Shown here: positions 1 to 64,000 of the stretch, in pieces
Layout: each line of letters opens with the position of its first letter
Position numbering within the stretch: position 1 is the stretch's first letter
DNA from: an uncultured Pelagibacteraceae bacterium
Lineage (GTDB): Bacteria > Pseudomonadota > Alphaproteobacteria > Pelagibacterales > Pelagibacteraceae
DNA: 64,000 nucleotides
Reading direction: 5' to 3'
NCBI GenBank assembly: GCA_902547215.1
Contig: CACCNI010000001.1
Coordinates: forward strand, 23,501 to 87,500
The notes under the pieces: generated by a model
Told to the model about the DNA's origin: nothing
The model's database searches: none
Seen by the model: only the letters and a program-made list of their open reading frames with translations
Translations under genes and position numbers: made by a program

Positions 1-1325
1 CTATAAAACCTTTTTTTATCAAAAATTTCAAAACTGAATTTTCCTTTAAAAAAAATATCATTATCCTCTAAATAAATATTTCCATAATCTAGTTTTAAAC
101 TTCCAACTTTTTTGTTGAAAAGTTTTGAGTTACTTAATTCAATTTTTTCTCCAACATAATTTGAATTTATTAAAATTTCATTAAAGAAACTCCCGTTATT
201 TAAACTTTTACTTTTAATTGCTAACTTACCATTAAAATTTTCATTGAGAAGGAATTCCTGGGAAAAAATTTCGTCAAGTATATTTTTATTTATTATAATA
301 TTTTTTAAATCAAATTTTTGAAGTTCTGACTCAATTTGAAAATCGAAAGGGTCTAGGTTTATTTTTCCACTATAATCAAATTTATTCGTACCAAGAAATG
401 AACTTTTAGATTTAATAATTATCGAGTCTTTCTCACGAAAATAATCAGTATTAAGTTTCGATCTTTTAAAATTTATTTTCAAATTTTTGACTTTATCGCC
501 TTTTTTGGATTTGTTTAAAAGACTTAACTTTAATGGGTTTAATCTAACTTTTGTGATTTTTTCATTTAAAGTTTCATCATATTTCCAGTCTAAAGTGAAA
601 GGTATATTAAAAATTTTACCTTTAGAAATTATAGAATTTTCTTTGTTTAATTCATCATAAGAAATAAAAATGTTTTCAAGAGTAAAAAATGAAACAATTT
701 GACCCTCATTACTTTTATAAAAAATTTTACTTTTTAAAATTTTTATAGAATTTTTTGAAAACCTGTTATCTAAAAAATTATTGATAAACTTGATATCAGA
801 GTTTTCGATAAAAAAATTAGCATCTTTGATTTCAATTTTTTTTATTACATTATTCATTTTAAAAAAATTGTTTTGATTAATAAAAATTTTTAATTTTTTA
901 ATTTGACTAAACTCTTTTTGATAACCCATTTTTTGAGTGAATATTACGACATCATTGATAATGTAATGTGGTTTAGGAAGAATCGAATAATTTATATCAG
1001 GGGTAAGTGCAAAGTCTAAGTTGTATTCTTTTTTTAGTTTTTCCTCTAATTCTTTTTGAATATTTTCACTTATGACTATCCCAGGTATTGATAGGTAAAG
1101 AAGATATAAAAAAAATACAATACTGAGCACAAACAGAGCATAATTAAGCTGAAATTTTTCAGATATATAATTTTCTATGTTTTTTTTCTTTAATTGATTA
1201 AAGCTTATATTCCATGTGCCTTTAGGCATATTGAAAAAAGTGAAAAATTTACTAAACAATTTACTTAGTATATTTTTCTTAAAAAAATTCTTTTGTATGA
1301 ATGATTGGATTTTAAATTTTTTCAT
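1..1325 (-). CDS. AsmA-like / large membrane-anchored protein, partial (runs off the window start; absent from the ORF track)
   Basis: Manual minus-strand reading from ATG at 1325: MKKFKIQSFIQKNFFKKNILSKLF...YALFVLSIVFFLYLLYLSIPGIVISENIQKELEEKLKKEYNLDFALTPDINYSILPKPHYIINDVVIF; N-terminal TM followed by AsmA-like text. Confidence 0.65.
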   Translation of the reverse strand, partial: MKKFKIQSFIQKNFFKKNILSKLFSKFFTFFNMPKGTWNISFNQLKKKNIENYISEKFQLNYALFVLSIVFFLYLLYLSIPGIVISENIQKELEEKLKKEYNLDFALTPDINYSILPKPHYIINDVVIFTQKMGYQKEFSQIKKLKIFINQNNFFKMNNVIKKIEIKDANFFIENSDIKFINNFLDNRFSKNSIKILKSKIFYKSNEGQIVSFFTLENIFISYDELNKENSIISKGKIFNIPFTLDWKYDETLNEKITKVRLNPLKLSLLNKSKKGDKVKNLKINFKRSKLNTDYFREKDSIIIKSKSSFLGTNKFDYSGKINLDPFDFQIESELQKFDLKNIIINKNILDEIFSQEFLLNENFNGKLAIKSKSLNNGSFFNEILINSNYVGEKIELSNSKLFNKKVGSLKLDYGNIYLEDNDIFFKGKFSFEIFDKKRFY

Positions 1326-1360
1326 TATTATATAAAATGACTTATAGTGATTTAAAATAA

Positions 1361-3387
1361 ATGATAAACTCTGAATATCTAGAAAAATTAAATAAATTTC
1401 AAAAAGAGGCTGTTTTACATACATCGGGGCCACTATTAATTGTTGCTGGGGCTGGTTCAGGTAAAACAAAGGTTCTTACTTCAAGAATTGCAAATATTGT
1501 TGAAAAAAATTTAGCATTTCCAAACGAAATATTAGCTGTAACTTTTACTAATAAAGCAGCGAGGGAAATGCAAAATAGAATTAGTCTATTACTCAAAAAG
1601 AGAGCGGTAGGCCTGCCATGGCTTGGGACATTCCACTCCATATGTGCCAAGATATTAAGAAAACATGCCAAAGCTGTCAATTTAACACAAAATTTTACTA
1701 TAATAGATCAAGATGATCAGCAAAGATTAATTAAAAATATTTGTAAAAGTAAAAATATTGATGTCAAAAAAATTTCTCCAAATTTCATACTAGCTTTAAT
1801 TAATAAGTGGAAAAATTTTGGTTGGTATCCAAAAAATGTTAGGATTTCAAAAGGTCAGATTTTAGAAAAGAATATGTTAGAGGTTTATAAAGTATATCAA
1901 GAGAAGCTTATTAATCTAAATGCATGTGATTTTGGGGACCTAATTCTACATTGTGTTAAAATTTTTGAGGAGAATCAGGACATTAATAAGGTTTATGCAA
2001 AAAAGTTTAAATATATTCTAGTAGATGAATATCAAGACACAAATTATATCCAAAGTAAATGGCTAAAACATTTAACATTATTACATAATAATATTTGCTG
2101 CGTTGGTGATGATGATCAGTCAATTTATAGCTGGAGGGGTGCAGAGATCAAAAATTTTTTAGAGTTTGATAAAGTTTATGAAGATACAAAAATCATAAGA
2201 TTGGAGGATAATTATAGATCAACTCAAAACATTTTAAATGTTGCTTCACATTTGATCTCTAATAATGAAAATAGGCTTGGAAAAAGATTGAATTCAAATA
2301 AAACTGAAGGTGAGAAAATTAAATTGAATTGTTTTAGAAATGGTAAAGATGAAGCTGTAGGTGTATCAGATATTATTGAAAACGATCTTAAAAAAAAATA
2401 TTCATACAATAACATTGCCATTCTTGTTAGAGCAATATTTCAGACAAGGGAATTTGAAGAGAGATTTTTGAAAATAGGCCTACCATACAGAATACTAGGT
2501 GGGACTAAGTTTTACGAAAGAGCAGAAATTAAAAATTGTATCGCTTATTTACGCATTATTCAACATGAGAAAGATGATCTTGCTTTTGAAAGAATTGCAA
2601 ATGTTCCTAAAAGATCTATAGGTGAAAGTTCGTTCAAACAAATAAATGAATATGCGAGAAAAAATAATTTATCACTAGAGAGTGCTTCACAAAATTTAAT
2701 CGCTCAAAATTTGATTAAGCCTAAGACTAAATTGGGTCTTTTGTCATTTTTAAATATGGTTAAGAAATGGAGAAATGATCACTTAATAAAGAAATTAAAT
2801 CATGTCAAACTTTTGCAAATTATACTAGATGAGTCTGGATATTCTGCATCTTTAAAAGATAAAAAAGATTTAGAAAATGAAAATAGACTTGAAAACATTA
2901 AAGAACTTTTAAGTGCAATGAAAGAATTTGATAACTTAGAAAGTTTTCTTGAGCACGTTTCTTTAGCCACTTCAATTGACCAACAATGGGAAGGTGAAAA
3001 AATAAATTTAATGACAATGCATGCATCAAAGGGTTTGGAATTTGATGCCGTGTTTCTTCCTTGTTGGGAAGAGGGCATGTTTCCTCATCAGAAATCTATA
3101 GATGAAAAAGGTCAAAGTGGCCTGGAAGAAGAAAGACGTCTTGCTTATGTTGGTATAACACGAGCAAAAGATTTAAGCTTTATATCTTTTTCCTTAAATA
3201 GATTTTACCAAGGTGATTGGATTGATAGTTTGTCATCAAGATTCGTAGATGAGCTTCCAGAAAAATTTATTGAAAAAAATAACAATCTTGACAGAGATGA
3301 TCAAGATTTCGAATTTAATCAGGATATAGATGGTGATAATGATAATTTCAGAAGTCCAGGATGGATCAGATATCAAAAAAGATTAAA

Positions 3388-3391
<4 letters not shown>
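1361..3391 (+). CDS. uvrD: UvrD/PcrA-type superfamily 1 DNA helicase
   Basis: Walker A GAGSGKT, DEYQDTN, GDDDQSIYSWRGA, VGITRAK helicase motifs. Confidence 0.95.
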
Positions 3392-7933
<4,542 letters not shown>

Positions 7934-7971
7934 AAGTAATTAAACTTTTAAGATTATAAATAAAATAAATC

Positions 7972-8892
7972 TTAAGCGATAGATTTTAGAATATTCTTGT
8001 TCAAAAAGGAATGCGGAATATTTTTCTCTTTTAGCTCAATTATAGAGAAATTTTCATTTTTACTTAGTAATTTTCTTAAGCCTTGATTAGTGATGTGGTG
8101 ACCACCTTGACACGAAGTAATTTTACCAACCATTTTGAAACCCGACAAATATAGATCCCCGAGACAATCTAAAATCTTGTGATTTACGAATTCTTTTTCG
8201 TTTCTAAGTTTTTCTTTATTTAAAATTTTGTTTTGCTTAACAACAATCGCATTATCTAAAGAACCACCTTTTGCTAAATTTAAATTTTTGAGTTTTTCTA
8301 TATCCTCATATAAACAAAACGTTCTTGAATTATACATTTCAGATAAATCATCCATGTAAATGTTTATCTTATTTTTTTGAGTGTTGATTAGTTCATTTTT
8401 AAAATTTATCTCAAAATCAATTTCTAAACTTATTTTACTTGGCTTAAAAGAAATAGATTTTTCACCCTCTTTAAAAACTATTTCTTTATTTATAGTAATA
8501 ATTTTAATTGGTTGGTCGCTAATTTCAAAATCAGCTGAGTCAATTGCTTCTATAAAATTTTTAGAAGATCCATCTAATATTGGTACTTCTTCAGCATCTA
8601 TTTCTACTAATAAATTATCTACACCTTTTCCGTATAACGCAGCCATTAAATGCTCAATAGTTGAAACTGATACCCCATACTCATTTGAAATCTTTGTGCA
8701 ATATGAAGCATTTGAAACATTAAAAACACTTGGGTAAATTATATTATTTGAAGTTAAATCAGTTCTTTTAAAATATATTCCAACATTTGGTTTCTGGGGA
8801 ACTAACTTTATATTAACACTTTTCCCAGAGTGAAGACCAACACCAGACAAATTAATTTCTTTTTTTAGTGTCTTTTGTTTTAAAATTGACAT
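7972..8892 (-). CDS. lpxC: UDP-3-O-acyl-N-acetylglucosamine deacetylase
   Basis: SGVGLHSGK, TIEHLMAALYGKGVDN, VNHKILDCLGDLYLSG motifs. Confidence 0.96.
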   Translation of the reverse strand: MSILKQKTLKKEINLSGVGLHSGKSVNIKLVPQKPNVGIYFKRTDLTSNNIIYPSVFNVSNASYCTKISNEYGVSVSTIEHLMAALYGKGVDNLLVEIDAEEVPILDGSSKNFIEAIDSADFEISDQPIKIITINKEIVFKEGEKSISFKPSKISLEIDFEINFKNELINTQKNKINIYMDDLSEMYNSRTFCLYEDIEKLKNLNLAKGGSLDNAIVVKQNKILNKEKLRNEKEFVNHKILDCLGDLYLSGFKMVGKITSCQGGHHITNQGLRKLLSKNENFSIIELKEKNIPHSFLNKNILKSIA

Positions 8893-8959
8893 TAAAAAAA
8901 CTTATATTCATCTGTTAAATCAAAGAAAAAACAAGTTATGTTACGAAACAATACAAGAT

Positions 8960-9664
8960 TTAACTGAAGAAATTGAACATTTTTTCAAAGAAACCCTGCT
9001 TTTTAGAATAAAGATTATGCATTATTACCTCTGAAGGGTTAATGCCATCAACCACCTTTTTTCCAGCAATACAAGGACTTGTATCGGTTTTTTCTGCAAA
9101 TCTACTTGAATATTGATGGCTGATAATTTTTTTTACCTCAATATTACAATCTTTAAAGATTTTATTTAGTGTTTTTACAATTGTGTTTTGAATTGTGATA
9201 AAACTAACTTCAACAACAAATTCCTTATAACTTACGTTCTCAGGAAATTCTAAATATTCTTTGCCATCAACTATGTATTTATCAACTATCAAATGTAAAA
9301 TAGCTGAATCTTTATTGTTTCTTATAATTTGTTGCTTTGCATCACTAATTAGTCTAACAACATCGGTCTCTTTAATTTTATCAGTATCAAATTTATTTTT
9401 TAAACTAAATGAGTATTGATCTGACCTGGCATCAGTAATTATATTAATTTTTTCAATAAAACTTCCAACATTTTTTTCAAAATCTCTAATTTTTTCTGAA
9501 ATAAATTTCTTTACTATTATCAAATTTAAATTATTGCCTAAAGTATCAGGCATTAAGTATTTTTTTTGATAACTGGAATTATAATCTTTAGAGCTAAAAT
9601 AATTAATGTGAAGGTTTTGACCCACTATTGCAAAATAAAAGTTTTGGACATCTTTATTAATCAT
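8960..9664 (-). CDS. Short FtsA-like protein (SHS2/1C-like region plus C-terminal amphipathic tail); occupies the ftsA slot
   Basis: 234 aa; AILHLIVDKYIVDGKEYLEFPENVSYKEFVVEVSFITIQNTIVKTLNKIFKDCNIEVKKIISHQYSSRFA resembles the FtsA segment VLHVIPQEYAID...; downstream of ftsQ; C-terminus KKQGFFEKMFNFFS. Confidence 0.65.
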   Translation of the reverse strand: MINKDVQNFYFAIVGQNLHINYFSSKDYNSSYQKKYLMPDTLGNNLNLIIVKKFISEKIRDFEKNVGSFIEKINIITDARSDQYSFSLKNKFDTDKIKETDVVRLISDAKQQIIRNNKDSAILHLIVDKYIVDGKEYLEFPENVSYKEFVVEVSFITIQNTIVKTLNKIFKDCNIEVKKIISHQYSSRFAEKTDTSPCIAGKKVVDGINPSEVIMHNLYSKKQGFFEKMFNFFS

Positions 9665-10331
9665 AAGTTATAATCTTGCCTGGAATTCTCAAATCTATAA
9701 TTTTTGATTTATTAAATTCTTCCTTTTCAATTAGTCTCTTGCTTAAATTCAAACTTCTAATTGTTAAATCAATTGGAAATTTGATCTTTTTATCATTTTC
9801 TAATTCAATATCTATCCTTTCACTTTGGAAAAAATTAATTTTTTTTATATTTTTAATATTAAAATTAGATTTGTTAAAAATTTTTATAGTTTGAAAAACT
9901 TTTTTTATATCATTGGTTCCAGTAACCTCAGGAACGTTTTTTGGTAAGTTTTTTAAGTAAATTATTTTTCCATTATTTCCTAAAATAACTTTTTCATTAA
10001 AATATTTGACAACACTGATAGCCACAGCTGGCTCAAGATTAACTTTTACCTGATTCGGGTATATTTTTTTTACATCATAACTTTTTATTAAATTTACAGT
10101 GTTTATTAATTTAAAAGACTCTTTATTAAGTGAAAAAATATTCGATCCAATCAAATCTGTCAATTTATTTTCTAAAAGTAAATTATCAGTTTCATTTAAA
10201 CCAACCACCTCAATTTTATTAATAGTAAAAAAATTATAATTTTTAAAGTTAGAATTGTGAATTGAGGATAAAATTATAAAAATTATCAAATAAAAAAAAA
10301 TATATTTTTTATTATCTATTTTTTGAAGCAT
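9657..10331 (-). CDS. ftsQ: Cell division protein FtsQ
   Basis: N-terminal TM, POTRA-like FFTINKIEVVGLNETDNLLLENKL, VNLEPAVAISVV; between ddl and ftsA-like gene. Confidence 0.82.
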   Translation of the reverse strand: MLQKIDNKKYIFFYLIIFIILSSIHNSNFKNYNFFTINKIEVVGLNETDNLLLENKLTDLIGSNIFSLNKESFKLINTVNLIKSYDVKKIYPNQVKVNLEPAVAISVVKYFNEKVILGNNGKIIYLKNLPKNVPEVTGTNDIKKVFQTIKIFNKSNFNIKNIKKINFFQSERIDIELENDKKIKFPIDLTIRSLNLSKRLIEKEEFNKSKIIDLRIPGKIITYD

Positions 10332-11223
10332 CTTTAATAATCCAGTCTATCAACGAAAAGAAACTCATGCCATGATACAATGCTATTTCTGGAACTAATG
10401 AAAGATTAGTCATTCCCGGCTGAGTATTAGTTTCCAAAAGATAAAACTTTCCATTGTAAAATTTAAAATCAGATCTAGTTACCCCCCTACACTTTAAAAC
10501 TCTATGTGCTTTTAAGGCTATATTCATCACATTTTGATAATCTTTTGTTTTAATATTTACAGGTATAATATGTTTCGTTTTCGCCTTAGAGCTGTACTTC
10601 GCTTTATAATCATAAAACTTTCTTTTAGGTCTTAACTCTATGGCACCTAGTTTTTTTTTACCAAGCATTGCTACTTGAATTTCTCTTCCTGGTATAAATT
10701 CTTCCACTAGAATCTCATCATAAGCTTTAAGCTTCTTTAAATTTTTAATAATATTTTTTTCATTACAAATATAAACACCTAAACTTGACCCCTCGTTTAT
10801 TGGTTTAATAACTACAGGAAACTTAATTTTTTTTTTTAATAATTTTATAACTTCTTTTTTATTTAAATTTGTTCTTATTTTTTTAAATTTTGGTGTTAAA
10901 ATTTTATTTTTAATAAATAATTTTTTTGAAATTTCTTTATCCATTGCCATCATAGAAGATAAAACACCCGAATGAGTGTACCTAACCCCTTTACTTTCTA
11001 AGTAGGTTTGAATGAAACCATCTTCACCAAATCTCCCGTGTAAAGCGTTGAAAACAACATGGGGAGAAAATCTATCAATATTTTTTGTTAAATTCTCATC
11101 AGGTTCAACTATTTTGCAATTATATTTTTTTTTTATACAGCTCTGCACTGCTTTTGCAGTTTTGAGACTAATAGATCTTTCTCCTGAAATACCACCTCCA
11201 AGAATAAGAATCCTTTTTTTCAT
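10312..11223 (-). CDS. ddl: D-alanine--D-alanine ligase
   Basis: GGGISGERSISLKTA, HGRFGEDGFIQTYLE, KPINEGSSLGV, LLETNTQPGMT. Confidence 0.95.
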   Translation of the reverse strand: MKKRILILGGGISGERSISLKTAKAVQSCIKKKYNCKIVEPDENLTKNIDRFSPHVVFNALHGRFGEDGFIQTYLESKGVRYTHSGVLSSMMAMDKEISKKLFIKNKILTPKFKKIRTNLNKKEVIKLLKKKIKFPVVIKPINEGSSLGVYICNEKNIIKNLKKLKAYDEILVEEFIPGREIQVAMLGKKKLGAIELRPKRKFYDYKAKYSSKAKTKHIIPVNIKTKDYQNVMNIALKAHRVLKCRGVTRSDFKFYNGKFYLLETNTQPGMTNLSLVPEIALYHGMSFFSLIDWIIKDASKNR

Positions 11224-12129
11224 CTATTTTATTATTTCTATCTCAAGATCTAGAGATATACCTGTTTTTTTTTTAACCTCGTCTCTTACAAAATTTATTA
11301 ACTTGTTCATTTCAGAAAAAGAGGCATTTTTTGAATTAACAAAGAAATTGCTATGTTTAGATGAAATTTTAGCATCACCAAAACTAATATCTTCAGGCAC
11401 ACTTTCACGTATAAGTTCCCAAACTTTCCTTTCAGTGCTTTTGACTGGATTTTTAAAAGTACTCCCCCCAGTTTTGACTCTTAATGGTTGAGATGATTCT
11501 TTAAGTTTTTTTAATCTCTCAATTTCTTTTCTTATTAATTCCTTGCTACTTTTTTTGCATTCAAATGTTGCACTTAAGAAGATTAAGTCATTAGGCAAAT
11601 TGCACTCTCTATAACCAAAAATAATATCCTTTGTTCTAATCGAACTTACTTTTCCTTCAAAATCTACTACCTGAATTGAAACTAAAAAGTCTTTAAATTC
11701 TGACCCGAAACATCCAGAGTTCATTCTAATCCCACCTCCTACGGAGCCTGGTATACAGGATAAAAATTCTAAACCAGATAAACCATTTTCACAAGCAAAG
11801 TCAGAAACATTTTTATCTAAAGAAGAACAGCCAGCAATCAATTTATTATCATCAATTAATGATATATTGCTAAAATTTTTACCTAACTTAATAAAAATTT
11901 TTTCCCCCAACTTTTCACTTATTAAAAGATTAGATCCTGCTCCTAAAACATGTTTTTTATATTTTGGTACTATTTTTAAAAAACTTATTAGCTCTTTTAA
12001 ATTTTCTGGTTTAAAAAAAACCTTTGCTGGTCCACCAATATTCATCCAATTCAAATTTTTAAGAGAGAAATCAAATTTTAGATTAGAATTGTTTTGATCT
12101 TTAAAGATTTTAAATTCTTGCATGTTCAT
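11224..12129 (-). CDS. murB: UDP-N-acetylenolpyruvoylglucosamine reductase
   Basis: NIGGPAKVFF, GAGSNLL, GLSGLEFLSCIPGSVGGGIRMNSGC, GGSTFKNP. Confidence 0.95.
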   Translation of the reverse strand: MNMQEFKIFKDQNNSNLKFDFSLKNLNWMNIGGPAKVFFKPENLKELISFLKIVPKYKKHVLGAGSNLLISEKLGEKIFIKLGKNFSNISLIDDNKLIAGCSSLDKNVSDFACENGLSGLEFLSCIPGSVGGGIRMNSGCFGSEFKDFLVSIQVVDFEGKVSSIRTKDIIFGYRECNLPNDLIFLSATFECKKSSKELIRKEIERLKKLKESSQPLRVKTGGSTFKNPVKSTERKVWELIRESVPEDISFGDAKISSKHSNFFVNSKNASFSEMNKLINFVRDEVKKKTGISLDLEIEIIK

Positions 12130-13526
12130 TGTTTAAGAAAATTTTTAAGCTCTTTTAACCATCCAGATATTGATCCAGCACCCATTCCAATTACAATTTC
12201 ATTTCCTTTTAAATTGTTTTTGAAGAAATTTACAAGGTCTTGTTTTTGATTAACCATAATTACTAACGCTTTTGAATTTTTTGATATATCTCTAGCAAAT
12301 TTTTCATATTTAAATTTCAATTTAATTTTTTCACCTGCCTTATAAACAGGGCATAACAATACTTGATCTGAATTTTTAAATGATTTGCTAAAATCATTAC
12401 TTAAATCATTTAGTCTTGAAATTCTGTGTGGTTGAAAAATAGATATGACTTTTTTGTTTAAAAAGCTTTTTTTAACACCATTTAAAACTTCTTTAATTTC
12501 AGTTGGGTGATGGGCATAATCATCAAAAAAAGTTACACCATTAAAATCGAAAATTTTATTAAACCTTCTTTCTACGCCTTGAAAATCTTTGAGGCTTTTT
12601 TTTATTAAGCTTGTAGATATTCCTATATGAGAAGTTAATGCAAATGTTGCAGCCGCATTACTTATATTGTGAAATCCAATTAAAGGGATTTCTATATTGT
12701 TGACACTTATCTTTTTTTTATTGGGTATTTTTATAATTAAATCAAAAATTGATCTATTTAATTTGTACTTTATATTCGTAATTCGAAAATTAGAATCTTT
12801 ATTAACACCATAAGTAAAATAGTTTTTAACAAGATTTTTTTTAAGTAAACTTCTATTATTAACGTCATCAATACACAAAAATGCTTTGCCAAAAGAGGGA
12901 ACGTTTGAAATAAATTTTTCAAAATGCTTTTTTAAATTATCCTCAGATTTATAAAAATCCATATGCTCTCTATCGATATTAGTAATAATTGAATAAGTGA
13001 ATGGGACTTTAATAAAACTACCATCAGACTCATCAGACTCAAGTACACACCATTCGCTTTTACCTAATTTAGCTGAGTTATTAATTGAATTTATCACACC
13101 TCCATTTATTATTGTAGGATCTAATTTGGCTTTTGAAAAAACATTTGCAATTAATGAGGTTGTAGTAGTTTTTCCATGTGAACCTGCAACAACAATATTT
13201 TTTTTTAATGAGGTCATGTGTGCAAGCATGTCTCCTCTTTTGTAAATTGGTAAATCTTTTTTCTTAGCTGTGTTTAACTCAATATTATTGTTTTTAATTG
13301 CTGAGGATATGACAATAATATTAGCCTTGTTTAGATTTGAAATTTTGTGTTTTGTAAAAATTTTAATATTACTTTTTTTTAGTCTTTCAATGTTTTTATT
13401 TACTGAAATATCACTTCCTTGTATTTTAAAACCAAGTTGTTTCATTATTAATGCCAATCCACTCATACCAATGCCTCCTATGCCAATGAAATGGATTATT
13501 TCTTTTTTTCCTAGATTAATTTTCAT
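12126..13526 (-). CDS. murC: UDP-N-acetylmuramate--L-alanine ligase
   Basis: HFIGIGGIGMSGLA, GSHGKTTTTSL, ESDESDGSF, DDYAHHPTEI, FQPHRISR. Confidence 0.96.
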   Translation of the reverse strand: MKINLGKKEIIHFIGIGGIGMSGLALIMKQLGFKIQGSDISVNKNIERLKKSNIKIFTKHKISNLNKANIIVISSAIKNNNIELNTAKKKDLPIYKRGDMLAHMTSLKKNIVVAGSHGKTTTTSLIANVFSKAKLDPTIINGGVINSINNSAKLGKSEWCVLESDESDGSFIKVPFTYSIITNIDREHMDFYKSEDNLKKHFEKFISNVPSFGKAFLCIDDVNNRSLLKKNLVKNYFTYGVNKDSNFRITNIKYKLNRSIFDLIIKIPNKKKISVNNIEIPLIGFHNISNAAATFALTSHIGISTSLIKKSLKDFQGVERRFNKIFDFNGVTFFDDYAHHPTEIKEVLNGVKKSFLNKKVISIFQPHRISRLNDLSNDFSKSFKNSDQVLLCPVYKAGEKIKLKFKYEKFARDISKNSKALVIMVNQKQDLVNFFKNNLKGNEIVIGMGAGSISGWLKELKNFLKQ

Positions 13527-14580
13527 AAAAAGTTTGTTCTACCATATTAAGGTTTTCAGACCATGATCCCTCAAAAATAAAATTACTCATATTTTCTACT
13601 TTGTTATCTAACATTTGTTTGTTATGAATATTTTTTTCATAAAATTGATAGAAATAGTTTTCAAAAATCTCATGTTCATTAATAAGCCAACCAAAATTTT
13701 TATCCACATAAAATTTTGCATTAAAATATTGATGATCATCTTTTGAAAAGGGGAAAGGAATTGCTAGAAATGGGATCTTTAAAGAGACTAATTCTGATAA
13801 AGTAGATGCTCCAGCACGTGTGATTGCAAAATCACACAACGACATAATTTCACTTAATTTATTTTCAAAAGTAAAAACTTTATTTGAAATACTATTTTGT
13901 TCATAAAAATTTTTTAGATATTCTTGGTTAGATTCACTAGTTTGGTGATATATGGTTAGGTCTATCATCTTTGAGATTCTTAAAAAATCTTTAAGAAAAA
14001 TAGTGTCTAACTTTTTTGCTGTTTGACTTCCTCCAATTATTAAAACTTTTAATTCTTTATCAGATGTTGAGGTTTTTTTTTGTTTCAAAAATTCTTTTCT
14101 AACTATGGGTTTGATTACTTTAAGTTTATACAAAAATTTTGAGGGTAAATTTTTTAAATTAGTTTCATAAGCAAATATTTTTTTACAAAATCTTAATAAT
14201 AATAAATTAGATCTCCCAATTACTAAATTGGGTTCAAAAAGGAATATTTTAATATTTAAAATTCTTGCTGCTAAGCAGTGTGGAATACTCATATATCCGC
14301 CTGTAGATAAAAGCAATTTTGGATTTTCTTTTTTAAGGAAAAATAAGGATTTTAAAAATGAAGTAATTAAAAAAAAAGGAAATATTAAAATACTTAAATT
14401 TTTTCTAAATTGCGGGATATGAATTTCGTTCACATTATAATTTTCTTTTTCAATGAAATTTAGACCTCTTTTATCTGAAATTATTTTTACATTAAATTTT
14501 TCCTTAAAATAATCATAAAATACCTTAGCTGGTATAACGTGCCCTCCTGTCCCGCCAGTGCTTATTATCATGGAGCTCAT
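13516..14580 (-). CDS. murG: UDP-N-acetylglucosamine transferase MurG
   Basis: STGGTGGHVIPA, LLSTGGYMSIPHCLAA, ITRAGASTLSELVSLKIPFLAIPFP. Confidence 0.94.
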   Translation of the reverse strand: MSSMIISTGGTGGHVIPAKVFYDYFKEKFNVKIISDKRGLNFIEKENYNVNEIHIPQFRKNLSILIFPFFLITSFLKSLFFLKKENPKLLLSTGGYMSIPHCLAARILNIKIFLFEPNLVIGRSNLLLLRFCKKIFAYETNLKNLPSKFLYKLKVIKPIVRKEFLKQKKTSTSDKELKVLIIGGSQTAKKLDTIFLKDFLRISKMIDLTIYHQTSESNQEYLKNFYEQNSISNKVFTFENKLSEIMSLCDFAITRAGASTLSELVSLKIPFLAIPFPFSKDDHQYFNAKFYVDKNFGWLINEHEIFENYFYQFYEKNIHNKQMLDNKVENMSNFIFEGSWSENLNMVEQTFYEN

Positions 14581-15683
14581 TTATTTATTTTTCTCTTTGT
14601 TAAATTTAAAATTACTCCTATTAATATTGAGGAACCAATTATAGAGGAACCTCCATAACTAAGAAATGGCAAAGTCATTCCTGTTGTAGGTAAAAATCTA
14701 ATATTTACTCCAATATGAACTAAAACTTGAAAAAGAATTAACATTACAGAGCCAACAAGTATCATTTTGAAACATTCATCTTCTATAGTTGATACTTTTT
14801 TGAAAACTCTGAAAATAAGACATAGAAATACTAAAATAATTCCTATTATTGATATTATTCCAAATTCTTCAGCTATTACGGCAATAACATAATCTGTATG
14901 GGCCTCTGGCACTCTAACATTCAAAGTGCCTTCTCCGATACCTTTTCCAAAAAAACCTCCATTCATAATTGCTTCTGATGCTCTCTCAGACTGATAATTT
15001 CCTTTTGCAGTTAAATCAAAAAATGAATCAATCCTAAATTTTATGTAACTCAATTTCGGGATAAAGTTAATCATCAGAAACAAAGTGCATAAACCAATTA
15101 ATATAAAAAGAATTAAAAATATAAGATTTATACCTGAAACAAATATGAGACTTAACCAAAGAGATAATACTAATAATGTTTGACCAATATCTGGCTGCAA
15201 GAATAATAAAAGGATAATTGGAATGATTGTAATCAAACTTAAAAGATATCTTGCATACTTATTAGGATATTTTTCAGATGTAAGTATCATTGATAGTATG
15301 ATTATTAAAAATGGTTTAAGTATTTCGATTGGTTGGAACCTTGGAAAAAAAAATATATCTAACCATCTTTTAGAGCCTTTAACCTCCACACCAATAATTG
15401 GGACTAAAATTAAGGCACAAAATATTATCAAAAAAGAAACTAGCGACAATTTATAAAAAGTTTTTTCTTCAAGTAAGGAAAAAAAGAAAATTGTGAAAAT
15501 TCCTAACAGAGTATAAACAAATTGCTTAAAAAAAAAGTAATAACTTGTTGTCTCAAGTTTGGTAGAGGCAATTAGAGAGGTTGAAACAAGTGAAAAAAAA
15601 ATACCTAAAGAAATTAACAAGATTATTAAAAAAAATAAAAATTTATCAATATCTTTCCACCAATTATATAAAGAAAAATTCAT
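14577..15683 (-). CDS. ftsW: SEDS family peptidoglycan polymerase FtsW
   Basis: LKPFLIIILSMILTSEKYPNKYARY, PDIGQTLLV, AHTDYVIAVIAEEFG, TGMTLPFLSYGGSS. Confidence 0.94.
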   Translation of the reverse strand: MNFSLYNWWKDIDKFLFFLIILLISLGIFFSLVSTSLIASTKLETTSYYFFFKQFVYTLLGIFTIFFFSLLEEKTFYKLSLVSFLIIFCALILVPIIGVEVKGSKRWLDIFFFPRFQPIEILKPFLIIILSMILTSEKYPNKYARYLLSLITIIPIILLLFLQPDIGQTLLVLSLWLSLIFVSGINLIFLILFILIGLCTLFLMINFIPKLSYIKFRIDSFFDLTAKGNYQSERASEAIMNGGFFGKGIGEGTLNVRVPEAHTDYVIAVIAEEFGIISIIGIILVFLCLIFRVFKKVSTIEDECFKMILVGSVMLILFQVLVHIGVNIRFLPTTGMTLPFLSYGGSSIIGSSILIGVILNLTKRKINK

Positions 15684-15686
15684 ATC

Positions 15687-16994
15687 TTATTTTTTTCCAT
15701 TAATGCCAATTTTTCTTAACTGATAATTGAAATATTTTCCTCTATCCTCGAAATTTTTGAAATCATCAAAAGAAGCTGAAGCAGGACTAAAAAGGATAAT
15801 TTTTTCATTCGACATCTGTTCTTTTTTAAAGTCAATTTTAATTTTCTTTATTGCAGAAATCATATTGTTAAACTTTTGATAATGAACTTTATCCTTGAGT
15901 CTTTTTACAAAAAATTCAGCATTTTTCCCAAATATATAGGCTCTTAAATTAAAACAATCTTTTTTACTTAATGTAAATTTATCCCCTTTTTTTGGTAATC
16001 CTCCTAAAATCCAGAAAGTTTTCTTCTTTGTGTCTATAAGCTCTTGAGTGGAAGAAAATGATGTCGATTTTGAGTCATTAATTACTTTAATTTTTTTACC
16101 ATTTATCACAATTTCATTTCTAAATCTTAAACCCTTAAATTTATTTAAAGTAGGTATAATCTTTTTCAAATTAATTTTTAAAAAATTACAAATATTGAAA
16201 ATAAAGATAAGATTTTTTTGATTAACATTATTATTTAGGTAGTTATTTTTAATTAATTTTTGAAATTTCAAATAAATTTTCTCATCAACTCTTAAAACTT
16301 TTGAATAAATCTTTTTTTTATTTAATATTTTATCAATAATCTTATTTTTATTTTCTATAAAAGCGTAGGAACTTTTATTTTGCATTAAAATAAGTTTAAT
16401 TTTACTTTTGACGTAATTTTTAAAATTGCCGTGTCTTTCTAGATGATCGACTGAGACATTTAAAATCGCTGCGAAATTAGTTTTATAGTATTTGCTATAT
16501 TCGATTTGATAAGAAGAAGCTTCAACAACAAATAATGTTTTTTTGGTAAAATGATAATTTGATAAAATAGATTTTCCGATATTGCCGACTAATTTTGTAT
16601 GAATTCCTTGAGACTTAAGAACTTGATATAGAAGTTTGCAAGTTGTTGATTTTCCATTTGTTCCCGTGATTGTGATAAAAAAATTTTCTGGAAAACTTTT
16701 ATAAAACACATCCAAATCAGAGATGATCTTTTCTTTATTTTTTATTATTTCATTCGATAATAAACATTTTCTGTAATTTATCCCAGGGCTTAATAAAACG
16801 TAGTCAAAATTCCTTACTCTATCACTTCCTCTGGTAAACTTTTTGTTATAAGGAAGATTTGTTAAAGGTAAATTATCATCAAAAACTTTTAAATTATTTT
16901 TTGTTTTCAAAAAGTTAAAGGCGGACTTGCCAGTTTTGCCATATCCATAAATTAGAATTTTTTTATTCTGGAAGAATTCCTTTGTTGATTTCAT
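15687..16994 (-). CDS. murD: UDP-N-acetylmuramoylalanine--D-glutamate ligase
   Basis: YGYGKTGKSAFNFL, TGTNGKSTTCKLLYQ, GGLPKKGD, FSPASASFDDFKNFEDRG; start at 16994 gives an ATGA overlap with the mraY stop (ORF track extends to 17048). Confidence 0.92.
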   Translation of the reverse strand: MKSTKEFFQNKKILIYGYGKTGKSAFNFLKTKNNLKVFDDNLPLTNLPYNKKFTRGSDRVRNFDYVLLSPGINYRKCLLSNEIIKNKEKIISDLDVFYKSFPENFFITITGTNGKSTTCKLLYQVLKSQGIHTKLVGNIGKSILSNYHFTKKTLFVVEASSYQIEYSKYYKTNFAAILNVSVDHLERHGNFKNYVKSKIKLILMQNKSSYAFIENKNKIIDKILNKKKIYSKVLRVDEKIYLKFQKLIKNNYLNNNVNQKNLIFIFNICNFLKINLKKIIPTLNKFKGLRFRNEIVINGKKIKVINDSKSTSFSSTQELIDTKKKTFWILGGLPKKGDKFTLSKKDCFNLRAYIFGKNAEFFVKRLKDKVHYQKFNNMISAIKKIKIDFKKEQMSNEKIILFSPASASFDDFKNFEDRGKYFNYQLRKIGINGKK

Positions 16995-18076
16995 CTTAGT
17001 TTTAAAGTGGCTAAACCAATCATTGCCAAAATAAGAGATATAATCCAAAATCTTATGACTATTGTAGACTCAGCCCAACCTTTTTTTTCAAAGTGATGAT
17101 GAATTGGTGCCATCATAAAAATTCTTTTACCTGTTAGTTTGAATGAAACAACTTGTACAATTACAGAAATTGCTTCTAATACAAATAGTCCACCGGTAAT
17201 AGCTAACACTATCTCGTGTTTTGTTGTTATTCCAATTGCACCTAAAGAACCGCCCAAAGCCAATGAACCTGTGTCCCCCATAAATATTTTAGCAGGTGGC
17301 GCGTTAAACCATAAAAAACCAATTGATGCTCCGATGATTGCTCCACAAAAAACTGCAACTTCTCCAACACCCTCTATATAAGGAATTAATAAATAGTCTG
17401 CAAAAATTACGTTTCCTGACACATAACTTATAAAACCAAAACACCCAGCAACAAGTATAACAGGAACGGTGGCTAATCCATCCAAACCATCTGTTAGATT
17501 TACTGCATTAGAGGATCCAACAATAACAAACAAATAAAAAGGTATAAAAAACCATCCTAAGTTAATTACTAAATTTTTAAAAAATGGAAAATACAAATTA
17601 GTTTTAATATCAGAGTCTATAAATTTATAAAAAATAATTAACGAAATTAGACAAAGAAAAATTTGAATTAATATTTTTAGTTTTGAAGAAATCCCATTTG
17701 AGTTATTATTTTTAATTTTTTTATAATCATCAAATGCTCCTAAAATTCCAAAGGATAAAGTAATGAATATTAACAACCAATTATATGGATTTAATAAATC
17801 AGCCCACAAAAAAACACCTGTGAATAAACCTATTAATATTAAAACTCCACCCATAGTGGGTGTTCCAATTTTTTTGATCAAATGATCTTCTGGCCCGTCA
17901 GAGCGAATAGGATTTGTAATTTGTTTTGATGAAAAAAAATTTATAAACCTATCTCCTATCAAGAAAACTATGATCATTGCGGTAATCACAGCCAAACCTG
18001 TTCTCACAGTTAAAAAATTAAAAAAATTAAGGAAAGAATAAGTATCCGAATAGCTTGTAAGTATATTATATAACAT
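16991..18076 (-). CDS. mraY: Phospho-N-acetylmuramoyl-pentapeptide transferase
   Basis: GTPTMGGVLIL, FDDYKKI, NAVNLTDGLDGLA, FMGDTGSLALGG, MAPIHHHFEKKGW. Confidence 0.97.
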   Translation of the reverse strand: MLYNILTSYSDTYSFLNFFNFLTVRTGLAVITAMIIVFLIGDRFINFFSSKQITNPIRSDGPEDHLIKKIGTPTMGGVLILIGLFTGVFLWADLLNPYNWLLIFITLSFGILGAFDDYKKIKNNNSNGISSKLKILIQIFLCLISLIIFYKFIDSDIKTNLYFPFFKNLVINLGWFFIPFYLFVIVGSSNAVNLTDGLDGLATVPVILVAGCFGFISYVSGNVIFADYLLIPYIEGVGEVAVFCGAIIGASIGFLWFNAPPAKIFMGDTGSLALGGSLGAIGITTKHEIVLAITGGLFVLEAISVIVQVVSFKLTGKRIFMMAPIHHHFEKKGWAESTIVIRFWIISLILAMIGLATLKLR

Positions 18077-18078
18077 TT

Positions 18079-20901
18079 TTACAAATTTTTTATTATCTTA
18101 TTTAATCCAGTTGAGTTAGATCCTTTTATCATTAAAAAACTGTTATTAGGTAATTGTTTCCTTATCAAATTCAAAATCTCTAATTTATTGTTTAATATTT
18201 TGCCTCTCATTTGTGGTTTTAGTTTGTTAAATGTATGTTTTGTATAGTTGCCATAAACATGAGCTTTATTTATTTTAGATTTATTAATATATTTCGCAAT
18301 TTTAATATGAAGTTTTTTTGAAAATTTTCCTAATTCAAGCATATTTCCAATCAAAATAAATTTTTTCTTACTATCCTTATAGTTTTTGTCAAATCTATCT
18401 AATGCAAATTTAAATGAAAGAGGATTTGAATTATAACTTTCATCAATAATAGTTATGTTTTTTTTTCCACTTTTATACCTTATTATAGTGCCTCTGCTCT
18501 GGGAAATTTCGAAATTTAAAAATAAATTTGTAGGTAATGCATCAATATTAAAATAATTAACAATAATACTCAGTGTAGATAAAATATTTTCTTTAAAATC
18601 TATTAAATAATCGGGAATTAGAAAAAATTTTATTTTTCCATTTATTAAAAATTTACATAAAAATTTATTTCTATTTTTTCTTTCCCCTAGGTAAACGACA
18701 TCAGCTAATTTATTTTTTTTACTGAAAGTAATAATATTTAAATTTCTCATTTTTGCTTTTGAAATAAAATAGTTACAGTATTTATCGTCCTTATTTACAA
18801 TCATTGCTCCAGAGGGAGAAATATTATTTATTATTTCACCCTTAGCTTTTGCAATCTCATCTAGATTCTTAAAATTCTTAATATGAGCATATGAAATATT
18901 TGTAATTAAACCAAGATTAGGTCTTATTAGTTTTGTTAAAGTGTTTATTTCTCCTTTTTTATCCATTCCAACTTCTAATACTGAGAACTTTGTCGATTGA
19001 GGTGAATTTATAATACTTAAAGGTACACCGTATTTATTATTAAAGGAATTTTTTGAATAATATGTTTTGTCTAATTTATCTAAACAAAATCCAGTTAAGT
19101 CTTTAACTGACGTTTTTCCAGCAGATCCGGTTATTGCAATATAATTACTGTCTAAAGACTTTCTATAAATTGAGCTAAATTTATTTAGTTTCTCGAAAGG
19201 ATTTTTACTAAATATATTTCTGGAATTTTTAGATTTTTTGTTTGTGATTGCTAAAATTGCATTATTTTTTATCGCCTCAACTCCAAATTTATTTCCATCA
19301 AATTTTTGACCCTTCACTCCAAAAAATACTGAATTTTTTTTAACATCTTTAGAGTTTAAAGACACTGAGTTTATTAGAGTTCTTTTATTTAAAATTTTAT
19401 TACTGAAAGTTTCAGTTAAGATATTTGTTTTAAGAGAATTCGATAATAAGTTATTCTTCTTTCTTATAGCTTTAATAATCTCTAATTTATCCGAGAAAAA
19501 AAATCTTTTTTTATATTCTTGATAATTTTCGTGTCCCTTTCCAGCAACAATTAAAATATCACCTGAATTTAATTCACTAACAGCTTTTGAAATAGCGTCA
19601 GACCGTGAGGAAATTTCAATATATTTTTTTTTCTTAATTTTCCTCTTTATCTGGTCTCTTATTACCTTAGGGTTTTCAAACCTTGGATTGTCGTCAGTTA
19701 GATATATTCTATCACAATACTTGTTTGCAATATCTCCCATTAAAGGTCTTTTACTTTTATCCCTATCCCCTCCACATCCAAATACTAATGAGATTTTACT
19801 TAAAGGGTAATCTTCTTTTATATTTGATATTACTGTTTTTAAAGCATCTGGGGTATGTGCATAATCAAGTATTACTCGTGATTTATTTTTTAGTTTACCA
19901 ATTTGCTCTAGTCTTCCATTGACAGGTCTAACCTTACTTATATTACTTAGAATGGTATCAATTTTAATGCCTGATAAATATGCAGCCAAAACTGCAAAAA
20001 GTAAATTTTTTACCTGAATACTACCAATCAGATAAGAATTGAAAGAATAATCTTTTTTTAAAAGACTAAAATGAATTCTCTTTTTATCATTGATTTTTTG
20101 AATTTTTTTTAAATTAATGAAAGAATTTTCGTTACCTATCTTATAAATCTTCAATTTCTTTTTTTTTGAAATTTTATTAAGCTCTTTTTCTTGAGATATT
20201 CCATTTTCAAAAATTATATTTCCTTTATTAAGCAACAATTTATTAAAAAGAATAAGTTTAGAATTCAAATAATCTTTAAATGTTTTATGATAATCTAAAT
20301 GATCCCTCGTCAAGTTTGTAAACAAAGCGGTTTTTAAATTCAATCCATCCAATCTATGTTGTTTTAAACCATGACTTGATGCTTCTATAATTACGTTATC
20401 AATATTTGAATTTTTCAACTTCTGTAAAATTTTATGCATTTTAATAGGATCTATTGTTGTATTATTTGTCTTTAAATTAACTTTTTTTGATAAAACTCCC
20501 AACGTTCCAACAGCAGCAGCTTTTTTTTTGCTCAGGGATAATATTTGATAGAAAAAATTCGCTATTGAAGTTTTGCCATTTGTACCAGTTATAGCAATGA
20601 TATTTTTAGGTTTTTTTTTATAAAAATTGCTTGCAGCGTCTGCTAATGCTTTTCTTGGATTTTTATTTTTAATAAATAAAATTTTTTCTTTATTAAACCC
20701 CTCAAAATTCAGATTTGAAATAATAATTTTTGAGCCGTTTTTTATAGCGTCTTTAATATAATTATTTCCGTTTAATTTATTTCCCTGAATAGAAAAAAAA
20801 ATATCGTTAGTTTTGCAATCTCTGCTGTTAAATCTAATATTATTAAATCTAATGGATTTATAGGCTGGCTTTATATTTTTAATTAATTTACCCAATAACA
20901 T
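18079..20901 (-). CDS. murE-murF: Fused MurE-MurF: UDP-MurNAc-tripeptide synthetase / UDP-MurNAc-pentapeptide synthetase
   Basis: 940 aa with two Mur-ligase modules: TGTNGKTSIANFFYQ + DDNPRFENP (MurE) then TGSAGKTSVKDLTG + LEVGMDKKGEI + DESYNSNPLSF (MurF). Confidence 0.94.
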   Translation of the reverse strand: MLLGKLIKNIKPAYKSIRFNNIRFNSRDCKTNDIFFSIQGNKLNGNNYIKDAIKNGSKIIISNLNFEGFNKEKILFIKNKNPRKALADAASNFYKKKPKNIIAITGTNGKTSIANFFYQILSLSKKKAAAVGTLGVLSKKVNLKTNNTTIDPIKMHKILQKLKNSNIDNVIIEASSHGLKQHRLDGLNLKTALFTNLTRDHLDYHKTFKDYLNSKLILFNKLLLNKGNIIFENGISQEKELNKISKKKKLKIYKIGNENSFINLKKIQKINDKKRIHFSLLKKDYSFNSYLIGSIQVKNLLFAVLAAYLSGIKIDTILSNISKVRPVNGRLEQIGKLKNKSRVILDYAHTPDALKTVISNIKEDYPLSKISLVFGCGGDRDKSKRPLMGDIANKYCDRIYLTDDNPRFENPKVIRDQIKRKIKKKKYIEISSRSDAISKAVSELNSGDILIVAGKGHENYQEYKKRFFFSDKLEIIKAIRKKNNLLSNSLKTNILTETFSNKILNKRTLINSVSLNSKDVKKNSVFFGVKGQKFDGNKFGVEAIKNNAILAITNKKSKNSRNIFSKNPFEKLNKFSSIYRKSLDSNYIAITGSAGKTSVKDLTGFCLDKLDKTYYSKNSFNNKYGVPLSIINSPQSTKFSVLEVGMDKKGEINTLTKLIRPNLGLITNISYAHIKNFKNLDEIAKAKGEIINNISPSGAMIVNKDDKYCNYFISKAKMRNLNIITFSKKNKLADVVYLGERKNRNKFLCKFLINGKIKFFLIPDYLIDFKENILSTLSIIVNYFNIDALPTNLFLNFEISQSRGTIIRYKSGKKNITIIDESYNSNPLSFKFALDRFDKNYKDSKKKFILIGNMLELGKFSKKLHIKIAKYINKSKINKAHVYGNYTKHTFNKLKPQMRGKILNNKLEILNLIRKQLPNNSFLMIKGSNSTGLNKIIKNL

Positions 20902-20914
20902 TTTTTTTAAATTC

Positions 20915-22567
20915 TTAGTATTTTGTGGCTAAAATAGGTCCTATTCTTTCTATTATTTTTGCTGCTACTTCTACTGAAGTCCACCCAGCAGTATTGAAAG
21001 GTGTGCCTACAAATGAACCTGGCTTGTTTCGATATTTGTAAACATAATCCTTGGATAATTTTGTATCTTCCAACATAACAATTAAAACATACTTTGGCTC
21101 ATTTGTTGGAAAAATTGATGCAAAGGTATTGATTTTTTTTTTAGTATATTTTCCGTTTTCTACGATGAGTGCAGTACCTGTTTTTCCCCCAACTTCATAT
21201 CCTTTTACATCTGCTAAACTTGCAGTTCCCTCAGTAACAACTCTTCTCAAAATTTGATTTATTTTAAAACTTACATCTCTGCTTAAAACTCTTTTTCTTT
21301 TTTCGAAGCTAATATTTTTTACCAATGTCGGTGTAATATTAAAACCACCATTTGATATAATTGCGTAACCTTTGGCAAGTTGTAGAAGTGTAGTTGTAAT
21401 ACCATGACCAAACGAGACAGTTAAAAGTTTACACTTTCCCCAATTAAAAGGAATTGGTGTCCCAATCTCTGTAATATCGAATTTAATGTCACCAAGTATA
21501 CCAATTTGATTTAAAAAATTTCTAATCTTATCAATACCTAGCTTTTGACCTATCTTAACAGATCCTATATTTCCTGAATTAATTAAAATTTCTTCAACTG
21601 ATAAATTTTGTGATAAATTCTCATCATACTCTGAGATTGTTCTGCCTCCACACTTAATTTTTTTTTCAAGATTATTGAACATGTCATTTGGTTCAATTAA
21701 TTTTTCATTAAATCCGGCTGCTATTGTAAATGTTTTAAAAACTGACCCAAACTCGTAAACCCCTTTAGTCACTCTATTGATATACTTTTTATCAGAAATA
21801 TTATTACGTTTATTAATGTCAAAGTCAGGCAAAGATACTAATGATAATATCTCGCCACTATTAATATTCATTAAGATACTTGCGCTTCCAATATTTTTGA
21901 AAATTTTTTCTGAATTGAGAAGTTCTTGTCTCACAAGAAATTGAATTTCTTTATCTAACGTCAAAGAAAGTGGTTCGGTGTTTGTTTTGAGATAATTATC
22001 GAAGCTTTTTTCAATACCTGACACCCCAAAATTTTCGTCATCAATCTGGCCCATCGTATGAGAAAATAAATTGTTATCAGGATAAATCCTTGTTATTTTT
22101 GGTTCAAGAATTAAAGACTTTTCGCCTAATAATTTTATTTCTTCTGACTTTTGAGGTGTAAGTTTTTTTTTTAAATAGAAAAATTTTTTCTTCTCAATAT
22201 TATTTTCAATTTTTTTAAAGTCTAATTCAGGAAATGAATATTTTAATTTTAATAAAAATTTTTTTTTGTCATTAATTAAGTTTGGTTTAATTCCAACGTT
22301 ATAAGTAATAACTGATTTGGCAATAAAACTACCATCGATATCAACAATATCAGCACGATAGTTTTCAGTTTTTTTTGTCATTTGATATGTTTGATTTGGA
22401 CTGCTTGATCCCAAATATATTATCTTAGTTGAATAGAGTAAAAATATGAAAAGAATGAAAAAAAAAAGAAATGCAACTCTATTAAAGGAAACAATCTTTT
22501 TTTTTTCTGAGAATTCAAAACCATCTTCGTTTTCAATTATATATATTCTTTTTTTATTATTATTCAT
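20915..22567 (-). CDS. ftsI: Penicillin-binding protein, FtsI/PBP2-3 type transpeptidase
   Basis: GSVFKTFT (SxxK), NSGN (SxN), GGKTGTA (KTG); dcw position. Confidence 0.94.
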   Translation of the reverse strand: MNNNKKRIYIIENEDGFEFSEKKKIVSFNRVAFLFFFILFIFLLYSTKIIYLGSSSPNQTYQMTKKTENYRADIVDIDGSFIAKSVITYNVGIKPNLINDKKKFLLKLKYSFPELDFKKIENNIEKKKFFYLKKKLTPQKSEEIKLLGEKSLILEPKITRIYPDNNLFSHTMGQIDDENFGVSGIEKSFDNYLKTNTEPLSLTLDKEIQFLVRQELLNSEKIFKNIGSASILMNINSGEILSLVSLPDFDINKRNNISDKKYINRVTKGVYEFGSVFKTFTIAAGFNEKLIEPNDMFNNLEKKIKCGGRTISEYDENLSQNLSVEEILINSGNIGSVKIGQKLGIDKIRNFLNQIGILGDIKFDITEIGTPIPFNWGKCKLLTVSFGHGITTTLLQLAKGYAIISNGGFNITPTLVKNISFEKRKRVLSRDVSFKINQILRRVVTEGTASLADVKGYEVGGKTGTALIVENGKYTKKKINTFASIFPTNEPKYVLIVMLEDTKLSKDYVYKYRNKPGSFVGTPFNTAGWTSVEVAAKIIERIGPILATKY

Positions 22568-22826
22568 TAGTATCTAGCTTTTTTATATCCTTTGGATCTA
22601 TTGGAATAAATTTGTCTTTAAACATTTTTTCTTTTAACCCAATTAATCTTTCAGGTGTGGTTAAATAATCATTTTCCAAAAGTAAAAAATCAAATTTCTC
22701 TTCTAAAATTTTCACCTCCTCCTCAAGTATAAAAATGTTTTTTTCTAATTGCCTTGTGGATGATTTGACAATCGATGTTGTAACAATAAGGGAAACAATA
22801 GAGAAAAAAATTATATATTTTTTCAT
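22560..22826 (-). CDS. ftsL: FtsL-like small bitopic division protein
   Basis: 88 aa, N-terminal TM plus coiled-coil, between rsmH and ftsI. Confidence 0.7.
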   Translation of the reverse strand: MKKYIIFFSIVSLIVTTSIVKSSTRQLEKNIFILEEEVKILEEKFDFLLLENDYLTTPERLIGLKEKMFKDKFIPIDPKDIKKLDTNE

Positions 22827-23827
22827 AGTTTTTCTGAAAATTTTTCAATGTTTAATAAATTTTCGTATTTCAAAAATACATTCATATTATTTTCATATGC
22901 ACCAATTTTTTTAATTGCTCTTAATTTTGCAGATCTAGAAGGTGGATTTGATTTCAATTCTTGAGCATTAGGTGTGACAGGTTTTTTAGTTACGAGGCTG
23001 AATGATTTTTTTGTAGTTTTTTTTTCTGGTAAATATCTAGAAACTTTGTCTTGTTTTGAAAGATAATTAAAAAAAAATTTACAAATCTTGTCCTCTAACG
23101 AATGAAACGATACTGTTAATATAATTCCATTTTGACTGACAATACTTGCAGATGCTTCTAAACTTTTTGTGAGTTCACTTATTTCTTTGTTTACAAAAAT
23201 CCTTAAAGCTTGGAAAACTTTTGTTGCTGGATTAGTTTTTGTATAATGCTTTTTTTTTGCTCTTTTTACTATATTGACCAAATCCTGAGTATTTAAATTT
23301 TTTTTTTGCCGCTCAAGTGCAATTTTTTTAGATATAATTTTTGAATTTTTTTCTTCACCGAAATACTTAAAGGTTTGCTCTAATTCTTTTTGATCTAACT
23401 TGTTTATTACATCTTTAGCAGAAAAATCATTTAGCCCCATCTTCATATTTAGCTCGCCTTTGCTATCAAATGATAAGCCTGTTGAGAGATCTTTGATTTG
23501 ATTTATAGAATAACCTAAATCAAAAATTATACCTTTAACCTCATCATTAATTTTCAAGTCTTTTATTTGGCTAAACTTTATATTGTGAAAGGAAAATCTG
23601 TCTTCAAACTTTTTTTTTAAATCTGATGCAATTTGTTGGGAGTTTTTATCTCTATCAATAGCTATTACTTTAGTGTTTGGATATTCTAATATTTTTTTTG
23701 AGTAACCACCTTGACCAAATGTACAATCTATAAAAGTGCCACCATTTTGAGGGGTTATAATATTTATTACTTCATTTAGAAGAACCGGATAATGCAAGTT
23801 TTTTTCCGGTAAAATAGTGGCACTCAT
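22823..23827 (-). CDS. rsmH: 16S rRNA (cytosine1402-N4)-methyltransferase
   Basis: HYPVLLNEVI, DCTFGQGGYSKKIL, FDLGYSINQI, FQALRIFVNKE, SFHSLEDKICK. Confidence 0.95.
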   Translation of the reverse strand: MSATILPEKNLHYPVLLNEVINIITPQNGGTFIDCTFGQGGYSKKILEYPNTKVIAIDRDKNSQQIASDLKKKFEDRFSFHNIKFSQIKDLKINDEVKGIIFDLGYSINQIKDLSTGLSFDSKGELNMKMGLNDFSAKDVINKLDQKELEQTFKYFGEEKNSKIISKKIALERQKKNLNTQDLVNIVKRAKKKHYTKTNPATKVFQALRIFVNKEISELTKSLEASASIVSQNGIILTVSFHSLEDKICKFFFNYLSKQDKVSRYLPEKKTTKKSFSLVTKKPVTPNAQELKSNPPSRSAKLRAIKKIGAYENNMNVFLKYENLLNIEKFSEKL

Positions 23828-23845
23828 TTATTTTTTCGAAGACCA

Positions 23846-25285
23846 TTAATTTTTTTGTCTTCTTAAAAATGCTGGTATTTCTAGTTCATCTTCTTCATCT
23901 GTATCACTCTCCTCATTTATATTTGTTTCGTGATCAGGGTTTATATTTTGTCTCTCGTCAAATAATTGAGGATCCTGTGCATCTAAATTAAAGTTTTCAA
24001 GTCCATTAGATTCGTCATCTGTGGTATCTGCAGCATTATCGCTAAGTATCAGTTTTTCCTCAAGAGAACTTTCATCATTATCACCTTCACTTGTTATAGG
24101 ATTTTCAACTGCCATTTTTTCGTCTACCATAGATGAGATCAAATCATTTTCTGAAACTTTGATATCGTTAGTTTCTATTTTTAATGCATTGGCACCGCTT
24201 GTGGATAATCCTTTATTCATTTCATAAGAGTAATTTGGTCTCAAATTTGAAAAATCTGAATAGCCTGGATTACGGTTTTGTATTCTGTGCACCATATTAA
24301 TAACTGATTTTGATTCAGGTTGTTGTCCATCTAACGAAGTTGCAACAATAGATACTCTAAATTTTTCCTCTAATGATGGATCAATTATACAGCCCTTAAT
24401 AAATTCGACTTCTGCATCAACCTCAGAAGTAATTTTTTTAACAACCTCATCAACTTCAAAAAGTGTAGGTTTTTTTGCCGTTATATTGATAAGTAAACCT
24501 TTTGCACTTTTCAAAGAATAGTCATCGATAAGAGGATTGGTCATAGCTTGCTCTGCGGCTTTTAAAGCTCTGCCCTCACCCTCTGCTTCTCCTGTGCCCA
24601 TCATTGCCTTACCCATTGAGCTCATGATAGTTTCAACATCAGCATAATCTAAATTTACTAGACCGGGACGTACCATTAAATCTGTAACACTTTGAACACC
24701 TTGTAAAAGAACATCATTTGAGAGTTCAAATGCTTCTTCAAAACCTGTGTGCTCATTTGCAATTTTAAATAAGTTTTGATTGGGAACTACTATAATAGTA
24801 TCTACATGTTTTCTTAATTCCTCAAGACCTTGTTGAGCTCTTCTCATTTTAGATGACCCCTCATATAAGAAAGGCAAAGTTACAACGCCTACTGTTAGGA
24901 TATTAAGTTCCTTTGCAGCTCGTGCAATTACATGAGCAGAACCAGTTCCTGTTCCACCACCCATTCCTGCAGTTATGAAAACCATGTTTGCTCCTTGCAA
25001 ACAATTTACTATTTCATTTAATGACTCGTCTGCAGCAGCTTGACCAATATCAATTTTTGCCCCAGCTCCAAGACCCTTTGTTAAATTTAAACCAATTTGT
25101 ATTTTTGCTTTTGCTTTACTATGGATTAAATCTTGTGCATCAGTATTTACTGCAACAAATTCAACGCCTTGTAATCCACTTTCGATCATTTTGTTTATCG
25201 CATTTCCTCCAGCGCCACCTACACCTAAAACCAGTATTCTAGGTTTTAGCTCCTTTATCTCTGGTGTTTTAAAATTAATTGTCAT
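23846..25285 (-). CDS. ftsZ: Cell division protein FtsZ
   Basis: GVGGAGGNAINKM, AGMGGGTGTGSAHVIA tubulin signature, C-terminal peptide LEIPAFLRRQ. Confidence 0.98.
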   Translation of the reverse strand: MTINFKTPEIKELKPRILVLGVGGAGGNAINKMIESGLQGVEFVAVNTDAQDLIHSKAKAKIQIGLNLTKGLGAGAKIDIGQAAADESLNEIVNCLQGANMVFITAGMGGGTGTGSAHVIARAAKELNILTVGVVTLPFLYEGSSKMRRAQQGLEELRKHVDTIIVVPNQNLFKIANEHTGFEEAFELSNDVLLQGVQSVTDLMVRPGLVNLDYADVETIMSSMGKAMMGTGEAEGEGRALKAAEQAMTNPLIDDYSLKSAKGLLINITAKKPTLFEVDEVVKKITSEVDAEVEFIKGCIIDPSLEEKFRVSIVATSLDGQQPESKSVINMVHRIQNRNPGYSDFSNLRPNYSYEMNKGLSTSGANALKIETNDIKVSENDLISSMVDEKMAVENPITSEGDNDESSLEEKLILSDNAADTTDDESNGLENFNLDAQDPQLFDERQNINPDHETNINEESDTDEEDELEIPAFLRRQKN

Positions 25286-25303
25286 TTTTCCCCCTCTATA
25301 TTA

Positions 25304-25756
25304 TTAGTTTATCTTTTTTTCCCATTTAAGACTTGATCTGTTTAGATTTGATTTTTTAATAGCTTTTGCCTTAAATTTTTCAAATAATGTTGGTTCCCAA
25401 ATTTGGAAGGTCTTGCCTAAGCCAACAAATAAAATTCTTGTTTTAATTTTTGAATGTTGAAGAAGTTTTTTTGTTAAAGATATCCTGCCCTCTGTATCAA
25501 AAATTAAATTCACACTTTCAGATAAAATTGAAGTAGCGAAATAATCCTTTTTTTCTTCGAATGGATTTAAGTTATCAATTGCATCTGATATTTTTTCAAT
25601 TCGGTCTTGAGGCCAAGCTTCTAAGCATTGTTGATTAAATGAAGGAAAACAAATTATACTATTAAATCCCAAACTGGACAAATGTGATCTAAATTGTGCA
25701 GGCACAGATACCCTTCCTTTTTTGTCTATATTGTTTTCGTACGTCGATAAAAACAT
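25304..25756 (-). CDS. mraZ: MraZ transcriptional regulator
   Basis: MFLSTYENNIDKKGRVSVPAQFRSHL, AbrB-like duplicated domain; first gene of dcw cluster. Confidence 0.9.
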   Translation of the reverse strand: MFLSTYENNIDKKGRVSVPAQFRSHLSSLGFNSIICFPSFNQQCLEAWPQDRIEKISDAIDNLNPFEEKKDYFATSILSESVNLIFDTEGRISLTKKLLQHSKIKTRILFVGLGKTFQIWEPTLFEKFKAKAIKKSNLNRSSLKWEKKIN

Positions 25757-25775
25757 AATCCATAATTAACCCATT

Positions 25776-25800
25776 TGGGTATTTATGGGAATATATGGGT
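25776..25800 (-). promoter_or_regulatory. Putative MraZ-binding boxes: TGGGT-N5-TGGGA-N5-TGGGT (motif written on the + strand)
   Basis: Three TGGGN boxes at 25776, 25786, 25796, exact 10-bp period, 20-44 bp upstream of the mraZ start codon. Confidence 0.7.
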
Positions 25801-25880
25801 TTTTGATGCAACCGTCAATACTTATAATTTAAGCCCAATATCAAGATGGAACATTTGAGAAACAAAATTTTTAATGATTT

Positions 25881-26230
25881 GCTAGATAAGCTATAAGCCG
25901 GGTTCTGTCATTTAAACTTATCATTTATCTAGGCCTTAAGTTGCCTTAAGGCTCAAGCAACTAACCCAGATGACTAGCCAAAGACTGCTTTTAGTTTTTC
26001 ACAATGTCATCTCTACTCAGTCTTGCTCTCAGTGGGGTTTTCCATGCGTTATCTGTTACCAAACAACCGGTGTGCTCTTACCACACCTTTTCACCCTTGC
26101 CTTGATGAGGCGGTTTATTTTCTGTGGCACTATCCCTAGGGTTTCCCCCGCCAGTCGTTAACTGGCACTGTGTCTTTGTAGAGCCCGGACTTTCCTCTTT
26201 AAAATTAAAGCGATAAGTCACTTATCTAGC
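25881..26230 (-). ncRNA. rnpB: RNase P RNA, bacterial type A
   Basis: GAGGAAAGTCCGGGCTC near the 5' end, GACAGAACCCGGCTTATAG near the 3' end; perfect terminal pairing GCTAGATAAG/CTTATCTAGC. Confidence 0.93.
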
Positions 26231-26266
26231 AGTTTTTTTTTATAGAAATTTAAAGTTTTTACAATA

Positions 26267-26989
26267 TTAATTTAATCCCCGTTTTACGAGGTTTTTTGCT
26301 ATCTCTAAACACTCTTTGTCGATTTTTCCGTTAATTATTTTTGATCTATATCTTCTTTGAAAAGCTCTAACAACAGACTTTGAAGGTTTGGATTTTTTTT
26401 GGATGCAGTAACCAATTTTTTTAAGATAAAAATAAAAGATCTTCTTTTCTTTTGTTAAAACCTCAGTATCTCTAAATTTAAGATTTTTTGGTAAATTATA
26501 CCAAATACCAATTTTTTGTTTAGCCAGGTATTTCCAAGGAAACTTTTCTCCAGGATCTTTTTTTCTATCTGGCGAAATATCAGAATGTCCTAAAACGTTT
26601 TTGCTTTTTATGAGATATTTTCTTTTTAAAATTTTCGATAAAAATAGTAAACTCTTTATCTGTTTATTTGGAAATCTCTCATATTTACCAGAATGACCAG
26701 AATTTTGGATTTCAATACCGATTGATTTATCATTTAAATTTTTATGATTTTTCCAATTTGATATGCCTGCATGCCAAGCTATAAATTTATCAGGTACCAT
26801 ATTGATAATTTCACCGTTTTTTTTGATAAAGTAATGACAACTTACTTTTGAACTTTTGCTGGTAAGTCTCTCTATCGCCTTTTTTTCAGATGCCATTCCA
26901 GTATAGTGAAAAATTAGATAAATAATTTTTTTAGGAGATCTAGGTATTTTATCAAAATTTATTGAATAAATGGCTCTAAATTTTTTCAT
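26267..26989 (-). CDS. N-acetylmuramoyl-L-alanine amidase (Amidase_2, AmpD/AmiD-like)
   Basis: IFHYTGMAS, CHYFIKKNGEI, WHAGISNWK, SIGIEIQNSGH, GHSDISPDRKKDPGEKFPW. Confidence 0.9.
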   Translation of the reverse strand: MKKFRAIYSINFDKIPRSPKKIIYLIFHYTGMASEKKAIERLTSKSSKVSCHYFIKKNGEIINMVPDKFIAWHAGISNWKNHKNLNDKSIGIEIQNSGHSGKYERFPNKQIKSLLFLSKILKRKYLIKSKNVLGHSDISPDRKKDPGEKFPWKYLAKQKIGIWYNLPKNLKFRDTEVLTKEKKIFYFYLKKIGYCIQKKSKPSKSVVRAFQRRYRSKIINGKIDKECLEIAKNLVKRGLN

Positions 26990-27064
26990 TTTTAGGTATT
27001 TCTTAGGGTTTTATTCACAAATTTCTGATTTACTTTGTGATAAGATATAATATACAGAATTTAA

Positions 27065-27838
27065 ATGAACAGAATAATTGCAACATTGCTATCAATGTTT
27101 TTAATACAATTAATAGTTGTAAAAAAGACATACAGTAATGAAGATGAAGTTAAAGATTGTTTTGAAAAGCTCAATAGAGCTACGTTTGCTCTAAACATGG
27201 GGTTGGATAAAGTAATTTTTAAACCTATATCAAAAGGATATAGAAAATTACCTTCTCCTATTAGAAATGGGACTAGCAATGCTTTAAGCAATTTATCGAA
27301 TTTAATTACAATTCCAAATAATATACTCCAAGGTGATTTTGGGTCAGCAGCTAATAACAGTGCAAGACTTATAATAAATACTACAATTGGTATCGCGGGT
27401 ATTTTTGATCCAGCTAATTCATTTGGATTTGAAAAAAGAGAAAAAGAGGATTTTGGACAATCGCTTGGAGTGATGGGAGTTGGGGAAGGTTGTTATTTAG
27501 TTTTGCCAGTACTAGGTCCATCTACAGTTAGGGATACGTTAGGATCTTTAGTTGCAATGAATGGTGGAGATGTATGGCACAATATTACAGTTAGAGATGA
27601 CGAGGAATATGTTAAAGAGTTTAAGGAGTCAGACTATTGGGTTTCAAGAGTTACATCAGGCGTAGATTTTAGAGCTAAAAATATAGAAGCTTTTGATGCA
27701 ATGGAAAAAAATTCAGTGGATCTATACGCTACAGTAAGAAGTTTATACTTACAAGATAGAGAGAAAAAAATAAAAAATTCTAAAAATAAAACAGAAGCCA
27801 TGGATGATGGCGACTGGGATACTCTTGAAAATCAATAA
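27065..27838 (+). CDS. mlaA: MlaA/VacJ-family phospholipid-transport lipoprotein
   Basis: FEKLNRATFALNMGLDKVIFKPISKGYR, GCYLVLPVLGPSTVRD. Confidence 0.9.
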   Translation: MNRIIATLLSMFLIQLIVVKKTYSNEDEVKDCFEKLNRATFALNMGLDKVIFKPISKGYRKLPSPIRNGTSNALSNLSNLITIPNNILQGDFGSAANNSARLIINTTIGIAGIFDPANSFGFEKREKEDFGQSLGVMGVGEGCYLVLPVLGPSTVRDTLGSLVAMNGGDVWHNITVRDDEEYVKEFKESDYWVSRVTSGVDFRAKNIEAFDAMEKNSVDLYATVRSLYLQDREKKIKNSKNKTEAMDDGDWDTLENQ

Positions 27839-27849
27839 GAATTTTAGTT

Positions 27850-28443
27850 ATGAAGATTTTAAAGAAATTTTTTTTTTCTATAATAATTCTATTAATTTTT
27901 TCAAATAATTCTTGGGCAAAAAGTGCTTCGGAATTTATAAGTTCATTGACTAATGAGGCTTCTATTATTTTGTCGAGTAAGCTTTCGGATGATGAAAAAA
28001 TCATAAGGCTTAAAGAAATTGGAGATAAATCAGTTGATATCGTCGGCGTTGGTTTCTACACATTAGGTAAACATAGAAAAAACCTCACAGATAGTCAAAA
28101 AGAACAATACAAAGAACTTTTTAGAAATTATTTTTTAAAAAGTTTTTCAGGTCGTTTAGTTGGATATACTGATGCTAAAATAACTGTCTTATCTGAAGAG
28201 ATTAAAAATGAAAAATATACAATTGTGTACTCAAAATTAATTGGTACTTCTGATAGACCAGAGGTCAAAATAGATTGGAGAGTTTATACAAAAGATCCTG
28301 AAAATCCTTTAATAAGAGATTTGGTAATTGAAGGATTGAGTTTAGCTAGAACTCAAAAAGAAGAATTTAATTCTATAATTGTTAATAATGATAATGATAT
28401 TGAAGCCTTATTTCAAAATTTAAATAAATTCCTAGATAATTAA
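27850..28443 (+). CDS. mlaC: MlaC/Ttg2D-family periplasmic phospholipid-binding protein
   Basis: Signal peptide, FISSLTNEASIIL..., YKELFRNYFLKSFSGRLVGY, KIDWRVY...IRDLVIEGLSLARTQKEEF. Confidence 0.85.
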   Translation: MKILKKFFFSIIILLIFSNNSWAKSASEFISSLTNEASIILSSKLSDDEKIIRLKEIGDKSVDIVGVGFYTLGKHRKNLTDSQKEQYKELFRNYFLKSFSGRLVGYTDAKITVLSEEIKNEKYTIVYSKLIGTSDRPEVKIDWRVYTKDPENPLIRDLVIEGLSLARTQKEEFNSIIVNNDNDIEALFQNLNKFLDN

Positions 28444-28519
28444 CAATTCCATTATTTTTTAGATTTTATCGATTTGATTTTATTAAAACATATTATTGTT
28501 TATTATAAGATTTTAAAAT

Positions 28520-29221
28520 ATGAATAATTTTACAATAGTAATTCCAGTTTATAATGAAGCAAAAAATTTAAAAATTCTTATTCCAAAGATTTACAAAGAA
28601 CTAAAGAATAAAAAATTTGAACTCATAATCGTAGATGATAATTCAAACGATATGACTTGCGAAATTTTGAAAAAATTTAAAAAAAAAAATTTTAGGCACA
28701 TAATTAGAAAAAAAGGAAGGGATTTATCCAAATCCTGCATAGAAGGTTTTAAAAAAGCAAGATTTAAAAGTATAATTGTAATGGACGGTGATTTACAACA
28801 TAAACCTAGTGATATAAAAAAAATTTTGTATAAATTTTTTAGAGGTAATCCAGATTTCGTTATTGGTACGCGCGATTTATTTAAGAAAAAAAAACATAAC
28901 CTTAATTTTTTAAGGCTTTTCGCATCAAGGATGCTAATACTGCTGGTAAATTTTTTATTAGGTAAAAAAACCTCAGACCCAATGAGTGGTTTTTTTATGT
29001 TCAAAAAAGAGGTTTTTATCAAATCTCAAAAAAAATTGATCAAAAAAGGCTATAAAATATTGTTAGATCTAATTTACATTAAAAATCAAAGAGTTAAGGT
29101 AATTGATGTTAATATAAATTTTGACAGCAGAATTAAAGGTAAAAGTAAAATGAGTTTAAAAATTTTAATAGATCTAGTATCAATGATTTTAAAAAAATTT
29201 TTTTCAAAAATTTTATTGTAA
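28520..29221 (+). CDS. Family 2 glycosyltransferase (dolichyl-phosphate mannosyltransferase-like)
   Basis: IPVYNEAKNLKILIPKI, IVDDNSNDMT, VMDGDLQHKPSDI, SDPMSGFFMF. Confidence 0.9.
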   Translation: MNNFTIVIPVYNEAKNLKILIPKIYKELKNKKFELIIVDDNSNDMTCEILKKFKKKNFRHIIRKKGRDLSKSCIEGFKKARFKSIIVMDGDLQHKPSDIKKILYKFFRGNPDFVIGTRDLFKKKKHNLNFLRLFASRMLILLVNFLLGKKTSDPMSGFFMFKKEVFIKSQKKLIKKGYKILLDLIYIKNQRVKVIDVNINFDSRIKGKSKMSLKILIDLVSMILKKFFSKILL

Positions 29222-29222
29222 T

Positions 29223-29299
29223 TGGTGGGCCCGCCAGGACTCGAACCTGGGACCAATACATTATGAGTGTACTGCTCTAACCAACTGAGCTACAGGCCC
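29223..29299 (-). tRNA. tRNA with CAT anticodon (elongator Met or Ile2)
   Basis: GGGCCTGTAGCTCAGTTGGTTAGAGCAGTACACTCATAATGTATTGGTCCCAGGTTCGAGTCCTGGCGGGCCCACCA cloverleaf, CCA encoded. Confidence 0.93.
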
Positions 29300-29363
29300 T
29301 AATAAGGCTTTTATTTATTTATATTAATAAGCTTACTCTTACAAGTATAAAAAAAAAGTTGAC

Positions 29364-30269
29364 TTAATTTTTAATAATAAATTTATTAGCAACCTGTGGG
29401 TAGAATGTTATATCTATAAAGTCTCTGTTAATTAAGTAAGGCAAAATATATAACTCACAATTTTGATCAATAAATCCGAAATTGAAATTTACATGCTCGC
29501 ATTTTTGAAATTTTACCTTGGTTGTAGTGTTATCTTTAAATTTTAGATCAATTGTTTGTGTCCCCTCATAAAGTCTTTTGTTTTTAAGTACATTTTCCAT
29601 CTTGTAAATACCAAATCCACCAAAAGCAGAATAAACATTAATTGGGTCTTGATTAATGTTAAATGAGTAAGTTTTTTTTTTTATGTAATTATCATTTACT
29701 TCCTCTAAAATTTTAGGACTAGTTTGATCAATAGGGTAGAGTTTGGTGCAAATATTCTGAAGAATTTCTGCCCAAAAGTCATTTTTACAATATTTTTCAT
29801 CTCTTAAGGCCCACATATCGTAATAAGTGCCTAATTGATTTGCAAAAATACCTGCAATATTTTTTTTTGAAAATAAAAACTTTAAAGATTTTGAAATATT
29901 TTCGTTATTTATTCTATATTCTCCTATATCATCACAATCTAAGATTACCAATAAGTCACAATCACGAAGGTCGGGCTCACTTTTAATTTTTTCAATTATT
30001 TTATTTCTAGCTCTTTCTAACCTTTCACCCCTTGTTTTATATTGATCTAAATTATCATCAAACAAGTAATAACAATTTGGATTTTTTTTTGATTTTAGTA
30101 TTTCTCTAGTTCTATCTTTTGAACCATTTTCAACAATTATTTGATAACTCTTTTCAAAAAGTGAAGTATAATAATTTATATTACTTAGTATTTTTTCTAA
30201 GTATTTTTCACAATCTCTTGCACATCCTGCAAAAACTACTTTTTTATTTTTAAAATCGTTGTTAAGCAT
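29364..30269 (-). CDS. Putative glycosyltransferase (GT-A like)
   Basis: FAGCARDCEKYLEKILSNI, VENGSKDRTREIL, DLLVILDCDDIG. Confidence 0.65.
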   Translation of the reverse strand: MLNNDFKNKKVVFAGCARDCEKYLEKILSNINYYTSLFEKSYQIIVENGSKDRTREILKSKKNPNCYYLFDDNLDQYKTRGERLERARNKIIEKIKSEPDLRDCDLLVILDCDDIGEYRINNENISKSLKFLFSKKNIAGIFANQLGTYYDMWALRDEKYCKNDFWAEILQNICTKLYPIDQTSPKILEEVNDNYIKKKTYSFNINQDPINVYSAFGGFGIYKMENVLKNKRLYEGTQTIDLKFKDNTTTKVKFQKCEHVNFNFGFIDQNCELYILPYLINRDFIDITFYPQVANKFIIKN

Positions 30270-30315
30270 ATTAATGTTTAATTTATTTACCCAATTATTA
30301 AGTTGATTTTAAAAT

Positions 30316-30390
30316 TGGTGGGCCGTGTTGGTTACGCTCCAACTACCCCTGCAATGTCAATGCAGTACTCTACTATTGAGCTAACGGCCC
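30316..30390 (-). tRNA. tRNA-Val (GAC) with atypical D- and T-loops
   Basis: GGGCCGT TA GCTC AATAGTA GAGT A CTGCA TTGACAT TGCAG GGGTA GTTGG AGCGTAA CCAAC ACGGCCC ACCA; stems intact apart from a G-U at the base of the D-stem, CCA encoded. Confidence 0.8.
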
Positions 30391-30413
30391 GAAATTAAAC
30401 CTAAATATTTATT

Positions 30414-31682
30414 TCATTTTTTTGAAAAAATATTAGTTTGTTTATTTACTGCATACATTAACGAAAAATTTATCATAAATAAAGTTATATTGAAATTATT
30501 AAAAAAAGCACCACTCGGCAATAATGGAACAAAGTTAATTAATAAAAAAACCAGACAACCAGCTTGGACATAGTTTCTGCTTTCAACTATTTTTCTGATT
30601 ATTCGAAACATTAGGTAGAAAATTATTGAAATTATTATTGTTGTTCCAATGATTCCATGTTCAGATAACATTTCTATATAAACTTGATGAGGATGAGTTA
30701 AGCACCAATATTCTTTATACATGGAAATTTTTTTAGCATTGCATGTCTCGACTCTATAATTCTTATTTCCTACACCAAGCCAAGGATTATTTTTAAAGAC
30801 ATGTATTCCTGACTTATAAAGTTTAATATATGAACTATTTTCAAAAAAATTTTCTCTTTTATCTTTTGTCTTTATTAAGTTATAAAATTGGTCAACATAT
30901 CTAAATTTGACGTAATCCGAAAAACTTATTGTGAGAAAGAAAATTACAAAGATGGATAGAAAAATTAGAATTTTATTTTTTAATTCTACATAATCTATTA
31001 TGGAAATAAAAATTAAAAATCCTATTAAAACTTTCAAAGCATTTGATCTTTCACCAGTCAATATTATTCCAACTAAACTAATAAAGACAATAAAAAAACC
31101 GAATATTTTTAAAATCTTTTTTGGTTTAAAGTAATTTAAAATGTAGCCTGACACTATAAAACAAAACCCAGATAAATATGCACCAACTATAGGTTCAGTT
31201 CTAAAAAAACTTATAACTCTATCAGGATTAAGTTGGGGAATTCCATCAATTTCTGATCTTCCAAATCCAAGTATGTTACTACCTGTAAATCTCTCAATGT
31301 ATACATCTATTAAAACTACAAAAAAAATTGTTGTCCAAATTTTTAAGATATTAAAGTTTTTTTCATTAATAAAAAAAATATAATTCACTATTAAAAAAAA
31401 AAGAATAAATCTTACGAATCCAAAGTTTCTATAAATTCCCGATGTTATATCAACTGAAATTAATGAATTAAATATTAGATAGAAGTATAGAATTACTAAA
31501 AAGAATATCGGTTTAAAATCATTTATCTCAATATTACTTTTGGAGAAATAAATTAATACAAAGCACAAGCCAAGTAAAACAGTATTTATCAATGAAAAAC
31601 TTGAGCCAATAATTATTGAAATAGGTAAAATAGAAAATAATATTATCGGTAAATTAATTTTTATGTTGTCCACAAATTTCAT
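30414..31682 (-). CDS. O-antigen ligase (WaaL)-family membrane protein
   Basis: Multi-TM; NNPWLGVGNKNYR...THPHQVYIEMLSEHGIIGT. Confidence 0.82.
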   Translation of the reverse strand: MKFVDNIKINLPIILFSILPISIIIGSSFSLINTVLLGLCFVLIYFSKSNIEINDFKPIFFLVILYFYLIFNSLISVDITSGIYRNFGFVRFILFFLIVNYIFFINEKNFNILKIWTTIFFVVLIDVYIERFTGSNILGFGRSEIDGIPQLNPDRVISFFRTEPIVGAYLSGFCFIVSGYILNYFKPKKILKIFGFFIVFISLVGIILTGERSNALKVLIGFLIFISIIDYVELKNKILIFLSIFVIFFLTISFSDYVKFRYVDQFYNLIKTKDKRENFFENSSYIKLYKSGIHVFKNNPWLGVGNKNYRVETCNAKKISMYKEYWCLTHPHQVYIEMLSEHGIIGTTIIISIIFYLMFRIIRKIVESRNYVQAGCLVFLLINFVPLLPSGAFFNNFNITLFMINFSLMYAVNKQTNIFSKK

Positions 31683-32371
31683 TTAAATCCTGTACATGCT
31701 ATTCTTTTTGATTTATGAACTGTATTCAAGTCTTCCTTAATTATTTTAATACTTTCAAAAATATTTTCAAAAAACTTAGGTCTTATGGTATCAAATATCA
31801 ATATGGACTCTTTTTTCATCACTTTTTTAAGATAATCTGAATATATTTGAAAATCATAATGATAATCTAATGAATAGATGGAAAATATTACATCAAACTT
31901 ATTTGTTGGAAAATTATTTTTATCAGAGTCGAATATTTTATATCGTTCTTTTGATATTTCATTACTTTCGAGAAAAAAATTTAGTTGATTTAAGTTATTG
32001 TATGCCTCTTTATTTAAATTATCCCAACCATATTTTACCTTATTAGATACATAATCTTTTTCTATAAAAGAAACATGTGAATTAGTTATAGATCTTAGAA
32101 TTAAAAGCTCTAAACCACCAATACCACCACCGATACTTAAAAAAAATTTTTTTCCTACAATAAACTTATTAATGGTGTTTAATTCTTTTATCATCACATC
32201 CAAATAATTTTCTGAAATCTTTTGGACATCAATTAAATATTTTGAAAAAATTTTTGAAAATAAGTATCTTCCAAATATTTTTCTTACTTTTTTTAATTTA
32301 TCATCAGCGAGTTCTATTCTTTGTAACAATGCAAGTTGTGCTAAATTCCTGTTTAAATTAAAAGGTTTCAT
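31679..32371 (-). CDS. Putative SAM-dependent (sugar) methyltransferase
   Basis: KKFFLSIGGGIGGLELLILRS, KFDVIFSIYSLDYHYDF. Confidence 0.6.
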   Translation of the reverse strand: MKPFNLNRNLAQLALLQRIELADDKLKKVRKIFGRYLFSKIFSKYLIDVQKISENYLDVMIKELNTINKFIVGKKFFLSIGGGIGGLELLILRSITNSHVSFIEKDYVSNKVKYGWDNLNKEAYNNLNQLNFFLESNEISKERYKIFDSDKNNFPTNKFDVIFSIYSLDYHYDFQIYSDYLKKVMKKESILIFDTIRPKFFENIFESIKIIKEDLNTVHKSKRIACTGFK

Positions 32372-33526
32372 CTATTTATTATTTAAAATATAATTTAGCT
32401 TTTTATAATGATTGAACATTGTAAAATTCGAACATTTTTTTTTTGCTAATATTTTTTTTTCTAAAATAGTTGCATCATTCAATTTTTTAAACTCTATGAG
32501 TTTTTTACATAATCCATTTTTTTCATTATTGTTGAAAATTAAACCTCCTAAACCATTATCTAAAAACTCTTCAGGCCCATTTTTACAATTACTTGAAATA
32601 ATAAAATTATTACAAAAAGAGGCCTCAACCATTACAAATCCTACCTCTTCCCAAAGTGAGGAGAGAATAAAGCACTTAGAATTTTTCATAATATGATAAA
32701 TATTTTCTGTAAAATTTTGTAATTTAATATGGTTGGATAAATTTAATTTTATTATCTCTTCTTGCATTTTTTTTTTAAGTTCACCTTTTCCAACAATAAA
32801 TAACTTTTCGTCTGGGTGCAATTTCGAAAATTTTCCAAATTCTCTTATCAAATAAATAAAGTTTTTTTGTCTAGTAAATCTCCCTGCTGATAAAAAAAAA
32901 TTTTTTTGTACCTTTCCAGAATCTTTAAAATCGATTTTATTTTTTTTTTGAATTAAATCTTTTATATTTATTATTGCATCAAATAAGGTCTCAACTTTTT
33001 CATCTTTAAATATATTTTTAGTTATCAAATCGTTTTTTAATTGTTCGGTTGGACAAGTAATTTTGAAAATTTTATTTTGCGATTTTATCCACAGTTTTTT
33101 TCTAAATAAATTCATTTTTGGAAATCCAGAGATTCTTAAAATGAATTGAGTTTTAAATTTGAAAAAGTTCAACAGAAATAAAGGTAAAGATGTGATTAAA
33201 TGAATAATTAAATAATCAGGTTTTTTTTTTTTTATAAAAAATAATAAAGGAAAAGAGGAAATTAAAAAAATGATGATATAGGAAAGTCTGCTTTTTAAAA
33301 AACCTTTTTTTGGTAATAAATTATAATAATCAAAAGTGAGATTTTGTAATTTTACATTATTTTGTTCTAAATACTTATAGTGACTACTCCATTCACCAAA
33401 TACATTGATAATTGTTACCTCGTAGTCTTTTGAATATTTTGCAAGTGATATTGCTGAATTCAATGTTGATTTTACAGTTCCAACTTTATCAAGACATGGA
33501 GACCAATAGACAACACTTTTTTTCAT
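32372..33526 (-). CDS. Family 4 glycosyltransferase
   Basis: SAGRFTRQKNFIYLIREF, FIVGKGELKKKMQEE, SSLWEEVGFVMVEAS, NGPEEFLDNGLGGLIF. Confidence 0.88.
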   Translation of the reverse strand: MKKSVVYWSPCLDKVGTVKSTLNSAISLAKYSKDYEVTIINVFGEWSSHYKYLEQNNVKLQNLTFDYYNLLPKKGFLKSRLSYIIIFLISSFPLLFFIKKKKPDYLIIHLITSLPLFLLNFFKFKTQFILRISGFPKMNLFRKKLWIKSQNKIFKITCPTEQLKNDLITKNIFKDEKVETLFDAIINIKDLIQKKNKIDFKDSGKVQKNFFLSAGRFTRQKNFIYLIREFGKFSKLHPDEKLFIVGKGELKKKMQEEIIKLNLSNHIKLQNFTENIYHIMKNSKCFILSSLWEEVGFVMVEASFCNNFIISSNCKNGPEEFLDNGLGGLIFNNNEKNGLCKKLIEFKKLNDATILEKKILAKKKCSNFTMFNHYKKLNYILNNK

Positions 33527-33607
33527 TTCACTATTGTATTTCTATAAGAAATAAATATCTTGTCTAGCATCTAATAACAAAATGGATGTTTTTTTGCCAA
33601 TTTAATA

Positions 33608-34699
33608 ATGAATAATGATTTAATTGTTTTTATGCCTTCGATCGAAGGTGGGGGTGTTGAAAAAAATTTATTTTTAGTATGTAATCATTTGGTCAGACAT
33701 GTTGGTAGCTTAAAAGTCGTTACCATCTCTAAAAAATATTCTAATAGATTTGATAAATCTATTAAAATAGTAACTTTTAAGTCCAAAAAATGGGATAACC
33801 TTGGTAGACGAATAAAGTACTTTCTTGCTTTACTACTGCTTGTAAAAGAAATCGTCAAAAATAAAAGATCTATAGTATTTTCCTTTCAAGCTAACGTCTA
33901 TTGTATTTTATTGTGTAAATTATTGTTAGTAAAAGTCATTGCAAGATCTAATACTGCACCAGTTGGATGGTCGAGAAATATATTTAAAAGAATAATTTTT
34001 AAATTAGTTTTAAAGTTATCAGACAAAATTATGGTAAATAGTTTGGAATTTAAAAAAGATTTAAAAAAGGAATTAAATATAAATGCTTCATGCATTTACA
34101 ATCCACTAAATACGGAACAAATTAAGAAGAAATCTAAAAAAAAATCAATTAATATATTTAGTTCATCTAAAAAACTTAAGATATTAAACATTGGAAGGTT
34201 TACTGAACAAAAAGATCAGCTTACGTTTTTAAAATCATTAAACTTTATCAAAAAAAAAATAAAATTTGAGGCCTGTATAGTTGGGAAAGGTATTTTAAAA
34301 GAGAAGCTAAAAAATTATATTGAAGAAAATAATTTAAAAAAATCTGTAAAAATTATAAATTTTACAAATAATCCTTATCCATTTATTAAACAGGCTAACC
34401 TTTTTATATTAAGTTCTAAGTATGAAGGTTTACCAAATGTAATTTTAGAGAGTTTGGTTTTAAAAAAATTTGTAATTTCAAGTAATTGTCGAACTGGTCC
34501 AAAAGAAATTTTATTAAATGGTAAAGGAGGATTGTTGTTCAATGTGGGTGATTACAAAAGCCTTGGTCTAAAAATTATTTATTTTAATGATAATAAAAAA
34601 AAAGCAAAGGCAATGCTCAAAAAGGCACATAAAGCCTTAAATAGATTTGATTTTAAATTAAATTTAGAAAAATATTCTAAATTAGTTGATTTAAAATAA
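33608..34699 (+). CDS. Family 4 glycosyltransferase
   Basis: GGGVEKNLFLVCNHL, NIGRFTEQKDQLTFLKSL, SSKYEGLPNVILES, TGPKEILLNGKGGLLF. Confidence 0.9.
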   Translation: MNNDLIVFMPSIEGGGVEKNLFLVCNHLVRHVGSLKVVTISKKYSNRFDKSIKIVTFKSKKWDNLGRRIKYFLALLLLVKEIVKNKRSIVFSFQANVYCILLCKLLLVKVIARSNTAPVGWSRNIFKRIIFKLVLKLSDKIMVNSLEFKKDLKKELNINASCIYNPLNTEQIKKKSKKKSINIFSSSKKLKILNIGRFTEQKDQLTFLKSLNFIKKKIKFEACIVGKGILKEKLKNYIEENNLKKSVKIINFTNNPYPFIKQANLFILSSKYEGLPNVILESLVLKKFVISSNCRTGPKEILLNGKGGLLFNVGDYKSLGLKIIYFNDNKKKAKAMLKKAHKALNRFDFKLNLEKYSKLVDLK

Positions 34700-34754
34700 T
34701 ACTATAATTTTTTTTTATTATGTCGAAATTTATACTTAAAAATTACTTAAAAAA

Positions 34755-35717
34755 TTAATAATTTTGAATATTTTTCTTATTTTTGGCCCAATCTACCAAA
34801 TTCTTTAAACCATCATCAATATTTGTATAATTATAATATTTAGTTTTTTTCTTTAGTTTTTTATTGCATCCATGGGTTTTTAAAACATCAGCATTTAATT
34901 TTTTTCTTTTTTTTATAATAGGATTTCCGAACTGTTTTGTTAATGTACGAAGTATATACTTTATATCTACAGGTTTTCCCGAACAAACATTATATATTTC
35001 ATGTTTTTTTTTTAAATTCATAAATAAGAGAATTTTTAAATTTTTAATCACGTCATTTATATAAGTAAAATCTCTAAAATGATTTCCAAAGTTATTTAAA
35101 AAAAAAGTTTTTTTCTTTCTTATTGAAGATATGAATTTCAATATCAACATATCTGGTCTTCCCCATTCACCATAGATTGTAAAAAACCTTAAACCTACAA
35201 ATTTAATTTTATAATAATTGCTATATATTTCTGCAATTTCCTCATTATTTTTTTTGCTTAAAGAATAAGTATTTGTTGGGTGTATAGCTTGATTCTCTTT
35301 TAATGGAAAAGTTCTTTTTTCACCATAAACAGAACTTGAAGATGCATAAAAAAATTTTTTCACATCGTATAATCTTGCCAGCTCGATTAAATTACAAAAA
35401 CCAAGAATATTTGATTTTATGTACTCTCTTGGATTTTCTATTGAATATCTTACACCTGCTTGGGCTGCTAAGTTAAAAATTATATCAAATTTATTTTTTG
35501 CGAATATTTTTTCAATTGCTTTATAATTTGAAATATCTTTTTTGTAGAATCTAAAATTTTTATTTTTTTTTAAGATAGACAAACGCGATTTTTTTATAGA
35601 AGGTGAGTAATAATCATTTAAATTGTCGACTCCAAATATCCTAATATGCTTATTGACTAGATTATTACATAAATGAAATCCTATAAAACCTGCGCAACCT
35701 GTAACTAAAATCTTCAT
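34755..35717 (-). CDS. NAD-dependent epimerase (UDP-glucuronate 4-epimerase-like)
   Basis: TGCAGFIGFHLCNNL, VDNLNDYYSPSIKKSRL, NLAAQAGVRYSIENP, YSLSKKNNEE. Confidence 0.9.
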   Translation of the reverse strand: MKILVTGCAGFIGFHLCNNLVNKHIRIFGVDNLNDYYSPSIKKSRLSILKKNKNFRFYKKDISNYKAIEKIFAKNKFDIIFNLAAQAGVRYSIENPREYIKSNILGFCNLIELARLYDVKKFFYASSSSVYGEKRTFPLKENQAIHPTNTYSLSKKNNEEIAEIYSNYYKIKFVGLRFFTIYGEWGRPDMLILKFISSIRKKKTFFLNNFGNHFRDFTYINDVIKNLKILLFMNLKKKHEIYNVCSGKPVDIKYILRTLTKQFGNPIIKKRKKLNADVLKTHGCNKKLKKKTKYYNYTNIDDGLKNLVDWAKNKKNIQNY

Positions 35718-36526
35718 TTAATTATTTTTCTAAAATGTTTAAAAAACTTAAATACAGCTATTATAATTATTATTAAAACGTTTTGTTTATTATTATATCT
35801 AATTTTAAGTTCTTCAAAGAATAATTTTCTATAACTAATTTTACTTGAAAATCCCCCTCTTCTAAATATTCCGACTATTTCTTTTTTTTTTGTAGCAACA
35901 CCATCCATTTTTTTAAGCACAATCATTCTGTAAAAGTAGTCATAATCTGCATGGTATTTATATTTAATATTATATAATCCCACTTTTTTAGCTGATGATC
36001 TTTTGATGAAAAATCCAGTCGAATGACTAGTATAAAAACCCCATGAGTAAGTTATTTTTTTTGGATTATATCCATGTAATACACCCCAATGCTTTTTAAC
36101 ACTGCCAAATATAAAATCTTTTTTTGGAAATTTAATTATATATTTTTTGATTATTTCCAATGCTCTTTTAGTGTACTTGTCATCAGAATTTAAAATTCCG
36201 ATGTATTTACCTTTGGCCAGTAACATTCCCTTATTAAATGCATCATAAATACCTTTGTCTTTTTGGCTAACCCAGTAAGAAATTTTGTTATTGTATTTTT
36301 TGATAATCTTTAATGAATTATCTGTTGATCCCCCATCAATAAGAATATACTCGTAATTGTTTATTTTTTGTTTGAGGAGACTTTGTATTGCAGTTTCTAA
36401 ATATTTTTCTTGATTTAAAACAACTGTAATAATAGTAAAAAGGGGTTGATTTTTGGTTTTCCTTACTAGATTTTTTCCACCTTCTAAATCATCATTTTTT
36501 AATCTAATTTTGTATAAATTTTTCAT
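35714..36526 (-). CDS. Family 2 glycosyltransferase
   Basis: FTIITVVLNQEKYLETAIQSLLKQ, YILIDGGSTDNSLKII, GILNSDDKY, HADYDYFYRM. Confidence 0.9.
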   Translation of the reverse strand: MKNLYKIRLKNDDLEGGKNLVRKTKNQPLFTIITVVLNQEKYLETAIQSLLKQKINNYEYILIDGGSTDNSLKIIKKYNNKISYWVSQKDKGIYDAFNKGMLLAKGKYIGILNSDDKYTKRALEIIKKYIIKFPKKDFIFGSVKKHWGVLHGYNPKKITYSWGFYTSHSTGFFIKRSSAKKVGLYNIKYKYHADYDYFYRMIVLKKMDGVATKKKEIVGIFRRGGFSSKISYRKLFFEELKIRYNNKQNVLIIIIIAVFKFFKHFRKIIK

Positions 36527-36683
36527 TTTTCATATAAATCTAATTTTAATTCTATCTTAATAACAGTATAAAATACTTAATTTGATATCCAATAATTGAA
36601 AATATTTAAATTTAGATAAGTTTAATGTTTTTAATCATTTAATATATGTATATATTTATAAGTTATAAATTACAAAAATTAAA

Positions 36684-37586
36684 TTGAGTATTTCCAAAAA
36701 AATTTCTGAACACGATATTTTTAAAAAAAGACCTATGTTATTTATGCATTTAGGATCTGCGGGATCAAATTTTAAAGTTTGGTCTGATGTATCTCATAAT
36801 TCTATTTTGGTTTCAGTTGATGGGAACAAATCAAGTTCGGTTAATAAAAAAGTTTTTAAAAAACATATTTCTGATAGTTCAATTATTTCTCATAAAAATA
36901 GTAAAAGTATTTTCTACGAAACAAATGACCCTGACTGCTCAAGTCTTCTTGAGCCAGATGAAACATATTTTAAAAATTGGTATTTTTCTCATAGATTTAA
37001 GGTAAAAAATAAAAGATTAGTTAAAACAATATCCATTAACGATTTTTTAAAAAAAAGAAAAATTGGATATATAGATTGGCTAGTAATTGATGTTCAAGGA
37101 CTTGACTTAAAAATAATAAAAAGCTTAACGAATAAAATAAGAAATAATATATCGATTATTGATATTGAGCCTGGTTTTTTCAGTTTTTATAAAAAAGCTG
37201 ATAAAATTTCAGATGTATTTAAATATCTATCCAAGACATTTGAGTTTGATGATATGAAATTTGGATATAATTTTAAAGTGAATAATAAAAATATTTCAAA
37301 TTATGAAAAAAAAATTTTATTTAATTTAAATAATCCAACAAAAGTTTATTCAAATGTAATATTTTTAAATAGAAGTTCAGATTTAAGATCTGTTTTGTTG
37401 AAAGTTTTTTACTTAGTTAAAAATGATAAACTTTTTGAGGCAAGAGAAATATTAAAAAAATGTTATAAAAAAGATAAGCATCTTGGTGAAATTTATGATG
37501 AAGTAGACTCAAAAATAAAATACAAAAAAATTAAATTTTTACTTTATACTCCTGTTATTTTATTGAAAAAAGTATTTAAAATATAA
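36684..37586 (+). CDS. FkbM-like methyltransferase domain protein
   Basis: FMHLGSAGSNFKVW, IGYIDWLVIDVQGLDLKIIKSL; ORF-track start is TTG at 36684, so an internal ATG is possible. Confidence 0.55.
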   Translation: MSISKKISEHDIFKKRPMLFMHLGSAGSNFKVWSDVSHNSILVSVDGNKSSSVNKKVFKKHISDSSIISHKNSKSIFYETNDPDCSSLLEPDETYFKNWYFSHRFKVKNKRLVKTISINDFLKKRKIGYIDWLVIDVQGLDLKIIKSLTNKIRNNISIIDIEPGFFSFYKKADKISDVFKYLSKTFEFDDMKFGYNFKVNNKNISNYEKKILFNLNNPTKVYSNVIFLNRSSDLRSVLLKVFYLVKNDKLFEAREILKKCYKKDKHLGEIYDEVDSKIKYKKIKFLLYTPVILLKKVFKI

Positions 37587-38809
37587 TGTCAATTAAAGTT
37601 CTCCACATAAACTACTCAGATATTAAGGGGGGAGCGGCGATTGCTGTAAAAAGGATTCATGATGCGCAAAAAAAAATAGATATGGATTCTAAAATAGCTG
37701 TAGCAGAAAAATATTTAGATCATAAAGATGTTATTGGTCCAAAATCTACTTTTGAAGAAGTAAAATGGAAGATATTAAACTCTATAAATCGGAAAATTGG
37801 AAATTTAGAGAAAAAAGAAAGATATGACTCTAACTCCTATAATTTAGTACCAAATAATTTTGTCAAAAAAATAAATAAAATTAGTTGCGATATCATTAAT
37901 TTTCATTGGATAGGTAATAACTTAATTCCAATTAAGGATCTTAAGAAAATTAATAAACCAATAGTATGGACTTTGCATGATATGTGGGCCTATACTGGAT
38001 CGGAGCATTACACAAAGAGTTTAAGATTTATTGAGGGGTATAATAAATATAATAAACCAAAAGAATTAAGTGGATATGATTTTGAGAAATATTGCTGGAA
38101 TTTAAAAAAAAAAAACTATCCAGAAAACCTTAGCATCATAGCCACAAGTAATTGGCAGCTTAACAACGCAAAAAAAAGTTTTTTACTTAAAAATAAAAAA
38201 ATACTTAAAATTCCGCTTCCTATTGATTTTAATTTTTGGAAACCAATGAAAAAAAATATTGCAAGAAATATTTTAAATATATCCGAAAATAAAAAAGTAA
38301 TTTTAATAGGTTCAGAAAAAATTGATCTTAAGAGAAAAGGTTACAATCTTATTGAAAATATTCTTAATATTGTTGATGATAGTAATAGTTTATTAATTGT
38401 ATTTGGTAGGAATTGCAAAAAATTAGGAAAAATAAATAAATTTGATAAAATTTATTTTGAAGAGATTAGCCCTAACTCTCAAGATTTAAAAATTTTATAT
38501 TCTGCGTGTGATTTATTTTTAGCTCCCAGCATTCAAGAATCTTTTGGACAAACTGTTCTTGAGGCTGCTAGTTGTTGCTTACCATCCATATGTTTTGAAA
38601 ATAATGGTATATCCGAAATAATCGATCATAAGACTAATGGATATATAGCTAAAGAGGGAAATGTTGAGGATTTTGCTAAAGGTATTGACTGGTGTTTACA
38701 AAATTTAAAACAAAACGATATGGAGAAAAATTTAAAAAATCTTAAGGAAAAATTTTCTTCTGAAGTAATAGCAGAAGAATACAAAAAATTATATAAAAGT
38801 ATTATATAG
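37586..38809 (+). CDS. Family 4 glycosyltransferase
   Basis: NYSDIKGGAAIAVKRIH, FHWIGNNLIPI, WTLHDMWAYTG, APSIQESFGQTVLEAASC. Confidence 0.9.
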   Translation: MSIKVLHINYSDIKGGAAIAVKRIHDAQKKIDMDSKIAVAEKYLDHKDVIGPKSTFEEVKWKILNSINRKIGNLEKKERYDSNSYNLVPNNFVKKINKISCDIINFHWIGNNLIPIKDLKKINKPIVWTLHDMWAYTGSEHYTKSLRFIEGYNKYNKPKELSGYDFEKYCWNLKKKNYPENLSIIATSNWQLNNAKKSFLLKNKKILKIPLPIDFNFWKPMKKNIARNILNISENKKVILIGSEKIDLKRKGYNLIENILNIVDDSNSLLIVFGRNCKKLGKINKFDKIYFEEISPNSQDLKILYSACDLFLAPSIQESFGQTVLEAASCCLPSICFENNGISEIIDHKTNGYIAKEGNVEDFAKGIDWCLQNLKQNDMEKNLKNLKEKFSSEVIAEEYKKLYKSII

Positions 38810-40004
38810 TCTTTTCTTTAAAAAATTTTGAATACAAATTAACGTATTCTTTAGCTATAATTTTTGAATCAAGATTAACTATTTTTTCTCTAACTTTTAT
38901 ATCATTTTTTTCTTTGTTTATTTTACTTGCTGCCCAATCTATTCCATCTATTAAATTTTCTGGACTCAAGTCTTGAACTATATATCCATTAGTCTTATGA
39001 TCGATTATCTCAGCACATGCAGTATTTTTGAAACAAACTACAGGTGTATTACATGCCATCGACTCCACCCAGGTTTTTCCAAATGCTTCTTGAATAGAAG
39101 AAAAAACAAATAAATCTGCACAAGAGTAAATAAAATTAAGACTTCTTTTATCCTTAACAAATCCTAATAATTTGTACTCTATACCTGTGGTTTTTAAGAC
39201 ATCTTCTGACCAAAAGTTACCAAAAATAAGCAATAAATATTTTGATTTATCAATTTTCCTTATTGCCTCTAAAAATATTTCCCAACCTTTTCTTTTGCTT
39301 TGAGGATTTATTGCCCCATACAAAATTATTTTTTTTTTAGTCTTAATATTTAGTTTAGAAAGCGCAACATTTTTTTCTATTACTTTAAAGTCATCAATAC
39401 TAATATTATTATATATTTTTAAAACTTTTTGATCTTTTAATACATCGCTTTCAGCCGCTTTTGACTTTAGCCAACTACTTATTGCAACAAATTGTATTTT
39501 ATTTTTGAAAACTTTCTTTTTATAATTCCTAATTATTTTTGATATAAAGCCTTTTTCATAATTTTTAAAATCTACAGTATAATGAGATCCTCCAGTAAAT
39601 GGCCACATATCCCGCATGGTCCATATAACTGGTTTTTTAATTTTAGAAATAGATTTTAAACTAACAAAACCTTCTCCTAACCAATGGATATGAATAATAT
39701 CTGCGTTTTTATAAGCATCAAATTTTGTAATGTCATTTCCAAAAAGACCAAATGAAAAAGTAGATCGAGGAGTATGAAGAAAAAGTGTTTTTAAAATTTT
39801 TTCTAAAATTATAAAAAAAGTATTTAAAATTTTACGAAAAAAATTAATTTTTAAAAAAATAACTTTTTTATTATTTATATTTAGTGGATTATTGTTTAAA
39901 ATTTTTGAATCAATATTTAATTTGAGTAAAGCATTATGCAAAATTTCTGTACCTTTGTAAGCTCCACTTTTTGGGGAACCTCCGACTATATGTAAAATTT
40001 TCAT
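38802..40004 (-). CDS. Family 4 glycosyltransferase (paralog of the convergent neighbour)
   Basis: IHWLGEGFVSL, WTMRDMWPFTGGSHYT, SSIQEAFGKTWVESMACNTPVVCF, EIIDHKTNGYI. Confidence 0.9.
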   Translation of the reverse strand: MKILHIVGGSPKSGAYKGTEILHNALLKLNIDSKILNNNPLNINNKKVIFLKINFFRKILNTFFIILEKILKTLFLHTPRSTFSFGLFGNDITKFDAYKNADIIHIHWLGEGFVSLKSISKIKKPVIWTMRDMWPFTGGSHYTVDFKNYEKGFISKIIRNYKKKVFKNKIQFVAISSWLKSKAAESDVLKDQKVLKIYNNISIDDFKVIEKNVALSKLNIKTKKKIILYGAINPQSKRKGWEIFLEAIRKIDKSKYLLLIFGNFWSEDVLKTTGIEYKLLGFVKDKRSLNFIYSCADLFVFSSIQEAFGKTWVESMACNTPVVCFKNTACAEIIDHKTNGYIVQDLSPENLIDGIDWAASKINKEKNDIKVREKIVNLDSKIIAKEYVNLYSKFFKEKTI

Positions 40005-40048
40005 TATAAAAATATATGGGTTATGATAATGAACTATTAAAATAATTT

Positions 40049-40546
40049 TTATAAATTTTTCTCAAGTTTTAACAAAAAATAAGTATTTTTTAATTTAATA
40101 AAAAATTCAAATAAAAAAGAAAATACTAGAGTTGAAAGTATTGTGCTGACAAAAAATGGTAATGCCATAGTGTAGCTTAATAATAAGCCACTAAAAGTGT
40201 AACCATAACCACCTAAAAGCCATACACCAAAATTTGTAGTGATAAAAAACAAACAAACACCTAAAAAGGAGCCTGATAATCTTTTAATTAGACTTGATGA
40301 TAAATATTTTGAATAAAGACCAACTAAAATTACAGAACCCCATGTAAAGAGAGTTGTTCCATGAAAGCCAAAATAAAGATCTGTTAATACAAAACTTAAA
40401 ACTACTGCGGGTATAAATCTTACTCCAAAAAGAGCTGGAGCATAAAAACTTAAAGCAATTAAACTAGTAAAGTTTGGTGGATGCGGAATAAACCTTGTAA
40501 TCGCTAATACAATAAATATTCCAAAAGATATTTTTATATAGCTCAT
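40049..40546 (-). CDS. DUF6580-like small membrane protein, putative S-component-like transporter
   Basis: TRFIPHPPNFTSLIALSFYAPALFGVRF...DLYFGFHGTTLFTW; multi-TM, downstream of btuB. Confidence 0.6.
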   Translation of the reverse strand: MSYIKISFGIFIVLAITRFIPHPPNFTSLIALSFYAPALFGVRFIPAVVLSFVLTDLYFGFHGTTLFTWGSVILVGLYSKYLSSSLIKRLSGSFLGVCLFFITTNFGVWLLGGYGYTFSGLLLSYTMALPFFVSTILSTLVFSFLFEFFIKLKNTYFLLKLEKNL

Positions 40547-40589
40547 AAATTTATAATAAATATTTAAAAAATAATTTCAAGATTATAAA

Positions 40590-42569
40590 TTAATAATTTG
40601 TTTTTATGCCGAAATTAAATGTTCTACCTAATTGTGTATAATCCTTTGCGGTTTCATACTCTTTATCTAAGATATTTGTGATATCAAAAAATAAATTATA
40701 TTTATCTAAATAATTATATTTAAGTGATAAATCATTGACCAAATAACTATCTAATTCAGCATCAGAAAATGATGCTGCACCATTTCTATTAGCATTACCA
40801 TTACCATAATCTCTTGCTTCATCGGACCATTTTGTTTTTAAAGTGAAGTCTAGATTTTGATATTGAGGAATTTTAAAATTTGTAACTAAATTAATTATAT
40901 TTCTTGGTACTCTAACTAATTGTGAGTTTACATAGGTGTTAGCCGGGTTGTCCTGTTCAGCGCCATCATAAGTTTGTGTATATGTGTAATTTAATCCAAA
41001 ATTTAAAAATTCATTAAATTTAATTTTAGACATTAATTCCAGACCCTGCGATTTTACATTCCCAGGTGAATTTTGAGTCGTTGAAGTATTTCCAGATGAA
41101 TTATTTCCACTCCAACCCTCTAATGTGTCATTATATTCTACATTGAAATAAGTTAAATCTATAAACAAATTAGAGTCCATTAGAGTGTGCTCAATACCAA
41201 AATCATAACTACGACTGTTTTCCGCTTTCACATAAGGTAGTGATTTTTGGTTTGCTGCCCATACATAGAAAGTTTCGTATAAAGAAGGGAACCTATAACC
41301 TGTCCCGTAAGATGATTTAAATTTTGTTTTTTTGTTATCAGTTATGTATGCGAGCGTTGCTCTATGAGAATCTTCGTTTCCAGCGTATGAATGCTCATCA
41401 AATCTCGCACCTAAAGTAGTATAAATATTTTGTGTCACTCTACTTTGGAAATCAAGATATTTAGATGTGACGTAAGCATTTGAGTATAAATATCCACTTT
41501 GATTTGCATTATATCCCACTCTGTCATCTTCTCTGTCTAAACCGAATACAATGCTGTTATCTAAGTCAAAATTATAATTTCCTTGATACAAAAACGCATA
41601 TCTATCACCATAGTAGTTATCTTGTGCAGTATTTTTACTTCCAGATGCTGCAGCGTAAACTCTTTTTATATACGTATTTGCTAGAGTAAATTTGTTGGTT
41701 AGCTTTTTAATTGGTTTATGTATCAAACTCACGTTAGCGGAAGACTCGATTGCATCCACCTCTTCACTATGCGATCTTGTTGATGAACAGCCAAATAAAC
41801 TAGATACACATACCGCATCATATTGAAGGTATGTTTCAGCAAGTCTATAATTACCTTTAAACTCTAATTTATCAGATAAAATATTATTATAGCTAGCTAC
41901 TAAACCATTATTTCTATACCTATCTTTTTCATTATTATGAGTCATTTGCGAAACACCATCAGTTTGAAATCTTTGTAGTCCGATGTAATAATTTTTTATC
42001 TCATCACCTCCTGAAATAGAGGAAGAAAAATTATGTGTGTTATTAGATCCTATAATATAATTCACATCTTTTTTAAAACCTGGTTCGCCTTTTTTAGTCG
42101 TGATATGTATTGTCCCACCAATTGCACCACTTCCATAAATAGAACTTTGATTGCCTTTTAAAATCTCAACTCTTGAAACCTGACTAGTTAAGATATTGTT
42201 AAAATCAAAGTCATTAGAAACACTTGAAGGATCAGACATTTTAACACCATCAATATATACTGTTGAATATCTTTTTGGCATTCCTCTTAGTTGGATAGCA
42301 GAGGCTGTCCCATGCCCACCACTTTGAAAAAAATTAACACTTGTAGTAGAGGTGCCTATTGCATCACCCAAAAAATACTCACCTGAATCACTTAAAAATT
42401 TTTCATCTAACACAGTTACCGATGTGCCAACTGAAGAGAGAGACTGAGGTTTTTTGCTGGCAGTAATAACAATTACTGGAATATCTTTGGCAATTGATTT
42501 TGACAATATTTGAAAAGAAAAAATAAGAATAAGTAGAGATAACTCTAAAAATTTTGATATTTTGTCCAT
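40590..42569 (-). CDS. btuB: TonB-dependent outer-membrane receptor, BtuB-like
   Basis: DIPVIVITASKKPQSLSSVGTSVTVL, AIQLRGMPKRYSTVYIDGVKMSDP, VEILKGNQSSIYGSGAIGGTIHITTKKG, C-terminal beta-barrel; cobalamin riboswitch upstream. Confidence 0.9.
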   Translation of the reverse strand: MDKISKFLELSLLILIFSFQILSKSIAKDIPVIVITASKKPQSLSSVGTSVTVLDEKFLSDSGEYFLGDAIGTSTTSVNFFQSGGHGTASAIQLRGMPKRYSTVYIDGVKMSDPSSVSNDFDFNNILTSQVSRVEILKGNQSSIYGSGAIGGTIHITTKKGEPGFKKDVNYIIGSNNTHNFSSSISGGDEIKNYYIGLQRFQTDGVSQMTHNNEKDRYRNNGLVASYNNILSDKLEFKGNYRLAETYLQYDAVCVSSLFGCSSTRSHSEEVDAIESSANVSLIHKPIKKLTNKFTLANTYIKRVYAAASGSKNTAQDNYYGDRYAFLYQGNYNFDLDNSIVFGLDREDDRVGYNANQSGYLYSNAYVTSKYLDFQSRVTQNIYTTLGARFDEHSYAGNEDSHRATLAYITDNKKTKFKSSYGTGYRFPSLYETFYVWAANQKSLPYVKAENSRSYDFGIEHTLMDSNLFIDLTYFNVEYNDTLEGWSGNNSSGNTSTTQNSPGNVKSQGLELMSKIKFNEFLNFGLNYTYTQTYDGAEQDNPANTYVNSQLVRVPRNIINLVTNFKIPQYQNLDFTLKTKWSDEARDYGNGNANRNGAASFSDAELDSYLVNDLSLKYNYLDKYNLFFDITNILDKEYETAKDYTQLGRTFNFGIKTNY

Positions 42570-42599
42570 AATACTCCTTTCAAGAGCTCAAATTTACTA

Positions 42600-42740
42600 A
42601 ACTTTCTGCCGAAGTATTTTTTGCGAACTAGATTTTTCCTGACCATCGTTCTACAACGGACTCTACTGGGTGGCGCTCCGACTTTACGGTTCCAGGAAGA
42701 GCCAATGATTTTCACATTGATTTCCCACCATGCATTTCAG
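42600..42740 (-). promoter_or_regulatory. Cobalamin riboswitch (approximate limits)
   Basis: Minus strand GGTGGGAAATCAATGTGAAAATCATTGGCTCTTCCTGGAACCGTAAAGTCGGAGCGCCACCCAGTAG matches the cobalamin aptamer pattern (GGGAA..., GTCGGAGCGCCACC), in the btuB leader. Confidence 0.85.
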
Positions 42741-42788
42741 TATAATTTTATTTTAAAAAAGTTTTGATATAATTCAAGTAAAAATTAA

Positions 42789-44375
42789 TTAATCATGAAG
42801 ATCCATATTAGAAGCCTTGTATGGTCTGTATTTTTCATCAAACTCCTTTCCAAGTTTAGCCATCATTTTATTTCCCTCATCATCGTTTTTTTCAGCGATT
42901 TTAATTTCAGGCCATCTTTCTCTTGGAAATTTTACGTATAAACTAAAAACTTTAGCTAATCCTGAAATCTCTTCTTTTGAAATAGTTGGCATTCTTAACA
43001 TGCTCGCACTAGTATTAGATAACGAGCAAATCTCCTCATCTTTAATATAACCTTTTTCTATTGCATATGTTCTTAAAGGTGTTCCATGATATGGTGCAAA
43101 GATAAATGCTCCGGTGGCATCAATAGTTTTAGGAAGTTTTCTTACAAAATTTATTGTATCAAATATCAAATCTCTTGTTTCATCTGGCATACCAATAATA
43201 CTATTTGCGCAAGAAGCATATTTATGCTCAGCAGCTATTTGAAAAGCCCTTATTTGTACATCATCTTTTACATTTCTTTTTAAATAATTTCTTCTGTAAT
43301 CATAATTTCCATGTTCTATACCTATATTCATTCTAAGCATATTCATTTCCTCAAGACCAGCAGCTCTATATTCTGTTATAGTTTCAGCTCTTGTATTCAT
43401 CCAAAAAGGGATTTTATAATCTGAGTAAAGCTCCTTTAATTCATCAAACTCTCTATTTGACATAGCTAAAAAAGTATCAACCACAAAATAAATTAAATTA
43501 GGATCGTATTTCTTAACTAAAAAATCTAATTCTTTTCTCATTCTCTCAATACTTTTTTTTCTATGAAATCTTCCACCCGTTTCCGCCTTGTATTCAACGT
43601 TATTTGATGGTGAATTACAAAAGGTGCATGTATATGGGCATCCTCTTTGTGTTTCAAAACCTACAGCTCTCCATATTTTTCCTTGCATAGGTCTGTACAA
43701 GCTACCTTTTTCAAATAAATCCCAATCGGGTATTGGTACTGTATCTATATCAATAGGTGCACGCATTCCATTTCTATAGATATTCCCCTCTCCTTTGATT
43801 GTGAAGTTTTTAATTTGGTCAATTCTGCCTCCTGAACATAATGCGTTTGCCATTTCAACTACCGCACCTTCACCTTCGCCTCTACAAACATAATCGACTA
43901 GATCATTTTTAATAACTTTGTCAGCTGCATATGTTGCAAAAACTCCTCCAAAAAGAGTTTTAAATTTTCTATCTTTTTCAGGTATGGACTTAAGTAAATC
44001 TATTGCTAAATAATAAGTGCTTTCTAGAACAGAAACTAAAATTAAATCTGGTTGAAATGTTGCTACTTTTTTTTTGAAATCTTCGACAATGCCTTTTTTT
44101 GGTTTTACACCTTTTTCATGCCACTCTGAATTATCGTATTTATGAACATTTCTGTTTTCAACTTTTTCTTCGTTTGTATTTTTTCCAAGTGTTAAAGAGT
44201 CTATATCTTCATAGTAAGTACAATCAAAAAGATCTAAAGGATAACCCTCTCTCTTAAGTAATGCTGTAAAAATTCCTACAGATTGAGGCATAAGTGCACT
44301 CATGTGTAAGTTTGGATAAAAAATCAAGATTTTAAAATCTTTTGGGTTTCTTTTTTTAAAAGGTGATTTAAGCAT
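42789..44375 (-). CDS. B12-binding-domain radical SAM protein
   Basis: Radical SAM motif RGCPYTCTFCNSPS; N-terminal B12-binding-like HMSALMPQSVGIFTALLKREGY. Confidence 0.85.
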   Translation of the reverse strand: MLKSPFKKRNPKDFKILIFYPNLHMSALMPQSVGIFTALLKREGYPLDLFDCTYYEDIDSLTLGKNTNEEKVENRNVHKYDNSEWHEKGVKPKKGIVEDFKKKVATFQPDLILVSVLESTYYLAIDLLKSIPEKDRKFKTLFGGVFATYAADKVIKNDLVDYVCRGEGEGAVVEMANALCSGGRIDQIKNFTIKGEGNIYRNGMRAPIDIDTVPIPDWDLFEKGSLYRPMQGKIWRAVGFETQRGCPYTCTFCNSPSNNVEYKAETGGRFHRKKSIERMRKELDFLVKKYDPNLIYFVVDTFLAMSNREFDELKELYSDYKIPFWMNTRAETITEYRAAGLEEMNMLRMNIGIEHGNYDYRRNYLKRNVKDDVQIRAFQIAAEHKYASCANSIIGMPDETRDLIFDTINFVRKLPKTIDATGAFIFAPYHGTPLRTYAIEKGYIKDEEICSLSNTSASMLRMPTISKEEISGLAKVFSLYVKFPRERWPEIKIAEKNDDEGNKMMAKLGKEFDEKYRPYKASNMDLHD

Positions 44376-44404
44376 TTTTGATATTTATTATAGATGAAAA
44401 TTAA

Positions 44405-45109
44405 TTACAACTCCAAAAAGTTTCCACTCCATAGATTGATTCCCTCGATTTCAGCTAAATCTGCGTCAAGAGTATACATTCTATCCTTATATTTTTTCAA
44501 TAATCTTTTAATAAGAAATCTATCAACTTTTGCTCTAGAGTCATAAACAAAATAGTTGCTTCTCTCAGATTTATAAAACTGTTTTCCACCTTTCATTCCA
44601 ATACCAGATATGATTACATTCGCATTTGGGTTCTCAATTAAAGCAAGTAAAATTGCATAAAATCCAGCTGAAATTCCTTGAATTTTTTTATTCTTTATTG
44701 CTTTAATTACATGAACAATCTTTTTTAGTATTTTTTCTTGATGACAAAATTCCGAAATAAATAAAGAAAAAAAACCCAACTTAAAAAAATTCGATTGAAA
44801 ACACCATTGATCAAAATTTGATATACATTTTAATTCGGTGAAACCGTTCAAATCATTAGGTAAATTAATAACACCTGATCTAATTATTAATCTATTAGGT
44901 TTTGAATTTATAATCCTTTTGCTTACATGTTCATTTCTTGCAAACTCTGATGCGCCTGTTGTACAAATTAACTCATTTTCTGGATATTTCTTTCTATAAA
45001 AACTTGCTCTTTCAGCTGCCCCATTTGCTGTATAAATTTTTGATACTTTTATATTTGGAAGTTTTGAATCTGGTTTAGATCCTAACACAAGAACATTATA
45101 ATCTGGCAT
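44405..45109 (-). CDS. Uncharacterised protein resembling GT42-type sialyltransferases
   Basis: GISAGFYAILLALIENPNANVIISGIGMKGGKQFY resembles the GT42 core; 14-bp overlap with a KdsB-like gene. Confidence 0.45.
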   Translation of the reverse strand: MPDYNVLVLGSKPDSKLPNIKVSKIYTANGAAERASFYRKKYPENELICTTGASEFARNEHVSKRIINSKPNRLIIRSGVINLPNDLNGFTELKCISNFDQWCFQSNFFKLGFFSLFISEFCHQEKILKKIVHVIKAIKNKKIQGISAGFYAILLALIENPNANVIISGIGMKGGKQFYKSERSNYFVYDSRAKVDRFLIKRLLKKYKDRMYTLDADLAEIEGINLWSGNFLEL

Positions 45110-45830
45110 TTCTATTTATAATTTTTCTGACAAGCATTAAAGATTCCTTTGTATCTACTGAAATTGACTTGTTAGACATATTTATCATTTTTATTTCTTG
45201 ACCTAATTCTAAAAACCTTAATAGTTCACAATCTTCCATGCTCTCAAGTGGTGTTTTTTTTCTAGTAGAACTAAATACTTTTAAAGATTTATAAGGTAAT
45301 GAATAAATACAAACTTGTCTCCAAGCATAAACATATTTTTTTTCTTTTGTAGTTGGTATTGGAGCTCTGGATTGATAAAGGAGTCTTCCATCTTTTCTAA
45401 AAACTACCTTTGGTATATGTCCTGAATAAAAATCTTTTTTGTTTGTAATTTTCGTATATCCATTAATTATTTTGTTAGGATACTTTTTTGCATACCTTAA
45501 TAATTTTTTTATGTCTGACGTATTACAAATTGGTTCGTCCCCTTGGACATTTAAATAGAACTTAGCTTTATATTTTTTAGCTACTTCTGCAATTCTATCT
45601 GTACCAGTCAAACAATTTTTTGATGTCATAACTATTTTAATATTTTCTTTTTTACAAACTTTTTTGATTCTTACGTCATCAGTAGCCACTAATATTCTAG
45701 ATTTTGAAATTACCTTTGCACATTGCCTGTATGTCCTTATGATCATTGGTAAACCACAAATATCAAGAAGAGGTTTTCCAGGAAGTCTTTTTGATTTATA
45801 TCTTGCAGGTATAACTAAATAATATTTCAT
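45096..45830 (-). CDS. KdsB-like CMP-ulosonate cytidylyltransferase
   Basis: VIPARYKSKRLPGKPLLDICGLPMI, NVQGDEPICNTSDI, YKSLKVFSSTRKKTPLESMEDCELLRFLELG. Confidence 0.85.
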   Translation of the reverse strand: MKYYLVIPARYKSKRLPGKPLLDICGLPMIIRTYRQCAKVISKSRILVATDDVRIKKVCKKENIKIVMTSKNCLTGTDRIAEVAKKYKAKFYLNVQGDEPICNTSDIKKLLRYAKKYPNKIINGYTKITNKKDFYSGHIPKVVFRKDGRLLYQSRAPIPTTKEKKYVYAWRQVCIYSLPYKSLKVFSSTRKKTPLESMEDCELLRFLELGQEIKMINMSNKSISVDTKESLMLVRKIINRNARL

Positions 45831-45837
45831 TAATTTT

Positions 45838-47451
45838 TTAAAATGCGTATATAGATCTGGATTTTACTTTATACTTTGTTGGTGTAACACTTATTATTTC
45901 GGCTTTTCTTTTTAAAGATTGGTACAGCAAAAACAATTCATCCATTTCTCTTCTTTTAGGATCGTTAGCATCATAACCGTCAAAACCTGCAAGAAAAATT
46001 TTTTTTGCCTTTCCGCTATTTGATATGGCTAAAGCATAACTTATTGCAAGCGAATTGGGTATTACTGCAGAAGAGTTTTTAAATTTAAATGTATTGCTTC
46101 TAATTTCAACCCCAAAATCCAATTTTTTCATTTTCTTAAATTTGTCCCTAATTGAACTAGACAATCTCTGATAAGGTAAGATTAATTTTTGTGGAAGACG
46201 TTTAAAAGAGTTGTGATCTGTAAGTAATCTTAAGGTGTTGCAAACAGCTCTAACATTTATAAGTTTTGGATTTATATTTCTTTGTGTATTTAAAGCAATA
46301 ACAAAGGGTTTAAATTTTTTTATAAAACTTTCTATGGCTAATCTATGCTCTTTTACACCAGGACCCGAACCAACAATAAGTACATTTTTATTTTTTAGAT
46401 TTTTTGATGGATTGTAACTTCCTTTTTTAGCACCCTGAAAATTTTGACTATATGTTTGCAAAAGATCTTTACTAAATTTTTTTCCACCAGTTGTTTTTAA
46501 ATTGTCTATAACTGCTAATATTTCAGCAGAATTAAAACTTTTGGCCTCAAGCATGCCTTGAATAAAACTAGGGTGTATACCGTATAGTCCAGATAAGTAA
46601 TAGTATGGATTACTTCCCCATGAGAATTTTTTTTTCATTGGCATGAAATCTTCATCAACTAATTTTAATAACTCAGAGTAATTTACTTTTTTATTGAATT
46701 TTTTTTCCAATTCAATAATTAGACTTTCGGTTGTTACATTTCCAGGACCTCTGCCCATACCTAAAACAGTTGAGTCCACCCAATTTGCACCCTTTTCGAT
46801 TGCAGTAATAGAGTTTTCCATAGCTTTGCCCATATTATCGTGGGCATGAATTCCTAAATGTCCATCCCAATATTTTTTAAATATATTTGTTATTTCTGAG
46901 GTTCTTTTGCTATTTAAACTTCCTGTGCTATCTGCAAAATACAATATATCTATATTATTTTTTTTTGATAATTGACAAAAATTTTTTATTTCATTTTCTG
47001 ATCTATCAGAACTTTGCATCAAATTTAATGCAATTTTAAACCTATATGATTTAAATTTTTTTATAAGTGGCATAACTTTTTGAATTTCGTTGTAATGACA
47101 TGCTATTCTGACTAGTTTTATTTTTGATTTATTCGAGGTAGTAAATAGTTTTTCTATTAACTTCATATTTTTAGATAAAGTATTGTTTTTTACCAGTTCA
47201 GATGCATTAACCATAACCGCTAGTTTAATATTTTTAGGTATTTTAATTGAGTTTAAAAATTCATCAGTAGAGTAGGCGCACGCTCCTCTAAATTCTTTTT
47301 TTTCTAAAGATCTAAATCCAATTTCAACATAATCAATCTTTATTTCTGCCATAGATTGAAGATATTTTTCAATTAGATTAATTGAGAAATTCCAATTATT
47401 ATAATACCCTCCATCTCTAAGAGTGCAGTCTAAGTGATAAATTTTTTTCAT
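45838..47451 (-). CDS. HMGL-like aldolase with an extra C-terminal sialyltransferase-like/Rossmann domain
   Basis: LDCTLRDGGYYNNW, VEIGFRS, GIHAHDNMGKAMEN (aldolase); C-terminal NVLIVGSGPGVKEH...LAISYALAISNSGKAKKIFLAGFDGYDA. Confidence 0.75.
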   Translation of the reverse strand: MKKIYHLDCTLRDGGYYNNWNFSINLIEKYLQSMAEIKIDYVEIGFRSLEKKEFRGACAYSTDEFLNSIKIPKNIKLAVMVNASELVKNNTLSKNMKLIEKLFTTSNKSKIKLVRIACHYNEIQKVMPLIKKFKSYRFKIALNLMQSSDRSENEIKNFCQLSKKNNIDILYFADSTGSLNSKRTSEITNIFKKYWDGHLGIHAHDNMGKAMENSITAIEKGANWVDSTVLGMGRGPGNVTTESLIIELEKKFNKKVNYSELLKLVDEDFMPMKKKFSWGSNPYYYLSGLYGIHPSFIQGMLEAKSFNSAEILAVIDNLKTTGGKKFSKDLLQTYSQNFQGAKKGSYNPSKNLKNKNVLIVGSGPGVKEHRLAIESFIKKFKPFVIALNTQRNINPKLINVRAVCNTLRLLTDHNSFKRLPQKLILPYQRLSSSIRDKFKKMKKLDFGVEIRSNTFKFKNSSAVIPNSLAISYALAISNSGKAKKIFLAGFDGYDANDPKRREMDELFLLYQSLKRKAEIISVTPTKYKVKSRSIYAF

Positions 47452-47464
47452 AATTCAAAAATAT

Positions 47465-48205
47465 TTATTTTTCCATATTTTTTAGAATATTTTTAAAAAT
47501 AGTTTTATATTTATTAATCTGTTTTTTATCTCTGTAAATGAATACGTTTTTTTCGCTTTTTTGTCTAGATATTGATCTTTTGCTCAAAATATCACTTTTT
47601 TTATCTAGGTAGATATAATAGTCAGCTCTATCAATTAAATTTAAATATTTTAAAAGCTTAATTTTATTAATTTTGTTTTTATTTACCAAAAATAGGGATC
47701 TTTGAAGAAAACCCTCATCAAACAAAATAATTTTGTTAGATTTCAGTTTTTTTGCAATATAAAATTGTGCAAAAAGTTCTATAAACCACCTTTTAAAAAT
47801 TAATTTTTTATCTTTATCCTTTATTTGATTTATCTCTCTCGATACAAAATTTACTAGTAAAGGGTTTTTTCTTTTATATAAAAAAAAAATTTTTTTACTT
47901 ACTAACAAATACTTATTAAATAAATAACTTGAATATTTATTATTAAAATTTTTCTTATTAATTTTTAATTTTCTTAAATTTGAATTTAAATTTTTTGTTT
48001 TTTTAACAGAAAATTTTTTGAAATTTTTCACAAACAACATATATTTCAACGAAATTTTTTCAATATATGACAGTTTTATAAAATTTTTTGCATACTCATG
48101 GATTAGATAATTTGACAGAATAATTGATTTATTTTTCTTCTTTAAATAATTGCAAACATATGTTTTTCCACAACAGGGTGGACCAAAAAATTCAATTATT
48201 TTCAT
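47465..48205 (-). CDS. Small P-loop kinase-like protein of unknown substrate
   Basis: MKIIEFFGPPCCGKTYVCNYL Walker A; LFDEGFLQRSLFL. Confidence 0.55.
   Translation of the reverse strand: MKIIEFFGPPCCGKTYVCNYLKKKNKSIILSNYLIHEYAKNFIKLSYIEKISLKYMLFVKNFKKFSVKKTKNLNSNLRKLKINKKNFNNKYSSYLFNKYLLVSKKIFFLYKRKNPLLVNFVSREINQIKDKDKKLIFKRWFIELFAQFYIAKKLKSNKIILFDEGFLQRSLFLVNKNKINKIKLLKYLNLIDRADYYIYLDKKSDILSKRSISRQKSEKNVFIYRDKKQINKYKTIFKNILKNMEK
48037..48088. repeat. Left arm of a 52-bp inverted repeat (51/52 identical)
   Basis: acatatatttcaacgaaattttttcaatatatgacagttttataaaattttt; reverse complement at 48316-48367. Confidence 0.95.
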
Positions 48206-48218
48206 AATATTTTTTTAT

Positions 48219-48366
48219 TTAATTCAATCTTATGTTCGAAACATTTGGCTTTTTTTTGTCAAAAATTAAAGTTATTCCATCAGGATCTTCCACGGTTATT
48301 TCGCTTTTTGCAGATAAAAATTTTATAAAACTGTCATATATTGAAAAAATTTCGTTAAAATATATG
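48219..48366 (-). pseudogene. Possible C-terminal remnant of a VOC/glyoxalase-like gene
   Basis: Minus-strand reading ...SAKSEITVEDPDGITLIFDKKKPNVSNIRLN*, no upstream coding in frame. Confidence 0.4.
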
Positions 48367-48367
48367 T
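48316..48367. repeat. Right arm of the 52-bp inverted repeat
   Basis: Reverse complement acatatattttaacgaaattttttcaatatatgacagttttataaaattttt; one mismatch to left arm. Confidence 0.95.
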
Positions 48368-48534
48368 TTTAACTATTATCTGAAGAAAATACTTTTATAA
48401 ATGGATAAAATATCTCTATAAATGGAGGTGAGTTAAAATAAACAAAGTTAAGATTATTAATACGCATAATAAGTTTATCTCATAATTCTAACAAAATTAA
48501 AGAGTACCTAATGCATCTAATACATTAACTATCT

Positions 48535-50292
48535 ATGAATTTAATTAGACAATCATTCTCAATTTTAGACAAGAAAATTAAAATCATTTTTTTTTTAATT
48601 TTATTTGCTTCGATACTTGTCTCTTTTATTGAAATAATTGGAATTGGAATTTTGGGGTCATTTGTAATGATGTTGTCAGATACAAATGGATTTTTAAAGT
48701 TATTAAATAAGTATGATTTTTTAAATTATTTCAAAAATTTAACTAATGACCAAATTCTAAATATATTTTTAATATTAATTCCTATTTTTTTTATTTCAAA
48801 AAATTTAATACTTTTTGTTAACCTTTATCTATTTAACAAATTTAAAGTTATTTTTGGTTATTCGATTTCAAAAAAAGTGTTGAATAGAAATATTTTGGTT
48901 AATTATGAACATTTTCTTACTAAAGAAAAAACAAAGATAATTCATGATATTAAAGAAGAAGTTGTCAGATTTACCGGTGTTTTTTTTTCTATAATAAATG
49001 TTTTAAAAGAAACTTTATTAATAATATTGCTATTATCTAGCATAATTATTATTAATTGGAAATTAACAATTATAATATTTTCTATTTTTATTTTTTTTTC
49101 TTTTATTTTATTTTCATTATTAAAAAGAAAACTTTATTTATTAGGCCTAGATTTAACAAAATTTAATTCAACTTTATTAAAAAATCTTGTTGAGACCTTC
49201 AATAATATTAAATTTATCAAAATTAGAAATCTTGAAAACTATTTTTCTAATAGGTCATTAAAATTTGTTTTAAGATCATTTAATACAAGTTTTCTTCAAA
49301 ATATTCTCGCCGCTTTGCCAAGATTGTTACTAGAGGTTTTTGCTGTAATAGGTTTATGTTTATTAATATACTTCTTTATGAATACTTCATTGCCCCAAGA
49401 AAGATTAATTGCAATTATTAGTTTTATTTCATTATCAGTGATAAGAATGTTGCCGTCTATAACTAGTTTAAACATAAATCTTAATAACATTACATCCCAC
49501 TTGCACTCATTAGAAATAATTAATAATTACTCTAATCTAAAAGTTATTTATCCAAAAAAAAAATCACCGAATAAAAAAATAAGAATTAATAGTTTAAAGT
49601 TCAAAAATGTTTTCTTTAATTATGGTGTTGATAAAAAAAATTTTTCAATGAAGGATATAAATGTTGAGTTGTCCAAAAGTGATATACTTGGTGTTTTGGG
49701 AAAAAGTGGAAGTGGAAAGACTACTTTTGCTGATTTAACTTTAGGGTTACTAAAACCAAGTAAAGGAAATATTTATATAAATAACAATCAAATAGTTGAT
49801 GGTAGTTTTGAAAATTTTGACATCTCTTATGTTCCACAGTCAATAAATTTGGTAGATGATAACTTAAAGGAAAATATCTCTTTAGGACATGATTTTGATA
49901 ATAATTTGATGAATAAAGTGATTTCATTTTCTGACTTAGAAGAATTTCATAAAATAAAACAAGATAAAAGTATTGGAGAAGATGGCAGCCAAATTTCAGG
50001 GGGACAAAAACAAAGAGTAGGTATAGCAAGAGCTTTTTATAGTAAACCAAGTTTATTAATTTTAGATGAACCTACCAGTGAGCTTGATTATGAAAGTGAA
50101 AATAAAATTATGAAAAATTTACAAAAACAAAATATAGATATTATAATACTGATTGCTCACAGACTTAACACTTTGAATATTTGTAATAAATTAGCTATTT
50201 TTAATGAGGGTAAAATTTTAGATTTTGGATTGAAAGATCAGGTAATTAATAATAACAAAGAATTAGAAAAATATTTTGATAGTAAAACATAA
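48535..50292 (+). CDS. ABC transporter, fused TMD-NBD (MsbA/PglK-like flippase)
   Basis: GVLGKSGSGKTTFADLTLGLL, SYVPQSI, ISGGQKQRVGIARAFYSKPSLLILDEPTSELD. Confidence 0.92.
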   Translation: MNLIRQSFSILDKKIKIIFFLILFASILVSFIEIIGIGILGSFVMMLSDTNGFLKLLNKYDFLNYFKNLTNDQILNIFLILIPIFFISKNLILFVNLYLFNKFKVIFGYSISKKVLNRNILVNYEHFLTKEKTKIIHDIKEEVVRFTGVFFSIINVLKETLLIILLLSSIIIINWKLTIIIFSIFIFFSFILFSLLKRKLYLLGLDLTKFNSTLLKNLVETFNNIKFIKIRNLENYFSNRSLKFVLRSFNTSFLQNILAALPRLLLEVFAVIGLCLLIYFFMNTSLPQERLIAIISFISLSVIRMLPSITSLNINLNNITSHLHSLEIINNYSNLKVIYPKKKSPNKKIRINSLKFKNVFFNYGVDKKNFSMKDINVELSKSDILGVLGKSGSGKTTFADLTLGLLKPSKGNIYINNNQIVDGSFENFDISYVPQSINLVDDNLKENISLGHDFDNNLMNKVISFSDLEEFHKIKQDKSIGEDGSQISGGQKQRVGIARAFYSKPSLLILDEPTSELDYESENKIMKNLQKQNIDIIILIAHRLNTLNICNKLAIFNEGKILDFGLKDQVINNNKELEKYFDSKT

Positions 50293-50333
50293 AGAAAATG
50301 ATGATTTCTTGATCATAAATAACAAAAATTTAT

Positions 50334-50369
50334 TAGATGATAACTACTAATAGCAAACATTATCATCTA
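50334..50369. terminator. Hairpin between convergent genes, possible bidirectional terminator
   Basis: tagatgataa (50334-50343) / ttatcatcta (50360-50369), 10-bp perfect stem with AT-rich flanks. Confidence 0.35.
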
Positions 50370-51914
50370 GATAATTTTAATCAATTTTTTATAAATTTCT
50401 GAATTTGTTATGCCATTTTGTAAAATTTTATTAAATAATAAAAATGTTGAATTTCTTTTAAAATTTTTAGTATGAATAGAATTTAAAAAAATTTTATACT
50501 TTTTATCTTTTGAAAGATCTTTCGTGCTTATTGTTTGAACATTTAAGCTATTCTCAAATATATATAAAAGTTTTTTGGCATTAATTTCGATTTTTTTTGA
50601 TTTTTTGAAATTTTGAAACTTAATAATATCATCAATATATTTGAAATAACTTGTTTTATTTTTTGCCTCGTAGGCAATTGCTATTTTTGAATATGGGGAT
50701 GAGCCAGCTGTTACTACTTTTTTTCCTAAGCATGCAAATTCTATTCCTATAGTGCCCCTTCCTGTTATTACAACATCACAAACCTCAAGTAAATCTTGGA
50801 CAGGGACTCTTTCTGGACAAAGAAAAATATTATCTTTTTTATATTTAGATATTAAATCCTTGAAAATTTTTTTTTCTCCATAAAGTCTTGAATTAGGATG
50901 ATTTTTAAAAATCCAAATTACATTTTCATTCGATTTATATGCAAATTTAAGTGTTTCTGTGAATTGTTCATAATAGTCATTAAATATAAATTTTCCTGGT
51001 GCATGAGGTGCGTCAGCAAAAGCGTGGCTAGCAAATAAAAATTTTTTTTTCTTTTCTTTTTGTAAATGTTTTAAAAATTCATAACCCTTGATACTATTTT
51101 GATTTGAAATCACATAATCATGATTTGTATACCAATTTGTTGTATTGAATTTAATTCTATTTTTATAAAAATTATTTACTTTTTTTTGAGAAATTTTTGA
51201 AGATATGTGATTAAATTTTTTCAGACTTATACAGTCAATACCATTTTTATAATAATTTTTATCATAAGAAATTATGCTAACACCGTTTTTGCTCAGTCTA
51301 AAATAAGCGTAATTTTTAATTCCCAATTTAGTGCCAATTCTCAAGGTAAGACCATGATTTCTTGAGCCTGTTTCTGTTCCAATCAAAATTTTTTTAATTT
51401 TTAATTTTTTTAAATATTTTTGGATTATTAAAAATCTGAAAATACTGGTAAAGTGTATTTTTAAAAAATAAAAATCTAATTTTGGATTTATAAATCTTTG
51501 TTCATAACGAATATTTGTATCGTAAATCAAATCTCCTATTAGAATATCATTAATATCAAATTTATTTATTAACCAATTAAATCCATTAAATTTAATTTTT
51601 ATTAATGAAGCAGTAAAATAATATAGAGAGACTAATAATAAAAATGGATTTAAAAATATTTTTTTTTTTGAAAAACCACTTACGAAATTATTATAACCTA
51701 GTTTTATGTATGTGTTAATGATCATACTATTAGGTTTTTGGTCCGTTAAAATTGTTGTATTTAGTTTAAATTTATTTGATAAAGCTAAAGAAAATATTGA
51801 AAGTTGGAATAAAGTATCAATCCTTTCTCGATCTACAAATAGCAAATTGCCGAGAGAATTTTTTTTTTTTTTGTAAAATTTATATTTTTTATTAAAAAAA
51901 TTTTTATCTATCAT
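50367..51914 (-). CDS. Surface-polysaccharide biosynthesis protein, GT-B/capsule-transferase-like
   Basis: LIGTETGSRNHGLTLRIG, WIFKNHPNSRLYGE, LLEVCDVVITGRGTIGIEFACLGKKVVTAG. Confidence 0.6.
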   Translation of the reverse strand: MIDKNFFNKKYKFYKKKKNSLGNLLFVDRERIDTLFQLSIFSLALSNKFKLNTTILTDQKPNSMIINTYIKLGYNNFVSGFSKKKIFLNPFLLLVSLYYFTASLIKIKFNGFNWLINKFDINDILIGDLIYDTNIRYEQRFINPKLDFYFLKIHFTSIFRFLIIQKYLKKLKIKKILIGTETGSRNHGLTLRIGTKLGIKNYAYFRLSKNGVSIISYDKNYYKNGIDCISLKKFNHISSKISQKKVNNFYKNRIKFNTTNWYTNHDYVISNQNSIKGYEFLKHLQKEKKKKFLFASHAFADAPHAPGKFIFNDYYEQFTETLKFAYKSNENVIWIFKNHPNSRLYGEKKIFKDLISKYKKDNIFLCPERVPVQDLLEVCDVVITGRGTIGIEFACLGKKVVTAGSSPYSKIAIAYEAKNKTSYFKYIDDIIKFQNFKKSKKIEINAKKLLYIFENSLNVQTISTKDLSKDKKYKIFLNSIHTKNFKRNSTFLLFNKILQNGITNSEIYKKLIKII

Positions 51915-51921
51915 TAATTAT

Positions 51922-52731
51922 TTAGATCATTTTTTTAAAAATAGCTGTCATCATATTTCCAACACTTGGTGGAGAATTTTTTTTTATCTTTTTTTTATAT
52001 GTTTTGAGTTGTCTTTTTAAGTTTTTAAAATCATTGTCTAAATTTGCATACGGAGTATCTAAATATTCATATCTCATTACAATGTTTAAAAAACTATTTT
52101 TTAAAAAAAGTAAACTTAAATTAACATTATTAAAATGAAATAAATGTCCAGGGTGATTTTGATTAAAATCTTTATTAGATAAAAAAAATGTTAAATTATT
52201 AGAGTTGGGTGTTGCAGTTATATAAAATAAACCATTTTTATTAACACATTTTGCGAGTTTTTTGATTATTTCCTCAAAATTTGGAATATGTTCAATTACT
52301 CCCCTCATAATTATTAAATCATATTTTTCTTGAAAAACTTCTTTAATAGAAACTCTTCTTACGCTCGTGTCTACCCTGGCATCCTTATTAAAGTCATAAC
52401 CAATTTTTTTTGATTTGAATAACTTTAAAAAAGTACCATTCCCACAACCATAATCTAGTATTTTATTATTTTTGTTATCTTTGTAATATTTTAAGATTAT
52501 TTTTTTATCTAGTTTATATTGAATTTTTCTTAATTTAAAATCATTATTATTTTTCAAATAATTTTGATTAAAATATTCTTTACTATAAAGATCTTTTAAT
52601 TTTTGATTATTCGGTAAAGGATACTGGAATACAAATAAACAATTATTGCATCTATAATATCTTATCTGACTATGGGTATATAAATACGATTTATTTAGAT
52701 TTATAATTTTGCCACAGATTTTACATTTCAT
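51922..52731 (-). CDS. Class I SAM-dependent methyltransferase with N-terminal zinc ribbon
   Basis: CKICGK...YRCNNCLFVFQYP, KILDYGCGNGTFLKLF, MRGVIEHIPNFEEI. Confidence 0.85.
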   Translation of the reverse strand: MKCKICGKIINLNKSYLYTHSQIRYYRCNNCLFVFQYPLPNNQKLKDLYSKEYFNQNYLKNNNDFKLRKIQYKLDKKIILKYYKDNKNNKILDYGCGNGTFLKLFKSKKIGYDFNKDARVDTSVRRVSIKEVFQEKYDLIIMRGVIEHIPNFEEIIKKLAKCVNKNGLFYITATPNSNNLTFFLSNKDFNQNHPGHLFHFNNVNLSLLFLKNSFLNIVMRYEYLDTPYANLDNDFKNLKRQLKTYKKKIKKNSPPSVGNMMTAIFKKMI

Positions 52732-53915
52732 ATAATTTTTGATTCTATGAATTTTTTTACTTTTCTTATTATATATTTTTGATCAATTGAGCTTAGCCCT
52801 GGATATAGTGGAAGACTAACGATATTATTGCCAATTTCATAGGCATTTGGGCACGTTTTTTTGTTCCAATTAAATAAAGATTTATAATTTTTCATATTTG
52901 TTACTGACCTATAATGTACGCCACCACCTATTTTATTTACATTTAGATATTTTAAAAATACATCTCTAATATTTTTTTGTTTGAACTTATTGGTATCAAA
53001 AACAAACAAAAACAAATGATACCCATGTTTAAAATTATATTTATAATTGTTTTGTAATTTAATTGGATAATTTTTTAATTCATTATAATAAGTATCATAC
53101 AGCTTCTTTCTTTTTTTCCACATGTAATTAATTTTGTTTAACTGTTTTATTCCTAAAGCTGCATTTAAATCTATCATATTGTATTTTAATCCTGTGTGTA
53201 AAATATCATAATGTTGATACGGCAAATTCTTAGGAGTGTTATCTGGCATGTATCTTTTCCATGCATCTCTAGTCATTCCATGTAAGCGCATAATTTTCAC
53301 TATTTCTGCTAATTTCCTATCCTTACAAGTTAACATTCCACCTTCACCAGTCGTAATATTTTTATTAGAGTAAAAACTATAACATCCAGAATAGCCAAAA
53401 TTTCCAACCTCTTTTTTTTTATATTTTGACTCAATTGCATGAGCACAATCCTCAATTATTTTTATTTTATATTTATTGGAAATTCTAATTATTTCACTCA
53501 TATCACACGGTAATCCTGCAAAATGAACAATTAAAATAGCTTTTGTATTTCGATTTATCTTCTTAATTATTTCCTTTGGATCAATATTAAAATCATTTTT
53601 TGATATATCGGCTAAAATTGGTTTAGCTCCAGATAAAATGATACTATTTATAGTAGAGGCAAAGGTCATTGGAGTAGTAATTACTTCGTCAGTTTTCTTT
53701 AAATTCATCGATAACAAGGTTAAATGAAGTGCAGCTGTACATGAATTAACTGATATAGCAAATTTAGTTTTTTTAAATTTCGAAAAGTCTTTTTCAAATT
53801 GTTGCGTTATCTTGCCAGTTCCTAACCAAGAAGAATTAATTACTTTTTTTACTGAATCAATCTCTTCTCTCCCAAGAAATGGTTGTCCAAAAGAAATGAA
53901 TTTTTTTTTTGCCAC
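52728..53915 (-). CDS. DegT/DnrJ/EryC1/StrS aminotransferase
   Basis: FGQPFLGREEIDSVKKVINSSWLGTG, ISVNSCTAALHL, EDCAHAIESKYKKKEVGNFG, FYSNKNITTGEGGM. Confidence 0.93.
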   Translation of the reverse strand: MAKKKFISFGQPFLGREEIDSVKKVINSSWLGTGKITQQFEKDFSKFKKTKFAISVNSCTAALHLTLLSMNLKKTDEVITTPMTFASTINSIILSGAKPILADISKNDFNIDPKEIIKKINRNTKAILIVHFAGLPCDMSEIIRISNKYKIKIIEDCAHAIESKYKKKEVGNFGYSGCYSFYSNKNITTGEGGMLTCKDRKLAEIVKIMRLHGMTRDAWKRYMPDNTPKNLPYQHYDILHTGLKYNMIDLNAALGIKQLNKINYMWKKRKKLYDTYYNELKNYPIKLQNNYKYNFKHGYHLFLFVFDTNKFKQKNIRDVFLKYLNVNKIGGGVHYRSVTNMKNYKSLFNWNKKTCPNAYEIGNNIVSLPLYPGLSSIDQKYIIRKVKKFIESKII

Positions 53916-53984
53916 AATTGTTGTATAAACTAGTAAATAATCAAATACAATTAAAACTTGAGTTTATAAAAGAAGAACAAAATA

Positions 53985-55289
53985 ATGAAATCTACTAAAA
54001 AATTATGGATGCAGTGCAAATTATTAATACCTGGAGGTAATGGATTGATTTCAAAAAGACCTGAAAGATATTCTGAAGATAAATGGCCAACATTTTATAA
54101 AAAAAGTAAAGGACTAAACGTATGGGATTTAAATGGAAAAAAATATAAAGATATGTCTCAAATGGGTATCGGAACCTGCGTCTTGGGATATGCAAATCAT
54201 TACATAGACAGAAGAGTAAAAAAAGCAATAGATATGGGAGTTAATAGTACTTTAAATAGCACTGAGGAATTAAAACTAGCAAAAAAGATTCTTAAACATG
54301 ACAAATTTGCTCAAAAGGTAAAATTTGCAAGAGGTGGAGGTGAGGCAATGGCAATAGCCGTAAGAATTGCAAGAGCTGCACAAAAAAAAGATTTCGTCGC
54401 ATTTAGTGGTTATCATGGTTGGTATGATTGGTACTTAGCAACTAATTTAAAAGGTAAAAATAGATTGAAAAATCATCTATTGCCCGGCTTAGAACCCTTG
54501 GGTGTTCCAAAAGCTCTTAAAAACACAATTTTTGGATTTAAATATAATGACTGCGATGATTTTAAGAAGAGGGTAAAAAATAAAAATTTAGCTGCCATCG
54601 TTATAGAGGGTTGTAGATTTCAAAATCCAAATAGAAAGTTTGTCAGAGAAATAAATAAGTTTTGCAAAATCAATAATGTTTGCTTAATTGTAGACGAAAT
54701 TACGTCTGGCTGGCGCAGTACTATTGGAGGCGTATACAAAAAATTTGGCTTGAAACCAGATATTGTTATTTACGGGAAAGGAATTGGTAACGGTTATGCG
54801 ATATCCTGTATTGTTGGGAAAAAAAAATATTTAAATTACGCAAATGAATCTTTTATAAGTAGCACTGCATGGACTGAGAGAATAGGCTTCGTTGCTGCCA
54901 ATTCAACCATAGATTTTTTTTTAAAAAATAATGTCCACTTGGAAATTGAAAAAAACGGAGAGTATTTAATAAATAAGTGGAGGTTATTGAGCACAAAGCA
55001 CGGTCTAAAAATTAATTTTTCAGAAAATCCAGCGTTAGCATCTTTTTACTTTGGCTATTCCAATCAAGTAAACTCTAAAATTTATAAGTTTTTTACTGAT
55101 CGAATGTTAGATTATAATTATCTTGCAAATAATAGTATTTATTTGTCATATGCCCACAAAAAAAAGGAATTAGATAGCTACCTTAAAATTTGTGATAAAA
55201 TTTTCAAAGAAATAAGAGATTTGGTTAATAATGATAGTAAAATATATAAACTTAAGTCTAGGAAAGAAAGTTTCAAAAGACTTACCTAA
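53985..55289 (+). CDS. Class III aminotransferase, glutamate-1-semialdehyde aminomutase-like
   Basis: VKFARGGGEAMAIAVRIARAA, FSGYHGWYDWYLA, IVDEITSGWR, DIVIYGKGIGNGYA. Confidence 0.9.
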   Translation: MKSTKKLWMQCKLLIPGGNGLISKRPERYSEDKWPTFYKKSKGLNVWDLNGKKYKDMSQMGIGTCVLGYANHYIDRRVKKAIDMGVNSTLNSTEELKLAKKILKHDKFAQKVKFARGGGEAMAIAVRIARAAQKKDFVAFSGYHGWYDWYLATNLKGKNRLKNHLLPGLEPLGVPKALKNTIFGFKYNDCDDFKKRVKNKNLAAIVIEGCRFQNPNRKFVREINKFCKINNVCLIVDEITSGWRSTIGGVYKKFGLKPDIVIYGKGIGNGYAISCIVGKKKYLNYANESFISSTAWTERIGFVAANSTIDFFLKNNVHLEIEKNGEYLINKWRLLSTKHGLKINFSENPALASFYFGYSNQVNSKIYKFFTDRMLDYNYLANNSIYLSYAHKKKELDSYLKICDKIFKEIRDLVNNDSKIYKLKSRKESFKRLT

Positions 55290-56053
55290 TGAACGATTGT
55301 ATATTAGTTCAAGCAAGAACAGGTTCCCAGAGATTAAAAAACAAAATTTTGTTAAAAATACAAGGTAAAACTGTTCTAGAGATATTAATATCTAGGCTTA
55401 AAAAGTGTAAGAAAATACAGAACTTAATAATAGTCACAACAAAAAAACCTAAAGATGATATTATTATAAGAATTTGTAAAAAAAATAAAATTGACTTTTT
55501 CAGAGGTTCCGAGAATAACCTTATTAATAGATATTATAAATGTGCAAAATATTATAAAGTAGACAATATCATAAGAATTACATCTGACTGTGTTCTTATT
55601 GATCCTAAAATAATCGATAAATTATATTCAGTTTTTAAAGCAAAAAAATTGGATTATGTGTCAAACACTACACCGCCTAATAAAAGTACTTTTCCTGATG
55701 GAACTGATGTTGAGATATTTTCATTTAATGTTTTGAAAAAATTAAATCGAGTTTGTAAATCTAAAAGTGATAAAGAGCATTTAACTGATTACATTTGGCG
55801 TGATAGTAAATTTAATACTTACACATTGAAGAATAAACTGGACTTATCTAAATTTAAATACTCTCTTGATTATAAATCTGACTACAACTCTATAAAAAAA
55901 ATTTTTAATATTTTAAAAAAAAAGAAAAAATTTGGATATATGATGGAAGTAATAAAAATTGTGAAAAAAAATAAAAAAATGCTATCCTTAATGAAGCGCT
56001 CACGAGAAATGTATTTAAAAAATAAAAAAATAAATCAAACCAAGTATTTATAA
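55289..56053 (+). CDS. SpsF/NeuA-like cytidylyltransferase
   Basis: LVQARTGSQRLKNKILLKIQGKTVLEILISRL, RITSDCVLIDPKIID; start codon overlaps upstream stop. Confidence 0.85.
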   Translation: MNDCILVQARTGSQRLKNKILLKIQGKTVLEILISRLKKCKKIQNLIIVTTKKPKDDIIIRICKKNKIDFFRGSENNLINRYYKCAKYYKVDNIIRITSDCVLIDPKIIDKLYSVFKAKKLDYVSNTTPPNKSTFPDGTDVEIFSFNVLKKLNRVCKSKSDKEHLTDYIWRDSKFNTYTLKNKLDLSKFKYSLDYKSDYNSIKKIFNILKKKKKFGYMMEVIKIVKKNKKMLSLMKRSREMYLKNKKINQTKYL

Positions 56054-56243
56054 AATAAAACACGCAAAATTAAGCTCTAAAACTTTAAAACAAATAATTT
56101 TCTTAAAAAAAAAGAGGGGGATTACAGCTTTAAATCACTTTTTTTGTGGATTTAAAATAATTTAAAAGAGATATTAACATTAGAATAGTTTAATATTAAA
56201 TAGAAATTACTAAAATATATATATAAAAATTTAAAGTATATTA

Positions 56244-57164
56244 TTGATGAAAATTATTTATTTAATACCGACATATAATGATGAAGATAGTTTAATCAAA
56301 CTTATAAATGAAATTAATACAATTCATGCAGATTTTGAAAACAACTTTTTGATTATAAATGATGGTTCAGAAAAAAAATATGAAAAATTAAAAGATTTAA
56401 ATAATGTTAACGAATTATATGTAAAGTTAAATCAAGGCAATCAAATATGTATCGGTATTGGTTTAAGTTATCTTTTAGAAAATGATTTAAAATTTGATTT
56501 CTTAATAATCATGGACGGTGACGGTGAAGATGACCCTAAGTATATAAAGAATTTAATTAATACTGCCAAAAAAAATGATAATAATGACATTATCTTTGCA
56601 TCAAGAGGTACAAGGCAAGAGGGGTATCTTTATAAATTTTTCTACTTTTGGTATAAAATTTTCTTTAGGATATTAACTGGTCAAAAAATACATTTTGGAA
56701 ATTACAGTTGCATTCCATATAGATTATTAAATAAATTTGAGTACATCAAAGAGATTTACACTCATTACAGCGCCAGTATAATAAAATCAAAAATACCTTA
56801 TAAGTCAATAATATGTAATAAAGGGCATAGATATTTTCATACCTCAAAATTGAATTTTTATGGTTTCGTAAAACATGCGTTAAAATCGTTTTCTGTTTTT
56901 AGTGACGTAGTTTTAATGAGAATGTTATTTTTTTGTTTTATTGGTTTTTTTTTAAGCACAATTGGAATTGTATTATTGATAATTTTAAAATTTTTTTATT
57001 CTGAGGTTTTATTGGGATGGACATCAAACATGATATTGGGTTTTTCTATAATTGATGTAATATTTTTTTTATCTCTGGTTTTAACTCTGATAAATTTAAT
57101 TAAAAATAAAGAAACAAATTATAATTTTAAGTTAAAAAATTTTTATAAGGAATTTATTGATTAA
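56244..57164 (+). CDS. Family 2 glycosyltransferase with C-terminal TM helices
   Basis: YLIPTYNDEDSLIKLINEI, IINDGSEKK, IIMDGDGEDDPKYI. Confidence 0.85.
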   Translation: MMKIIYLIPTYNDEDSLIKLINEINTIHADFENNFLIINDGSEKKYEKLKDLNNVNELYVKLNQGNQICIGIGLSYLLENDLKFDFLIIMDGDGEDDPKYIKNLINTAKKNDNNDIIFASRGTRQEGYLYKFFYFWYKIFFRILTGQKIHFGNYSCIPYRLLNKFEYIKEIYTHYSASIIKSKIPYKSIICNKGHRYFHTSKLNFYGFVKHALKSFSVFSDVVLMRMLFFCFIGFFLSTIGIVLLIILKFFYSEVLLGWTSNMILGFSIIDVIFFLSLVLTLINLIKNKETNYNFKLKNFYKEFID

Positions 57165-57172
57165 GGGTTTAA

Positions 57173-57865
57173 ATGAACAAACTTCACTCTCAAATGGAAA
57201 TTTTCTTCAATACGCCAAATTGGAAGAATTACTGGATAAAAGATATCAAACAATATTCTACCGGAAATATAATGGAAGTTGGAAGTGGACTTGGGTCAAA
57301 TTTATTTTTTTTTAAAAAAATATTGAAATTTAAAAAATTAACTTGTCTAGAACCAGAAAAAAAATTATTTAAAAAGTTAATAGAAATAAATAAATCCGAA
57401 AACAAGAATATTTTTTTTATTAATAAATCGCTTAGTAAGATAAAAAACAAAAATAAATTTGACACAATATTATACGCTGACGTGTTAGAGCATATCAAAA
57501 ATGATAATAAAGAGGTTATGTTAGCTAAAAAATTTTTGAAAACAGGGGGTAGACTAATATTTCTTTGTCCCGCCCACAATTTTTTGTTCACCCAATTTGA
57601 TAAAAATGTTGGTCACTATAGAAGGTATAATAAGAAAATGTTTTCTAATTTATTGCCAGATAATATGAAAATTGAAAAAATATATTATTTAGACTCTTGT
57701 GGTTTTTTTTTAAGTCTTTTAAATAAAATTATACTGAATAGAAATCCCAAAGAGCATGAAATTAAAACTTGGGATAAATATATAGTTCCAATTTCGACCA
57801 TTTTCGACAAAATTACATTTAATTTTTTTGGTAAATCAATAGTTTGTATATATAAAAATTCTTAA
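57173..57865 (+). CDS. SAM-dependent methyltransferase
   Basis: NIMEVGSGLGSNLFFFK, FDTILYADVLEHIKNDNKEV, HYRRYNKKMF. Confidence 0.87.
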   Translation: MNKLHSQMEIFFNTPNWKNYWIKDIKQYSTGNIMEVGSGLGSNLFFFKKILKFKKLTCLEPEKKLFKKLIEINKSENKNIFFINKSLSKIKNKNKFDTILYADVLEHIKNDNKEVMLAKKFLKTGGRLIFLCPAHNFLFTQFDKNVGHYRRYNKKMFSNLLPDNMKIEKIYYLDSCGFFLSLLNKIILNRNPKEHEIKTWDKYIVPISTIFDKITFNFFGKSIVCIYKNS

Positions 57866-57868
57866 TAA

Positions 57869-60424
57869 ATGAAAAAAATAGTGATTACAGGTGGCTTAGG
57901 TTACATTGGTAGTGAGCTTTGTAAAATTTACTCAGGTTACAGTTGGTTATATGACATTAAAGTTATTGATAATAGATTTATATCAGGACGAGTAAATCAA
58001 CTAAGAAAGTGGAACATGAAATTTTTTCATGGAGACATTCTAGATCAGGAATTGATAAAAAAGTTATGTCATGATGCTGATGTAGTACATCATTTAGCAG
58101 GTATAACGTCTGTACCAAGAGTCGCTAGTGAGGCTAATAAAGAAAAAGAAAAGGAGATCGAAATTAATGCAATTGAGGGTACTCAAAATATATTAAATGC
58201 GATTAGAGACGATTGTAAAATAATAATGCCATCTTCACATGTGGTTTATGAAGGTTTAAAAGATGTAAAATTAAATATTAAAGAAGACGAAGTAACTTGC
58301 CCTAAATTATCCTATGGAAAATCAAAAGATGCAAACGAAAAACAATTAAAAAAATCAGGAAAGAACTATATAATTTTAAGATTAGGTTCTGTCTACGGTT
58401 ATTCAGAAGATGCGACACGTTTAGATATAATGACAAATCTTTTTTGTAAACTCTCTTCACAAAATAAAACCTTAAAACTTTTTGCAGGTGGAAGGCAAAT
58501 TAAAAGCCTAATTCCTGTTATTGATGTTGCCAGGTGTTTTAAATTTATGGAGGAAAGAAAAGATATTAATTATGAAATATTTAATACTTCTAAAGATACT
58601 GTGACTGTAAAAAAAGTTTCTGAAATATGTAGAAAATATAACCCTAAGACTAAAATACTAGAAACTAATGATGAAGTTCCTAATTTAGGATTTTCATTGT
58701 CAAACAAAAAACTTTTAAAAACAGGATTTAAATTTCTTTACAGTTTGGATGAGAGCATAAGAGATATGATAACAAAATTATCAAAACAAAGCTTAGTAAA
58801 AGATATTGAATATGTTCAAAGTGGAACAGATGAATTTGTTGATAGCAGGGGCAAGATAAGTAACTTTGAATTAACTGAGCCAGTGAACATGATTGGATTA
58901 ATTGACTCAAAAAAAGGCACATTGAGGGCTAATCATTTTCATCCTCAACAAGAACAAAAATGTTTATTCACAAAAGGACAAATAATTGAGGTTTTTAAGG
59001 ATCTATTAAATCCAAATTCTCCAAAAATTACTCAGGTAGTTAACGCGGGACAAATTTCAATAATAAAACCAAATATAGCACATACAATGATTTTTTCTAA
59101 AGATACTACGTTTTTAAATTTAGTTAGAGGTGAAAGAGAACACAAAAACTATGGAATTACTCATACAATTAAGCATATTTTTGTTGACGAAAAAGAGAAA
59201 AATTTACTCTTAAGTTGTTATAAATTTGAATGTAGATCTTGCGGCAGTAATAGACTTCAAAGATTTATATCTTTAGGATATCAGCCTCTTGCAAACAATC
59301 TTTTAAAAAAAAGAGAGGAAAAAACAGATTTTTATCCTTTAGAGGTAAATTATTGTGATAAATGTCACAATTGTCAGCTATCAGTAGCTGTAGATCCAAA
59401 GAAAATGTTCTCAAACTATTTATATACATCCTCAACATCAAAGAAGTTTAGAGATCATTTTTCTAAAGCTGCTAATAAATATATCGATGAATTTAAGCTT
59501 AAACCAAATAAGTCTTATATAATTGATGTTGGTAGTAATGATGGAATAGCACTTAAGCCCTTTAAAGACAAAAAGTTCAAAAGAATTTTAGGTATTGAGC
59601 CTGCAAAAAATTTATCAAAATTAGCAAATAAAAATAAAATTAAAACATTTAATGGTTTCCTCAATAATCAAAATATGACAAAAATAAAAAAGAATGCTGA
59701 TTTGGTTTTAGCATCAAATGTATTTGCTCATTCTGACGATCTTACAGGCATGGCAAAATGTATGATAGGGCTATTAAAAAAAAACGGAAATTTAATAATA
59801 GAGGTACAATATTTGGTTGATACACTCAAAGAACTTACTTTTGATAATATTTATCATGAACATTATAATTATTGGTCACTAACTTCATTAACAAATTTTT
59901 TCAAAAAATTAAATACAAAAATTTATAGAGCTGAGAAAATAAATACTCACGGAGGTTCTTTAAGGATTTATTTAAACAAAAACAAAAATATTAAGGTAGA
60001 AAAAAGTGTGAATAGAATTTTAAAAGAGGAAGAAAAATTTGGCATAAAAAAATTTCAAACTTACAAAATTTTTGGTGAAAAGATCAATAAGATAAGAGAA
60101 AATATTAATAAAAACTTAGACAAAATAATAAATAAAAATAACAATATAATTGGATACGGGTCTCCAGCAAAGGCAACGACTTTTTTAAATTTTTTTGGTA
60201 TTAATAATAAAAAGTTAAAATATGTAGTAGAGGATAACATCCTAAAACAAAACAAATTTATACCAGGTGTAAAAATTAAAATTGTAAATAAGAAAAAATT
60301 TTATGGGAAAAAAAATACCGTATTAGTATTAGCCTGGAATTTTTTTGAAGAAATAAAAGCATCAAATAAAAAATTAGGTAATAAATTTATTAATATTAAA
60401 GATTTGGAAAAGAATAATTTATAA
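57869..60424 (+). CDS. Tri-domain protein: extended SDR + cupin + zinc-binding C-methyltransferase
   Basis: TGGLGYIGSELC, YGKSKDANEKQL (SDR); RANHFHPQQEQKCLFTKGQIIEVF (cupin); CRSCGSNRLQRFISLGYQPLANNLL...CDKCHNCQL, IDVGSNDGIALKPFK, GYGSPAKATTFLNFFG (C-methyltransferase). Confidence 0.88.
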   Translation: MKKIVITGGLGYIGSELCKIYSGYSWLYDIKVIDNRFISGRVNQLRKWNMKFFHGDILDQELIKKLCHDADVVHHLAGITSVPRVASEANKEKEKEIEINAIEGTQNILNAIRDDCKIIMPSSHVVYEGLKDVKLNIKEDEVTCPKLSYGKSKDANEKQLKKSGKNYIILRLGSVYGYSEDATRLDIMTNLFCKLSSQNKTLKLFAGGRQIKSLIPVIDVARCFKFMEERKDINYEIFNTSKDTVTVKKVSEICRKYNPKTKILETNDEVPNLGFSLSNKKLLKTGFKFLYSLDESIRDMITKLSKQSLVKDIEYVQSGTDEFVDSRGKISNFELTEPVNMIGLIDSKKGTLRANHFHPQQEQKCLFTKGQIIEVFKDLLNPNSPKITQVVNAGQISIIKPNIAHTMIFSKDTTFLNLVRGEREHKNYGITHTIKHIFVDEKEKNLLLSCYKFECRSCGSNRLQRFISLGYQPLANNLLKKREEKTDFYPLEVNYCDKCHNCQLSVAVDPKKMFSNYLYTSSTSKKFRDHFSKAANKYIDEFKLKPNKSYIIDVGSNDGIALKPFKDKKFKRILGIEPAKNLSKLANKNKIKTFNGFLNNQNMTKIKKNADLVLASNVFAHSDDLTGMAKCMIGLLKKNGNLIIEVQYLVDTLKELTFDNIYHEHYNYWSLTSLTNFFKKLNTKIYRAEKINTHGGSLRIYLNKNKNIKVEKSVNRILKEEEKFGIKKFQTYKIFGEKINKIRENINKNLDKIINKNNNIIGYGSPAKATTFLNFFGINNKKLKYVVEDNILKQNKFIPGVKIKIVNKKKFYGKKNTVLVLAWNFFEEIKASNKKLGNKFINIKDLEKNNL

Positions 60425-60436
60425 ATATTTCAAATA

Positions 60437-62035
60437 ATGGAAAAAATTCGGATCTTTCTAACAAATAAAATAAAATCAATACAATTTTTTGCTTTTTTTC
60501 TGTATTTAATTATTGGGATCAATATCACGAAAGATTATGGAATAAGTTACGATGAAGTAGAGTATCGACAACAAGGATTTATAGTCCTTAATTATGTTGG
60601 AGAAAAACTTTTTCCTGAAAAAACTCAAAAAATTGCCGAGAAAAGAAAAATTAAATTCACAAAAATAGATGAATATAAGTGGGGTGGCTCAAATAATTAT
60701 AAAATACAACATACATTTAATGCCCTTCTCGAATTTATATTTATGAGAAATGCTAACAAGTCAGAAGTTTATTATTTTAGACATTATATAAATTTTATAA
60801 TATCCTTAATGACAGTAATAATTTTCTATAAAATCTTAAGGTTAAATTTTAACCACGTAATATCTACTATTGGATCACTAGCATTTGTATTATCTCCTAG
60901 AATTTTTGCAGATTTTTTTTATAGTCCTAACGATATTTGGTCACTGTTTTCTCTAGTTTGTTGTCTTTATTGTATGTTGAATTTTTTAAAGAATAAAAAA
61001 TTAAAATACTTTTATTTATTTCCGATTTTTTTATGTATAGCAATAAACATTAGATATATAAATTTTTACGTATATCCAATTTTCTTAATATTTCTATTTT
61101 ATTTTAATAAATTCGATCTTCAACTATTTAAAAAATTATCTAATCAGTTATTAATATTAATTTCTTCTTTAGTAATAATTACTCCCGAAATTTGGTATAA
61201 TCCTAAAAATCTTTTTATAAATTTTTTTTCACAATTGAATTGGAATTATCCTACTGAGATTATGTTTAATGGAAAACTAATTTTGTCCTCAGAAGTACCT
61301 TGGTATTATATTTTAGAATGGATAATCATAAGTACTCCAAGTATGACTTTATTTTTATTTTTTGTTGGAATAATTTTATTTTTAGTAGATCTTTCTAATA
61401 ATATTATTTTAAAAAAAAATTTAAAATCCTTGCAGAATGAAAGTATAATTTTTTTATTTCTTATAATTCCAATTTTTGCATTTATTGTATTTAAGCCAGA
61501 TATATTTAACGGATGGAGACATTTTTATTTCTTAAATATTTCTGTAATTTATTTCGTGTGTTATTCATTAAAAAATTTATATAAAATTAAACTTAAGTTT
61601 TTTAGGGAGTTCTTTTATTCAGTTTTAATGATTAATTTTGTCTTAATATTAAATTGGATGATTGTAAATCATCCCTATCAAAATATTTTTTTTAATAATA
61701 TCTCCAAAAAATACGCAGAAAATTTTGAACTAGATTATTGGGGCTTATCTAACATTGAGTCTTTAAAATATCTGTTATCTATTGAGAATGGTACTTTTCA
61801 AATTTCTAATTTTGAAGACTCAAGAGCAGATTTCTCCTTAAATTTACTTGATCAAAATCAAAATAAAATTAAATTTGGTAAAGCAAATGACATTCGCTCA
61901 AAATATTTAATTTCACATAAAAACAAGGGTTTTAATGATGAATATTTTATAAAAAGAGGTTTACAAGTCATTAAAGAAATTAAAGTCGACAATATTGTTA
62001 TTAACAGAATTATTACACAAAAAGAAAATAATTAA
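60437..62035 (+). CDS. Multi-TM glycosyltransferase-like membrane protein (PMT/ArnT-like topology)
   Basis: Multiple TM segments; GISYDEVEYRQQGFIVLNYVG; FNGWRHFYFLNISVIYFV. Confidence 0.55.
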   Translation: MEKIRIFLTNKIKSIQFFAFFLYLIIGINITKDYGISYDEVEYRQQGFIVLNYVGEKLFPEKTQKIAEKRKIKFTKIDEYKWGGSNNYKIQHTFNALLEFIFMRNANKSEVYYFRHYINFIISLMTVIIFYKILRLNFNHVISTIGSLAFVLSPRIFADFFYSPNDIWSLFSLVCCLYCMLNFLKNKKLKYFYLFPIFLCIAINIRYINFYVYPIFLIFLFYFNKFDLQLFKKLSNQLLILISSLVIITPEIWYNPKNLFINFFSQLNWNYPTEIMFNGKLILSSEVPWYYILEWIIISTPSMTLFLFFVGIILFLVDLSNNIILKKNLKSLQNESIIFLFLIIPIFAFIVFKPDIFNGWRHFYFLNISVIYFVCYSLKNLYKIKLKFFREFFYSVLMINFVLILNWMIVNHPYQNIFFNNISKKYAENFELDYWGLSNIESLKYLLSIENGTFQISNFEDSRADFSLNLLDQNQNKIKFGKANDIRSKYLISHKNKGFNDEYFIKRGLQVIKEIKVDNIVINRIITQKENN

Positions 62036-62103
62036 AATTAAACCTTCTTTTTGCAACAAATTTGACCTTTGTTCATATATATTTTCCTTAGAAAATTATT
62101 TTT

Positions 62104-62961
62104 TTAATCAGTATGTCTTCTATAAGGTTTTATTTGTTGTTCTATTTCTCTTAATCTCATCTCAGGCTTTCCGAGTATAGTTTCCATACGCCTAATATTT
62201 TTTACCATTTCAGTTAGTGTACTAGGATCTGCAGATAAAGCATGGTCAGGCCCTTCGTCTTGAGTATTAAGTGTAAAATGTTTTTCAATTATTTTTGCTC
62301 CAGACGCAACCGCCATTACTGGAATTTCAACACCGATTGTGTGATCTGAATAGCCTACCGGCCCCGAATGATATGTCTTTAAAAGATTTATCAATGATAA
62401 GTTAGCCTCTTTCGATGGTGTTGGATAAGATGATATGCAATGCAATAAAGCCAATTCACAACCTGATCCATCATCTTTTCCTCCAAGTGATTTCCACGCA
62501 TCACCAAGCTCTTTTACATTAGTCATTCCAGTAGACATTATCACAGGCTTTTTTGTACTAGCTACTTTTCTTAGTAAAGAGTGATTAACGGTATCAAAAC
62601 TTGCAATTTTATAAGCTGGGCAGTTTACTGACTCCAAAAAATCTACTGACTCGTCATCAAAAGGTGTACTAAAAATAGTGATTCCATTATTTTTACCATG
62701 TTTAATACATTTCTCTTGTTGATCAAAACTAAGTTCTGAATCTTTTAGAATTTTAAATATAGGGGAGTCAACTGCAACTCTCTTTTCGGTTAAATAGCTT
62801 TGCATTTTGACTGCATTTGCTCCAGCAGATTTTGCTTCATCAATTAATTTTATTGCCTTGTCTAGATCACCACCGTGATTAATTCCTATTTCAGCAACTA
62901 TATAAGTTTGATTTTTTTCACCAATTTCATAACCGTCAATATTTATTGATTTTCTATTCAT
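62104..62961 (-). CDS. NeuB-family nonulosonic acid synthase lacking the C-terminal SAF domain
   Basis: YIVAEIGINHGGDLDKAIKLIDEAKSAGANAVKMQ, FSTPFDDESVDFLE, YKIASFD, STGMTN, LLHCISSYPTP, GYSDHTIG, EKHFTL; ends at QQIKPYRRHTD (285 aa). Confidence 0.9.
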   Translation of the reverse strand: MNRKSINIDGYEIGEKNQTYIVAEIGINHGGDLDKAIKLIDEAKSAGANAVKMQSYLTEKRVAVDSPIFKILKDSELSFDQQEKCIKHGKNNGITIFSTPFDDESVDFLESVNCPAYKIASFDTVNHSLLRKVASTKKPVIMSTGMTNVKELGDAWKSLGGKDDGSGCELALLHCISSYPTPSKEANLSLINLLKTYHSGPVGYSDHTIGVEIPVMAVASGAKIIEKHFTLNTQDEGPDHALSADPSTLTEMVKNIRRMETILGKPEMRLREIEQQIKPYRRHTD

Positions 62962-63081
62962 AATAATTTTTTTTTAATACCTATATATCAATTAATATAT
63001 ATTTTTAAAATTAAAAGTATAATAAATTAAAATCTATGACAATTAATACTAATTTTGAGTTAGTTTTATTTCATAAAATGC

Positions 63082-64000
63082 TTATTTCATTAGTTTCAGA
63101 TAAATTAGTTTTTTAATTCTTTTTAACCCCTTTCCATCGATAAACTTAGGAGCCATTTTATTTATCTTATTTCTCTTTAATGAGTCAGTAATCAAATTAT
63201 TTAAAACTTTTTGAAAAAACAATTTATTTAATTTCATTTTATTTGAACCTAAAAAGGTTATTCCAAACTTTCTTAAATTATTTATTGTATTTAGTTGATG
63301 TTTGTATTGAGGTAGGCTAATTGTTGGTATCCCATAAGCAGCAAACTCAAATAAAGAAAGACCACCTGAAGTAACCCCAATATCAGCTTTCTTGATTATT
63401 GTCTGAAAATTCTTGGGATAGATAAATAATTTTATTTTTGAAGTTAAGTTATATTTTTCAATTTTTGAACGATAAAGCTTGACCAATCTTTTATCACTTT
63501 GCCCTAATATTATATTAATATTAATATTTAATGGTATTTCTGGAATCGCTGTTAAAAAAAAATTAGTTAATTTTCTCTTATCCACTCCTCCAAACGTGAC
63601 GACTATATTTTTAATTTTTTTTCTAAATATTGATTTTTTGTAAATTTCTCTTGATAAAATAAGGTAATTATAACCACTATACAAATTAGTTTTCTTCTTA
63701 CCTAAATATAAACTTCCAATTGATAAATGGGCTAAATTTAAGTGTTTTGCAAATTCATCAAATATTAAAATTTTATAACCAATTTCTTTAACCTTTATAA
63801 TTAGATTAGAGTTCAATTTAAAAGTATCAAATATTGCTATATTTTTCGAATTAGGATCATATAAATTATTAAACTCTAATATTTCAAGTTTAGAAACTTT
63901 TGATATCGTCTTATACTTAAGTTTTTCTTTTGAAATAATTTTTTTACCGTACTCATAACCTGTAAAATCTCTTGTTAGAAAACAAACATCTTCTTGTTTA
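63082..64000 (-). CDS. PseG-like UDP-sugar hydrolase / MurG-like glycosyltransferase fold, partial at window end
   Basis: IVVTFGGVDKRKLTNFFLTAI, KKADIGVTSGGLSLFEFAAYGIPTISLP; the frame stays open past the listed TTG start to the window edge (KQEDVCFLTRDFTGYEYGKK...). Confidence 0.65.
   Translation of the reverse strand, partial: KQEDVCFLTRDFTGYEYGKKIISKEKLKYKTISKVSKLEILEFNNLYDPNSKNIAIFDTFKLNSNLIIKVKEIGYKILIFDEFAKHLNLAHLSIGSLYLGKKKTNLYSGYNYLILSREIYKKSIFRKKIKNIVVTFGGVDKRKLTNFFLTAIPEIPLNININIILGQSDKRLVKLYRSKIEKYNLTSKIKLFIYPKNFQTIIKKADIGVTSGGLSLFEFAAYGIPTISLPQYKHQLNTINNLRKFGITFLGSNKMKLNKLFFQKVLNNLITDSLKRNKINKMAPKFIDGKGLKRIKKLIYLKLMK

Follow-up and report, generated by a model that had tools for sequence, protein, structure and literature searches.

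A stretch of 64,000 nucleotides from an uncultured Pelagibacteraceae bacterium (the window) encodes an aldolase fusion protein (ALD) and a KdsB-like protein, which quite probably open and complete the biosynthesis of a 3-deoxy-2-ulosonic acid in CMP-activated form. Judging from sequence and gene context, the module of which they form part is apparently a widespread but uncharacterized pathway of bacteria and phages that makes an acidic sugar of surface glycans, of the sialic acid or Kdo type. We regard the ALD-synthetase pair as a variant of CMP-ulosonate synthesis, with both chemistry and product inferred. No description of this aldolase-synthetase pair was found in the open-access literature.

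Locus and genomic setting

The original prediction described three adjacent genes on the minus strand, and its ORF coordinates, its quoted motifs, and an overlap of 14 bp (positions 45096 to 45109) between the KdsB-like gene and the gene for a small protein, P3, were all recovered from the ORFs and their translations (Table 1). The three confirmed ORFs encode proteins of 537 (ALD), 244 (KdsB-like), and 234 (P3) amino acids. They are part of an extended AT-rich region for surface glycans (G+C, about 22 to 33%) that also encodes glycosyltransferases, aminotransferases, and a NeuB-family protein (62104 to 62961). The genome is SAR11-like, its close hits among named genomes being Pelagibacteraceae, and is 67% complete (795 kb in 31 contigs). 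A scan for promoters and terminators performed no better than on shuffles.

TABLE 1 Genes and domains of the module and its immediate neighbors, with positions in the window
Feature	Positions	Strand	Description or basis
P-loop kinase-like protein, directly upstream	47465..48205	-	AAA_28/AAA_18 matches, weak and under cutoff
Aldolase fusion (ALD)	45838..47451	-	Aldolase domain (residues ~1-320) plus MptE/Maf-like C-terminal domain (~340-537)
MptE/Maf-like C-terminal domain of ALD	45838..46440	-	Modeled region, 200 residues
KdsB-like protein, predicted CMP-ulosonate synthetase (variant clade linked to ALD)	45096..45830	-	PF02348, signature, tree
P3, small orphan protein, candidate transferase	44405..45109	-	Position beside the KdsB-like gene
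B12-binding radical SAM enzyme, downstream	42789..44375	-	PF04055 and PF02310

The aldolase domain of ALD

By sequence, the N-terminal half of ALD is a DmpG-like aldolase domain of the DRE-TIM/HMGL type. The assignment to HMGL-type aldolases made at the outset is borne out by a Pfam match to the HMGL-like family (PF00682; residues 4 to 264; 1.3e-28), and the extra C-terminal part was likewise confirmed, with ∼200 more residues following the PF00682 domain. The top NCBIfam models were those for 4-hydroxy-2-oxovalerate aldolase, followed at lower scores by homocitrate and isopropylmalate synthases, with all models far under their cutoffs; the 4-hydroxy-2-oxovalerate aldolase equivalog (TIGR03217), for example, gave 93.4 bits against a cutoff of 286. 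The nearest solved structure was a "putative aldolase" (PDB entry 3dxi; 1.3e-47), with an alignment limited to the aldolase half, and the next were of the DmpG type (8ih7 and 1nvm).

Residues R12, D13, H202, and H204 of ALD align with the Arg and metal-ligand residues of DmpG (1nvm), and we take their roles to be the same as those known for DmpG. Conservation at these positions was about 97 to 99% in 101 homologues (98% for R12 and for D13; 99% for H202 and H204). ALD thus combines the features of a DRE-TIM metallolyase, namely, an HMGL-like domain, Asp and HxH metal ligands, and the Arg. While it shares the DRE-TIM fold and these residues with DmpG/BphI and 3dxi, it differs in having a Tyr (Tyr16) at the position of the catalytic His of DmpG (His21), in its C-terminal domain, in its biosynthetic sugar context, and in scoring under the curated cutoffs.

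The linked KdsB-like protein and housekeeping KdsB

The second protein proved to be KdsB-like, as proposed, with a Pfam match to PF02348 (CTP_transf_3; 5.8e-40) and a score above the cutoff of NCBIfam model PRK13368 (266 bits; cutoff, 255). It misses the cutoff of the kdsB equivalog TIGR00466 (140.5 bits; cutoff, 155.2), which the housekeeping KdsB of the same genome passes (168.2 bits). This second, housekeeping kdsB gene adjoins pheA, and a kdsA gene adjoins pyrG. In a tree, 68 ALD-linked KdsBs separated from nine housekeeping KdsBs with support of 99/94. The separate clade and the kdsB beside pheA rule out that the KdsB-like gene is the sole housekeeping kdsB, so that this objection to the module fails.

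The two groups also differ in sequence signature. HxGIY together with EQ[LM]R was present in all complete housekeeping sequences (9/9), while 70/73 ALD-linked KdsBs carry QVCIY-like residues, almost always with EILR-like ones; the protein in the window has QVCIY and ELLR. Both motifs are located in the C-terminal domain of KdsB, which binds Kdo (PMC3149649). The altered signature within this Kdo-binding domain suggests a substrate other than Kdo for the ALD-linked KdsBs, and the ulosonate product of the module is probably not Kdo.

Conservation of the linkage in bacteria and viruses

We surveyed 197 genomes of the family to which the window genome belongs, counting ALD matches well above the general HMGL background. 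ALD relatives were found in 26/197 genomes; 21 were close and full length (one as two ORFs), and the others were divergent. At the 20 close ALD-fusion loci outside the window genome, the adjacent gene encoded a KdsB-like protein in 17 cases and a NeuA-like protein in two, with neither in the remaining one. At one locus (L049), ALD was present without an adjoining synthetase.

A scan of named genomes retrieved at least 588 ALD relatives, of which the best 80 were analyzed; some of these loci are shared with genomes of the family survey, and some stop at contig edges. Carriers among these best 80 of at least 588 include Marinobacter, Halomonas, Pseudomonas, Idiomarina, Shewanella, Brenneria, Bacillus, Prochlorococcus, Spirochaetes, and Omnitrophota. 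Within the same best 80, a CMP-ulosonate synthetase was encoded ≤2.6 kb from ALD at 70/80 loci and a HAD phosphatase near ALD at 51/80, the commonest order being ALD-CMP-HAD (40 loci). In some lineages, a NeuA-type synthetase takes the place of KdsB beside ALD. Because a synthetase accompanies ALD at 19/20 family loci and at 70/80 of the best named loci, the grouping is not due to chance.

The neighborhood survey thus revealed a linkage conserved across phyla, and the objection that no conserved linkage exists does not stand. A linkage peculiar to SAR11 is ruled out by the named genomes from various phyla and by Leisingera plasmids, on which the ALD-synthetase-HAD triad is contained in a capsule-type cluster. 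E. coli gave no DNA-level match to a Brenneria ALD gene, distant protein relatives being beyond the reach of that comparison. No HAD gene was found in the window, nor was the HAD family detected in the 67%-complete genome by a search that had no control genome.

On L179, L181, and L183, which are distinct viral sequences, an N-terminal ALD and a C-terminal KdsB-like domain are encoded as one polypeptide; L184, L185, and L191 carry the same fusion ORF as L183. The viral status of these contigs is that assigned by IMG/VR. Both halves of the fusion were confirmed by Pfam in L179 and L183. The viral fusions do not include the MptE-like domain, and their KdsB domains bear the variant signature of ALD-linked KdsBs. 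GT29 sialyltransferase genes are present nearby on L179 and L180. We note that the original prediction did not include the HAD phosphatase that usually completes the set, the NeuA-type synthetases that stand in for KdsB in some lineages, the viral fusions, or the much wider extent of the family.

The C-terminal domain of ALD and P3

It had been proposed that the C-terminal domain of ALD and P3 both act as GT42-like transferases for the ulosonic acid, a reading that we consider unlikely as a whole. For the C-terminal domain, the GT42 impression was right at the level of fold. PF01973 (MptE-like) was matched by 33/81 homologous C-terminal domains (best, 7.1e-7), with the domain from the window itself under the cutoff (13.2 bits; cutoff, 34.6). 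An AlphaFold2 model of the domain (pLDDT, 96.8) retrieved the Maf glycosyltransferase 5mu5 as the first Foldseek match (E, 6.8e-6; TM score by query length, 0.64), followed by SteA and the archaeal MptE 8sd5. The Maf_flag10 domain (pfam01973) of Maf is said to resemble Cst-II (PMC11339370). Comparison by hhalign with stand-alone MptE-like proteins of similar clusters gave a probability of 87.8, and one of these stand-alone proteins weakly matches the model of the Kdo-III transferase WaaZ (5.3e-5). As modeled, the C-terminal domain is therefore a member of a Maf/MptE/WaaZ/GT42-related fold group. The likeness to Maf, MptE (PF01973), and the GT42 enzyme Cst-II is one of fold, and the domain differs from these proteins in being fused to an aldolase and in scoring under the Pfam cutoff.

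In contrast, an obligatory transferase role is disfavored, because the domain is fused to the enzyme that starts the pathway, which would be unusual for a transferase, and because it is missing from the viral ALD-KdsB fusions, which have separate GT29 or MptE-like genes instead. Furthermore, no conserved His was found in this domain among the homologues. The domain most likely binds a CMP-sugar or nucleotide. Other synthases of the HMGL superfamily bear C-terminal regulatory domains, and by analogy with these we favor feedback sensing or channeling as a first guess, plausible although short of probable; an active transferase is our second guess and a doubtful one.

For P3, the assignment to GT42 found no support. 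The protein had no sequence match in Pfam, NCBIfam, or the PDB, and its structure model (pLDDT, 84.7) had no fold match at an E value of ≤0.001 when searched with Foldseek against the PDB and viral libraries. Comparison by hhalign with the C-terminal domain of ALD and with MptE-like proteins gave probabilities of 1.9 and 0.2, respectively, from a P3 alignment of six sequences with limited sensitivity. A good homologue was found in 6/397 genomes of the family, the window genome included. P3 adjoins the KdsB-like gene in the window and at two other loci (L158 and L161), and in one genome (G176; 95% complete), a variant KdsB adjoins P3 with ALD absent. Its position makes P3 a possible transferase.

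Proposed route and its relation to known pathways

In the route that we propose, the metal-dependent DRE-TIM domain of ALD would join pyruvate to an aldose, most probably in the form of its phosphate, to yield a 3-deoxy-2-ulosonate or its phosphate. This pyruvate aldol step would stand in for the phosphoenolpyruvate (PEP)-dependent synthase (KdsA or NeuB). In many genomes, a HAD-IA phosphatase is encoded in the immediate vicinity and would strip the phosphate, and the KdsB-like or, elsewhere, NeuA-like synthetase is expected from its family to load CMP. Transferases with genes nearby, of the GT29, MptE-like, or another type, could then attach the sugar. Since no HAD gene lies in the window, the substrate there may be a free aldose, or a different phosphatase may step in. 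Points that speak against the route are the aldolase scores of ALD far under the curated cutoffs, its Tyr16, the missing HAD gene, the ALD at L049 with no synthetase beside it, and the variant KdsB next to P3 in G176, where ALD is absent.

The scheme resembles the Kdo pathway (KdsD-KdsA-KdsC-KdsB) in making an ulosonate (phosphate), dephosphorylating it, and activating it with CMP, as well as in the homology of KdsB. It differs in using a DRE-TIM aldolase for the PEP synthase KdsA, a HAD-IA phosphatase for the KdsC-type enzyme, and a KdsB clade with an altered signature; both sets occur side by side in Bacillus (L144). With the nonulosonic pathways (NeuB/NeuA and PseI/PseF), the module would share a CMP-ulosonate product and, in some lineages, the pairing with a NeuA-type synthetase, but it is without NeuB, and a pyruvate aldolase is expected in place of the PEP condensation.

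The proposal that an ulosonic acid module bypasses KdsA and NeuB is supported by the cross-phylum linkage, the viral fusions, the second kdsB, and the draft genome of a Gram-positive bacterium, Rossellomorea, that encodes ALD-KdsB-HAD. In a profile search of this one draft assembly, KdsA gave only a match below its cutoff, and NeuB gave a weak match of 32 bits, formally above its low cutoff of 22.1; both correspond to a single locus, a chorismate-mutase/DAHP-synthase-like gene. No KdsB- or NeuA-type synthetase other than the ALD-linked one was found in the draft, where the other PF02348 match was weak and located inside a 471-amino-acid frame. A KdsA or NeuB that could supply the linked synthetase was thus not found in the Rossellomorea draft, while such enzymes are present in other genomes, and the window itself encodes the NeuB-family protein mentioned above. 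Bacillus sp. ISL-41 has a complete kdsB-kdsA-kdsD-kdsC operon a few genes from ALD-KdsB-HAD. Two sets for Kdo alone would be superfluous, which suggests that they make two different sugars. In another genome of the class Bacilli, ALD-NeuA-HAD forms a three-gene insert within a housekeeping region, whose flanks we take by eye to be murA and a spoIID-like gene on one side and spoIIQ/mbl-like genes on the other.

These genomes bear on a second alternative, in which the linked KdsB activates ordinary, KdsA-made Kdo and ALD has a different product (a glycan substituent, the product of a Claisen reaction, or some other keto acid). The KdsB family identity is clear, KdsA is also present in most Gram-negative carriers tested, and DRE-TIM members include Claisen enzymes, albeit as lower-scoring matches. 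We nevertheless regard this alternative as improbable, given the absence of KdsA from the Rossellomorea draft, the fusion of ALD to KdsB in viral proteins, the separate clade and altered signature of the linked KdsBs, and the occurrence of NeuA-type synthetases in the place of KdsB beside the same ALD. That ALD runs in the retro-aldol direction, recycling or editing ulosonic acids instead of making them, is very improbable: pyruvate aldolases of the DmpG and NanA types are reversible and often catabolic, but ALD is fused to a synthetase and linked to an activating CMP-synthetase, glycosyltransferases, and polysaccharide export genes, and catabolic neighbors were not noticed.

A broader reading, which we offer tentatively and with more doubt than confidence, is that ALD-synthetase-HAD constitutes a third, pyruvate-aldolase route to CMP-ulosonates in Gram-negative and Gram-positive bacteria and in viruses of microbes, with a product that is neither Kdo nor a sialic or pseudaminic acid and with a domain, built into its first enzyme and descended from CMP-ulosonate transferases, for sensing that product or handing it on. 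If the proposed route is correct, genes now named generically ("aldolase catalytic domain-containing protein," "KDO cytidylyltransferase," and "HAD hydrolase") would fall into a single, testable pathway leading to an acidic sugar of the surface, and an aldolase route would join the PEP-based KdsA and NeuB routes. An annotation of "kdsB" would then not necessarily indicate Kdo, and the enzymes would provide for CMP-sugar synthesis from pyruvate. The compact viral versions, including the two-enzyme fusions, point to remodeling of surface glycans or decoration of viral particles.

Neighboring genes

Two further genes flank the module. The P-loop kinase-like protein is a possible operon member; a homologue is encoded directly upstream of ALD at one other locus (L159) and upstream of P3 at another (L160). 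The radical S-adenosylmethionine (SAM) enzyme is possibly a tailoring enzyme, perhaps for methylation, and relatives of it are encoded near ALD, KdsB, or P3 at six other loci (L040, L069, L070, L126, L158, and L160).

Genes accompanying the ALD module

The region of the window that holds the aldolase fusion (ALD) and its CMP-ulosonate synthetase (KdsB-like) also seems to carry a canonical nonulosonic-acid gene set; therefore, this bacterium may produce two distinct CMP-ulosonates. The window further encodes an 851-aa fusion protein with an epimerase part, a middle segment for which this analysis gave no match, and a C-methyltransferase part.

Radical SAM genes recur around these modules. The B12-binding enzyme in the window is possibly responsible for methylation of the sugar. 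The SPASM-type gene found near other SAR11 modules, often accompanied by an SDR gene, is absent from the window.

At three loci, a gene from HpcH/HpaI, a pyruvate aldolase family distinct from that of ALD, immediately precedes another KdsB-type gene, with HAD and ALD genes in the vicinity. This pair possibly constitutes a second aldolase-based ulosonate module.

Features in and around the ALD modules
Location	Feature	Recurrence or match
Window 52728-56053 and 62104-63816	Apparent nonulosonic-acid set: DegT/PseC-like aminotransferase, class-III aminotransferase, NeuA/PseF-like cytidylyltransferase, NeuB-family synthase, PseG-like fragment	NeuB-family synthase: PF03102, 6.7e-75
Window 57869-60424	NDP-sugar epimerase/middle segment/C-methyltransferase fusion	
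Window 42789-44375	B12-binding radical SAM enzyme	Near ALD, KdsB, or P3 (small orphan protein): L040, L069, L070, L126, L158, L160
L045:6200-7087	SPASM-type radical SAM gene	SAR11: L040, L114, L123, L134, L159, L161
L086:10446-11995; L120:10415-11955	HpcH/HpaI aldolase (PF03328) gene preceding KdsB-type gene	Also L119
L053:7170-9492	Two-gene ALD-KdsB island	

ALD-KdsB context in an isolated pair and in viruses

In L053, ALD and KdsB stand alone; no glycosyltransferase was recognized adjoining the pair, and a DNA methyltransferase-like gene lies downstream. ALD-KdsB fusions occur on viral contigs L179, L181, and L183. MptE-like genes (L179 and L183) and GT29 sialyltransferase genes (L179 and viral contig L180) suggest virus-encoded glycan decoration.
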